Assembly: GCF_001904745.1 (NCBI RefSeq)
Contig: NZ_MRCD01000069.1
Span: 1 to 46,602, forward strand
Length of the DNA stretch: 46,602 nt
Origin: Calothrix sp. HK-06
GTDB taxonomy: Bacteria > Cyanobacteriota > Cyanobacteriia > Cyanobacteriales > Nostocaceae
Reading direction: 5' to 3'
The notes beneath the pieces are model-generated. The model saw only the letters and a list, made by a program, of their open reading frames with translations. It was not told the origin of the DNA and made no database searches. Both the position numbers and the translations under genes were made by a program. Shown here one piece after another: positions 1 to 46,602 of the stretch (positions are counted from its first letter, which is position 1; every line of letters starts with the position of its first letter).

Positions 1-433
1 AGCTTTTTTGGCGCCGCGACCGCGAAGCGGTCGCGTGCTTTAGTCTAAAGTCCAGTAAACTAGGATTGCGAAGGTTGGAATCAGTAAAATCCACTCTGCT
101 TAAATTACCATTACTAAAATTGGCATTTTTTAGTTCTGCACTCGATAAATTGGCGCCAGGAAGATTAGCACTAGTAAAATTTGCGTTATTTAAATAACCT
201 AAAAATAAATTTGCACCACTTAGGTTTGCATTGGTTAAATTAGCATTCTCTAAATTAACCATTGACATACCAGCATTGCTCAAATTTGCCCCTGTTAAAT
301 TTGTACCTTCAAGATATAATTTATGTACAGCAGTTCCAATCACATTAATGCCACTTAAATTAAGATTTGATAAATCTGACTCTAAATATATTTCTGTATC
401 AGAGAAATTCCGTTCAACGATTATGTAACGGAT
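1..433 (-). CDS. Pentapeptide-repeat protein, partial (runs off left edge, 5' end broken)
   Basis: The minus strand reads open from a TAA at 434-436 to the window edge and encodes successive A(N/D)LxX units (for example GANLSNA, NANLTNA, GANLFLG, GANLSSA, NANFSNG). This pattern defines the pentapeptide-repeat fold, a right-handed quadrilateral beta-helix common in cyanobacteria and usually of unknown function. About 144 codons are visible. No convincing start codon precedes the repeats: the frame is closed by a stop inside an intergenic-type repeat (421-455) that resembles the tandem repeat at 37.8 kb, so the 5' end may have been lost. The last visible codons run through a GCGACCGCTTCGCGGTCGC hairpin, which looks like another dispersed repeat, so the C-terminus may be altered too. 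It may be a pseudogene or an internal part of a longer gene. The family is clear; whether the gene is intact is not. Confidence 0.6.
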   Translation of the reverse strand, partial: MRYIIVERNFSDTEIYLESDLSNLNLSGINVIGTAVHKLYLEGTNLTGANLSNAGMSMVNLENANLTNANLSGANLFLGYLNNANFTSANLPGANLSSAELKNANFSNGNLSRVDFTDSNLRNPSLLDFRLKHATASRSRRQKS

Positions 434-472
434 TTAACGGATAGATTTACTAGTTATGTTTGCTACATTTCT

Positions 473-539
473 CTTGTGGGATAGGCATCCTTGTCTGTCC
501 CTTGATGCAAAGGACGGGCAGGGATGCCCGTTCCACAAG
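473..539. repeat. Dispersed palindromic element, copy 1
   Basis: An imperfect inverted repeat with ends CTTGTGG and CCACAAG and inner arms GGCATCC / GGATGCC. A closely similar 70-bp element lies at 43967-44036. It sits in the spacer next to the 3' end of the Rieske oxygenase gene. It has no coding capacity, so it is a MITE-like or intergenic palindrome. Confidence 0.7.
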
Positions 540-586
540 AGTCATTCCACAAGAGTGTTACACTATGAGTTTGAGTTATTTGGCTT

Positions 587-1579
587 TTATTTTTTAGATA
601 AGTTTGGTTCGACGATATGAGGATAATTATCATAATTACGTCGCACCCAGTCCATACCAACTTCGTTGTTGAGTTTGATTTTTTGTGGTGTGTTGGGATA
701 AATCTTTCCTAAGATATCTGAGTCTTGTTCAATTACGACTTTGACTAAATCTAGGAATTTGAATTTAAGCAATTTAAATATTGGGTTTTTTGCTAGACCA
801 AACATTATTGCATAAGTGCGTGACTTTGTTGGTGACTCTGGAATAAATGCATGAATTTGTTTAAATTTCCCGGCGCCTGTTTCACCATGAAGTACTGCAA
901 GTGAAGGAAAATAGTTTTCAAGGTGAGCATTAAGTACTTTGGGAAACATGAATAAACCAGGGTTGCTTAGTTTCTCCTTCAAATCGGTAAGCGCAACGGG
1001 CATACTAAAATAAGCATGTGAATGATGCCCATTGTCTATAAACTTTTCAAAATTGACTTCTTGAATCTTAAATAATGAACGATGCGTGCCGTTTTGGTGA
1101 TTGTAGTCGTGCATGTTTAGCAATAACGACATTAAGTTAGCTTCAATGCTGGTATCTGCTGTACATCCAATCAATTCATACTCTGTGGCAATTTCATTCA
1201 ATATATTAGGTATAGGCTGTTTTGGTTCTTGATTTCCATACGACCAAATAAAATCACCTTGGATAATTAATTCTAAAGGCGCCAACTGCGGTAAAGTCTT
1301 TTTATTTGAACCAGGTAAAACCGTACATCCTTCACCATCAAACTCCAGCGCATGAAACGGACAAACTACCACACTTGTTTTATCTACATGCGCTTCACAC
1401 CATCCTTCACTAAGCATGGCGCCCATATGTGGACAAGCATTAGGTAAAGCATTAATATTACCTAGCGCATCTTTCCATAGTACATAGTCATTACCATACA
1501 ACGATACTTTGAATGGCTTATTGACTTGCAGCATTGATTTGTGCGCCAATAACCAAGGGGCGCCTTCTAACATTGACAT
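587..1579 (-). CDS. Rieske [2Fe-2S] aromatic-ring-hydroxylating oxygenase-type protein
   Basis: A 330-residue protein with an N-terminal Rieske domain. The cluster ligands are visible as C49-P-H51 and C73-P-F-H76. A catalytic domain follows with the mononuclear iron motif D158-x2-H161-x4-H166. Proteins of this layout are terminal oxygenases that use electrons from a reductase or ferredoxin to hydroxylate or demethylate aromatic and other substrates; the cyanobacterial set also includes chlorophyll-catabolism-type oxygenases. The substrate cannot be named here, and no reductase gene is adjacent. The 21-residue spacing between Rieske half-motifs is a little long. It is transcribed away from a TetR-type regulator across a 127-bp spacer with two inverted repeats, so induction by that regulator's ligand is a reasonable inference. 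The start is the first of two close ATGs. Confidence 0.85.
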   Translation of the reverse strand: MSMLEGAPWLLAHKSMLQVNKPFKVSLYGNDYVLWKDALGNINALPNACPHMGAMLSEGWCEAHVDKTSVVVCPFHALEFDGEGCTVLPGSNKKTLPQLAPLELIIQGDFIWSYGNQEPKQPIPNILNEIATEYELIGCTADTSIEANLMSLLLNMHDYNHQNGTHRSLFKIQEVNFEKFIDNGHHSHAYFSMPVALTDLKEKLSNPGLFMFPKVLNAHLENYFPSLAVLHGETGAGKFKQIHAFIPESPTKSRTYAIMFGLAKNPIFKLLKFKFLDLVKVVIEQDSDILGKIYPNTPQKIKLNNEVGMDWVRRNYDNYPHIVEPNLSKK

Positions 1580-1608
1580 AATATATATCCTGGTTTAAAT
1601 ACTCGCTC

Positions 1609-1628
1609 ACATGATGAAAAATTCATGT
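1609..1628. promoter_or_regulatory. Candidate operator, inverted repeat 1 (Rieske/TetR divergent spacer)
   Basis: ACATGA and TCATGT form perfect 6-bp arms separated by 8 bases, in the spacer between the divergent oxygenase and TetR genes. TetR proteins usually bind palindromes of this size near their own promoter. The assignment is by position only. Confidence 0.3.
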
Positions 1629-1642
1629 CTATCATAAAAATA

Positions 1643-1656
1643 TGAGCTTATACTCA
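1643..1656. promoter_or_regulatory. Candidate operator, inverted repeat 2 (Rieske/TetR divergent spacer)
   Basis: TGAGCTTATACTCA is a short palindrome with 4-bp arms, 51 bp upstream of the TetR start codon. It may be a second half-operator or chance in AT-rich DNA. Confidence 0.25.
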
Positions 1657-1706
1657 CATTTGTCAATATCTTATACAAAAATCATTGCAATTTATTTAGT
1701 TCTGGC

Positions 1707-2627
1707 ATGAACCCCAACCCTCAAGACTCCCAAGAAAATGTAAAAATGCGGCGCCAACCTAAGCAAAAGCGTGGTCAAGAACGTGTTGAGCGAATTTTGG
1801 ATGCAGCAGTAGAAGTATTTGATGAAGTTGGGTTTGATGCTGCGACGATGAATAATATAGCTTTACGCGCGCAAACGGCTATCGGTTCCGTGTATCAGTT
1901 TTTTCCTGATAAACTAGCTATTTTTCAAGCTTTAGAACTGCGTCATCTTGAACGAGTTCATGCTGCCTGGACAAAACTTAGCACTCTTAATATTGCCGAA
2001 CTGCCATTTGAGACTTTTATCAAAACGATGTTAAAAATATTCAAAGAAATCTTTGACGAACCAACATCGCGGTTACTGTTCATTCAGTATTTCACTTCTA
2101 ACGCGATGTTCCAAACCATCGATGATAGTTTGACGCAACAAGGAATAGATTTCCAGGCAAAGCTACTACACGCACGCAACCCAAAATTGAGCGATGAAAA
2201 GTGTCAATTGATTGCCGAAATATGTGTTCAAGCTGCAAATGCTTTACTTGTAGTCGCCCTTCGCAAGCCAGAACCATGCCGTGAACAGATTTTTCAGCAA
2301 ATTGAAGAGTTAATGATTGCTTATCTACGTCCTTACGCTGGTGATGAGTTGATAAATGATATGCACAATGAAGTAATGAAGGTAATGATGTGTCCACACT
2401 GTAATTCCCGGCGCCTTTCTAAGAACGGACATCGGCATAGCAAACAGCGGTATCTTTGTAAAGACTGCGGAAAGCAATTTCTAGAAAGCTATTCCCCGTT
2501 AGGTTATAGCAATGATGTTAAGCAACAGTGTTTGGAGCAGCACAATAGAGGTATAGGATTTCGGGAAATAGAGCGGCAAACAGGTGTTTCCCACAACACA
2601 ATTATTAATTGGGTAAAGAAAAAATAA
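1707..2627 (+). CDS. TetR-family regulator fused to an IS1/InsA-like zinc-ribbon and HTH domain
   Basis: Residues about 21-70 are a TetR N-terminal helix-turn-helix (GFDAATMNNIALRAQ, then SVYQFFPDK, the family hallmark), followed by an all-helical ligand-binding domain to about residue 218. The reading frame then continues with no stop into residues 227-306. This part has a four-cysteine zinc ribbon (C229-x2-C232 and C251-x2-C254, with NGH and KQRYLCKDCGKQF) and a second HTH (GFREIERQTGVSHNTIINW). It resembles the N-terminal InsA part of IS1-type transposases. The DDE catalytic part is absent after the stop at 2627. TetR proteins usually end near 200-220 residues, so this is an extension. Two ATGs at 2385 and 2388 behind GAAGG could also start the 80-residue module separately. 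The gene diverges from the Rieske oxygenase, which it probably regulates (inferred). Confidence 0.85.
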   Translation: MNPNPQDSQENVKMRRQPKQKRGQERVERILDAAVEVFDEVGFDAATMNNIALRAQTAIGSVYQFFPDKLAIFQALELRHLERVHAAWTKLSTLNIAELPFETFIKTMLKIFKEIFDEPTSRLLFIQYFTSNAMFQTIDDSLTQQGIDFQAKLLHARNPKLSDEKCQLIAEICVQAANALLVVALRKPEPCREQIFQQIEELMIAYLRPYAGDELINDMHNEVMKVMMCPHCNSRRLSKNGHRHSKQRYLCKDCGKQFLESYSPLGYSNDVKQQCLEQHNRGIGFREIERQTGVSHNTIINWVKKK

Positions 2628-2998
2628 TTACAGAAAAATTTTAATATTACTTTCTCGTATACCTGATAAATATTTCTGTTTTTATGTGTAATAATGTCAC
2701 GAGTCAAGCTAAAGAATAAATTACCATACACGGAATTTATTTTTGGCTGTTTGGCGCCGCTGTTAATTCAGTAGTATGTAATATCATCAGCTAGTACTCC
2801 GCCTGACAAAGAATTCAAAGCCAACAAGTAACTCTGTTTCGACTCTTTCTTTGCGTCCTTTGTGCCCTCTGTGGTTTTTTAGCCAACTAGGCTAGGCAGA
2901 CTACCAAGCCCGTAAAAAAATAGAAAACGTGATTTTGTCAAGGAAATCACGCTTATCGAAATTTAAAACATTTGTTCTATCACCACTAGGAGTAAATA
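2628..2998. other. Intergenic spacer (371 bp)
   Basis: No gene seen. It holds a stretch of the common cyanobacterial spacer type (around 2840-2910, with TAGCCAACTAGGCTAG) and an inverted repeat at 2928-2951 upstream of the GH2 gene. Confidence 0.5.
2928..2951. promoter_or_regulatory. Inverted repeat upstream of the GH2 gene
   Basis: CGTGATTT and AAATCACG are perfect 8-bp arms around 8 bases, 50 bp before the GH2 start. The position suits an operator or 5'-UTR hairpin. No T-run follows, which argues against a simple terminator. Confidence 0.35.
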
Positions 2999-4915
2999 GT
3001 GATGAACTTGTTAGAATTGCACGAACAAGAAGTAAAGCTCAGTTCGGGTAACGATAAAAATATAAGTTTCAACCCAAGACAAACTGCTTATCCACGTCCG
3101 CAATTACAGCGACAGCACTGGCAAAGCCTAAATGGTCAATGGAAATTCGCATTTGACGATGAAGGGAAATGCACGAAACCGGATAATATCAAGCAGTGGA
3201 TTAATAATATCGAAGTTCCGTTCGCACCTGAATCTATCAAAAGTGGGATTGCTGATACGGGTTTTCATCCAAATTGCTGGTATGAGAGGGAATTTGAAAC
3301 TCCTCCCTCCGAGGGAAGACTAATATTACACTTTGGTGCAGTTGACTATCGTGCGCGCGTTTGGGTTAACAATCAATTCGTGGGAGAGCATGAAGGTGGA
3401 CATACATCCTTCTCGTTTGATATTACCGATATGCTTTCAGATACTGGCATCACAAAAGTAACAGTTTGGGCACATGATGACCCCCACGACTTAGCAAAAC
3501 CTCGTGGAAAACAAGACTGGCAACTGGATGCCCATAGTATTTGGTATCCTCGCACGAGTGGTATTTGGCAAACAGTTTGGCTCGAACGTGTAGGCGCCAC
3601 TTATATAGACCGCATCCAATGGACACCCCACATAGAGCGGTGGGAAATTGGTTTTGAAGCCTTTATTCAAGGTACACGCCAAGACGATTTACAAATCAAA
3701 GTAAAACTTAGCGTTGGCGATAATGTCTTAGTAAACGATACATATACAGTATTTAAAGGAGAAATTCACCGTCGTATTGCGCTTTCTGACCCAGGTATTG
3801 ATGATTACCGGAACGAGTTACTTTGGAGTCCAGAAAAACCAACTTTAATTGATGCTTCCATTCAACTCTGGGATGGGGACGTACTCTTAGATGAAGTCAA
3901 ATCATATACAGCAATGCGCGCGGTAGGAATTCAGCGCGACCGCTTTATGCTGAATGGACGCCCTTACTATTTACGCTTAGTTCTTGACCAAGGATACTGG
4001 GAAGACTCATTAATGACGGCGCCGAGTGATGAAGCGTTACGTCGTGATGTGGAACTAGTTAAAGCAATGGGTTTCAATGGAGTACGTAAGCACCAAAAAG
4101 TCGAAGACCCCCGTTTCTTATATTGGGCGGATGTACTAGGTCTATTAGTTTGGGAAGAAATGCCAAGTGCTTACCGCTTTACACCAAAAGCTGTAGAACG
4201 GATGACGCGCGAATGGACTGAAGTTATTAAGCGAGATATTAGTCACCCTTGTATTGTGGCATGGGTTCCGTTCAATGAATCTTGGGGAGTTCCCAATTTG
4301 ACCGAGACACCAGCTCATCGAAATTACGTCTTGTCAATGTATCACTTAACCAAGACCCTTGACCCAACTCGTCCAGTAATTGGTAACGACGGTTGGGAAA
4401 GCACCGATACAGATATTCTTGCTATTCATGACTATGACAATAACCCAACTACCTTGGCTAAACGTTATGGGGATGAAGTCAAGTTATCTGACTTGTTAAA
4501 TCGTGAACGTCCCGGAGGACGAGTTCTCACCCTTGATAACTATGCTCACAATGGGCAGCCAGTAATGTTAACAGAATTTGGTGGTATTGCTTACACCCAG
4601 GAACATGAAGCTAATAGCACTTGGGGATATGCCAGAAGTTCAAATATTTCTGAGCTACAAATGCGCTATAGCGGGTTGTTAACAGTAGTAAACCGCGTTG
4701 AAATGTTTAGTGGTTTCTGCTACACCCAGCTTACCGATACTTTCCAAGAGGCAAACGGGTTGTTATATATTGACCGTACACCCAAAATTCCAATTCAAGC
4801 AATCGCTAGTGCTACTCAAGGTCACGATTTGCAACACTCGGCAGCTCAAACCAACTGGTTAGAGTCAACATTAGTGCAAGAAACTGCTTATTGCGGTAGC
4901 GATGGTTGTAAGTAA
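2999..4915 (+). CDS. Glycoside hydrolase family 2 protein (beta-galactosidase / beta-glucuronidase type)
   Basis: A 638-residue protein with the GH2 order: N-terminal jelly-roll sugar-binding domain (around residues 25-200, starting LNGQWKFAFD), immunoglobulin-like domain, and TIM barrel. The acid/base glutamate is in FNESWG (about E427) and the nucleophile in LTEFGG (about E525). GH2 enzymes remove terminal beta-linked galactose, glucuronate, mannose and similar residues; the exact sugar cannot be read from sequence. No signal peptide is seen, so it should act in the cytoplasm. An AGGAG at 2988-2992 serves either the GTG at 2999 or the ATG at 3002; the ATG has the better spacing. It stands alone between spacers. 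A role in supplying galactose to the galT/galK/galE enzymes elsewhere in the window is only an inference. Confidence 0.85.
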   Translation: MMNLLELHEQEVKLSSGNDKNISFNPRQTAYPRPQLQRQHWQSLNGQWKFAFDDEGKCTKPDNIKQWINNIEVPFAPESIKSGIADTGFHPNCWYEREFETPPSEGRLILHFGAVDYRARVWVNNQFVGEHEGGHTSFSFDITDMLSDTGITKVTVWAHDDPHDLAKPRGKQDWQLDAHSIWYPRTSGIWQTVWLERVGATYIDRIQWTPHIERWEIGFEAFIQGTRQDDLQIKVKLSVGDNVLVNDTYTVFKGEIHRRIALSDPGIDDYRNELLWSPEKPTLIDASIQLWDGDVLLDEVKSYTAMRAVGIQRDRFMLNGRPYYLRLVLDQGYWEDSLMTAPSDEALRRDVELVKAMGFNGVRKHQKVEDPRFLYWADVLGLLVWEEMPSAYRFTPKAVERMTREWTEVIKRDISHPCIVAWVPFNESWGVPNLTETPAHRNYVLSMYHLTKTLDPTRPVIGNDGWESTDTDILAIHDYDNNPTTLAKRYGDEVKLSDLLNRERPGGRVLTLDNYAHNGQPVMLTEFGGIAYTQEHEANSTWGYARSSNISELQMRYSGLLTVVNRVEMFSGFCYTQLTDTFQEANGLLYIDRTPKIPIQAIASATQGHDLQHSAAQTNWLESTLVQETAYCGSDGCK

Positions 4916-4946
4916 AAGCCTAATTCGTGTATAAATTACGGCGTAT

Positions 4947-4976
4947 TGTAGGGAGGCGATTAATCGCCTCTCTACA
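4947..4976. terminator. Palindrome between convergent genes (terminator-like, dispersed repeat type)
   Basis: TGTAGGGAGGCGATTA followed by ATCGCCTCTCTACA is a near-perfect hairpin just after the GH2 stop and just before the end of the opposing gene. The core GCGATTAATCGC / GTAGAGAC belongs to a palindrome family seen again at 17991-18018. It could serve as a bidirectional terminator. Confidence 0.5.
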
Positions 4977-5237
4977 TCATGTGTCGCCATACGAAATGAT
5001 AATCAATCTAATTGCCTCAAACAGCGCGCGCAGACTGATTGGGCTAACTTGATATTTAACAGTTAGTACATCAATCCAATTGTTTAAATCAACATGGTTA
5101 GGACTTGCTAAGTCCATAGTTTCTACCCAAGCAGTGTATATTTCTTCACCTAAATCAGGATGTGCAATAGCTCCCGCCTCCGCACGCACCATCAAAATAC
5201 AACGTTGGTCCATACTACAGGCATTTTCTAGCTTCAT
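4977..5237 (-). CDS. Hypothetical protein (86 aa)
   Basis: Not recognised. The protein is short, without membrane segments, with a helical C-terminus (SLRALFEAIRLIIISY). It lies 23 bp downstream of the 151-aa gene on the same strand, so the two are probably co-transcribed, and it ends against a palindrome shared with the convergent GH2 gene. No clear Shine-Dalgarno sequence precedes the ATG; a small AAGCTGaaCAGCTT-type hairpin lies in the gap. Its size and coupling suggest a small partner protein, but nothing more can be said. Confidence 0.5.
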   Translation of the reverse strand: MKLENACSMDQRCILMVRAEAGAIAHPDLGEEIYTAWVETMDLASPNHVDLNNWIDVLTVKYQVSPISLRALFEAIRLIIISYGDT

Positions 5238-5260
5238 AATTTAATTAAAGCTGTTCAGCT

Positions 5261-5716
5261 TTATCCAAGAAAGAATTCTTCCAAAAATGCGTAAAACTTC
5301 GGCGCCAGAAACTCAAATTTTTCTCCAACACAATCAGGGGTACTAATTTTATATCCTTTGCCATTTAACCAATTATGATTATTAAATGGCGTATAAATAA
5401 AATGAGCCATTCCTTCGGAGTAGTACCCTGATAAGGTCATAGTATTAATTTTTGGGAAAAAGCACATGCTGAAATTAATGTTTTTGCCTATATATTTTTC
5501 TGTTTTGAAAGTTATAGACAAATTATTACTACCAATGTTTTGAGCCAACAAACTATATTGACTTTTTGGAAACATAAAAGCTGCATCAAAACAGCTAGCT
5601 TGTCGATACAATAACTTGAACTCAGTTTCCGGAAATACTAAAGCCGCGATGTTAGCAGCCTCTACCAGCAAATCTGGTTGTATACTATAAATGACTTTGA
5701 TTGCATCACAAGACAT
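5261..5716 (-). CDS. Hypothetical protein (151 aa)
   Basis: Not recognised. The start is supported by AAGG eight bases before the ATG. The sequence begins MSCDAIKVIYSIQPDLLVEA and contains several aromatic, beta-prone segments (TMTLSGYYSEGMAHFIYTPF) and a hydrophobic C-terminus, with no clear signal peptide or membrane helix. It is the first gene of a likely two-gene unit with the 86-aa gene 23 bp downstream. The composition is like its neighbours, so there is no sign of transfer. Confidence 0.55.
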   Translation of the reverse strand: MSCDAIKVIYSIQPDLLVEAANIAALVFPETEFKLLYRQASCFDAAFMFPKSQYSLLAQNIGSNNLSITFKTEKYIGKNINFSMCFFPKINTMTLSGYYSEGMAHFIYTPFNNHNWLNGKGYKISTPDCVGEKFEFLAPKFYAFLEEFFLG

Positions 5717-5821
5717 ATTTTTACCTTAAAATTATTAGTATTGAACTGGGAGTACTCGTCCGAGATCAAGTTATATTATTTTTTAATTATTTTAATTTTA
5801 GCAATTGCCGAATACATCAAC

Positions 5822-5854
5822 CTCATATAAATCTCATATAAATCTCATATAATT
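5822..5854. repeat. Three tandem 11-bp repeats
   Basis: CTCATATAAAT occurs twice head-to-tail and a third time as CTCATATAATT, about 110 bp before the AAA_35 gene. The period equals one helical turn, which would suit a cooperatively bound regulatory site. It may also be simple AT-rich slippage. Confidence 0.6.
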
Positions 5855-5965
5855 TTATTCGACGATAATTATTATTGTATAATTTTATACAGTGATAATT
5901 ATATTAATTCTGAATAAATATTGAAAAATTGAAAATTTACAACTTTATACGCTCCTGTGGCTTCC

Positions 5966-7324
5966 ATGAATCTCGATTCTCTGCTTGAACTTATTAACAG
6001 CAAGCTAATTGCTATCCAAAGCCGCCCTCTTAATTGGGCAGAACGTTTGATTGTGCGGGGAATTTGGCATGATTGGAGTTATAACCAAATGGCTACTGAG
6101 GGGGGTTATAGCCCCGGATATCTTTCTAATGTTGTGGCGCCTCCTTTGTGGCAAAGACTGTCTATACTTATTGATAGGCGCCTGACCAAAAAAAATTGCC
6201 GTGGGCTGCTCTTAGACTACGCGGCTAGTTTGAATGCAAAAAAAATGCAATCAGAGCAACTTTCTACTAGCTTAAGAGAGAATGTTAACTTAGATATGTT
6301 GCCTTGCTTCCCTAGTGGCTCAGTTCCTCTTGGCTCTCCTTTTTATATTGAAGATTCTTCTCTAAAAAATATTATTTGTCAAGAGATTATTAAAGCAGGC
6401 GCCTTGGTGACAATTAAGGCGCCTAGAGAAATGGGTAAAACCTCACTACTGCTGAGAATTTTAGACTATGCGAACAGTATCAATTACCATACAGTTAGCT
6501 TAAACCTTGAGCAAGTTGACTCAACAATTTTGAGCGAACCAAATCGCTTCTTGCGCTGGTTATGTGCTAGTGTAACTCGTCAGTTGCAACTCAAAACAAA
6601 ACTAGACGAATATTGGGATGAAGATTTAGGCAGCAAACTTAGCAGCACCTTATACTTTCAAGATTATCTGCTAGAGCATATAGATTCTCCTATCGTCTTG
6701 GCTTTAGATGAGGTGAATAAAATATTTGAGTATCCTACGGTAGCAAAAGAGTTTTTACCTTTACTGCGCTCGTGGTACGAAGAAGCTAAAAGACTACCGA
6801 TATGGCAAAAGCTGCGTATAATTATAGTCAAGTCAACTGAGATATATATTCCCTTAAAGCTGAACCAATCGCCTTTTAATGTGGGACTACCAATTGTTTT
6901 AAATGAGTTCAATATAGAACAGGTACAGCAGCTAGCCCAACGTTATAAACTCAACTGGAGGGACGACCAAGAAGCAAAACTTTTGATGGTAATGGTTGGA
7001 GGACACCCCTCACTAATACATACAGCAATCTATCATCTTAGTGTTGGCAAAATTAATCTAGCACAACTGTTAGAAACCGCTCCTACATCTACCGGAATTT
7101 ATTCCCACCATTTACAGCGTCTTTGGGCTATTTTGCAAGAACAGCCAAACTTGGCTCTGGCTCTTTATCAAGTCATAAATAACTCCCAACCCGTACAATT
7201 AGAACCAATTTTGGCTTATAAGTTAAAAAGTATGGGGGTGATTAAATTATATGAAAATAAAGCCACACTTAGTTGTCATCTATATTGGCAATATTTCCAG
7301 AAGCACATAGCGATTGAAAAGTAA
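5966..7324 (+). CDS. AAA_35-type ATPase with N-terminal vWA-MoxR-associated HTH-like domain
   Basis: A 452-residue protein. Residues 1-90 (LNWAERLIVRGIWHDWSYNQ, then PPLWQRLS, TKKNC) match the small helical domain found at the start of cyanobacterial vWA-MoxR-associated and AAA_35 proteins. The P-loop is APREMGKTS at about residues 152-160, a variant Walker A without the first glycine that is normal in AAA_35, and the Walker B is ALDEVNKIF near residue 246. The remainder is the helical lid region. Such proteins are thought to act in signalling or conflict systems, but their activity is not established. I choose ATG 5966; a GTG lies in frame at 5957, and neither has a good ribosome site. It lies 146 bp upstream of the giant kinase whose C-terminus carries another AAA_35 domain, which suggests a functional pair. 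Confidence 0.8.
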   Translation: MNLDSLLELINSKLIAIQSRPLNWAERLIVRGIWHDWSYNQMATEGGYSPGYLSNVVAPPLWQRLSILIDRRLTKKNCRGLLLDYAASLNAKKMQSEQLSTSLRENVNLDMLPCFPSGSVPLGSPFYIEDSSLKNIICQEIIKAGALVTIKAPREMGKTSLLLRILDYANSINYHTVSLNLEQVDSTILSEPNRFLRWLCASVTRQLQLKTKLDEYWDEDLGSKLSSTLYFQDYLLEHIDSPIVLALDEVNKIFEYPTVAKEFLPLLRSWYEEAKRLPIWQKLRIIIVKSTEIYIPLKLNQSPFNVGLPIVLNEFNIEQVQQLAQRYKLNWRDDQEAKLLMVMVGGHPSLIHTAIYHLSVGKINLAQLLETAPTSTGIYSHHLQRLWAILQEQPNLALALYQVINNSQPVQLEPILAYKLKSMGVIKLYENKATLSCHLYWQYFQKHIAIEK

Positions 7325-7470
7325 ATACATTTTATTTATATGTTTTTACAAAAACAAGTAATATTTCGATGAGCAAGATTTTGATATAATAGAAATTGCA
7401 TCACTACAATTTAACAGACCTAAAAACCTGGTTTTTTTGCGTAAGTCCTATTTAGAGTATTGTTGAGTAC

Positions 7471-10400
7471 ATGGATATTTTAGGTTATGATTGTAGGGAA
7501 ATAATCTACGAAAGCGATAGTTCGTTGATTTACCGCGCGCAGCGAAAAGTAGACAACCAAAAAGTTATTCTCAAAATTGTCAAACCCGCTTATCCTAGCC
7601 CAAAAACAATAGCTAAATTCCAACGTGAGTATGAAATAACTAAAAATCTTAACTTAATAAATACCATAGATGTATACAGCTTAGAAAGCGAGCGGCACCA
7701 ATGGCTGATGGTATTAGAAGATTTTGGTGGTGAATCCCTGACAAGATTAATGCAAGGTAAACAATTTACCTTAAACGAGTTTCTGCCGCTTGCTATTGAA
7801 ATTGTTGACATTCTCGGTCAGATACACAAGCGAAACATTATACATAAAGATATCAATCCATCTAACATTCTTTGGAATCCGAAAACGGGTCAACTTAAAC
7901 TAATCGACTTTGGCATTTCTACAGTTCTTCCAAAAGAAGTTTCAACTTTCCGCAACCCAAATTTATTAGAGGGAACCATCGCGTATATTTCTCCAGAGCA
8001 AACTGGAAGGATGAATCGCGCCATTGATTATCGCACAGATTTTTACTCGCTGGGAGTAACATTTTACGAATTACTGACTTTTACGTTGCCCTTCCCTACT
8101 CAAGATGCGTTGGAATTGGTGCATTGTCATATTGCTAAACAACCTGTGGCGCCACACAATCATAATATAGACATTCCTGTAGTAATTTCTGAGATATTAC
8201 TAAAATTAATGGCAAAAAATGCCGAAGACCGCTATCAATCTGCTTATGGAATTAAGGCAGATTTGGAGGAATGTAGAAGGCAATGGCAGAGTACAGGGAA
8301 AATTAACTCCTTCAAGCTGGGTCAACATGATGTTTCAGGCTTTCAAATTTCACAAAAACTTTATGGAAGAGAGCAAGAAATTAAAACTTTGTTAGCTGCA
8401 ATGGAGCGCGTTAGCCACGGAACTAATAATAGTTTATGTTCTACCCAAAGGGCTGAAATAATTTTGGTGACAGGATATTCTGGCATTGGTAAGTCATCTC
8501 TAGTACAAGAAATTTATAAACCAATTACGAAGCAGCAGGGATATTTTACTTCGGGTAAATTCGATCAATTTCAAAGGAATATTCCTTATAGTTCGTTTGT
8601 TCAAGCGTTTCGTTCTTTAATTCAACAATTACTTACAGAAAGCCAAGCCAAAATTGATACTTGGCGAGAAAAGCTGTTAGCTGCTTTCGGCGCCAACGGA
8701 CAAGTGATAATTAATGTGATACCTGAAGTGGAACTAATTGTTGGTCAACAACCAACACTACCGGAACTGGCGCCAGCAGAAGCTCAAAATCGCTTCAACT
8801 TCGTGTTTCAAAACTTCATCCAAGTATTTACCCAAGCAGAACACCCACTTGTTCTGTTCTTAGATGATTTACAATGGAGCGATATTGCTTCGTTAAAATT
8901 GATTGAACTGTTAATAGCAGCTTCGTGCAATCGTTATTTATTGATTATCGGCGCCTATCGAGATAACGAAGTCAGTGCAAGTCATCCATTGATGTTGACG
9001 GTAGATAAAATAAAGAAGCTTGGAGCAACTGTCAATGAGATATTACTCACCAATTTAACTTTACCCAATATTACGCAGTTAATTGCTGATACTCTTAATG
9101 CTTCTATTGAAAAGGTTAAACCATTAGCAAAATTAGTACTTGATAAAACTCATGGTAATCCATTTTTTATCAATGAATTTTTGAAGTTACTCTATAGTAA
9201 AAAAATATTAAAATTTGAATTTCAAAGTGGCGCCTGGAAGTGCAATTTAGCACAAATTAACAGAAGCGAAATAACTGATAATGTAGTGGAACTAATGGCT
9301 AGCAGGGTGCAACAGTTGGGAGAAAAAACGCAAGAGGTCTTGAAGCTAGCCGCTTGTACTGGCAACTCATTCAACCTCGAAACCTTGGCAATTGTTTATA
9401 AAAAAGCTCCTAGAGAAACGGCGTTAAACTTGTGGGAAGCAATCGCAGCAGGTCTAATTTTGCCTTTGACCGATACTTATAAATTAATCGATTTTGATAT
9501 CCAAGGTTTGGCAACGGACGTTAACGTCGAATACAAGTTTGCCCACGACCGCATTCAGCAAGCAGCTTATTCACTAATTCCTGGCGCCCAAAAGCAAGCC
9601 GTGCATTATCAAGTAGGACAATTGCTTTTAGAAAACACACCATCCCAAGAGCAAGAGCAGAAAATCTTTAATATAGTTAACCAGCTGAATTTAGGCTGCA
9701 ATTGCATTATACAGCAAATAGAAAAGGACAATTTAGCTCAATTAAATCTCAAGGCAGGAAAGAAAGCAAAGGCATCGACGGCCTATGAAGGGGCGTTAAG
9801 ATACTTAATGGTAGGAATCAACTTGTTAGGGGAAAGCTGGCAAAGACTTTATGACTTAACGTTGGCACTGTATGTAGAAGCAGTGGAGGCAGCTTACTTA
9901 TGTGGTCAATTCGACCAAATGGAGGAATTAGCCTCAGTTGTACTACAAAAAACTAGTATACCCCTCGACAAGGTGAAAGTCTATGAAGTTAAAATTTCTG
10001 CTTACAGTACACAAAATCAAATACAAAAAGCAATCGATACGGGACTAATTGCTTTGAAGCTTTTAGGAGTGACTTTACCGAAGCAACCCAGCAAAATTGA
10101 CATTCTACTTTACCTATTAGAAACAAAGCTAGCATTACTCGGAAAACGAATCGAAGATTTAATTGACTTGCCCCAAATGAGCGACAAGATAGCACTAGCA
10201 ATAATGCGGATTCTATCAGCTATTACTCCTGCCGCTTACTTCGCTACTCCTAACTTGCTACCAATAGTTATTTTTAAAGGAGTCAATTTATCAATCAAGT
10301 ACGGCAATACAGATTTATCAGCAATGATGTATGCGTGTTACGGTCTAATTCTTTGCGGTAGATTAGGAAATATTAGAACTGGCTCTGGCTTCGGTAATTT

Positions 10401-13227
10401 GGCATTAGAATTGTTAGACCGATTTAATGCTCAAAAAATTAGACCTAAAGTAACTCATATAGTTAATAGCTTTGTCAAACATTGGCACTCACATGCTCGG
10501 CAAACATTAGCATCTTTACTTGAAGGTTATTCCAGTGCTATCGAAACAGGAGATTTACAATATGCGACTTATTGTGCATTTAATTACTCTTTCTATTCCT
10601 ATTATGTAGGTCAGGAGTTAGGGTTTGTTTCTCAAGAAATAGCAAAATTTAGCGAGTTAATTCAGAAATTTAAACAGGAGCTATATTATGAAAGTATATT
10701 AATAACTTGGCAAACGGTTTTAAATCTAATGGGATATTCTGATTGTCCATATCGTTTAGCTGGTCAAGTTTATAATGAAGAAGAAACCTCACTGAGTCAA
10801 CTTGAGGCAAAGAATAACCAAAACATTATTTTTCAGCTATATTTTGATAAGCTGATACTTTGTTATTTATTTGAGAAGTACCAACTAGCTCTTGAATATG
10901 CAGCTATAGCTGAAAAATATTTAGATGGTTTAGTCGGAACTCTAAACGTTCCAATATATCATTTTTACAACTCACTTATTCAACTTGCAATATATACGAA
11001 TGCTTCTAAAGTAGAGCAAAAGCGATTGTATCGAAAAATGCAAGCAAGCCAAAATAAAATAAAAAAATGGGCACATCATGCTCCAATGAACCATTTAAAC
11101 AAGTTTTTTCTTATAGAGGCAGAGTGGTATAGAATTTTAGGACGAGAAATTAAGGCAGCAGATTGTTACGACAAAGCCATTGCTCTTGCCCAAGAAAATA
11201 AATATCTTCATGAAGAAGCTCTTGCCTACGAGTTAGCAGCAAAGTTCTATCTAGATGCGGGCAAAACTACTATCGCTGAAGCTTATATGCAAAATGCCCG
11301 CTATCGTTATTTAATTTGGGGCGCCGCTGCCAAGGTAAAAGATTTAGATGAAAAATACCCACAATTACTCAATAGTAAGTTAGATATAATAGATACAACG
11401 ACTCCAATTATATCTACTATTACATCATTAACTAAAAGTTCTAATGCACTCGATTTCGATACAGTCATGAAAGCGTTGCAAACTATTTCTAGCGAGATTA
11501 TGCTAGACAGTTTGCTGGTAAAGCTGATAAAAATAGTAATTGAGAGTGCAGGCGCCCAAACTGGTTTTATTGTTTTGAAAAAGCAAGAACAACTACTTAC
11601 TGTCGCTCAAGGTAATATAAACAAAGATGAATTTATAGTCATTCAATCAGAGATAAATAAAAATTATCAGCTACCCATATCTTTAATTAATTACGTAGAA
11701 ATAACCAAGGAAGATGTTGTTTTAAATGACGCGGCTTATGAAGGAAGATTTACAAACGACCCTTATATTATCAATAATAAACCACAATCTATTTTATGTG
11801 TACCTCTTATTAATCAAGGTCAACTCATTGGATTACTTTATTTAGAAAATAATTTAAGTAAAGGTGCATTTACATTCGACCGATTAGAAATATTAAAACT
11901 ATTATCTTCTCAGGCAGCAATTTCTTTGAAAAATGCTCAACTTTACGAAGAGAAAACTGCCGTTAGTATAAACTTGCAGCAAGCAACACAAGCATTAGCC
12001 GAGTCCAACCGAACTTTAGAACAAAAAGTTATTGAGCGTACCCAAGAACTTTCGCAAACACTAGAAGTGCTTAAAGACACCCAAGCCAAACTAGTATTTG
12101 AAAACGATTTGCTCAGAAATGCAGAACAGCCTTCGACCTACGATTATCAGGTTGGAGGGAGTCTACCAATGGACGCTCCCACTTATGTAGTGCGTGCCGC
12201 AGACCGTCATCTTTATAAGGCATTAAAGCTTGGAGAATTTTGTTACATTTTAAACGCGCGGCAAATGGGCAAGTCAAGCCTCATGGTACGCATGATGCGC
12301 CATCTTCAGCAAGAGAAGTTTAGCTGTGGGGCAATAGACTTAACCCGTCTTGGCAGTGAAAATATAACCCCTAACCAATGGTACAAAGGGTTAGCCGTGG
12401 AGTTATGGCGCATTTTTGGGCTGCTCTCAAAGGTAAATTTCAAAGCATGGTGGAATTCGCACCAAGATTTATTACCCGTCCAGTGCTTGAGTCTATTTAT
12501 CGAAGATATTCTGCTTCAGGAAGTTAAAAGTGAGAAAATTTTTATTTTTATAGATGAAATAGATAGTATTTTAGGTTCAAATCTTCCAGTTAATGATTTT
12601 TTTGCGTTCATCCGCTTCTGCTACAACCAACGCACCATTAATATAGAATATCGGCGTTTAACCTTTGTTCTATTGGGAGTAGCAACACCAACAGAATTTA
12701 TAGTTGATTATAAAAGAACACCTTTTAATATTGGTCAAGCAATTCAGCTAGAGGGCTTCAAAGAGCATGAAGCTCAACCTTTGCTTCAAGGATTAACAGA
12801 GAAAGTTAGTAATCCGCAAGTGGTGCTGAAAGAAGTTTTAGGCTGGACAAACGGTCAGCCTTTTCTAACTCAAAAACTTTGTAAGCTGATTCGCAATTCT
12901 TCATCTCCTATTCCGACAAATCAAGAAGCAGAATGGATTGAAAATTTAGTGCAGGAGTCTATTTTAGATAATTGGGAATCCCAAGATCAACCAGAGCATC
13001 TAATAACTATTCGCGACCGCATCCTTAGAAGTGAATACCAACCTGCTCGACTACTAGAGATTTATAAACAAGTATTGCAACAGGTCGAAGTTGCCGCAGT
13101 TGACAGTCCAGAAAAAAGGGAATTGCTCTTGGCAGGACTTTTGATTAAGCACCAAGGTTGTTTAAAAGTGCATAACCGTATTTATAAATCGATTTTTAAT
13201 AGTAGTTGGCTTGAACTATACTTATAA
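7471..13227 (+). CDS. Giant Ser/Thr kinase - STAND ATPase - GAF - AAA_35 signalling protein (1918 aa)
   Basis: Domains in order: a protein kinase (about 1-270) with K35, E53, H125-K126-D127, N132, D146-F147-G148 and SPE 174-176; its glycine loop is degenerate, as usual in this family. Next is an AAA_16/STAND ATPase (Walker A GYSGIGKS, 335-342; Walker B LFLDD ending D465-D466), then a long helical TPR-like region (about 620-1300) and a GAF domain (about 1340-1490). A heptad-like coiled coil (about 1495-1555) leads into an AAA_35 ATPase (NARQMGKSS, 1595-1603; FIDE, D1695-E1696). Cyanobacterial relatives normally end in a histidine kinase after the GAF and coiled coil; here an AAA_35 module, usually found at the start of WD40 proteins, takes that place. 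The kinase catalytic residues appear intact. It probably integrates a ligand signal at the GAF domain. It follows an AAA_35 gene by 146 bp. Confidence 0.92.
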
Positions 13228-13355
13228 AAATTTATGAAGTATATGATACTAAGTAACTGGCTAACAGAATTATATATTGCGTCTCTACATCGTTTGATAG
13301 AGATATTGATTGCTCTAATTCAGATACAACTTTGATGGTAACTAAATAAGAAAAA

Positions 13356-14456
13356 ATGTATACTCAAAAGCTGATAAAGCCTGATGGTCGTAACCTAACG
13401 TTATATAGTAGATTTCCAATTGCAGGACTCATAATTGCTCCTAGTCCTAGTAATGAACCAGTACTAGCAAATCCTCATTTACGCTGGCATCCATTACGAG
13501 GTGAATGGGTAGCTTATGCTAGTCACCGTCAAGGACGTACTTTTATGCCACCTCCAGAGTATAATCCTTTGGCACCCACTAAAGACAAGAACATTCCTAC
13601 AGAGCTTCCTGAAGGTAATTATGATGTTGCAGTATTTGATAACCGCTTTCCTTCTTTAAATTTGACAGCACATGACCCACCAAAGTCCATCGTCGAAACT
13701 TTACCTGCTAACGGTGCCTGTGAAGTAGTAGTTTTTACTCAAGACCCGAAAGCGTCTTTAAGTTCATTAGAACTAGACCATTTAGATTTACTATTACAAG
13801 TTTGGGGTGAACGTGTACGTTTACTTGGTGCAAATGCTGAAATTCAGTATGTTTTACCTTTTGAAAACAAAGGTGTAGAAGTAGGGGTTACACTGCACCA
13901 TCCCCACGGTCAAATATACGCTTATCCATTTATCCCTCCCGTTCCCGCACGAATGCAACAAATGCAGCAACGATTTTATGAGGAACATCAGCAGGGATTA
14001 TTAGCCGATTTGATACAAAAAGAGATAGCTGATAACAAACGCATTATTTATCAAGATGAACATGCTATTGCTTTTGTGCCAGTATGCGCGCGCTATCCAT
14101 ATGAAGTATGGCTTGCACCAATTCAGCCAGTTTCGACGTTTCATTATCTCAGCTCAGAACAAAGGTGGTCACTTGCTAAAGCTTTAAAAACTGTGACACT
14201 TAAATATGATGGCTTATTCGGGCGCCCGTTTCCTTATTTAATGGCTTGGTTTACTGCACCAACAGATGGGAAAGCACATCCCGAAGCGCATTTACACGCC
14301 GAGTTTTATCCACCATATCGAACAAGTGAAAGACTCAAATATTTAGCAGGTACAGAACTTGCTGCGGGAATGTTCGCAAACGATGCGCTTCCAGAGGAAA
14401 AAGCCAAAGAGTTACAAGCAGTCATCGTAAATATAGAAGAACCATCACGTTTGTAA
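13356..14456 (+). CDS. galT: Galactose-1-phosphate uridylyltransferase
   Basis: A 366-residue protein with the GalT active-site motif HPHGQ (about residues 182-186), in which the second histidine is uridylylated, and the conserved N-terminal HPLRGEWV and VFDNRFP segments. The enzyme exchanges UMP between UDP-glucose and galactose-1-phosphate, the second step of the Leloir pathway, in the cytoplasm. The length is typical of the family (about 340-370). The first 35 residues before LRWHP look longer than usual, so the true start might be further in, but the ATG at 13356 follows a purine-rich AAATAAGAAAAA. An M24-like gene begins 15 bp downstream, clearly in the same operon, and galK follows about 380 bp later. 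Confidence 0.92.
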   Translation: MYTQKLIKPDGRNLTLYSRFPIAGLIIAPSPSNEPVLANPHLRWHPLRGEWVAYASHRQGRTFMPPPEYNPLAPTKDKNIPTELPEGNYDVAVFDNRFPSLNLTAHDPPKSIVETLPANGACEVVVFTQDPKASLSSLELDHLDLLLQVWGERVRLLGANAEIQYVLPFENKGVEVGVTLHHPHGQIYAYPFIPPVPARMQQMQQRFYEEHQQGLLADLIQKEIADNKRIIYQDEHAIAFVPVCARYPYEVWLAPIQPVSTFHYLSSEQRWSLAKALKTVTLKYDGLFGRPFPYLMAWFTAPTDGKAHPEAHLHAEFYPPYRTSERLKYLAGTELAAGMFANDALPEEKAKELQAVIVNIEEPSRL

Positions 14457-14471
14457 AAGGGGTGTTAAAAA

Positions 14472-15566
14472 ATGAATCAGTATACTGATGAAGTATCTAC
14501 CAAACTCGAATTTATCCGTCAAACCCTTAAAGACACTGGTGCCCAAGGTGTTCACTTGTGCGGTACAGACTGGTTTGCTTGGATAACTGCTGGCGCTAGT
14601 AATACTGTTTTGCTTACTGCTGAAACCGGAATAGCATCAGTATTGGTAACTGCGGAAGATGCTTGGGTGTTAACCGATGAAATTGAAGCGCAACGTTTAC
14701 AAGACGAAGAACTACCATCTAACTTAAAATTACATATCTATCCTTGGGCAAATACGACTGCACGTAAGTCGTTTATATGCGATGCTACAGAAGATCGAGA
14801 AGTATTAAGCGACCGTCCAGTTGAAAAAGAAAAATCATTACCTGCATCTTTACAACAATATAAGAGAGTAATGATATCGAGCGAACTAGAGCGCTATCGC
14901 GAAGTTGGACGCAAAGCAAGCGCTGCAATGACAGAAGTACTACTAGCTGCAAAACCGACTTGGACGGAATATGAATTAGCAGGTGCAGGTGCAGAAGCGC
15001 TATGGGCAAGAGGGTTACACCCAGCCTTAACACTTGTTGCCGGAGAAAGACGCTTACCGTTATATCGTCATGCTACAGCTACAAATGAACCAATTGGGCG
15101 CCAAGCAATGATGGTATTTTGCGCGCGCGGGTATGGTTTGTATGCAAATCTAACACGATTCGTTAGTTTTGGTACTGTTCCGAATAAAGAAAGCGAATTG
15201 CACTGTGTCTGCCGTGAAGTTGAAAGCATAGCGCTAAATATGTGTAAACCTGGAATTGCTTTAAATGAGGTTTACCAAGCTTTAGCTGAAGCTTACGAAC
15301 AACATGGTTTTTCCAATGCAATCCGCGAACATCATCAGGGAGGAACGACCGGATACCTAGCGCGAGAAATTGTCGCCAATCCCACTACAACTGATACTTT
15401 GAAAGAAAATATGGCTGTTGCGTGGAATCCAAGTCTCGTAGGTGCAAAAATTGAGGATACTTTTGTAATTACAAGTGATGGTAAGTTGGAAAATTTAACT
15501 TATGATGCTAACTTTCCTAGCGTTGAAGTAGAAGAGAGATTACGTCCAGTTGTTTTAGAAGTTTAA
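14472..15566 (+). CDS. M24 (Xaa-Pro peptidase/creatinase) family homologue, metal ligands degenerate
   Basis: A 364-residue protein with an N-terminal creatinase-like domain and a C-terminal pita-bread fold (LERYREVGRKASAAM, then YANLTRFVSFG and KIEDTFVIT). In active M24 metallopeptidases five ligands (D, D, H, E, E) bind two metals. At the matching places here stand C217, N226 (YANLTR instead of SDLTR), a GGTTGY segment in place of GHG, and N319; only E328 of the final IEDT motif remains. It is therefore unlikely to be an ordinary metallopeptidase. Creatinase shows that the fold can work without metal, so another hydrolase or a binding role is possible. It is 15 bp after galT, behind a GGGGTG ribosome site, and before galK, so it is probably tied to galactose metabolism (inferred). 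Confidence 0.8.
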   Translation: MNQYTDEVSTKLEFIRQTLKDTGAQGVHLCGTDWFAWITAGASNTVLLTAETGIASVLVTAEDAWVLTDEIEAQRLQDEELPSNLKLHIYPWANTTARKSFICDATEDREVLSDRPVEKEKSLPASLQQYKRVMISSELERYREVGRKASAAMTEVLLAAKPTWTEYELAGAGAEALWARGLHPALTLVAGERRLPLYRHATATNEPIGRQAMMVFCARGYGLYANLTRFVSFGTVPNKESELHCVCREVESIALNMCKPGIALNEVYQALAEAYEQHGFSNAIREHHQGGTTGYLAREIVANPTTTDTLKENMAVAWNPSLVGAKIEDTFVITSDGKLENLTYDANFPSVEVEERLRPVVLEV

Positions 15567-15947
15567 TATAATAGGTGCTATGGATTAACAATGCCGTAGT
15601 AAATACTCGCTAGGACTTACGCTAAGAAACCTAGTTTCTACGCATTCATTGTCGCAGACAAATCGTCATTGTTATTACATGCTATCAACGTATATTCAAG
15701 GTTTCTAGGAAGCTTGATCAATTTCCTATAATTTCAATTCAAATATTCACTCATTACAACATCATTCTTTAAGACTAGCTTAAGTAAAGTTTTAATGTGA
15801 AATTCTATACATTTAAAAAAATGATTAATTTACTAACCAAATATGGTTTAATATTTCGTATCATGTTTTGTAAATTAATTGTAGAGGCGCTTTCGTATTG
15901 CGTCTTTACAATTTTTTAGGAGTTGTGACAAATTTACTATTAAGATT
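15567..15947. other. Intergenic spacer between the M24-like gene and galK (381 bp)
   Basis: No gene seen. It contains a dispersed repeat (15614-15711) and a loose palindrome at about 15879-15909 (GTAGAGGCGC... GCGTCTTTAC) of the GTAGAGAC type. The spacer length means galK may have its own promoter. Confidence 0.5.
15614..15711. repeat. Dispersed ~100-bp repeat, copy 1
   Basis: The core at about 15635-15690 matches the reverse complement of 43252-43306 almost exactly (shared CGCATTCATTGTCGCAGACA and ATTACATGCTATCAACG blocks). The ends carry AAACCTAG/TTTCTAGG motifs that recur alone at 7420 and 45350. It is non-coding and MITE-like. Confidence 0.75.
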
Positions 15948-17027
15948 ATGAATTTTCAAACAATATTTAATCAAAAATTTCCTCAAGTTGAAGCGTTGGC
16001 GCCTGGAAGAGTTAACCTACTTGGTGAACATACTGATTACAATGACGGGTTTGTTCTGCCTACAGCAATTCCTCAACAAACAGTAGTACAAATTGGATTG
16101 AGTGATGATAGGATGTACCATTTCTATTCAGAAAATTTAGATGAGCGAGTAGATATGGTCGAAGAGTCTTTTAAATCAGGTGAGATGCAAGAGGAATATG
16201 CAAGGTATATTTTTGGTTGTATTCAAGTTTTGAAAGAAGTAGGGTATACAATATCACCTATAAATCTGTACGTGAAATCCTCAGTTCCGCTAGGTTCGGG
16301 GTTATCCAGTAGTGCAGCATTAGAGGTAGCAACGATAAGAGGAATACGCCAACTTTTTAATTTGCCTATCGATGATGTAGAAATTGCTCAGTTTGCACAA
16401 AAAGCTGAAATTCAATATGCCCATGTCCAATGTGGGATTATGGATCAGATGGCTTCAAGTCTGGCTGATACTGAACACATGCTATTTTTAGACACCCGTA
16501 CTTTGGAACGTCGTGTTTTACCTTTGCCTGAAGGCGCCAAGATTGTAGTGATAGATAGCGGTGTACCTCGTACTTTAGCTGGTAGTGGATATAACGAACG
16601 GCGTGCTGAATGTGAACAAGCAGCGCAATTACTAGGAGTGAAAGCATTACGAGATATTACTGATGTTAGCTTGGTAGAAACATTACCAGAACCGTTGCGA
16701 CGACGCGCGCGTCATGTGGTAACAGAAAATAATCGTGTTTTAGAGGCATTACAAAATGTCGCGTCTCTAGAACAATTTGGGGAATTGATGAATGCTTCGC
16801 ACGCTAGCTTACGTGATGATTACGAAGTTTCTGTACCTGCGCTCGATATATTAGTAGATATATTGCAGAAAACTCCAGGGGTGTTTGGCGCCAGGTTAAC
16901 AGGTGCCGGCTTTGGGGGTGCGACTGTTGCTTTGGTCGCAGCAGGAGAAGAGAAAAATATTGCTGAAAAAGTCCTAGAACAATACAATCATGCTGGTTAC
17001 ACCGGAAATATATTAGTAGGCGCCTAA
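15948..17027 (+). CDS. galK: Galactokinase
   Basis: A 359-residue GHMP kinase. The galactokinase signature GRVNLLGEHTDYND is at about residues 20-33, the ATP-binding loop LGSGLSSSAA at about 116-125 and the third GHMP motif GAGFGGATVAL near the C-terminus. It phosphorylates alpha-galactose at C1 with ATP, giving the substrate of GalT. The length is slightly below the 380-390 of enterobacterial GalK but normal for cyanobacteria. AGGAG at 15918-15922 is 25 bases before the ATG, too far for a standard ribosome site, and no other in-frame ATG/GTG start exists upstream. It is the third galactose-related gene on this strand, after galT and the M24-like gene. Confidence 0.95.
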   Translation: MNFQTIFNQKFPQVEALAPGRVNLLGEHTDYNDGFVLPTAIPQQTVVQIGLSDDRMYHFYSENLDERVDMVEESFKSGEMQEEYARYIFGCIQVLKEVGYTISPINLYVKSSVPLGSGLSSSAALEVATIRGIRQLFNLPIDDVEIAQFAQKAEIQYAHVQCGIMDQMASSLADTEHMLFLDTRTLERRVLPLPEGAKIVVIDSGVPRTLAGSGYNERRAECEQAAQLLGVKALRDITDVSLVETLPEPLRRRARHVVTENNRVLEALQNVASLEQFGELMNASHASLRDDYEVSVPALDILVDILQKTPGVFGARLTGAGFGGATVALVAAGEEKNIAEKVLEQYNHAGYTGNILVGA

Positions 17028-17131
17028 ACTTTACCCATATCAACTAATAAATTTTCATCCTCAAAGCGGATTTTAATTATTTCATTTTTAGATATTTTGC
17101 ATTTATAGGCATTTGGATGATTCGGAGCATT

Positions 17132-17623
17132 ATGGCTGACTCGACTAGCAAAACAGACAAGGAACTAAATACAAGGGTCGAGGGCAATATTTCAGATATA
17201 CCCATCGACGAAGATATTGACCTTGTTTCGGATATACCCGTAGAAGAAACAGACGAAGAAATTATTTCAGATTTACCCCAAGCAATAACTGAATCTTTTG
17301 GAACGGGTGTTGCCGTAGAACCTGGGCTTGAAATTGGTGGACGAACCATGCATGACCGGATGGAGCAGTACACATCGACTAGTCCAGAACTAACGGGAGG
17401 TGATATCGATGCTCGTTGGGACCAGGCTGAAGCGGTTGGCGACGAAGCAGTAGGGGGAACTGTTGCCACTCCCGACCAAAATATTGTTCAAGAACTCGGC
17501 ACCGCTGTTGGGTTAGATTATGATGACGGGGTATCGCTTCAAACAATCGATATTTTGGATGAACGTGATTCTGGTAGATGGGAATTAGACCCTATCTCAT
17601 CGGAAGATTATGAAGAACGTTGA
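17132..17623 (+). CDS. DUF6335-family acidic protein
   Basis: A soluble, strongly acidic protein of 163 residues. It contains repeated SDIP segments and a conserved middle and C-terminal part (PELTGGDIDARWDQAE, GDEAVGGTVATPDQN, VQELGTAVGL) that I recognise from cyanobacterial DUF6335 proteins of unknown function. An in-frame ATG lies five codons upstream at 17117, but GGAG at 17124-17127 sits between the two and has correct spacing to the ATG at 17132, which fixes the start. A perfect 13-bp hairpin follows the stop. Function unknown; abundance in desiccation-tolerant relatives is a guess that cannot be tested here. Confidence 0.75.
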   Translation: MADSTSKTDKELNTRVEGNISDIPIDEDIDLVSDIPVEETDEEIISDLPQAITESFGTGVAVEPGLEIGGRTMHDRMEQYTSTSPELTGGDIDARWDQAEAVGDEAVGGTVATPDQNIVQELGTAVGLDYDDGVSLQTIDILDERDSGRWELDPISSEDYEER

Positions 17624-17626
17624 TAA

Positions 17627-17656
17627 TGTGGAGACGTTACATATAACGTCTCCACA
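17627..17656. terminator. Hairpin after the DUF6335 gene
   Basis: TGTGGAGACGTTA, a 4-base loop and TAACGTCTCCACA form a perfect 13-bp stem, three bases after the stop codon. The T-run after it is weak (GTATTTTATAT). It is probably a transcription end or a member of the GAGAC palindrome family. Confidence 0.6.
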
Positions 17657-17714
17657 GTATTTTATATATCACAAAAATTAACCAATCTAAATTAATATTA
17701 TTGAGAAGCAACTT

Positions 17715-17924
17715 ATGGCAACCCCAGCAGAGCGCGACATTAAAGAAACAGACCTAAAAATTTCTGGAAACGTTGATGTACCAGATACACCAGCTATGCC
17801 AAAGCCAGATGCCAGCGTTACATTAGGCGATTCGGCAAGCAATCCTCTAACAATTTCTCCGTTATCGGAAGAAGAAGAAGCAACGGAGTATTGGGAAGAC
17901 ACAGAAGATACTGAAGAAAAGTGA
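17715..17924 (+). CDS. Small acidic hypothetical protein (69 aa)
   Basis: Not recognised as a named family. The protein is almost without hydrophobic core residues. It is rich in D, E, P and S, with a highly acidic tail (SEEEEATEYWEDTEDTEEK), so it is probably disordered. It resembles its upstream neighbour (DUF6335) in composition and lies about 90 bp behind it, after a hairpin. A GAGAAG ribosome site precedes the ATG. It may be a stress or protectant-type small protein; this is only a composition-based guess. Confidence 0.5.
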   Translation: MATPAERDIKETDLKISGNVDVPDTPAMPKPDASVTLGDSASNPLTISPLSEEEEATEYWEDTEDTEEK

Positions 17925-17990
17925 GCATCAAGGCAACTATTACTCAATGTTTTTAGTTTTGTGGGGTAGGCGCCGCTCTTCCATCTCTCT

Positions 17991-18018
17991 GTAGAGACAC
18001 GATTAACCGTGTCTCTAC
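17991..18018. terminator. Hairpin, GTAGAGAC palindrome family
   Basis: GTAGAGACACG, a 6-base loop and CGTGTCTCTAC give a perfect 11-bp stem followed by TTTG. It belongs to the same family as the palindrome at 4947-4976. It could end transcription of the small acidic gene upstream. Confidence 0.55.
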
Positions 18019-18216
18019 TTTGTGTAATTTGTGTCTAAGAAAGCGGGAAATCCTCCGGTTTATGTGGTTCATTCCTCTTACCCTTCAGAATTAATAACAG
18101 GCAGTAACTACGCACTTTGATAGAAGCAACTCAAAGCTTTCTTAACTACAACCTAAATAAAGTACAGACTTCGTATCTAACGTCTCTACCAAGTTCGGAA
18201 CCCAGCGCGACTTCCT

Positions 18217-18768
18217 ATGTTGATTTCCATCGATGCCCACATCCCCTTTCCTCGTTATATCGTTTATGTCACTTATCGAGATAACCTAACCGACCTTGTA
18301 CCTTACATGTCAAAGGTTAGGCAAATTCAGTTTAAATCAAGGCAAGAGCAAGACGGGCTTTTACATTTAGTACACGAGTGGTATGGCGGTGCCGATGTTC
18401 CAGCACTAGCGCGCGCTTTTTTAAGCGAAGATTTACTCAATTGGACAGAAGAATCTATTTGGGATAATTCAGAATATACAAATACTTGGCAAATCAAAAC
18501 CCACTTTTTTACTGAAGCAGTGTACTGTAGAGGTAAAAATTACTTTCTTGAAGATGATAAAGGAACGGTTATTCAGAGCCGAGGCGAACTTATCATTGAC
18601 CCGCAGCAAATAAAAGGTACGCCACAACAGTTAACAGTAATGATTGCCCGCATTGTTGAGAATTCATTAACAAAACAGATTACACCGAATTTTCAACAAA
18701 TGAGTCAAGGAGTTTGTGAATACTTGAATAAATCTCAAGCTGGGGAGATGTCAAGAAATAATTATTAA
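18217..18768 (+). CDS. SRPBCC/START-like protein of unknown function (183 aa)
   Basis: The sequence starts with a short N-terminal strand and FPRYIVYVTYRDNLTDLVPYM, then alternates predicted strands (KVRQIQFKSR, LLHLVHEWYGG, NTWQIKTHFF, AVYCRGKNYFLED, RGELIIDP) and ends with a long helix (QQLTVMIARIVENSLTKQI). This pattern fits the SRPBCC (polyketide cyclase/START) fold, which binds hydrophobic ligands; the exact family is unknown. It ends 29 bp before the glycosyltransferase on the same strand, so the two are probably co-transcribed. A role in handling a lipid or carotenoid substrate for that enzyme is an inference. No clear ribosome site precedes the ATG. Confidence 0.55.
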   Translation: MLISIDAHIPFPRYIVYVTYRDNLTDLVPYMSKVRQIQFKSRQEQDGLLHLVHEWYGGADVPALARAFLSEDLLNWTEESIWDNSEYTNTWQIKTHFFTEAVYCRGKNYFLEDDKGTVIQSRGELIIDPQQIKGTPQQLTVMIARIVENSLTKQITPNFQQMSQGVCEYLNKSQAGEMSRNNY

Positions 18769-18797
18769 ATAAATTTTAAATTAAGTTTAAATCAATT

Positions 18798-20093
18798 ATG
18801 AGTCATTTTGGTATTATTTGTCCTCCCTATCCTGGACACTTAAATCCCTTGTCTGCATTAGCTAGAGAACTTCAATCGCGCGGTCATTATGTAACCTTTT
18901 TACAAATTCCAGATTTAGAATTGAAGGTGCAATTAGAGGGAGTAAATTTTTATCCTATAGGACAAAATATCTATAGACCTGGTTCAATTGCTGAAACCTT
19001 TGCTCAGTTGGGTAAGTTAAGCGCAATAGAAGCGCTGCGTTACTCCCTTAATTTTGAAACGCAAATGGTTGAAATAATTTGCCAAGATGCGCCCAAAGCC
19101 ATAGCAGCGACAGGTATTGAAGCTTTGCTAGTAGATCAACTTGCACCTGCTGGTGAGACAGTCGCAGAATATCTCGACCTACCTTTTATCTGTGTTTCTT
19201 CGGCTCAGGTAATTCATCGTCGAGTCGATGTTCCTCCTTTTTTCACTCCTTGGAGTTACAAAAATATACATTGGGCAAAAATTCGCAATCAAATAGCATA
19301 TTCTCTATTAGACCGTAGCTGTCAACCAATTTTACGAGCAATTAATTATTACCGCAAACAGTGGAAGTTGACTGACTACCGTCATATTTACGCTTCCAAT
19401 TCAAGACTTGCTCATATTAGTCAACAGCCTATAGCGTTTGAATTCCCAATTTCTGATTTACCATCACATCTTCATTACGTAGGGCCGTTACGAAATCCTT
19501 CGCCACAGTTAGTTTCCTTTCCGTATGAGAAATTAACTCAACAGCCAATGATTTATGCCTCTTTAGGTAGCGTGCAAAATACCAAGTACTCAATATTTCA
19601 CTGCATTGCTGCTGCTTGCGAAGAGTTAGATGTACAACTAGTAATGGCGCATGGGGGTGGGTTAAATCCACAAGCAGTAAGTTCTCTACCTGGCTCTCCG
19701 TTGGTCGTTGAGTATGCCCCACAACCAGACCTGCTAGCATACGCAAGTCTCACCATTACCCATGCGGGAATGAATACAACATTAGACTCCCTTAGCTATG
19801 GTGTACCTCTAGTGGCAATACCCATCACGTTTGAGCAACCAGGAACTGGCGCCCGAATTCGCTCGACAGGAGTAGGAAAAGTAATTTCTCTATCAAAATT
19901 GAATCAATCAAGCTTAAGATTAGCAATTAAGCGGGTATTAGAGGAAAATTCTTACAGAAAAAATGCACTCCGGATTAAACAGTCAATTCTTCAAGCAGGT
20001 GGCGCCAAACAAGCAGCAAATGTTATTGAGCAAGTTATTAAACCTCAATATTCTGTTGTTGCAAGGGCAAACCAAACCAGCATCAAATATTAA
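18798..20093 (+). CDS. UGT-type (GT1) glycosyltransferase
   Basis: A 431-residue GT-B enzyme. The N-terminal acceptor domain begins FGIICPPYPGHLNPLSALARE. The C-terminal donor domain has PMIYASLGS and the UGT signature around residues 310-355 (HAGMNTTLDSLSYGVPLVAIPI, then EQPGTGARI). Relatives include macrolide glycosyltransferases and zeaxanthin glucosyltransferase (CrtX); in cyanobacteria such enzymes glycosylate carotenoids, sterols or other small lipophilic molecules. The exact acceptor cannot be assigned. It follows the SRPBCC-like gene by 29 bp. Its stop overlaps that of the convergent MFS gene by four bases, so there is no room for a terminator. Confidence 0.82.
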   Translation: MSHFGIICPPYPGHLNPLSALARELQSRGHYVTFLQIPDLELKVQLEGVNFYPIGQNIYRPGSIAETFAQLGKLSAIEALRYSLNFETQMVEIICQDAPKAIAATGIEALLVDQLAPAGETVAEYLDLPFICVSSAQVIHRRVDVPPFFTPWSYKNIHWAKIRNQIAYSLLDRSCQPILRAINYYRKQWKLTDYRHIYASNSRLAHISQQPIAFEFPISDLPSHLHYVGPLRNPSPQLVSFPYEKLTQQPMIYASLGSVQNTKYSIFHCIAAACEELDVQLVMAHGGGLNPQAVSSLPGSPLVVEYAPQPDLLAYASLTITHAGMNTTLDSLSYGVPLVAIPITFEQPGTGARIRSTGVGKVISLSKLNQSSLRLAIKRVLEENSYRKNALRIKQSILQAGGAKQAANVIEQVIKPQYSVVARANQTSIKY

Positions 20094-21601
20094 CTGGCGC
20101 GTGAAAGATTTTTTGAATGTGGAAATAAGACTTCCCAAAGCTGACCCAGAGGTATAGAACGCTGCTCCCAAATAAATAACAATGGTAGCAGTGCAAAAAG
20201 CCGCAGACCAGCAGACAGAGAAAATAGCACGTCCCAACCATCAGTACTAGCAAGAGTTGTGCTGACACCACCAACAATAATTCCCATTGCTCCAGTCACA
20301 CCAGGAACTGCTGCTGCAAGCGCAAAATAAATAGACCTATTTGCTGTCTTAGCCACTCCCATTAAAAGATTTCCGCTGCACAAGTCAATTGCCGCCCAAG
20401 TGGCACCACCTAGCAAGTGCAATAATGGGAACCAAATCCAAAGCGAAACTGCGTTACATCCACCAAACAGCCACAGTAAAGGTGTTAGCGCAACCAAAAC
20501 TCCCACTGTTACCAAAAGCGGACGATTTCCAACTCGGTCGGCCAACTTACCCCAAAAAATTAACATTAACAAATTGGCGCCAGTTCCCAAGCTGTTATAA
20601 ATCGTTACCACACTGACATCTATAGACAATTTGTCCAGCAGGTAAAGGTTAAAGAACGGAGCGCTGACATTAACAGCAAAGCTCCATAAACCAGAGTAAA
20701 GTAGAAATTTTAAAAAATTAGCGTCTTTGAGGAAGCTAGCAACAGTTTCCCACCCCTCTAACGGGACTGTATTTTTACTTAATGGAGATTCTTCTATCGG
20801 GTTTACATCAGTCATCAAAAATTGATAGCCCAGACTGATTAGCCCAAACACAATTCCTATAATCAAGACCACACCAAAGCCCTGCACTCTTCCACCAGGG
20901 GACTTTGACACCATTAATCCCAACAACGGTACAGACACAAGATTCATTAGGTTAATGGAACTATTGCGAAAGCCAAAATATCGTCCTCGCAAACGCTCTG
21001 GTACTAAAGCTGCCATCCAGCTAACATTAGAAGCACGACCAAAAGCTTCGATAATATTAGTCACTAAGATAATTGCCAAAGTCAACTGTACCAGAAGAAC
21101 ATGTTCGACGATATGGAATGAGCCTCGAAAGAAAATAGCGAGCGCAACAATTAACCACAACAACCGCGACGATAAGAAAATGCCTATCGACCACTTTCTT
21201 CTGCTAGTACTTCTATCTGCAAAATAAGCTCCTAGTGGTTGAAACAGATTTAGCAGTTGAGGAATAGAAGCAAGCAAGCCAATAAAGACCGGACTGGCGC
21301 CTAAATCTAGCAAGAAATTACTTAGTAATACTCCACCAATAATGTTGTAAAACAGTGTAGCGAAAACACCTTCAATAGTTGATGCTCGAAGGCTAGACCT
21401 AATTTCTGGTTTAGAAATTTTTTGAAGCTTCTCTGCAACAAGTACGCTTTCTGCTAATATCCTTTGTTGACTTTGCTCTAAGGATATAGGACAGGCTAAA
21501 TATGAGATTTCGTCTCTAACTTTTGCATTCATGTTTATAGCCAATATTGCAAGACTTAACAGCAGCAAGCTATAGCGCTTAGACTCAGACGCCCACAGCA
21601 A
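20090..21601 (-). CDS. Major facilitator superfamily transporter
   Basis: A membrane protein with about 11-12 hydrophobic segments. The MFS loop 2-3 motif is seen in degenerate form after the second helix (PLGAYFADRSTSRRKW). Residues before about 75 form a hydrophilic N-terminal extension. The annotated length (503) uses TTG 21601; internal ATGs at 21532 and nearby would give about 480 residues, and neither has a good ribosome site. The substrate is unknown. The gene is convergent with the glycosyltransferase, and their stops overlap by four bases. Export of a glycosylated compound would be a neat link but is unsupported. Confidence 0.8.
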   Translation of the reverse strand: MLWASESKRYSLLLLSLAILAINMNAKVRDEISYLACPISLEQSQQRILAESVLVAEKLQKISKPEIRSSLRASTIEGVFATLFYNIIGGVLLSNFLLDLGASPVFIGLLASIPQLLNLFQPLGAYFADRSTSRRKWSIGIFLSSRLLWLIVALAIFFRGSFHIVEHVLLVQLTLAIILVTNIIEAFGRASNVSWMAALVPERLRGRYFGFRNSSINLMNLVSVPLLGLMVSKSPGGRVQGFGVVLIIGIVFGLISLGYQFLMTDVNPIEESPLSKNTVPLEGWETVASFLKDANFLKFLLYSGLWSFAVNVSAPFFNLYLLDKLSIDVSVVTIYNSLGTGANLLMLIFWGKLADRVGNRPLLVTVGVLVALTPLLWLFGGCNAVSLWIWFPLLHLLGGATWAAIDLCSGNLLMGVAKTANRSIYFALAAAVPGVTGAMGIIVGGVSTTLASTDGWDVLFSLSAGLRLFALLPLLFIWEQRSIPLGQLWEVLFPHSKNLSRAS

Positions 21602-22054
21602 ACAGATTATTCTGTAAAAGCTCCTCTTAAATCTTCCATGTCAGTTTATAATCTACCCGGAGGTAGAAGTAAATACTACAAAACAGTGTATAATCAAGCC
21701 ACACACTGTTATAAAGTAGCACATTAATCAAAAGTTGGCAATTCTACAATGAATACGTAGGTTGGGTGTAAGGTAGCTTGAGCGCAGGGTAGTGCAACGC
21801 AACCCAACATAGATAAGCTTTATACCTTTACTTAAGCAAACTCAATAGGTAATTATTTATACAAAATAATGTTGTTTTTACTTAATATTAATATATAAAT
21901 CTTAGTGATATTCCCACAGCGAATGCAGCTTCACTCCCCAAGCTGGTATTTGACGTTGTTCAGCGATTAAATGCTCAAAAATGGCTGCAACTAGTATTAT
22001 ATAGAAGTCACATTCTTACATACTAGTCACAAATTTTAATATTGGATTACGATA
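21602..22054. other. Intergenic spacer (453 bp)
   Basis: No gene seen. It holds AACAGTGT and ACACTGTT arms near 21684-21713 (possible operator or hairpin close to the MFS start) and a dispersed palindrome at 21757-21810 with ends GTTGGGT and ACCCAAC. Confidence 0.45.
21757..21810. repeat. Dispersed palindrome, GTTGGGT type
   Basis: Outer arms GTAGGTTGGGTG and CGCAACCCAAC enclose GAGCGCAGGGTAGTGC. This is a well-known kind of cyanobacterial spacer palindrome. It is non-coding. Confidence 0.55.
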
Positions 22055-22432
22055 ATGCAATCGAGTCATAATAAAGTTGTTTTTGGTAACGCTAAACTTG
22101 AAGGTGCAAGTCGGGGGGGTTGGTTTATTGGGCACTTTATCAACCCTCCTGACGACGCCCGCTACAGTGAAGAAGTTGAGGTTAAATGGGCTGTTCACTC
22201 GAATGGCGATAATAGAAGCGAATGGGCTGTAAATAATGAAGCCACTACGTTATCTATATTAATAAATGGACGATTTCGGCTGGAATTTGAAGATAGAGAA
22301 ATTGTACTATCTCGTGAAGGCGATTATGTTTTGTGGCGCCCAGGTGTTCCGCATACTTGGGAGGCTGAGTCTGATTGCACTATCCTGACTGTTAGATGGC
22401 CTTCAAAGGCAGGGGATAGCGTAGCAAAATGA
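22055..22432 (+). CDS. Cupin-domain protein
   Basis: A 125-residue single-domain cupin. The second half has the cupin motif 2 shape: GRFRLEFEDREIVLSREGDYVLWRPGVPHTW in separate strands, where G-x5-P-x-G-x-PH is recognisable. The first metal-binding motif is weak: WAVHSNGDNRSEW has a single histidine. Homologues in cyanobacteria are often mislabelled signal peptidase I. No enzymatic role can be given; it may bind a small molecule or a metal. It stands alone, with an opposing Nudix gene 11 bp after its stop. Confidence 0.7.
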   Translation: MQSSHNKVVFGNAKLEGASRGGWFIGHFINPPDDARYSEEVEVKWAVHSNGDNRSEWAVNNEATTLSILINGRFRLEFEDREIVLSREGDYVLWRPGVPHTWEAESDCTILTVRWPSKAGDSVAK

Positions 22433-22443
22433 ACGCTGAAAAA

Positions 22444-22992
22444 TCAAATTTTTAGTAAGTGTTTAGCTGCTTTCAAAATCAACACGCAACTAGGAGCGTG
22501 AGTAATTTTACTATCTATTACCATTTGCACAGCAGTATCTAAAGGGACATAAAATTTTTCTATCGTTTCTGTACCTTCTTGATCTGTTTCGGTTGTTGTT
22601 AGCTGCTTCGCCAAAAACATATGCATAGGGCAACGTACAATCGATGTATCTAAATCAACTACGCCTAAATCAATTAATTCTGAGGCTATGATGCCAATTT
22701 CTTCTCTTAGTTCCCTATGTGCGGCTGACTGTCTTGGCTCTTTCTCCTCTACTGCACCAGATACAACTTCAATACTTTCTTTACCCAGTGCATAACGGAA
22801 TTGTTTAGTTAGATATACATTCTTATCATTATCTATTGGCAAAATAGCAACGCCTGGTTTCATCTTAACAATAGCATATGTCCCAGGTATACTATCAGGC
22901 TGAAGCACTTGGTCTTCACGAATGCTAATAAATGAATTATGATACTTTACTTTCGTTTGTTGTATCGTCCAAGGACCGTGTTGTATTGGCAT
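22444..22992 (-). CDS. Nudix hydrolase (ADP-ribose pyrophosphatase-like)
   Basis: A 182-residue protein with an exact Nudix box: G79-x5-E85-x7-R93-E94-x2-E97-E98-x-G100. The order of strands around it (YLTKQFRY before, DLDTSIVRCPMHMFLA after) resembles ADP-ribose pyrophosphatases, which split ADP-ribose or ADP-sugars into AMP and the sugar phosphate using magnesium. Substrate assignment is tentative. It lies 15 bp downstream of a four-helix membrane protein gene on the same strand, so the two form an operon. Its 3' end faces the cupin gene. Confidence 0.88.
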   Translation of the reverse strand: MPIQHGPWTIQQTKVKYHNSFISIREDQVLQPDSIPGTYAIVKMKPGVAILPIDNDKNVYLTKQFRYALGKESIEVVSGAVEEKEPRQSAAHRELREEIGIIASELIDLGVVDLDTSIVRCPMHMFLAKQLTTTETDQEGTETIEKFYVPLDTAVQMVIDSKITHAPSCVLILKAAKHLLKI

Positions 22993-23007
22993 TTTAAATT
23001 AGCCTCA

Positions 23008-23412
23008 TTATTTGACTTCTGATATAGCAGATTTAGGTGAAACAGAGGAATATACAAATATGGTAAATAAAATGCCGAAAATTAGGTCAATAACACCTGG
23101 AAGCAAATAAAATGGGTGAATATTGCCTACTATACTATGATAAGCCAAGACAGAAAAAACCGAATATTGCGCGTAAATTCCTAGTTTGACAATGCTGAAA
23201 TTCTCAGGGATATCTTGACCAACCCACCAATAGCCAATTCCAATAACAAATACCAATGCTAGAAATAGATGTGAATATTCAGGATTGATTAAGGGTTCTA
23301 CATTAAGTAACTTGCGAATCCATTGGTCGGATAATAGTAAAAACACAGATTCGACCCAATTAATAACAGCTTTTAACTGAAATATGTATTTCCATGTATT
23401 TTGATTATTCAT
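23008..23412 (-). CDS. Small membrane protein of unknown function (134 aa)
   Basis: Not recognised. Three to four membrane segments are visible (around AVINWVESVFLLL, HLFLALVFVIGIGYWWV, IYAQYSVFSVLAYHSIV and LPGVIDLIFGILFTIFVY). There is no signal peptide and no conserved charged catalytic pattern. It is first in a two-gene unit with the Nudix hydrolase (15-bp gap), and a 434-bp spacer precedes it. Its function is unknown; the pairing gives no specific hint. Confidence 0.6.
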   Translation of the reverse strand: MNNQNTWKYIFQLKAVINWVESVFLLLSDQWIRKLLNVEPLINPEYSHLFLALVFVIGIGYWWVGQDIPENFSIVKLGIYAQYSVFSVLAYHSIVGNIHPFYLLPGVIDLIFGILFTIFVYSSVSPKSAISEVK

Positions 23413-23847
23413 AACTTATGCCTATTAGTTATTAAATAAACTCATACCCAGCTATAGATAATAAGGTAGGGGGGCAGTGCCCACCCCTACAAGAGCAAAC
23501 TTGAGATACCGCAGCATGTAATTAATTACAAGCTTTTTTAAGAATAGTTCCAGTAATTGCGTTCTTACTTCTTCCTTTAGGAATGTCTATGTATTAAGTT
23601 ATTTTGTAACGACAAACACAAATATAGAAACGTGTAATTTATCTAGTGGGAGACGATAATGTTTTCCCGTGGTGTTGGAAAATTTGTGCTGCTGATATAT
23701 TTAACAATAAAACCTGCTTTTAGGAATAGTATTTAAAGAGTTTTTAATCCCAATAGTTAGAGGCAATAAAATTTACTTGTTTCTAGGATAAGCGTACATA
23801 GATACGATTAATACGATTTAACTAATATAAGTAATAAAAAACAAAGA
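23413..23847. other. Intergenic spacer (435 bp)
   Basis: No gene seen. It contains a dispersed GC-rich palindrome (23466-23490) and AT-rich DNA before the esterase-like gene; both flanking genes are transcribed outwards, so promoters for both are expected here. Confidence 0.45.
23466..23490. repeat. Dispersed palindrome, GGGCAGTGCCC type, copy 1
   Basis: GTAGGGG...CCCCTAC arms around GGCAGTGCC. Related copies are at 26852-26872, 30194-30215 and 33530-33551. It is a short intergenic repeat. Confidence 0.6.
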
Positions 23848-25197
23848 ATGGTTATGACAGTAACTTCTACGCAAGCAGCTTTGGTGGTCAGAGATGCAGC
23901 ACACCCACTCTCAGGCGCCGCATCAGACTACGATAGATTATTAGATTTAATTGGTGATGCTCGCTTTGTTCTAATTGGTGAAGCTTCCCACGGTACCCAC
24001 GAATTTTACTCTCAACGCGCGGAAATTACCAAACGTTTGATTCAAGAAAAAGGCTTTACAGCAGTAGCTGTTGAGGCAGACTGGCCCGATGCTTATCGGG
24101 TTAATCGTTATGTGCGTGGAGTAAATGACGACTCCACACCGAGTCAAGCATTAGAGGGTTTTGAGCGCTTCCCCAGTTGGATGTGGCGCAATACTGATGT
24201 AGTGAATTTTATTGGCTGGTTGCGACAATATAATGATGCGCTACCCCCACAGGCAATTAAGACGGGTTTTTATGGACTTGACCTATACAGCATGTATGCT
24301 TCAATCGATGAGGTGCTGAAATTTCTAGACAAAGTTGACCCAGAAGCTGCACAGCGCGCTCGTTCTCGATATAATTGCTTCTCACATTTTGAGGAGGATA
24401 ACCAAGCGTATGGATATGCAGCTACTTATGGTTTGAGTGAGTCTTGTGAGAAAGAAGTTGTTAATCAGTTGTGCGAATTGCAACAGCGAATGCAAGAATA
24501 TGCGGAGCGCGATGGGCAGATTACAGAAGATGAATTATTTTATGCCGAACAAAACGCGCGCTTGGTAAAGAATGCTGAGGAATACTACCGAACAATTTTT
24601 CTCGGGCAAATACTGTCATGGAATGTCCGGGATAAGCATATGGCAGAGACTCTTGATTATCTCGTACAACATCTTAACCGTCAACACGCTCCTACCAAAG
24701 TTGTAATATGGGCACATAACTCTCATTTAGGCTATGTACGCGCGACAGATATGGGAATAGCGGGTGAACTGAATCTGGGGCAAATGGTACGTGATAAATA
24801 TAGTGATGATACCATCTTGGTAGGGTTTACCACTTATACAGGAACAGTAACAGCAGCATCGCGTTGGGGTGGGTTATCGGAATTAAAAATAGTGCGTCCG
24901 GCTTTGCCAGAAAGCTACGAAGCTTTATTTCATGATACAGGATTACCTAGCTTTTTCCTGAATTTAAAGCAAGATGCGGATGCTGTGAGAGAGTTAGAGA
25001 AACCTAGATTAGAACGAGCAATTGGTGTTATTTATCAGCCACAGACTGAGCGGATAAGTCATTACTTTCACGCGCGGCTTCCTGACCAATTCGACGCAGT
25101 GATTCACATCGATGATACCAAGGGCGTTCAACCACTTGACCGCATCCCACATCAAGACAATGTAGAACCACCTGAGACTTATCCTTCTGCTCTTTAG
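23848..25197 (+). CDS. Erythromycin esterase-family protein
   Basis: A 449-residue protein. The family hallmarks are visible: GEASHGTHEFY near residues 48-58, VEADWPDAYRVN near 76-87 and WAHNSHLG near residue 289-296, which supply the conserved histidine and glutamate residues of the active site. Family members hydrolyse macrolide lactones (EreA/EreB), and also include succinoglycan-biosynthesis-like and uncharacterised hydrolases that are common in cyanobacteria; resistance cannot be inferred. A second ATG lies two codons in (23854). It is monocistronic. Confidence 0.87.
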   Translation: MVMTVTSTQAALVVRDAAHPLSGAASDYDRLLDLIGDARFVLIGEASHGTHEFYSQRAEITKRLIQEKGFTAVAVEADWPDAYRVNRYVRGVNDDSTPSQALEGFERFPSWMWRNTDVVNFIGWLRQYNDALPPQAIKTGFYGLDLYSMYASIDEVLKFLDKVDPEAAQRARSRYNCFSHFEEDNQAYGYAATYGLSESCEKEVVNQLCELQQRMQEYAERDGQITEDELFYAEQNARLVKNAEEYYRTIFLGQILSWNVRDKHMAETLDYLVQHLNRQHAPTKVVIWAHNSHLGYVRATDMGIAGELNLGQMVRDKYSDDTILVGFTTYTGTVTAASRWGGLSELKIVRPALPESYEALFHDTGLPSFFLNLKQDADAVRELEKPRLERAIGVIYQPQTERISHYFHARLPDQFDAVIHIDDTKGVQPLDRIPHQDNVEPPETYPSAL

Positions 25198-25345
25198 TAC
25201 TTTATCACTCATGTTCTACTTTTTACAATACTTGTACCTATCCGACACATGCGCGTAGGAGTTTTAGTTTGGTAGGAAAACTACGAAAGTGAGACACGGT
25301 TATTTACTCCTTAAAAAGTGTGAGAAAACGGTAAATGTTTAAGAT

Positions 25346-25681
25346 TTAACTTGACTCGGCTCTTTGATAAACTGGAAAATTCAGTTTCCGATTTCGGGCA
25401 GTTGTATTCTTAGCACAAAAATCATAACAATTGATTGCTTCTTCAGTGAGAGCATAAGTGGGGTGTATAGTACATTTGAGACGAAAGTCGTCTGTGAAAA
25501 ATCGACAATTTGGACAAGGAATTTGATGCAAACGCTTTACATTCTTCATTCCAATATGTGTAGATACCCACATAGACCGCAACATCAGAAAAATTAATGC
25601 ACAAATAGTGACAAAACTAAGAGGAGCGGTAACAGGGCGTAAAACGAAAGCCTCAATTAGGGGACGAAGTAGTTCTGGCAT
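25346..25681 (-). CDS. Membrane-anchored cysteine-motif protein (111 aa)
   Basis: Function not recognised. A hydrophobic segment (about residues 20-36, PLSFVTICALIFLMLRS) is followed by a cysteine-rich part: IPCPNCRFF, KCTIHP and AINCYDF. The arrangement C-x2-C-x9-C with a further C-x-D resembles a small metal- or cluster-binding knuckle on the cytoplasmic side of a membrane anchor. I have the impression that similar short proteins occur in other cyanobacteria. It is monocistronic, with spacers on both sides. It could bind zinc or an iron-sulphur cluster; this is not certain. Confidence 0.6.
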   Translation of the reverse strand: MPELLRPLIEAFVLRPVTAPLSFVTICALIFLMLRSMWVSTHIGMKNVKRLHQIPCPNCRFFTDDFRLKCTIHPTYALTEEAINCYDFCAKNTTARNRKLNFPVYQRAESS

Positions 25682-25926
25682 AGCTTATAACGATGCATTC
25701 TGAAAGTAATTTGCAACTCCTCAGTGTTTTTATGACTCCTCAGAGTATGCAAAATTACCAGAATTTTGAACAGTATTGTATATTTTGTCAAGATTTGTTA
25801 ACTTTCCCGCTGTAATTAAGGCATTAACCCAACATTCTGTAAAAATGAATACAGAAATTATTTTAATTACTTCTCTCTGACTTGGTTAAAGGGAAGTGTT
25901 TTCAGAAGTTTCAATGGAGGAAGGTA

Positions 25927-26175
25927 ATGTCTCTTCAAACAACTCATTCAGTTTGCTCACCAGCACCCGCCCTCGTTAGAGCGATAGTTTCAGGTTGGAA
26001 TCCGGTTTGTCACATCACCTACACTCGCGATACCTGGGTTAAAGTATTGCAGGCGCCTAGTGAATACGCATTTGATGAAGCTAAATTACTCTGTCAAGAA
26101 TCCCCAGACACTTGGATTGCCTGGGTACCAGACTATGGTGAGGTTATTCTCGATAGAAGCCATTTTTATTGTTAA
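25927..26175 (+). CDS. Small hypothetical protein (82 aa)
   Basis: A strong GGAGG at 25916-25920 with correct spacing selects the ATG at 25927 (MSLQTTHSVC) rather than the in-frame upstream start at 25882. The protein has no membrane segment. It carries a compact pattern (GWNPVCHITYTRDTWVKVLQ, then DTWIAWVPDYGEVILD) that looks like a small beta-rich fold. The family is unknown. Another small gene follows 72 bp downstream on the same strand, so they may be co-expressed. Confidence 0.65.
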   Translation: MSLQTTHSVCSPAPALVRAIVSGWNPVCHITYTRDTWVKVLQAPSEYAFDEAKLLCQESPDTWIAWVPDYGEVILDRSHFYC

Positions 26176-26247
26176 TGGTCGGGTGCGTTCATACGGGACG
26201 CTATGACAAGTTAAATCAATATATAAATTATTTATTCTTTGACTGGT

Positions 26248-26484
26248 ATGAAGACTGAGTTATCTATAGATTGGGATGAAATGTTTGAGTATCTACCGGG
26301 AACTATTGTAGAACTCACAAATGAACCGGGAGTTTTGTATCGGATTGATTACTATGAAGTTATGATGGTACCTCCAATCTGGTTAGTGAATAGTCCGCGT
26401 CCACGTTATCCCCATGAATTACGGATTGTGTCCCGTCAAGAAGTACAAGTTTGTGAATTGAAGACCCAACTTGCTGTGGTTTGA
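26248..26484 (+). CDS. Small hypothetical protein (78 aa)
   Basis: The protein begins MKTELSIDWDEMFEYLPGT; the in-frame TTG at 26239 would add three residues but is a poorer start. The sequence is beta-prone (TIVELTNEPGVLYRIDYYEV, ELRIVSRQEVQVCEL). Family unknown. It lies 72 bp after the 82-aa gene and is followed by a decayed gene remnant. Small soluble proteins of this kind are common in filamentous cyanobacteria. Confidence 0.55.
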   Translation: MKTELSIDWDEMFEYLPGTIVELTNEPGVLYRIDYYEVMMVPPIWLVNSPRPRYPHELRIVSRQEVQVCELKTQLAVV

Positions 26485-26529
26485 ACAGGTTAGAGCAATT
26501 ACTAGAAAGCTCCAGAGCTAAATTTATAA

Positions 26530-26847
26530 CCTGGAGCATTTTCCATTAGTACTACTGGTTTAAGACACCTTTTTTATGTTGAGGTGCAGCAGCAACTGTT
26601 GTAACTTCTGCGAGTAAATCCAGAGAAACCCCCATTTATTTCAAGGTTTCCATCAAATCAAGAAGGGTTTGTTGTAAAATTTTCCAGAGAAGAATTTTTT
26701 CAAGTTCTGTTTAAGACAATTGCAATTGTTGTAAGAGTATTAATCAAGTTTCCAACTATTAAACAAATTTATAAAGAGACTTTACCAGAGCTTACTAATC
26801 AATCTTTTTGGGAAAGCTATTTAGAAATCAATAAATACTCTCAATAG
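26530..26847 (+). pseudogene. Decayed gene remnant (about 106 codons, internal stop)
   Basis: In this frame the sequence reads like a natural protein tail (segments NPEKPPFISRFPSNQEGF, EEFFQVLFKTIAIVVRVLIK, LPELTNQSFWESYLEINKYS) and ends at TAG 26845-26847. It has one internal TAA at 26602-26604, next to QQQLL and LLRV, where CAA to TAA would explain the break. No start codon or ribosome site is present. The family is not recognised. It may be the 3' end of a former oxygenase-, desaturase- or reductase-like gene, but this is not known. The rest of this 396-bp spacer has no gene. Confidence 0.4.
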
Positions 26848-26880
26848 TAAGGTAGGCACTGCCGACCCTACATAAAGATT

Positions 26881-27609
26881 TCAACAATATCCTAACAAAC
26901 TATACAATCTCTGAGCATCACGAATAGCATGTCCATCAGGGTCATTGTTGAAGTACACGTAAACATCAATGTTCTGTGTAAGAAATGAGCGGATACGTTC
27001 AGCCCATATAGATAGCTCTTCATCATTGTAACCAACACCCCATTGCCCGCTGTGCATCCGAATATAAGTCCAAGAGGTAGTTAAAGATACATCAAGGGGA
27101 ACTGTTGGGCTTACAGGTAGGCAAAGAGCTGCACCCGCATTTTCCAATAGTTTGTAAACTTGGGGTATTAGCCAGCTCTGATGACGGAATTCAAGTGTAA
27201 ACCGTTGTTGTGGATAGGTTTGCAGTAATTCTAAAAACGGCTGAAGGCGCCCAATATTAATATGCCAAGTGTGAGGAAACTGAAATAAAATAGGGCCAAG
27301 CTTTTCTTCTAACCCAGACGCGCGTTCCATCAGACGCTCTAGGGGTTCTATTGGGTCTTTTAGCTTTTTCATGTGGGTAAGATAACGGCTACCCTTGACG
27401 GCAAAAAGAAAGTTAGAAGGTGTTTGTTGGCGCCAAGTTTCAAACACAGACCTTTCTGGCAAACGATAAAAGGAAAAGTTAATTTCTACAGTAGAAAAGT
27501 GTTGAGCGTAAAATGATAGTTGCTGGTCGCTATGCAAATGCAGTGGATAGAAAATCTCCATCCAATGCTTATAAACCCAACCGCTAGTACCAATTTGCAG
27601 CTTACTCAT
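26881..27609 (-). CDS. DUF72 (YecE-like) protein
   Basis: A 242-residue TIM-barrel-like protein. DUF72 features are seen: IGTSGWVYKHW at the start, FYAQHFSTVEINFSFYRLP, KGSRYLTHMKKL, LGPILFQFPHTW, and the C-terminal DVYVYFNNDPDGHAIRDA. The length is normal (about 240). The function of the family is not established. It is the last gene of a four-gene operon; its ATG overlaps the DoxX-like stop (ATGA), so translation is coupled. Confidence 0.88.
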   Translation of the reverse strand: MSKLQIGTSGWVYKHWMEIFYPLHLHSDQQLSFYAQHFSTVEINFSFYRLPERSVFETWRQQTPSNFLFAVKGSRYLTHMKKLKDPIEPLERLMERASGLEEKLGPILFQFPHTWHINIGRLQPFLELLQTYPQQRFTLEFRHQSWLIPQVYKLLENAGAALCLPVSPTVPLDVSLTTSWTYIRMHSGQWGVGYNDEELSIWAERIRSFLTQNIDVYVYFNNDPDGHAIRDAQRLYSLLGYC

Positions 27610-28013
27610 TTAATTGTCAAAAGTTTATCTTCTCTTGTAAACCACCAAGCCCAAGCGACTAATAGAGCTTGAAAAGGAAGTCGTAACCAAATTAGTGGCG
27701 GGTCGTGTGGCAATGCTGCAACCTCGATGTTATTAACTGCTTGATAAACATTAGCTGGAAAAACAACAATATAAAGTATAACAAGAAGCCATGCAGCAAA
27801 ACGGCTGGCGCTAGGAATTAACAACCCTACGCCAGCCAAAACTTCCAAAAACCCACTACCATAAACCAATGGTAAATGGTAGGGAAGAAAGTCTGGTATA
27901 ATCTTTTCAAATCCCTCTGTGTGAGTAAAGTGTAAAATACCAACTACTACCATTGCAATTGCGAGTATGATTTGAAAGAGTATTTTGTACCTTCTCATAT
28001 TATATATTTTCAC
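27606..28013 (-). CDS. DoxX-like membrane protein
   Basis: A 135-residue protein with four membrane helices (IILAIAMVVVGILHF, LVYGSGFLEVLAGVGLLI, FAAWLLVILYIVVFPANVY, LRLPFQALLVAWAWW) and the DoxX-type pattern of G-x-L-H-F and PANVYQA. DoxX-like proteins take part in quinone-linked or redox-stress complexes in several bacteria, but this subgroup is uncharacterised. The GTG at 28013 overlaps the previous stop (GTGA); the ATG at 27998 is an alternative start without a ribosome site. Translational coupling on both sides ties it to the 178-aa helical protein and DUF72. Confidence 0.8.
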   Translation of the reverse strand: MKIYNMRRYKILFQIILAIAMVVVGILHFTHTEGFEKIIPDFLPYHLPLVYGSGFLEVLAGVGLLIPSASRFAAWLLVILYIVVFPANVYQAVNNIEVAALPHDPPLIWLRLPFQALLVAWAWWFTREDKLLTIK

Positions 28014-28546
28014 CTCGCGGTTTCAGAATTCGCACGAGCCATTTGTTCTTGCAGTTTGCTTTTAGCTGTTTTAAACTCAGTTGCCATTTGAAGAAGCTGC
28101 TGATAGCTAAAATTGTCGCGGTTTTCAAAGTTAACTGTATTTAAAGGATTAATCGCAGCTTCAATATCGGCGCCAACAACTTGAGCAGCTTTGTGGATAA
28201 GCAGTCCAGTCATCGTTTGCTTATGCTTGAGCAATTCATGCTCTTGTACTTTCTCAAACAAACTCAAATCGGAACTTTCCATTAGTTCCCGAACTTGCTC
28301 AACCATTTTTTGGGTCGTTTGATTAGGCTCACCCTTGACGCCGTACTGAACAATTACAGTATCAAGAACACCTAGATTTTTGTCATCGTCTTTAAGCATA
28401 TGCTGTAGGTGCCCACGAATATCATCATCAGTACAATCTTCGATCAATTGCTGCTCATTATTAATCAGCAGATTTTGTATTACTTTCATATCTGCCAATT
28501 TTGCTGCAATTGAAATACGCTTGATGTCATCAAGGGTTGTAACCAT
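28010..28546 (-). CDS. Helical protein of a stress-type operon (178 aa), possibly hemerythrin/ferritin-like
   Basis: Predicted to be almost all-helical, with four amphipathic segments: ISIAAKLADMKVIQNLL, HLQHMLKDDDKNLGVLDTVI, KMVEQVRELMESSDLSLFEKVQEHELLKHKQ, and HKAAQVVGADIEAAINPL. H, D and E residues lie where a four-helix metal-binding bundle would carry ligands, but no exact hemerythrin motif is seen, so the family is uncertain. The upstream general-stress gene ends 34 bp before it, and the DoxX-like gene starts inside its stop codon. Confidence 0.6.
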   Translation of the reverse strand: MVTTLDDIKRISIAAKLADMKVIQNLLINNEQQLIEDCTDDDIRGHLQHMLKDDDKNLGVLDTVIVQYGVKGEPNQTTQKMVEQVRELMESSDLSLFEKVQEHELLKHKQTMTGLLIHKAAQVVGADIEAAINPLNTVNFENRDNFSYQQLLQMATEFKTAKSKLQEQMARANSETAR

Positions 28547-28579
28547 TTTTTTACTATGTGTTTTGATTAGTTTGAGTCT

Positions 28580-29140
28580 TTATGCATTTTGAGTTTGGAG
28601 CGAATCATAAATACCCCAATACTCAATATTTAGGTCACGTAGTATTGGTTCCGCGCGCTCAATTTCTTCTTTTGTACCATTTAGTATAAGCATATAATTG
28701 CTCTGCTGAAGACGGTCGCTATAAACTCTGGCGCGTTCTTCGGGTACACCCAAATCAGCTAGTGCTTTCACCAAATTCTGAGTTGCTGCTGATCCTACAG
28801 CAACACCTCCCACGCTAGCTACTAATGCGACACCCACAGACCCTGCTGCTAAAATAGCTCCTAAACCAGGGAGTGCCAGACTACTCAACCCAACTAACAC
28901 ACTGCCCCAAGTTGTTGCTGCCAGCGTATCTCCTACCGCTCCGGTGCTATTTACATTTTGATCACCAATAGTATCGCTTAATTGGGCTTCGCTAATACTT
29001 TCGCCTTTCTCTACATCTTTAGCAATAACAGAAACTTTCTCCATAGGAAAGTCAGAAGCTTTAAGCGCATTCACTGCTTCCTCGACTTTTTGAGAGTTGT
29101 CAAACACTCCTAATGCATGTATTACATCTTTACTTGTCAT
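28580..29140 (-). CDS. General stress protein (YflT/17M-type domain) with glycine-rich hydrophobic segment
   Basis: A 186-residue protein. The N-terminus (ALGVFDNSQKVEEAVNALKASDFPMEKVSVIAKD) is the YflT-type general-stress domain, a ferredoxin-like fold. Residues about 78-120 are a glycine/alanine-rich hydrophobic stretch (SVLVGLSSLALPGLGAILAA, then GSVGVALVASVGGVAVG) like a glycine zipper, which may insert in membranes. The C-terminal half-domain repeats an alpha-beta unit (RVYSDRLQQSNYMLIL). It is the first gene of the operon, behind a 560-bp spacer. Its exact role is unknown; membership in a stress regulon is inferred from the family. Confidence 0.82.
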   Translation of the reverse strand: MTSKDVIHALGVFDNSQKVEEAVNALKASDFPMEKVSVIAKDVEKGESISEAQLSDTIGDQNVNSTGAVGDTLAATTWGSVLVGLSSLALPGLGAILAAGSVGVALVASVGGVAVGSAATQNLVKALADLGVPEERARVYSDRLQQSNYMLILNGTKEEIERAEPILRDLNIEYWGIYDSLQTQNA

Positions 29141-29702
29141 TGCAAATACTCTTTAATCACTCTATTACATCCAAATTTACTTACTATTACCGTTACAGTT
29201 CTCTGTCTTTAGGATGAACACTTATTTACTTTTGAAACAACTGAATTTACATAATAATCGTAAATTTTTGTAAAGTTTATTGTAATCAGCTATACTAAGC
29301 TGTACCGTATTTTAGGAAAATGTCTTAACCGAGTAATATTGGGTTGGGTTTAAATCAAGATTTTTTGGAAGTAATTTTATATATTAAAAATAATTACCAT
29401 CAGTAATTTCAATTGAATAAACCCGCATTACAATATAAATCTACACTATAACTAATGTTCCGTGTAAATTTTTAATATAATTGAGACTTCTATAGCTAAT
29501 TCTGAGTTACCCTCAATTAGTCAAGATAAACACCCTGCTAATTGGCGCCACTTTTTATATTTTACTCTGGCATCTTTAAATTACTACTGGTAAAAATAAT
29601 ATACTCTATTTATAGATTCATTGTAATATTAAGACATATTGTGTTGATGAATACTAAAAAATATTTCAATAAAGATGTTTGACAAATTTAGGTTTCACCT
29701 AA
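29141..29702. other. Intergenic spacer (562 bp), AT-rich
   Basis: No gene, hairpin of note or known repeat was identified apart from one GGCGCC at about 29544. It should contain the promoter of the four-gene stress operon; no specific box can be defended. Confidence 0.4.
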
Positions 29703-29918
29703 TTAGTCATTATCCCAGTGTTCATCAGTGATTAAATCGCAAATGCGGTCGTTAAGCTGAAAATGTTTGTCTTCCAACTCGCGTTCAATAAAGAGCCATT
29801 CGCGGATAGGAATATATCTCAAAAGAATATATATTGATTGTTGCCGATTAATAAATCCCTTTTCTACAAGACAATATGCTGCGTCTTGGATAAATTTTAG
29901 GTCGTATTTATAAGTCAT
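29703..29918 (-). CDS. DUF4327-family protein (71 aa)
   Basis: A short soluble protein with the DUF4327 pattern: YDLKFIQDAAYCLVEKGFI, NRQQSIYILLRYIPIREW, then an acidic tail. This family is restricted to cyanobacteria, usually about 70 residues and often present in several copies; its function is unknown. The gene is monocistronic, between two AT-rich spacers. The start ATG is the only plausible one. Confidence 0.8.
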   Translation of the reverse strand: MTYKYDLKFIQDAAYCLVEKGFINRQQSIYILLRYIPIREWLFIERELEDKHFQLNDRICDLITDEHWDND

Positions 29919-30211
29919 TATTATGCTTTAATTATTTTTTTATTAATTAAATTAGATAGTAACTTTTTTATTTAAATTATATTTATACGTCAAAGTATAA
30001 AATAATTCAACTGTATTAAGTTTTTTGGTTATCTATACAAATTTAAATGTACGCGTATCAAAAATGGTCAACATGGTGCCAACAAAATTGTTATTTTTTT
30101 AAAGGATATCCTGCAAACCTTATTTTTGGGAAGTTAATTGAACATGTATTTTAGGTAAATAATTTAGTACTATTGTTCGCACCATCAAGGGCTGGGTGGG
30201 CACTGCCCACC
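29919..30211. other. Intergenic spacer with a palindromic repeat (293 bp)
   Basis: AT-rich. It holds the GGGTGGGCA-C-TGCCCACCC palindrome (30194-30212) just past the end of the isoaspartyl peptidase gene. No gene seen. Confidence 0.45.
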
Positions 30212-30215
30212 CTAC
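30194..30215. repeat. Dispersed palindrome, GGGCAGTGCCC type, copy 2
   Basis: Perfect 9-bp arms GGGTGGGCA and TGCCCACCC around one base, overlapping the last codons of the peptidase gene (which ends at 30212). It probably also helps to end transcription. Confidence 0.6.
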
Positions 30216-31108
30216 AACCTTCCAGAACCACTAGTCTTCTTTGTGAATACAGCTGGTTTTTCATGTGAATCAGTCATATAAGCACATGCCATGTCTGATG
30301 AGTTATGTGCCCAGCCAACACGTCCTTGAGGGTCTATGAGAATACAGCCTGCTTCTCCTGTCACCTTAGATTTCAGAGTTTCAATTGCCATTTGCGCTGC
30401 TTTGTCTGGGTGCTTGTCTCCGGCTAAAAAGTCAATTGCAGTTTTAGCTAGAACCACTGGTATAATCGATTCGCCATCACCTGTTGTGGAACAGGCGCCG
30501 TATTTATTGTCAGCGAATAAGCCAGAACCAATTACAGCACTGTCACCAACACGACATTGATGCTGATTCATAATGCCTCCGGTTGATGTACCCGCAGCTA
30601 AGACTCCTTGACTATCTAAAGCTACACAACCAACGGTGTTGGGACGATCAGTCACTTCTTTTTCTTGTTCCCATTCTTCGCGTTGCTCTTTGGCAATTAA
30701 CTCTTTAGAAGGACACATCTCAATACCGTGGTCTTTGGCAAAATGTTCTGCACCATAAGACACTAGCAGCATTGGTTTTTTATCCATTATTTTGCGCGCG
30801 ACTGATATAGGATGGGGTATTCCCTTAACTGCTGCGACTCCTCCCCATCCGAAATTTGCACCCTCCATGATTGCTGCATCTAACTCGACTTCTCCTTGGT
30901 CGTTAAGAACGGCGCCCATTGAAGTGTTAAATGTTGGGTCACCTTCCAAAACTCGAACGGCTGCTTCAACCGCTTCGGGAGCAGTACCTCCATTTTTCAG
31001 AACTTTCCAACCCGCTTCTACTGCTGCTAAACAACCTGCATTATTAGCTTCTACTTTGTCTTCTGAGATAGTTTTGGCGCCGCCATGTACAATGATACTT
31101 ATTGTCAT
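30212..31108 (-). CDS. iaaA: Isoaspartyl peptidase / L-asparaginase (Ntn-hydrolase, plant type)
   Basis: A 298-residue protein of the plant-type asparaginase family. It matures by self-cleavage before the nucleophile threonine in NTVGCVAL (about T157). Other conserved parts are HGGAKTI near the start, DAAIMEG, VGDSAVIGSGLFADN, STTGDGE and AYMT. The enzyme splits beta-aspartyl dipeptides, including beta-aspartyl-arginine from cyanophycin breakdown in cyanobacteria, and has some asparaginase activity. The length is slightly short. It follows the ATP-grasp gene by 52 bp (with a small palindrome between), so the two may form an operon. Its reading frame ends inside a dispersed palindrome, which changed the last codons. 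Confidence 0.9.
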   Translation of the reverse strand: MTISIIVHGGAKTISEDKVEANNAGCLAAVEAGWKVLKNGGTAPEAVEAAVRVLEGDPTFNTSMGAVLNDQGEVELDAAIMEGANFGWGGVAAVKGIPHPISVARKIMDKKPMLLVSYGAEHFAKDHGIEMCPSKELIAKEQREEWEQEKEVTDRPNTVGCVALDSQGVLAAGTSTGGIMNQHQCRVGDSAVIGSGLFADNKYGACSTTGDGESIIPVVLAKTAIDFLAGDKHPDKAAQMAIETLKSKVTGEAGCILIDPQGRVGWAHNSSDMACAYMTDSHEKPAVFTKKTSGSGRL

Positions 31109-31135
31109 AAATTTGTCCTGTTGTGGAGTGAGATA

Positions 31136-31168
31136 TTTTTTGTCGGATAGGCAAGAGCGCCTATCCTA
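31136..31168. repeat. Palindrome at the ATP-grasp/IaaA gap
   Basis: GTCGGATAGGC and GCCTATCCTAC arms around AAGAGC, between the ATP-grasp stop and iaaA. It belongs to a common spacer palindrome class and may attenuate readthrough. Confidence 0.5.
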
Positions 31169-32423
31169 CGGTGATTAAACCCTTATTTTTGAGGTTTTGC
31201 TCAATGTGTTGCATTTCCTCAATAGTCTCTCCTGTAACAATTCCGTAGATTTCGGTGTGAATTTTTCCATAGTTGACAAATTCTTGCGCTGAGAGAATGA
31301 TAAAGTCTTTTCTTTCTAATTCTGCTTTAAGAGCTTTAAGAGTAGATTCTAATGTGCCAATAATCTGGTAGTCAGTCGAATAGTTCGCTACCTCTTTACT
31401 AACCTTTAATAAGGTATGACGCTGCAAGCACAGAGGAGTTGAGCCATTAACTCGAAAATTAGCATCAATTACATAAAGGTATCCGTCTCGGTCTTGGAGA
31501 ACATCAAAACCAATAACACCGAAATAACCTTTGGAGTGTGCGTACTGGCCAATGGCAGCAATCATATCGAAGAATATGCTCATGTTCTCGCGATAATGAA
31601 TCAATCCTCCTATATAATTCCCTTCCGACGTGACAATTTGATTTGTTACACCAATAAGCTGTATATCTCCCGTTTTGCTAATATAAAACTGTACACAATA
31701 GTTGTTTACAACATTTTTAATGAACTCGGAAACAATAATTGTTGAGAGCAATCTACTTTCGGCGTATTTCTTAATTTCAGCAAAGCAGTAATCTAAATCA
31801 CTTTGACTTTGTATAATATAAGTTCCTTCTCCTGAAAGTCCGTGGGATGTTTTGATTAAGTATGGAAACTCTGGTAACTCTATGTCATCAATACTTACAG
31901 AGTCAAGATTGTAGGTTTGATATTTTGGACATGGCACCCCTAACTCGCCTAACGTTGCCTTGCTGAGTAAGTGGTAATGAGTATCAGGTAAGACTGCGTG
32001 TTTTTCCGGTTTCAGACAATCAAAGGGAAATAATGTGATAAATTTATCAAACCGTCCAGTATCATTGAGGCAATCTAAATAAATAGATTCTTTTAGTGTT
32101 TCAATATTGGTATGGCTATTTAAATGCTCGTGCCAGTATTCCAGAAGTAACTTTGGCGCCGGACTAACGAGAATACCTGGAATCAAATTACCTAGTACTG
32201 CAAGATTTTTCCAAGGTTCGTTTTGAAAAATCTTACTATAAGAAGTTTTGCTTGCTTCATCACTACCATCTTGAATTAAGTATTTCTGGGTGTTGGGATA
32301 AGTTACCCAATTAGCAGTAGCAGGGTAATTTAAAATAAAGGCATAAGATGCATCTGCAACATCTTGAGTAAATAAATCAGATAGAGAACTCCCTTGGAAG
32401 TAATCAAAGTTATTTGAGTTCAT
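31161..32423 (-). CDS. ATP-grasp ligase of unknown substrate
   Basis: A 420-residue protein. The ATP-grasp core is visible: the lysine and glycine loop in PYLIKTSHGLSGEGTYII (about residues 186-203), SEFIKNVVNNYCVQFYI (adenine-binding strand), and the metal-ligand segment GFDVLQDRDGYLYVIDANFR with D-x-N-x-R. Enzymes of this fold join a carboxylate to an amine or similar using ATP. It is not a purine or carbamoyl-phosphate enzyme by length and motifs; an amino-acid or peptide ligase is the best guess. It has no carrier-protein partner here. It lies between the PhyH dioxygenase gene (220 bp upstream) and iaaA (52 bp downstream), all on one strand. Confidence 0.75.
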   Translation of the reverse strand: MNSNNFDYFQGSSLSDLFTQDVADASYAFILNYPATANWVTYPNTQKYLIQDGSDEASKTSYSKIFQNEPWKNLAVLGNLIPGILVSPAPKLLLEYWHEHLNSHTNIETLKESIYLDCLNDTGRFDKFITLFPFDCLKPEKHAVLPDTHYHLLSKATLGELGVPCPKYQTYNLDSVSIDDIELPEFPYLIKTSHGLSGEGTYIIQSQSDLDYCFAEIKKYAESRLLSTIIVSEFIKNVVNNYCVQFYISKTGDIQLIGVTNQIVTSEGNYIGGLIHYRENMSIFFDMIAAIGQYAHSKGYFGVIGFDVLQDRDGYLYVIDANFRVNGSTPLCLQRHTLLKVSKEVANYSTDYQIIGTLESTLKALKAELERKDFIILSAQEFVNYGKIHTEIYGIVTGETIEEMQHIEQNLKNKGLITVG

Positions 32424-32439
32424 AAAATATTTTGGTCTT

Positions 32440-32580
32440 TCAATATGACCATTGTCATTCTGAATGTAGCAAACAATCTGTCATTCTGAGCGTAGCGTAG
32501 AATCTTTAGTAAAGAAAGCATATTATTAAGATGCTTCACTACGTTCAGCATGGCAGACATCTTTATTGTGACAGAATCGA
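32440..32580. repeat. Intergenic repeat-rich spacer
   Basis: Contains two related blocks (CATTCTGAATGTAGCAA, CATTCTGAGCGTAGCG) and AAGATGCTTCACTACGTTCAGC: a known type of bacterial spacer repeat. It is non-coding and separates the PhyH and ATP-grasp genes. Confidence 0.45.
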
Positions 32581-32643
32581 TGCTTTTAAAACATCTTCTT
32601 AGAGGTACATAAAACGAATGGCGCCCCTACAAAAACAAGAACA

Positions 32644-33447
32644 TTAATAAGCGAATGACTGATAAACCTCTGTTTCGTTCAGTTCATCAAGTGATTCAAC
32701 AATTGGATTAAAGCGCAATAAATGGCGCCCTCGCTCGGTTAATGTGTTGATAGCAGCGCGCGGAATTTGAATCGACACTTCAGGACGATACAGCCAACGA
32801 CGACTATAACCAATTACCACCATTGGACGAGGTGTTTCTGTACGGTTAGGTGTACCACGGTGTAGACCACGGACATCGCGAATCATTACGTCTCCTAGTT
32901 GCATCGTAATCGGTTCGAGTTCGATTTCGCCCGAATTAATACGAAGTAATCCTTCTTCTTTGGACATCATATGTGTACCCCGTGCAATCTCAATTGGTCC
33001 GTTATCTAAGGTGACATCTACCAAAGGAAAATTAATTGCCAATTGATAAGGGGGAGTCTCTATACCAGATTCGGGGAAGAGCGGCGGAGTATCCCGGTGT
33101 ACATCTTGAAACTCTGAACCTAGTAAAGGTGTATCTGTCGCCAGTTGACACATCACAAAATCTTTTCCTACCAAACGTTCGACGATGGCTAGGATATCTT
33201 CATCTTCATAAATACTAGTATCAGCGAATGGAGGTTGAAAAGGTAAAGTTACATAATAGCGGGCGGTGCCACGATTTAGTAAGTGTCCTTCACGCGCGAT
33301 ATGTTCACTTAGCTTGGGGATGAAAGCAGAGTGCCATGCCTTAAGTGTTGCTTTAGAAAAATGATTGGGCAACACGCAGAAGCCGTCTTTAAGTACCGCT
33401 TGGGTAAACGACTCTATCTTTTGAGAGTTATGCAGGTTGGTAATCAT
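32644..33447 (-). CDS. Phytanoyl-CoA dioxygenase (PhyH) family protein
   Basis: A 267-residue Fe(II)/2-oxoglutarate dioxygenase. Iron ligands are H117-x-D119 (in QDVHRD) and H196 (in RGLHRGTP); R207 fits as the 2-oxoglutarate-binding arginine. I start at the ATG giving MITNLHNSQKIES; the longer frame begins with a TTG at 33474 that has no ribosome site. Such enzymes hydroxylate, demethylate or halogenate small molecules, and in cyanobacteria several belong to natural-product clusters. The substrate is unknown. It precedes the ATP-grasp and iaaA genes on the same strand. Confidence 0.83.
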   Translation of the reverse strand: MITNLHNSQKIESFTQAVLKDGFCVLPNHFSKATLKAWHSAFIPKLSEHIAREGHLLNRGTARYYVTLPFQPPFADTSIYEDEDILAIVERLVGKDFVMCQLATDTPLLGSEFQDVHRDTPPLFPESGIETPPYQLAINFPLVDVTLDNGPIEIARGTHMMSKEEGLLRINSGEIELEPITMQLGDVMIRDVRGLHRGTPNRTETPRPMVVIGYSRRWLYRPEVSIQIPRAAINTLTERGRHLLRFNPIVESLDELNETEVYQSFAY

Positions 33448-33529
33448 ACTTTTGATTGTAGACAAAACCAACAACGCGCGGCATCTTTTTGTTACCCAGC
33501 TTTATATATAGTCATATATATTCTTTGTA

Positions 33530-33551
33530 CGCTGGGCACTGCCTACCATAC
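33530..33551. repeat. Dispersed palindrome, GGGCAGTGCCC type, copy 3
   Basis: GCTGGGCACTGCCTACCATAC: an imperfect copy of the palindrome seen at 23466 and 30194, in the spacer between the PhyH gene and hflX. Confidence 0.4.
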
Positions 33552-33566
33552 TACAGTCGCATTACT

Positions 33567-34265
33567 TTAAAGTTGATATAACGCCTCAAATTGTGAGACA
33601 CTAGTATCATTAGTAACTTGTACCAATAAAGACTTTAGAGCATCCAAACCCAAGCGCTGAGTTGCCGAAATAAACACAGCTTCAGGATAATCTTGCCGTG
33701 CTTTTTCCAAACTTTCGCTATTTGCCTTATCAATCTTATTAAAAGCAATCAAACTCTTTCCCGGAATAGCCGGCATTTCTTCGAGTATTTCCTCCACGCT
33801 CTTCATATGACTTTCCCATGCTGGGTGCGACAAATCTACCACATGCAGCAAAGCGTCTGCTTCTACAACTTCCTCCAAAGTCGCGCGGAAAGCATCCATT
33901 AGTGCTGGTGGCAGTTCATGTATAAACCCTACCGTATCAGTTAGTAAAATTGACTTACGTTCTTGGTCTGTTTGTGTAATAACTAGCTTACGTGTTGTCG
34001 GGTCAAGAGTCGCAAAAAGTTGGTTTGCTGTATAAACGTCTGCATTAGTTAATACATTTAACAAAGTAGATTTACCAGCATTAGTATACCCAACTAATGC
34101 GACAACTGGAATATCTTGTTTTTGCCGTTGTTGCCGAATTCGGTCGCGATGTGCTTGCAAGTCGTTTACTTGGTGCTGTAACTGAGCGATTTTTCTTTGA
34201 ATTACACGTCTTTCGGTTTCTAATTTAGTTTCACCTGGTCCTCGTGTACCAATACCGGCGCCTAC
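33567..34265 (-). pseudogene. hflX: GTPase HflX, 5'-truncated
   Basis: The open frame covers the end of the glycine-rich linker (GIGTRGPGETKLE), the coiled linker helices and the whole GTPase domain: G1 GYTNAGKST, G3 DTVGF, G4 NKID, with SAT in the place of G5. HflX is a ribosome-splitting GTPase of normally more than 400 residues, whose N-terminal ribosome-binding domain should come before this point. Here a TAA at 34266-34268 and unrelated AT-rich DNA stand in its place, so the N-terminal domain is missing. The only usable starts are non-ATG (for example TTG 34160, which also drops the linker). I judge it a remnant, or one half of an interrupted gene; expression as a GTPase-only fragment is possible. 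Confidence 0.8.
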
Positions 34266-34576
34266 TTAAGAAATAAATAAATTAAAATTTCGACATTTTT
34301 GTATTTGTAATTACATAAAAAATTCATATTCATTACGAGCTTAAAACCCCCCTATTATTTTCATTAATTTTTGTTACAATTTATACTAAATGTCAGCAGT
34401 ATCTTAGAAGCGCCAAAGTAAAAATTCTTATCCTACGGTACGGTAGCGGACAGACAAACAGCTAATGACTGAATAGACTAGTATTAATGTGGCAAGTGTA
34501 TAGGAACATTCTGTCATGCAACATTGCCGCAAACAAAGACATATTACATAATTTGCGTGAGGTGACAATATAAGTT
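34266..34576. other. Spacer between broken hflX and the coiled-coil gene (311 bp)
   Basis: No gene seen. It begins with CCTACTTAA exactly at the hflX break point (34261-34269) and is AT-rich after that. A GAGGTGAC ribosome site precedes the coiled-coil gene. Confidence 0.45.
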
Positions 34577-35251
34577 ATGGAATTATTAAGTAGCGATATT
34601 AAGGCAAGCTTGCAGCCAGGAACAACTGAAGAAGAGCAACACCATACATCGTCTCAAAGAATCGATTGTTGTCTAAGCAAAATAAATCAAGCTATTAAGA
34701 CAGTTGAGCAGCTGCTATTTTCTGATAACGAATATAATCAAAATACTCATCAGGCTTTAGTAGAATGCAATGGTAATAGTGACATAACAGCAGAGGACAA
34801 AGTAAAGCTTTTAACCGCGCAGGTAGAAAGTCTTAAAGAACAGCTAATTCTTAAGGAATCTGAACTGCAAGCGACACAGCAAGAACTAAAACACACAAAT
34901 CAGGATTTAATTGCAGCACTAAAACCAGATATGCTTACCCTTGGAGATGCTAAAGAATTAGCCAAAAAAATTTTTGAAAAAAATTCAATATCTGAATATG
35001 CAGCCAAACTCCTGAGTGGCATTTATAATTCAACCGTTGAAGCTTCAGAATTGGCGCCAACAAATGAATATAATAATAAAGAAAACACCATGAACGCTCA
35101 ACTTAATAAATTAACGTCTATACGTCAGACGTTAAAAGAAGAAAGTAGTGCGTTGAAATATGAGTCTTTGAATCTAAAAAATAGAGTTGCTGAACTTAAA
35201 GCTAAATCTCAAAATATTATTGCTAGAACCGCTAAATTGAAAAAGAAATAA
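34577..35251 (+). CDS. Coiled-coil protein of unknown function (224 aa)
   Basis: Not recognised. Two strong coiled-coil regions are visible: about residues 76-115 (LLTAQVESLKEQLILKESEL) and 175-224 (LNKLTSIRQTLKEESSALK, LNLKNRVAELKAKS), joined by a helical middle (DAKELAKKIFEKNSISEYAAKLL). The end is strongly basic (TAKLKKK). No membrane segment. It faces the CheB-domain gene with only four bases between the two stop codons. It may be a structural or scaffold protein; no partner is known. Confidence 0.65.
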   Translation: MELLSSDIKASLQPGTTEEEQHHTSSQRIDCCLSKINQAIKTVEQLLFSDNEYNQNTHQALVECNGNSDITAEDKVKLLTAQVESLKEQLILKESELQATQQELKHTNQDLIAALKPDMLTLGDAKELAKKIFEKNSISEYAAKLLSGIYNSTVEASELAPTNEYNNKENTMNAQLNKLTSIRQTLKEESSALKYESLNLKNRVAELKAKSQNIIARTAKLKKK

Positions 35252-35255
35252 AAAC

Positions 35256-35879
35256 TTAGGCAGCATATGGTCTCATAACTAAGTTTACCAATTGTTCGGA
35301 AATCATATCTAGGGGTAAAACCATATCGACTTTGCCAGTGTCAATAGCTGCGGACGGCATACTAAAACACTCGGAAGTAGCTTCGTCTTGAGCAATTACT
35401 ATGCCGCCATACTTTTTAATGTCTAGCACTCCCAAACTGCCATCACCATCTTTTCCTGTAAGCACAACTGCAACTGCCCGCGTTTTATAACTAAGTGCCA
35501 CCGACGTGAACAGTTTATCCCCAGCAGGACGAGAAAATTTTACCTTTGGCTCATCTGAAAGACATACAATACCGCCTAGGTTAACGAGCAGATGTTTATC
35601 AGGGACGCAAGTGTAAACTGTCCCAGCACACACTATTTCGCCTTGCTCTGCTTGCTTAACACGCAAAGTCGTGCATTTACTAAGTATTTCAGCCATGTAG
35701 CTACGATGGCGCCCAGATAGATGCTGTACTATAACAATGGCAGATGGAAAGTCAGATGGTATTGTTGACAAAATTTGGCAGATAGCTTTTAGCCCACCGG
35801 TAGAAGCTGCGATTGCCACTAAATTGAAAGCAACATTTGGAAAGTGAGAGAAAATTCTGTCTTGCTGTACTTGTGTCAC
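35256..35879 (-). CDS. Stand-alone CheB methylesterase-domain protein
   Basis: A 207-residue protein equal to the CheB catalytic domain alone. The triad is S26 (in AASTGG), H53 (VQHLSGRH) and D146 (LTGKDGDGSLG). CheB removes methyl groups from (or deamidates) chemoreceptors. The usual receiver domain is absent, and no chemotaxis genes are near. Stand-alone CheB domains in cyanobacteria may belong to taxis or to CheB/CheR-PAS signalling systems. The start is GTG (35877-35879); no ATG is available. Its stop lies four bases from that of the convergent coiled-coil gene. Confidence 0.85.
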   Translation of the reverse strand: MTQVQQDRIFSHFPNVAFNLVAIAASTGGLKAICQILSTIPSDFPSAIVIVQHLSGRHRSYMAEILSKCTTLRVKQAEQGEIVCAGTVYTCVPDKHLLVNLGGIVCLSDEPKVKFSRPAGDKLFTSVALSYKTRAVAVVLTGKDGDGSLGVLDIKKYGGIVIAQDEATSECFSMPSAAIDTGKVDMVLPLDMISEQLVNLVMRPYAA

Positions 35880-36107
35880 TAGTTTTGCTCAAAATTTTTT
35901 TAAAATTTGGTTCGCTTCTGGCGAACCATAAAATACTAAAACTTTGATATATAATTATTATATTACACACCATATATTATTTATATTATAAATAATATGT
36001 TGTTCTATACAAAAAATCTTTACACAATAGTTAGTCTTCAGCTAGAAGCCTAGTGCCAGTGCCTTCAGCTATGTTACAGAGATAAAAGATCTTATTGAAG
36101 GCTTTTT

Positions 36108-36830
36108 ATGTCTTTATCAAACTCGCGTAAATCAAAAAATCGACTTCTTGCTGCATTACCCAAAGAAGAATACGAACGCCTACTGCCTCATTTTGAGTTA
36201 GTTTCCTTAGAACTTAAGCAAATTCTTTACGCACCCAATGAACCCATTGAGTATATCTACTTTTTTGATAATGGCATTGCCTCTTTGCTGACTCTGATGG
36301 AAAATGGTGAAGCGATTGAAGTGGCAACAGTCGGTAATGAAGGAATGATCGGTCTTCCAATATTGCTAGAAACTTCGACGATTCCAGGTGAGGCTTTTGT
36401 GCAGATTCCTGCTGAGGCAATGCGGATGAAGACGGATGTATTTAGACGCGAAGTTAGTCCAGGTACTGTAATTTATGCTTTGTTACAACGCTATACGCAA
36501 GTAATGTTTAATCAAATTGCTCAATCTGCTGCTTGCAACCGTCTGCACTCAATTGAAGAGCGATTTTGTCGCTGGATGCTGATGACTCAAGACCGAGTTT
36601 CTTCAAACGAGTTTCCTATGACTCACGAGTTTTTGGGAGAAATGCTAGGTGTGCGTCGCGCTTCAGTAAGCGTGACCGCTGCGGTTCTTCAAAAAGCGGG
36701 AATTATTCAATACAATCGTGGCAAAATGAAAATACTAGATCGTCCGCAAATGGAAAACATCGCGTGCGAGTGCTACAGAATTATGAAGGCTGAATTCGAC
36801 CGCTTGCTACGCAATAATCAAAAAATCTAA
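36108..36830 (+). CDS. Crp/Fnr-family transcriptional regulator
   Basis: A 240-residue protein. The N-terminal half is a cyclic-nucleotide-binding-type beta roll (IYFFDNGIASLLTLMENGEAIEVATVGNEGMIG in consecutive strands) without a convincing cAMP-binding pocket motif. A long dimerisation helix and a C-terminal winged HTH follow (MTHEFLGEMLGVRRASVSVTA, then LQKAGIIQYNRGKMKI), as in Crp/Fnr regulators. No cysteines for an iron-sulphur cluster are placed at the N-terminus. The targets and signal are unknown. Its stop codon overlaps the stop of convergent galE by three bases, so no terminator lies between them. Confidence 0.87.
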   Translation: MSLSNSRKSKNRLLAALPKEEYERLLPHFELVSLELKQILYAPNEPIEYIYFFDNGIASLLTLMENGEAIEVATVGNEGMIGLPILLETSTIPGEAFVQIPAEAMRMKTDVFRREVSPGTVIYALLQRYTQVMFNQIAQSAACNRLHSIEERFCRWMLMTQDRVSSNEFPMTHEFLGEMLGVRRASVSVTAAVLQKAGIIQYNRGKMKILDRPQMENIACECYRIMKAEFDRLLRNNQKI

Positions 36831-37816
36831 TTCACATGTCGCTTATTATGCCATTGCCAAGCGTGGCTAATAATTTTCTTTAGGTCTGCATACTGTGGGC
36901 GCCAACCTAAAACTTTGCGTGCTTTCTCACTACTACCAACTAAAATTGGTGGGTCGCCAGGTCTTCTTTCACGTTCGACTATTTTCAATTCTTTTTCTGT
37001 CACTTGCTTTGCAGTTTCTATTACTTCTCTGACAGAAAAACCATTTCCATTACCTAAATTAAAGACTTCGCTTTCTCCTCCTTTAAGTAAATACTCTAAA
37101 CCCAAAACGTGAGCTTGTGCTAAATCAGCTACGTGAATATAATCGCGGATACATGTCTTGTCTTCTGTAGGGTAATCAGTACCAAATATATAAATAGATT
37201 CACGCTTACCTAAAGCAGCTAATAACACCAGTGGTATAAGGTGAGTCTCCGGTTCGTGGTCTTCACCTAACTTACCATCTGGGTCGGCGCCAGCAGCATT
37301 AAAATACCGAAAACGAACAGATTTTAAATTATATGCTATATCAAAATCAGACAAAATTCGCTCTACCATCCACTTGCTAGTAGCATAAGGACTAATAGGG
37401 TCAATCGGATGGTCTTCGGTAAGCGGAATAAACTTAGGTACACCATAAAGGGCACAAGTAGAAGAAAAGATAAATTTCTTAATAGAAGCATTAACCATTG
37501 CTTCTAACAGCGTTAAAGTACCTGTAACGTTATTACGGTAATATTTGGCGGGGTCTGTCACCGACTCACCTACAGCAATAAAGGCAGCAAAATGCATTAC
37601 TGCTTCTATATTATGATTTGAAAATATATTATCTAAAAGTGCGCGGTCGTTCGTATCGCCCACTATTAACTTAACCTTTAAAACCTCTTCCACTAGTTCC
37701 CGATGTCCATAAGACAAATTATCAAGAACAATGACTTCATAACCTGCATTTTTTAGAGATAATACGGCATGGGTGCCAATATATCCGGCGCCACCCGTGA
37801 CTAATATTGTAGACAT
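36827..37816 (-). CDS. galE: UDP-glucose 4-epimerase
   Basis: A 329-residue extended short-chain dehydrogenase. The NAD-binding loop is TGGAGYIG (7-14), and the catalytic pair Y144-x3-K148 is in PYATSKW, with SST at 118-120. The family-typical stretches HFAAFIAVGES, YFNAAGAD and RDYIHVADLAQAHVL are present. It interconverts UDP-glucose and UDP-galactose, closing the Leloir pathway with galT and galK at 13-17 kb, and supplying UDP-galactopyranose for the mutase fusion at 40.5 kb. It is not in the galT/galK operon. Its 3' end overlaps the convergent Crp gene. Confidence 0.95.
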   Translation of the reverse strand: MSTILVTGGAGYIGTHAVLSLKNAGYEVIVLDNLSYGHRELVEEVLKVKLIVGDTNDRALLDNIFSNHNIEAVMHFAAFIAVGESVTDPAKYYRNNVTGTLTLLEAMVNASIKKFIFSSTCALYGVPKFIPLTEDHPIDPISPYATSKWMVERILSDFDIAYNLKSVRFRYFNAAGADPDGKLGEDHEPETHLIPLVLLAALGKRESIYIFGTDYPTEDKTCIRDYIHVADLAQAHVLGLEYLLKGGESEVFNLGNGNGFSVREVIETAKQVTEKELKIVERERRPGDPPILVGSSEKARKVLGWRPQYADLKKIISHAWQWHNKRHVN

Positions 37817-38117
37817 AAAGAAAAACTGTTAATTGTAAATTGGCAACGGATACAACGGATAAATTATTAGTTACAAACAAAATCTTTTAATTGTAAATTG
37901 GTAACGGATACAACGGATGTAACGGATAAATTATTAGTTACAAACAAAATCTAGTTAAATCGAGTCATTTGGAACCAACTATCCGTTACATCTGTTTATC
38001 ATCCGTTGCAAGTAGTCTATGTTACAGCAGATTTAAATTAAATGAAGTACAGAATAAACCTCTCCCCTACCCCTGCCCGTTGCGGGGAGGGGTCGCGTAG
38101 CGGGGGAGGGGTGTACT
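37817..38117. other. Spacer upstream of galE (301 bp), mostly repeats
   Basis: Filled by a tandem repeat (37831-37952), a degenerate inverted copy of ATCCGTTACA / ATCCGTTGCA (37980-38008), and a GC-rich hairpin (38042-38120). No gene seen. Confidence 0.5.
37831..37952. repeat. Two tandem copies of a ~60-bp repeat
   Basis: Copy 1 at 37831-37888 and copy 2 at 37889-37952 share AATTGTAAATTGG, AACGGATACAACGGAT and TTATTAGTTACAAACAAAATC. Copy 2 has an extra GTAACGGAT unit. Similar GTAACGGATTTAACGGAT is found at 425-442 beside the broken pentapeptide gene. Confidence 0.75.
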
Positions 38118-38120
38118 TCA
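38042..38120. terminator. Long GC-rich hairpin at the 3' end of the GH1-RmlD gene
   Basis: Outer arms TGAAGTAC (38042-38049) and GTACTTCA (38113-38120) enclose GC-rich blocks CTCCCCTACCCCTGCCC and GGGGAGGGG. The gene's stop at 38118 lies inside the right arm, so the hairpin sits exactly at the transcript end. Confidence 0.5.
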
Positions 38121-40403
38121 TATAAATGCAAAACGCTGTATCTCTTGGAAATAACGCTCAATTGCAAAATCAAGGGTTGGTAGTAACTCACCTCTATTGC
38201 TACCAAGAACACTATAGCTAGGACGAGGAGCGACTAAACCAAGTTCTTGTGTTGGTAGGGCAATTAAACCGCTAATACTTACACCTGCACGCTTCGCTGC
38301 CAGTCGCGCAAAGTCTGCCCAAGATACGGCGCCAACATTAGCTAAATGCCATAATCCAGACTCACCATCTATTAGTAAATCAAGACTGGTATTAACTAAG
38401 TCAGGAACATACGTAGGCGACACAGTTGAATCAAACGCAGCAGAAAATGTGTTTCCTGCACTCAACTGACGCAAGGCAATTGTGACAAAATTATAATCAT
38501 CCCACGGGCCAAAAAAGGCACTGGTACGAATCACCAACGATGCAGGATTAACTTCTAATACTCCTTTCTCAGCCAAAGCTTTACTACGCCCATATACATT
38601 TAAAGGCGCCACAGGATTATTTTCGACATACGGATTAAAAACAGTACCATCAAAAACCAAGTCTGACGAGAAAGTTAGAAAAGCGACATTATGTTGCGCG
38701 CATAAAAGAGCTAAGTTTTTTGCACCTTCAGTATTTACTCGTAGGCAAACATCAGGCTCTGCTTCTGCGTCGTCTACTCGAACGTATCCAGCAGCATTAA
38801 TAACTGCCCAAGGTTTTAATTCAGCCAAAACGGCATCTATTGAATTGGGGTTAGTAATATCCATTTCTCGACGCGATAATAAACAATACGTAATACCGCG
38901 TATTTCACACAACCGCGCAAAAGCTCTACCCAAAGTTCCTGTGGCGCCGACAATTACAACAGGAGATAAAGGCTTGAGAACAGTAGCTTCTCCCTTATCA
39001 AGGGGAGCCACACGAAAGGTGCCAAGGTTCCTCTGGTTGAGCGAAGTGGCGTGGGCAGGGGGGGATTCAAAATTACTACGACTCACTGCTGGGTACAATA
39101 AACGCTCTTGTCGATGCCACCATCCAGGTGTATCTAGTAGTGGATGATTGGGGTTTTGCCCTGTTGCTAAATCTTGCACCATTTTAGCTATTGCTGTTGG
39201 TCTAGGAAATTCTGACCTTAAGTCAAATACCCCTGGTTCATAATGACCAACAAAACGAGTCAATAAGCTATTCCAATCATAACTACCTAGTAACGACCAA
39301 GCAGTAATAGCACGTACATCTACATCTTCTTCTCGTAATTCTTGTACTGCATTCCAAGCTTCATGAAACCAGCGCAGTTGTTCCTCACGAGTACAACCAA
39401 GATGAACTTCTGTAATTGCAAGTGGTAGCTTGTAACGCTCCCATGCTTCTAACAACAATGCTTTATGACCCGTCGTACCTTCTGCACAAACTCGTACTGC
39501 TTCCACATCAGCATACTCGTGCTGATTATTACCTCCGTGCAATGAAGCAGGATAAAGTTCTTTACGCTCATCTAAAAAGCGGTCACTTGTTAAGTAATGA
39601 TTAATGCCTATAATGTCTGGTGGACAAGGATTTCCTAAAAACCATTCAAGTTCAGTTTGAGTTATTCCACAGTAAAGTAAATAACGCCACATTGGATGAT
39701 TTTGATTGATTCGACCGCACAGTAAATCAAAGCTTAACCAGCGACGTTCGTTTTCAAATTCTGCTTGATAAGCTAATGTTGGTGTACTGTAAATCTTTCC
39801 TAAATCATCTGTTTGTACTAGTTTGGCATTTGGGTTTACTTCACGAATAGCTTGCATCGACTTAGCTACACCTTGGCATTGCCCAAAAAAAGCGCGTGCG
39901 AAAGTACACTCCGAACGGCCGTGAGGATACCAGTGTCCGTATAATCCACTAAAGCGCGCTGTTGTTAATGGTTCATTAATTGGTGTGTAATGTGTTACCC
40001 AAGGATAGCGTTCTGCAACTGCACGAGCAAAAGTTGCCAGTTTCACAGGAAATTCTGGGTCTACCAAACTCGTGTAACGGGCGCCACTACCATGATGTAC
40101 TAACCCTACAATTGGGCGAATACCAAGTTGTTGTAGTCTCTCTAAGCGTTCATCCGTCCATGACCAGTCTGCATTTTCAACTCCCTTGGGCGCCACCCGT
40201 TCCCATAACACTGGGTAACGAATAGCCTGTATACCAAGTTCGGCAAATAAATCTAGGTCAGATAAACGTACATTATGACCATTGCGTTCTAACTGGTCAA
40301 AATATTCTTCACCTACACGATTAACCGTACACTCTAAACCAGCCCACATTTCTAACGGCTGTTTTGAAGTATTATCTTTATTTGAATTAGATATAGAAGT
40401 CAT
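38118..40403 (-). CDS. Fusion of family 1 glycoside hydrolase-like domain and RmlD-type sugar-nucleotide reductase
   Basis: 761 residues. About 1-430 is a TIM-barrel GH1-like domain: acid/base in TPINEP (about E143), nucleophile candidate in ITEVH (about E331). About 475-761 is an extended SDR of the RmlD (dTDP-4-dehydrorhamnose reductase) type: GATGTLGRA, NAAGYVRVDDAE, and YGRSK. A low-complexity linker (about 445-472) joins them; its DNA resembles an intergenic palindrome (see findings). I begin at ATG 40403 (MTSISNSN); 31 codons before it are in frame but run through a spacer repeat (PPTPLVKGGFGLQ is its usual translation). It lies about 100 bp downstream of the mutase fusion, so both may belong to a surface-glycan unit. 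Confidence 0.85.
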   Translation of the reverse strand: MTSISNSNKDNTSKQPLEMWAGLECTVNRVGEEYFDQLERNGHNVRLSDLDLFAELGIQAIRYPVLWERVAPKGVENADWSWTDERLERLQQLGIRPIVGLVHHGSGARYTSLVDPEFPVKLATFARAVAERYPWVTHYTPINEPLTTARFSGLYGHWYPHGRSECTFARAFFGQCQGVAKSMQAIREVNPNAKLVQTDDLGKIYSTPTLAYQAEFENERRWLSFDLLCGRINQNHPMWRYLLYCGITQTELEWFLGNPCPPDIIGINHYLTSDRFLDERKELYPASLHGGNNQHEYADVEAVRVCAEGTTGHKALLLEAWERYKLPLAITEVHLGCTREEQLRWFHEAWNAVQELREEDVDVRAITAWSLLGSYDWNSLLTRFVGHYEPGVFDLRSEFPRPTAIAKMVQDLATGQNPNHPLLDTPGWWHRQERLLYPAVSRSNFESPPAHATSLNQRNLGTFRVAPLDKGEATVLKPLSPVVIVGATGTLGRAFARLCEIRGITYCLLSRREMDITNPNSIDAVLAELKPWAVINAAGYVRVDDAEAEPDVCLRVNTEGAKNLALLCAQHNVAFLTFSSDLVFDGTVFNPYVENNPVAPLNVYGRSKALAEKGVLEVNPASLVIRTSAFFGPWDDYNFVTIALRQLSAGNTFSAAFDSTVSPTYVPDLVNTSLDLLIDGESGLWHLANVGAVSWADFARLAAKRAGVSISGLIALPTQELGLVAPRPSYSVLGSNRGELLPTLDFAIERYFQEIQRFAFI

Positions 40404-40464
40404 ATTTAAGTGAAAACACGTAATTTTTTTTATAGCAAGTATTACAAATATCTGTAATCCAAAG

Positions 40465-40483
40465 CCCCCCTTAACAAGGGGGG
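40465..40483. repeat. CCCCCCTT-AAGGGGGG palindrome in the gap between the two fusion genes
   Basis: CCCCCCTT, AAC and AAGGGGGG give a perfect 8-bp stem, followed by another G-run (TTGGGGGG). This is a common cyanobacterial spacer repeat. It lies between the mutase fusion stop and the next gene's start, and may reduce readthrough. Confidence 0.55.
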
Positions 40484-40502
40484 TTGGGGGGATCATCTAG
40501 CT

Positions 40503-42887
40503 TTAAAACACCTTAACGGCAATTTGCTTGTACATAGCCAAAGCTTGAGCCACACAATGGTCCATATTCAGATACTTGTATGTAGCTAGTCTTCCTACAA
40601 AATACACTCCAGATGTCTCATCAGCCAAAGCTTTATATTGCTTGTAAATTTCCTGATTTTCAAGACGCGGTACAGGGTAATATGGGTCTCCCTCGGCTTT
40701 GGGGAATTCGTAAACAATGCTAGTTTTAGAATGTTCTTGACCCGTTAAATACTTAAACTCTGTAACGCGCGTATATAAGTGGTCGTTTGGATAGTTAATT
40801 ACAGGCGCCGACTGAAACTTCGGGGTATTATGAGTTTCATGTTTGAAATCTAACGAACGATATGGTAGTTTACCGTAGCGATAATCAAAAAACTCATCAA
40901 CAGGCCCTGTATAAACAATTTCCCGACAAGGTATTGCTTTTTGAATTTCACGATAATCAGTATTTAGCATCACCTTGATATTCGGATGATTCAACATATT
41001 CTCGAACATCCGGGTGAAACCGTGTAATGGCATTGCTTGATAACTATCAGTAAAATATCGGTTATCGCGGTTGGTGCGAGTTGGTACGCGCGCTGTTACT
41101 GATTTGTCTAGTTCAGATGGGTCAAGTCCCCATTGTTTGCGGGTGTAGTTACGGAAGAATTTCTCGTAGAGTTCTCTACCAACTTTGCTCACCACTACAT
41201 CTTCGCTAGTACGGATGTGTTCGCGTGGTTCTGCGACAGACTGGAAGAACTCCTCGACCTGAAATGAAGTTAAATTCATTCCATATAGTTGATTGATTGT
41301 ATCAAGGTTAATTGGCATAGGAACCAATTGCCCATCTACACTAGCAAGAACGCGATGTTCATAAGAGCGCCATTGCGTAAATTGTGAAAGATGTTCAAAA
41401 ACTTCACGCGAGTTAGTGTGAAAGATATGGGGACCATATTTATGGACAAGAACACCGTGGTCGTCGTAATGGTCGTAAGCGTTACCACCAATATGGGTAC
41501 GTTTATCTACTACTAGAACTTTTTTGCCAGACTGACTAGCAAGTCTTTCTGCAATTACACTTCCAGAAAATCCGGCACCGACAATTAAGTAATCAAATAA
41601 AAATTCTCTGGTAATAACGTTTGGCGCAGTTGAGACACTAGCAGGCGTTGAGGCTTTGCTGTTGCCATTTTGTTGGGTGTCTAATGTTTCATTTATTAAT
41701 TGCATCATCGAGTTCCAAGTTCTATCCCAAGATATTTGTTCTAAGAAAGCATCTACCCGACTCAACCAATTAGATTTTGGGGTATCTTCTTGCATTGCCT
41801 TTTCGGCTTTTTCGATAAAATCAACAGCACTATCAGCTATCCGTACTAAATTTAAGTCTCCATAAGGACGTACCACATCTCGAATTGAGGTCGATACTAC
41901 AGGTTTAGCTGCTGCAAGATACTCTGGAGTTTTTGTTGGACTAATAAAGCGTGTTGATTCATTACGCGCAAACGGCAACATCGCTAAGTCCCACCCACCA
42001 AGATAAGCAGGTAAATCTTGATAATCTTTCCCACCCAGATAATGAATATTTTCGTGTTTGGGTAAAGTTGCTGGGTCTATTTTTACAACTGGCCCAATCA
42101 TGACTAGATGCCAATCAGGACGCGCTTGTGCAATACCAGCAAGCAACTCAATATCCATACGTTCATCTATAACGCCGAAAAAGCCTAGACGAGGATGAGG
42201 AATATTTGCTTGGTCTGCTGGTTCATTTTTAATAGTTCGTGCTTGTGCAAAGTGTGGAACATCAACACTGCTAGGAAATGCATAAACGTTTGAGTGTTGA
42301 TTTACTTTACTTTCGTAAAGGCTTTGTCCTCCAGTAAATACTAAGTCCGCGCGCTGGAATAGTTCTGCTTCGTAATCTTTCAAAGTAGTAGAGGCGCCTT
42401 TGAATGCAGCTAACTCATCCATACAATCATATACTATAGCTTCTGGTTGTAAGTGACGTGTAAAAGCTATAGCCATTGGAGTATAGTACCAACAGATATA
42501 TTTGTTAATCTTATATTCCGCAAAGAGCTGATCAATCAGTACTTTTAAATCTTGGTTTACAGCATCTTGGCTCAAATTTTGGGGAAAGTGAGGTACTACA
42601 ACCCAAACCCCATTTTTATCTTGAGTAACTTCAAGGCGCCAGACTTCTTCAGGTGTAAAAATTGGCTCCTCAATAAAAAACACCCTGCTACCAGCAGCAC
42701 AACGACTGAGAAGATGTTGCGGCCTTTGATAAACAAAGTTCCAACGCAAATGTGATAGACACACTATATCTGGTGTATATGAAGCAATTGCTCGAAAGCT
42801 TTTATTCGATATAGTTTTCGATAACAGTTGTTCAGTTTCAAGTATATTTGTTTTTCCGTTACTGGTTTGAGGTTTTTGGGCTACCAT
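40503..42887 (-). CDS. glf: Fusion of a glycosyltransferase and UDP-galactopyranose mutase
   Basis: 794 residues. About 1-400 is a GT-B glycosyltransferase (LRWNFVYQRPQHLLSRC near the start, then PRLGFFGVIDERMD, FARNESTRFISPTKTPEYLAA) of the TuaH-like type. About 430-794 is the mutase: FAD-binding YLIVGAGFSGSV, then THIGGNAYDH, HKYGPHIFHTN, RNYTRKQWG, and FVGRLATYKYLNMDH. The mutase converts UDP-galactopyranose to UDP-galactofuranose with reduced FAD; the fused transferase could use a sugar nucleotide for a surface polymer. A Ser/Thr/Asn-rich linker (QQNGNSKASTPASVSTAPN) joins them. Both halves look complete. The gene symbol refers to the mutase half. UDP-galactose would come from GalE (36.8 kb). 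Confidence 0.9.
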   Translation of the reverse strand: MVAQKPQTSNGKTNILETEQLLSKTISNKSFRAIASYTPDIVCLSHLRWNFVYQRPQHLLSRCAAGSRVFFIEEPIFTPEEVWRLEVTQDKNGVWVVVPHFPQNLSQDAVNQDLKVLIDQLFAEYKINKYICWYYTPMAIAFTRHLQPEAIVYDCMDELAAFKGASTTLKDYEAELFQRADLVFTGGQSLYESKVNQHSNVYAFPSSVDVPHFAQARTIKNEPADQANIPHPRLGFFGVIDERMDIELLAGIAQARPDWHLVMIGPVVKIDPATLPKHENIHYLGGKDYQDLPAYLGGWDLAMLPFARNESTRFISPTKTPEYLAAAKPVVSTSIRDVVRPYGDLNLVRIADSAVDFIEKAEKAMQEDTPKSNWLSRVDAFLEQISWDRTWNSMMQLINETLDTQQNGNSKASTPASVSTAPNVITREFLFDYLIVGAGFSGSVIAERLASQSGKKVLVVDKRTHIGGNAYDHYDDHGVLVHKYGPHIFHTNSREVFEHLSQFTQWRSYEHRVLASVDGQLVPMPINLDTINQLYGMNLTSFQVEEFFQSVAEPREHIRTSEDVVVSKVGRELYEKFFRNYTRKQWGLDPSELDKSVTARVPTRTNRDNRYFTDSYQAMPLHGFTRMFENMLNHPNIKVMLNTDYREIQKAIPCREIVYTGPVDEFFDYRYGKLPYRSLDFKHETHNTPKFQSAPVINYPNDHLYTRVTEFKYLTGQEHSKTSIVYEFPKAEGDPYYPVPRLENQEIYKQYKALADETSGVYFVGRLATYKYLNMDHCVAQALAMYKQIAVKVF

Positions 42888-43682
42888 AAATTTTCTCGAT
42901 TTTTGATGAATATCGAATCAGAGTATTTTACAAATGATATAAATTCCAAAATTTCACAAAATAAGGGCAGACAAGTCCCTGTAAGATACGAAGTGAAGTT
43001 TAGCAGTTTTTAATTTTACTTAATTATCTTTGGAAATTCGCGTGTCCTTATTTGAAGTTTTATTCGTAAAGCAATAAACATAAAATTACCTTATATCAAC
43101 TTATTTATCTTCTGCCGAAAGTTTTGAACTCTTTTTTACAATCTATACCTTTAGTAGTAATTTTAAATACAAAAAGTGATTTTGTAATTCAAATGATATT
43201 AATTTAATTAAATCAGGACTTACGCATGAAAACCTAGAAACCTGGTTTCTTCGTTGATAGCATGTAATAAAAATGACAATTTGTCTGCGACAATGAATGC
43301 GTAGAACCCAGGTTTATGCAGCAACGCCAATTTTTAACATATTCAACAGTTCAGAGATATATAGCAGTTCTATACGAATCATTCAAAACTGCAATAGTTT
43401 TTTTGTATCTATAATCACAAAAATATTTAATATAAAGACATTTATTTTTAAGCGATAATATATTTTTTGCGAGACACTACGTGAACACATCTCCACAATT
43501 TAATGCTAATTTAATAATTATTTTTATAACTTACTAATGAGATTATATTAATTGTTTATGTATTCATCAATACACTTATTCTACACTTTTAAAAAGTAAA
43601 AGCCTTCTTTAGCTAGTTGAGTTTATGTTGTGTACAAAGTGGATAATAAATTCTTTTATATAAACAGTTGGGAGGTGAATTT
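42888..43682. other. Long spacer (about 800 bp)
   Basis: No gene could be defended. It holds a dispersed repeat (43222-43318, inverted copy of 15614-15711) and otherwise AT-rich DNA. A GGAGG just before the next gene's GTG is at 43671-43675. Confidence 0.5.
43222..43318. repeat. Dispersed ~100-bp repeat, copy 2
   Basis: Inverted relative to copy 1 at 15614-15711; the core 43252-43306 matches with a few changes. Ends carry GACTTACGC and AACCTGG/CCAGGTTT elements. Confidence 0.75.
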
Positions 43683-43901
43683 GTGAGAACAATTAAACTA
43701 GCAGAGTCGAATTTAAGAGTTGCGGAATTAATTGAATTAGCAGAGCATGATACTCTTAAACTTGTACTACCTGATGGCACAGAGTTTATTTTATCAGCAA
43801 TAGATGATTTGGGCGCCGAAGTTGGGGCATTACGTCAAAACAAAGAGTTTATAAATTTTTTGGCGCAAAGGTTACGCTCAAAGATGTCCGAAAGTAATTA
43901 G
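43683..43901 (+). CDS. Small antitoxin-like protein (72 aa)
   Basis: Begins at GTG 43683 (MRTIKLAESNLRVAEL), placed by GGAGGTG at 43671-43677; the longer in-frame start (TTG 43668) has no ribosome site. The sequence LIELAEHDTLKLVLPDGTEFILSAIDD and a helical tail resemble short cyanobacterial proteins annotated as prevent-host-death/type II antitoxin-like. No toxin gene follows: the next gene is 427 bp away. So it may be an orphan antitoxin or a small DNA-binding protein. The family call is tentative. Confidence 0.6.
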   Translation: MRTIKLAESNLRVAELIELAEHDTLKLVLPDGTEFILSAIDDLGAEVGALRQNKEFINFLAQRLRSKMSESN

Positions 43902-44328
43902 GTACTTTATGATACATTACAATGATAAATGTCTTTGAATTCATTAGTATAAAGTATCTAAAACTACTTGTGGAGTGGGCATCCTTGCCCGCTAATACCT
44001 TTGAAATAGGACGGGCACGGACGCTCATCCCACAAGATAGAATACAGTTTAAGTAAACATATCTTAATTGTGGTTACCTTTTGAAAAATATATGTTCAAT
44101 AGCGATTATACTTGATAGATTTATCTAGTTGAATTTATATCGAAAGTAGCAAAATAATTTAAGCTAAATCTACTTCTTTTTAAGGATAAATTTAAGGGTG
44201 ACGAAAGATAAATTATACAGAGATGGTTAATACCTCAAAAGTTATTTGAATTCAATTTAATCGTTTCTCTAAATTTGAATGTTAACGAATAATTCAAGGC
44301 GACTTTATTCGATATAAACTAAGAAATT
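43902..44328. other. Spacer (427 bp) with a dispersed palindrome
   Basis: Contains the repeat at 43967-44036. No gene seen. Confidence 0.5.
43967..44036. repeat. Dispersed palindromic element, copy 2
   Basis: CTTGTGG and CCACAAG ends with inner GGGCATCC and GGACGCTCATCC; the same kind as 473-539. One family, two copies within 44 kb. Confidence 0.7.
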
Positions 44329-45345
44329 ATGGCTATTTCACTCAAAGCTCTCCGAAATCAAGTAATAGTAATTACAGGTGCCAGTAGCGGAATTGGACTA
44401 GTCACCGCTAGAATGGCTGCTGCTCAGGGTGCAAAGCTTGTGTTAGCAGCGCGCAACGAAGAAGCTCTAAGTCAGCTTGTGAATGAAATTCGCGATAAAG
44501 GTGGTCAAGCAATTTATGTAGGTGCCGACGTAGGAAAAGAAGAAGATGTCAATCGGATTGCAGAAAAAGCAATTGCAGAATTTGGCAGCTTTGATACTTG
44601 GGTTAATAATGCAGGTGTATCAATATTTGGTCGCTGCATGGATGTAACCATACCAGACATGAAGCGCATGTTTGATACGGACTTTTGGGGCGTTGTTTAC
44701 GGTTCGCGCGCTGCTGTTAGACATTTTAAAGAGCGTGGAAGTAGTGGCGCCCTTATTAATATTGGTAGCTTTTTCGGAGACCGTGCAACACCTATTCAAT
44801 CAACTTATTGCTGTGCAAAACATGCGCTTCATGGGTGGACGGATGCGCTGCGAATGGAGTTGGAAAAAGAAAGAACGCCGATATCAGTAACATTAATTCA
44901 CCCAGGACGAATTGATACTCCATACAATGAACATGCTCGCAGTTATATATCTAACCAACCAGCACATCGTGGCATGATATATCCACCCGAAGCAGTAGCT
45001 GAAGCGATTTTGTATTCGGCAGAACATCAAAAACGTGATATGTACGTTGGTTTCCAAGCTAAATTCTTTGCTGTGTTGGGTGCTTTGGCGCCGCGACTTA
45101 TGGATAAGTTAATGGAAGCATGGATGTTTTACTCCCAACAGTCTGACCGTCCATCGAAAGATAGAGAAGACAACGCGCTTTATAAACCTGGTTATGGAAT
45201 GCACGAACGAGGAACACATCAAGGGTGGATTCGTTCGGGAAGTTGGTATGTAAAAGCCGAAAAGCACCCGCTTATCACAACAGTTGCCCTTACTACCGTG
45301 GCTTTAGCACTTTGGTTATTCACAACATCCTCGTTCATAAGCTAA
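44329..45345 (+). CDS. Short-chain dehydrogenase/reductase with a C-terminal membrane anchor
   Basis: 338 residues. Classical SDR: TGASSGIG (16-23), NNAG (93-96), catalytic S147, Y160 and K164 (STYCCAKHA). The NADP-type basic residues follow the first strand (LAARNEE). A hydrophobic stretch at the very end (about 312-334, TTVALTTVALALWLF) would anchor the enzyme in a membrane. The middle C-terminal part (AVLGALAPRLMDKLMEAWMFYSQQ) is longer than in soluble SDRs. Membrane-anchored SDRs often act on lipids or sterols, but the substrate is unknown. Monocistronic. Confidence 0.85.
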   Translation: MAISLKALRNQVIVITGASSGIGLVTARMAAAQGAKLVLAARNEEALSQLVNEIRDKGGQAIYVGADVGKEEDVNRIAEKAIAEFGSFDTWVNNAGVSIFGRCMDVTIPDMKRMFDTDFWGVVYGSRAAVRHFKERGSSGALINIGSFFGDRATPIQSTYCCAKHALHGWTDALRMELEKERTPISVTLIHPGRIDTPYNEHARSYISNQPAHRGMIYPPEAVAEAILYSAEHQKRDMYVGFQAKFFAVLGALAPRLMDKLMEAWMFYSQQSDRPSKDREDNALYKPGYGMHERGTHQGWIRSGSWYVKAEKHPLITTVALTTVALALWLFTTSSFIS

Positions 45346-45383
45346 AGAAACCTAGTTTCTTCGTTGAAACCAGGTTTCTAACT
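45346..45383. terminator. Hairpin after the SDR gene
   Basis: AAGAAACCTAGTTTC, a short loop and GAAACCAGGTTTC form an imperfect hairpin directly after the stop. Its AAACCTAG/CCAGGTTT arms are shared with the dispersed ~100-bp repeat ends. Confidence 0.5.
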
Positions 45384-45423
45384 AATTACGGTGCCACTAT
45401 CAAAAAAAGGGCGCCGTAATTTT

Positions 45424-45594
45424 TTACGACCCATATTTAAGTAGGTGAGTTGCGAAAATCCTTTGGTAAAGATTCTCTTCAGTCATTCCGTCATGACTCT
45501 CAAAATCATTACCCATAGCCATCGCGTACCATAGGCGCCGCGTGGTCGGGTCTTGTGCAAGGTCTTGACTAAACTTAGGGTATTTTCTTGCCAT
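45424..45594 (-). pseudogene. psaB: psaB (photosystem I P700 apoprotein A2), N-terminal fragment
   Basis: A 56-codon frame too short for ordinary gene finders. The first 50 residues ([50 protein letters not shown]) are the near-universal N-terminus of cyanobacterial PsaB. The native protein goes on HFGHLAIIF for over 700 residues; here it becomes LLKYGS and a stop. AAGGAGGA upstream (about 45617-45624 on this strand) resembles the ribosome site of a real psaB gene but is a little far from the ATG. It is either the remnant of an extra psaB copy or the 5' half of an interrupted gene. It cannot make a working photosystem subunit. Confidence 0.85.
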
Positions 45595-45892
45595 GTATTC
45601 TACTTACGTCCTCCTTTTAGTTAACTGCAACCAAGTAGAAAAGGCTTTTGATGACTTAAAGAAAACAAACTTGACGATTTATCTAGTAGCGATGCAGTTC
45701 ACTCCCACAGAAGTAACTGTTCAATTTAAAAGTTACTACTACTAATACTTACTGATTCTATACCCTAGGATGGAGATTGTTATTAATTTATTTTGTGTTC
45801 ACTAACACATTAATATGGCAAGTTTGGCAGCTTGTTTTGTAATGATAAAAGACATTTGTAAATATTTGTAATACTAACATTATTACAGTTGA
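45595..45892. other. Spacer between psaB fragment and histidine kinase (298 bp)
   Basis: AT-rich; no convincing gene. A 50-codon plus-strand frame (45593-45745) is discussed under rejected items. Confidence 0.4.
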
Positions 45893-46602
45893 TTATTTCA
45901 CTTCTAAAGGTAAAATCAAAGTAAAAGTAGTACCAACCCCAACCTGGGATTCTAAAAAAATTTCGCCCTGCATTAGTTTTACTAGCTGCTTAACAATTGG
46001 TAATCCTAAACCAGTACTATCGGGTTTAAGCGCCCTAGAAGCACCTCGATAAAACGGCTCAAACACACGTGATTGTTCTTCCAAAGAAATCCCGGTTCCA
46101 GTATCAATAATTACAATCATCCACTGAGTATCAGATAAACTGTAGCAAGTTAATGTTATGCTCCCGAACTCTGTGTAGCGAATTGCATTGCTGAGAAGAT
46201 TTGTAATAATTTGTTGTAATCGCAGAGGGTCTGTTTTAACTTGATCTGGAGCAAGCGTGCAATCTACTATTATTGGCAATTGTTTTGCTTGCGCTAACGG
46301 CTCCATCATTTCAATTGCACTATTAATTACAGACTTTACATCCAAATTGACTAACCGCAATTGCATTTTTCCAGCTTCACATCGCGAAAGCTCCAACGCT
46401 GAATTGATTAGGCAAATTAACTGGCGCCCATTACGTAACACGCGCTCAATATTTTCAATACTAGGAACAGAATCTTTTAACTCAGAACGTCTTCGTACTT
46501 GGCGCAAAAATAAATCTGAGTAGTTAATAATTGAATGTAATGGAGTTCTGAAGGGGTGACAAAGGCGCCTGAAAAGCTTTATATGTATACTGTGTAACGT
46601 TT
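45893..46602 (-). CDS. Sensor histidine kinase, C-terminal part (runs off right edge)
   Basis: The frame stays open to the window edge. The H-box (LCHPFRTPLHSIINYSD, histidine codon 46556-46558) precedes the dimerisation helices (NGRQLICLINSALELSRCEAGKMQL). The ATPase domain has N-box LSNAIRYTE, G1 IDTGTGI, F-box-like FEPFYRG and G2 TGLGLPIV. The enzyme autophosphorylates on the histidine and passes the phosphate to a response regulator; the sensory part is outside the window. A start further in (46507) would delete the H-box and is not used. No response regulator gene is visible here. Confidence 0.9.
   Translation of the reverse strand, partial: TLHSIHIKLFRRLCHPFRTPLHSIINYSDLFLRQVRRRSELKDSVPSIENIERVLRNGRQLICLINSALELSRCEAGKMQLRLVNLDVKSVINSAIEMMEPLAQAKQLPIIVDCTLAPDQVKTDPLRLQQIITNLLSNAIRYTEFGSITLTCYSLSDTQWMIVIIDTGTGISLEEQSRVFEPFYRGASRALKPDSTGLGLPIVKQLVKLMQGEIFLESQVGVGTTFTLILPLEVK

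Follow-up and report, generated by a model that had tools for sequence, protein, structure and literature searches.

A cyanobacterial TetR-type regulator with a putative auxiliary DNA-binding tail derived from an IS1 transposase

The gene at positions 1707-2627 (+ strand) of the window, which is the whole 46,602-nucleotide stretch of DNA from Calothrix sp. HK-06 analysed here, encodes in a single stop-free frame a protein of 306 amino acids, with orthologues found, in which a TetR regulator is followed by a zinc ribbon and a helix-turn-helix (HTH) of the IS1 type. The reading that we judge modestly favoured is that of a TetR-type repressor of the adjacent oxygenase gene, with a C-terminal auxiliary DNA-binding foot that would go back to a single ancient capture from an IS1 transposase.

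The initial annotation had described a TetR frame continuing without a stop into a ribbon with two CxxC pairs and a second HTH, both of the IS1 type, and matches to Pfam and NCBIfam agree with this description. The TetR part contains a TetR_N DNA-binding domain (residues 30-76, 1794-1934, + strand; PF00440, 5.3e-15) and a TetR_C_15 domain (residues 104-207, 2016-2327, + strand; PF17918, 3.4e-15), both above the Pfam cut-offs, so that the N-terminal HTH and the all-alpha C-terminal domain that define the TetR family are present. Behind a flexible linker (residues 213-226, 2343-2384, + strand), with pLDDT below 50 at residues 217-225, come an IS1/InsA-type zinc ribbon (residues 227-262, 2385-2492, + strand; NF050000, 7e-14), with cysteine pairs C229/C232 and C251/C254, and an IS1-type HTH of three modelled helices (residues 263-305, 2493-2621, + strand). 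Residues 229-305 correspond to positions 1-78 of the 199 in the NCBIfam model of the IS1 transposase (NF033558, 1.2e-22). The score against this model, 80.8 bits, lies under its whole-protein cut-off of 100 bits, as expected because the DDE half is absent, and the IS1/IS1595 zinc-binding domain (NCBIfam) scores 52.1 bits against a cut-off of 28. The absence of a DDE part, also proposed earlier, was borne out by tblastn with an IS1 transposase (L144) as query, which revealed no DDE remnant in the window: it matched 2361-2621 (6.8e-34) and otherwise gave two chance-level matches (E 1.5 and 6.4). Compared with PDB sequences, the tail gives weak matches only, mostly to eukaryotic zinc fingers (best 1.3e-4), and PADLOC found nothing. 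The junction codes for VMK repeats (VMKVM at 2373-2390 of the window, VMKVMKVMK in L045), as if short tandem duplications had occurred at the fusion point.

Structure prediction, which had been suggested as a check, gives a consistent picture. The AlphaFold2 model built from a 52-row alignment (A3) has a mean pLDDT of 82.4 and a pTM of 0.60, and shows a confidently predicted TetR fold, joined by a linker of low confidence to a separate module comprising the ribbon (strands at 237-259) and three helices (269-305), which lies behind the low-confidence residues 217-225. The 50 PDB matches listed by Foldseek for this model are transcriptional regulators, most of them titled as TetR-family, and include EthR, EthR2 and DesT.

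The same architecture was sought in other genomes, and the fusion proved to be real and conserved. With an identity threshold of 45% to the query, the TetR family of the window protein is present at 45 loci in 44 of 145 family genomes, and at most of these loci the frame runs into the ribbon, which rules out an artefact or a sequencing error that removed a stop. Across the sample of the phylum, matches at 1e-40 occur in 15 of 386 genomes, and several cyanobacterial families have the fusion tail. A contig scan, of which the best 80 of 450 relatives were kept, and 45 further loci yielded, once L125 (which runs off its contig) and L132 (with an early stop) had been dropped, 109 distinct proteins: 56 with a ribbon only, 25 with ribbon and HTH, 5 with a winged helix and 23 plain. 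In a tree of the TetR part (108 rows, tail excluded, L068 omitted as partial, rooted by midpoint on the plain-TetR side), 88 rows of this set, which includes the best 80 of 450 relatives, fall on one side of a 100/100 branch, and the other side holds 20 plain TetR proteins. Within the 88-row clade of the same set, 55 members carry the ribbon, 25 ribbon and HTH and 5 the winged helix, and 3 are tail-less. The tree implies seven changes for ribbon plus HTH (at least five of them forced by starred branches), nine for the ribbon (at least six forced) and two for the winged helix. The latter (SRRTLQR...) takes the place of the zinc ribbon in L076, L080, L090, L107 and L117, and the AlphaFold2 model of L080 supports it with the order H-H-H-E-E. 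Several long, deep rows (L041, L106 and the Chamaesiphon rows) carry the HTH; ribbon plus HTH therefore looks ancestral, with repeated trimming of the HTH, the deep branching order being weakly supported. A ribbon-only ancestor with later gains of the HTH is not favoured, given these same rows.

The proposal that an InsA-type DNA-binding module was captured from IS1 also stands, on the strength of the NCBIfam match and of the conserved fusion in relatives. In a module tree of 67 rows and 79 columns, which uses 14 of the 56 ribbon-only rows, a 100/95 branch parts all 40 TetR-borne modules from 18 IS1 copies, four solo open reading frames and five other fusions; left out were 12 IS1 rows whose module was divergent or truncated and 12 loci lacking a regular-expression match to the module. 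A single ancient capture from IS1 is the favoured explanation of this pattern. Multiple captures from different IS1 copies are not favoured by the one-sidedness of the 100/95 branch, although only 79 columns contribute to it. The tail is 55% identical to an IS1 copy in its own genome, which holds one fused copy, and up to 59% identical to an IS1 copy among the family matches listed.

The tail is under purifying selection. NG86 estimates of dN/dS for four ortholog groups drawn from 18 rows range over 0.05-0.23 in the ribbon, 0.05-0.17 in the HTH, 0.06-0.14 in TetR_C and 0.00-0.17 in TetR_N (residues 25-80), and over 0.39-1.47 in the linker. The four ribbon cysteines are invariant, and in the 56 ribbon-only proteins the residues K, N, G, R, K, Q and Y are each conserved to 96-100%, the mean net charge being +5.8. 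The ribbons of 18 IS1 copies have a mean net charge of +5.4 and show H in place of Y in 55%. Since zinc binding alone would not need these non-cysteine residues, their conservation suggests a nucleic-acid-binding surface. Purifying selection, together with the survival of basic ribbon residues after loss of the HTH, favours a role for the tail as an auxiliary DNA-contacting foot.

The genomic context identifies a candidate target. A Rieske oxygenase gene (587-1579, - strand; PF00355, 3.2e-15) lies upstream and divergent, and a homologous divergent neighbour occurs at 54 of 58 named family loci, 50 times as the next open reading frame and four times one frame further (frames of at least 80 aa counted). 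Three loci have a cytochrome P450 instead (L121 and L131 by Pfam, L123 by membership in the same BLAST cluster), which in L121 is about 1 kb off with two small open reading frames between, and L106 has a divergent upstream FAD aromatic-ring hydroxylase; all 58 loci hence have an oxygenase, of three unrelated kinds. No Rieske match was found at the loci of the 20 plain outgroup rows (25 loci, L119-L143, searched), and the single match among L119-L143 was at L125, whose TetR gene runs off its contig. TetR-type regulators less than 200 bp from a divergent gene usually repress that gene, according to PMC3511530, and the oxygenase gene is probably the target of the fusion regulator; the intergenic regions of some relatives, longer than 200 bp, count against this argument. 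In one genome of the same genus (G138, L235) about 1.55 kb separate tetR from the Rieske gene (96.7% identity), as opposed to the usual 0.1-0.3 kb, and both operators are still beside tetR. Downstream of the fusion gene, the window encodes a GH2 protein (beta-glucuronidase/galactosidase-like, 2999-4915) and an AAA_35 ATPase (5957-7324).

Sequence comparison of the divergent intergenic regions reveals a candidate palindromic operator, TATGA-N8-TCAY, of provisional register. In the window, operator B (TATGAGCTTATACTCAC, 1641-1657, + strand, followed by ATTTGTCAA to 1666) agrees at 11 of 11 core positions and is the only exact pattern match in its own genome, and operator A (CATGATGAAAAATTCAT, 1610-1626, + strand) lies 31 bp further upstream, matches weakly (9 of 11 core positions) and has a counterpart at the same spacing in G138. 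On the minus strand, TTGACA and TATTTT, separated by 18 nt (1637-1666), form a promoter-like element, a pattern that is weak alone; three such elements were found, against a shuffle mean of 1.0 (sd 1.0). The TGTCAA flank of the operator recurs across intergenic regions, and TTGACA on the minus strand fits the -35 box of an oxygenase promoter, with operator B within the spacer. The motif has 157 sites in 84 intergenic regions against 8.2 expected from mononucleotide shuffles, having been defined by inspection of the same 84 regions, two of which (L038 and L068) belong to the same gene. Two or more sites occur in 68 regions, one in 15 and none in one; pairs are mostly 26-35 bp apart, with 40 bp in L085 and far ones in L023 and L069, and some third matches, located 20 bp further along within the gene, are probably due to chance. 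One clade has operator B overlapping the start codon of tetR. De novo palindromic expectation maximization ranked TTCACA-nn-TGTGAA, in another register, first and TnTGA-N8-TCAnA second, for which reason the register is given as provisional.

Over 145 whole genomes, the exact pattern TAYGASN6YTCRYNTTTGTCAA has 41 matches, against two for the reversed pattern, and every one of the 41 is located upstream of a TetR gene, at a distance of no more than 183 bp. These genes are those of 38 of the 45 family loci (the pattern is absent from the other seven) and three module-less paralogues, in whose neighbourhoods no Rieske match was found. Many of these loci served to design the pattern, which makes their recovery partly circular; this does not apply to the lack of matches elsewhere. 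In the genome of the window, a search with a related pattern that tolerated up to two mismatches found an exact match at 1641-1666 and a second match with two mismatches, against two matches for the reversed control. The same operator accompanies proteins with ribbon and HTH, ribbon, winged helix or no tail, as well as the three module-less paralogues; the three tail-less family members keep two operators, and the P450-linked loci L123 and L131 carry the same one, no operator being seen within 700 bp in L106 and L121. The operator has thus remained unchanged through trimming, exchange and loss of the tail, and hence the tail does not appear to be needed to choose the promoter. Most likely, the TetR part reads the operators.

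We therefore envisage, as a working model, that TetR dimers would bind one or two of the predicted operators (usual spacing 26-35 bp), which lie within the oxygenase promoter spacer and next to or across the start of tetR, so that both genes would be repressed, and that a ligand, probably the oxygenase substrate, would release the repressor. The zinc ribbon, with or without the HTH, would swing on its flexible linker and make extra contacts with the operator flank or a neighbouring site, which might raise affinity, dwell time or cooperativity and would not confer a new promoter target. That the tail is under selection and, where exchanged, has given way to other DNA-binding folds makes a tethered auxiliary DNA foot the simplest reading. 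PMC12428005 reports that in E. coli IS1 the zinc finger and the HTH are both required for end-specific binding, and a bare ribbon would by analogy most likely add non-specific or flank contacts. The HTH itself, lost several times without visible change in the operator, may have a small role.

Other readings of the tail have to be weighed against this one. The initial annotation had proposed that capture of the module could provide the repressor with a second target site; IS1 ends or other promoters would be candidates. An intact ribbon and HTH under purifying selection in the ribbon-plus-HTH clade, and the end-specific binding that the same two motifs provide in E. coli IS1 (PMC12428005), speak for it, but for this promoter the proposal is not supported: the operator is the same whatever the tail, 55 of the 88 clade members do without the HTH, and the TetR operator pattern matches nothing else in the 145 genomes, a search that tests that motif alone. 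Moreover, when 14 of the 84 upstream intergenic regions were scanned with four IS1 end sequences from two genomes, an IS1-end-like score above the best of 20 shuffles was obtained in one (L066) and not in the other 13. We consider a second target, which may lie elsewhere in the genome, unlikely overall, and the same holds for the notion that the four-cysteine ribbon acts as a metal or redox sensor tuning repression of an iron- or flavin-dependent oxygenase. The invariance of the cysteines, the redox nature of the linked enzymes and the persistence of the ribbon after loss of the HTH would all suit a sensor, but the basic and polar non-cysteine residues are nearly as conserved, and a winged helix replaces the ribbon in two lineages with the operator unaltered.

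Less probable still is a neutral remnant of an IS1 insertion, to which the relaxed linker, the repeated loss of the HTH and the three members lacking the whole tail might point; the low dN/dS of ribbon and HTH, the near-invariant ribbon residues and the occurrence of the tail in several cyanobacterial families make it highly improbable. About equally improbable is the production of two proteins, the full-length fusion and a free ribbon-HTH, as had been put forward on the basis of internal ATGs at 2385 and 2388. Both are present in frame in the window, with AAGG upstream, and among the first 18 of the 52 rows of alignment A3, all with ribbon and HTH, the ATG at 2385 is kept in 17, as expected of an ancestral IS1 start codon. 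Yet the second ATG occurs in 1 and AAGG in 2 of these 18 rows, so the claim is not supported, and in ribbon-only relatives the internal product would be only about 35-60 aa long.

In eukaryotes, host regulators that took DNA-binding domains from transposases are well known, and FHY3/FAR1 and SETMAR likewise reuse the DNA-binding part of a transposase in a host protein; here, it is a bacterial repressor that has gained the module as a tail. To our knowledge, clear, old and conserved bacterial captures with a recognisable operator and target are rare, and our search of the open-licence PMC literature found no paper on the TetR plus IS1-module architecture, though one may exist. The fusion protein shares with TetR/AcrR repressors (PF00440) the N-terminal HTH, the all-alpha C-terminal domain, a divergent target and, as predicted from sequence, paired palindromic operators like those of tetR/tetA (PMC3511530), and differs from them in its extra C-terminal DNA-binding module behind a flexible linker. 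With InsA and the N-terminus of the IS1 transposase it has in common a colinear zinc ribbon and HTH; unlike the transposase, it has no DDE domain and occurs as one fused copy in its own genome, with the module tethered to a repressor and inherited with it. Of the 14 upstream regions scanned (of 84), 13 gave no IS1-end-like score above shuffles. In Mce3R of Mycobacterium tuberculosis, as PMC11667970 describes it, a TetR-type chain bears two unlike DNA-binding motifs and has two operator sites, from which it follows that such a chain can carry both. The second motif of Mce3R is, however, another TetR-type HTH and its sites are nonpalindromic, whereas the fusion has a transposase module and, by Pfam, a single TetR_N stretch instead of two TetR domains per chain. 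Since the natural variants, whether with ribbon-HTH, ribbon alone, winged helix or without a tail, have one operator and one kind of target in common, they make it possible to test directly what a one-domain repressor gains from a second DNA-binding module.

The IS1 module is also borne by other proteins, met as examples and not through a full survey. An IS1 ribbon-HTH tail, truncated directly behind the HTH, forms the C-terminus of a Rep_1 replication protein (L158:284-1600, G051), an ECF sigma factor (L159, G021), members of a second TetR family (TetR-B; L161/L162, G093 and G065) and a C5 DNA methyltransferase on a plasmid of Pseudanabaena sp. PCC 7367 (L194:1529-2758, NC_019690, P0002); no match for the L161 module was found in the phage collection. 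Among the 145 family genomes, the sigma fusion is found in one, leaving aside a row from G117 at 35% identity that reaches residue 297, and the TetR-B fusion in two genomes of one genus, where the IS1 module stands in the place of the ribbon-helix-helix-like segment seen in others. All nine readable of ten other TetR-B loci (L210-L212, L214-L219; four genera) end in such a segment, and one of these tails scores 22.6 bits for RHH_1 in Pfam against a cut-off of 20.5. These cases lead us to put forward, tentatively and with slightly less than even confidence, that cyanobacterial TetR repressors have in their C-terminus a socket that takes interchangeable DNA-binding feet (IS1 ribbon-HTH, bare ribbon, winged helix, ribbon-helix-helix), that the InsA module of IS1 has repeatedly been passed on to unrelated proteins that handle DNA (two TetR families, an ECF sigma factor, Rep_1 and a C5 methyltransferase), and that this module can be pared down to a 35-residue zinc ribbon working as a stand-alone DNA foot. 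Lastly, four genomes contain solo open frames of 94-120 aa (L150, L152, L154 and L156) that encode a divergent IS1-type ribbon-HTH with no DDE part and form one clade (100/95); these are possibly free-standing domesticated InsA-like proteins.
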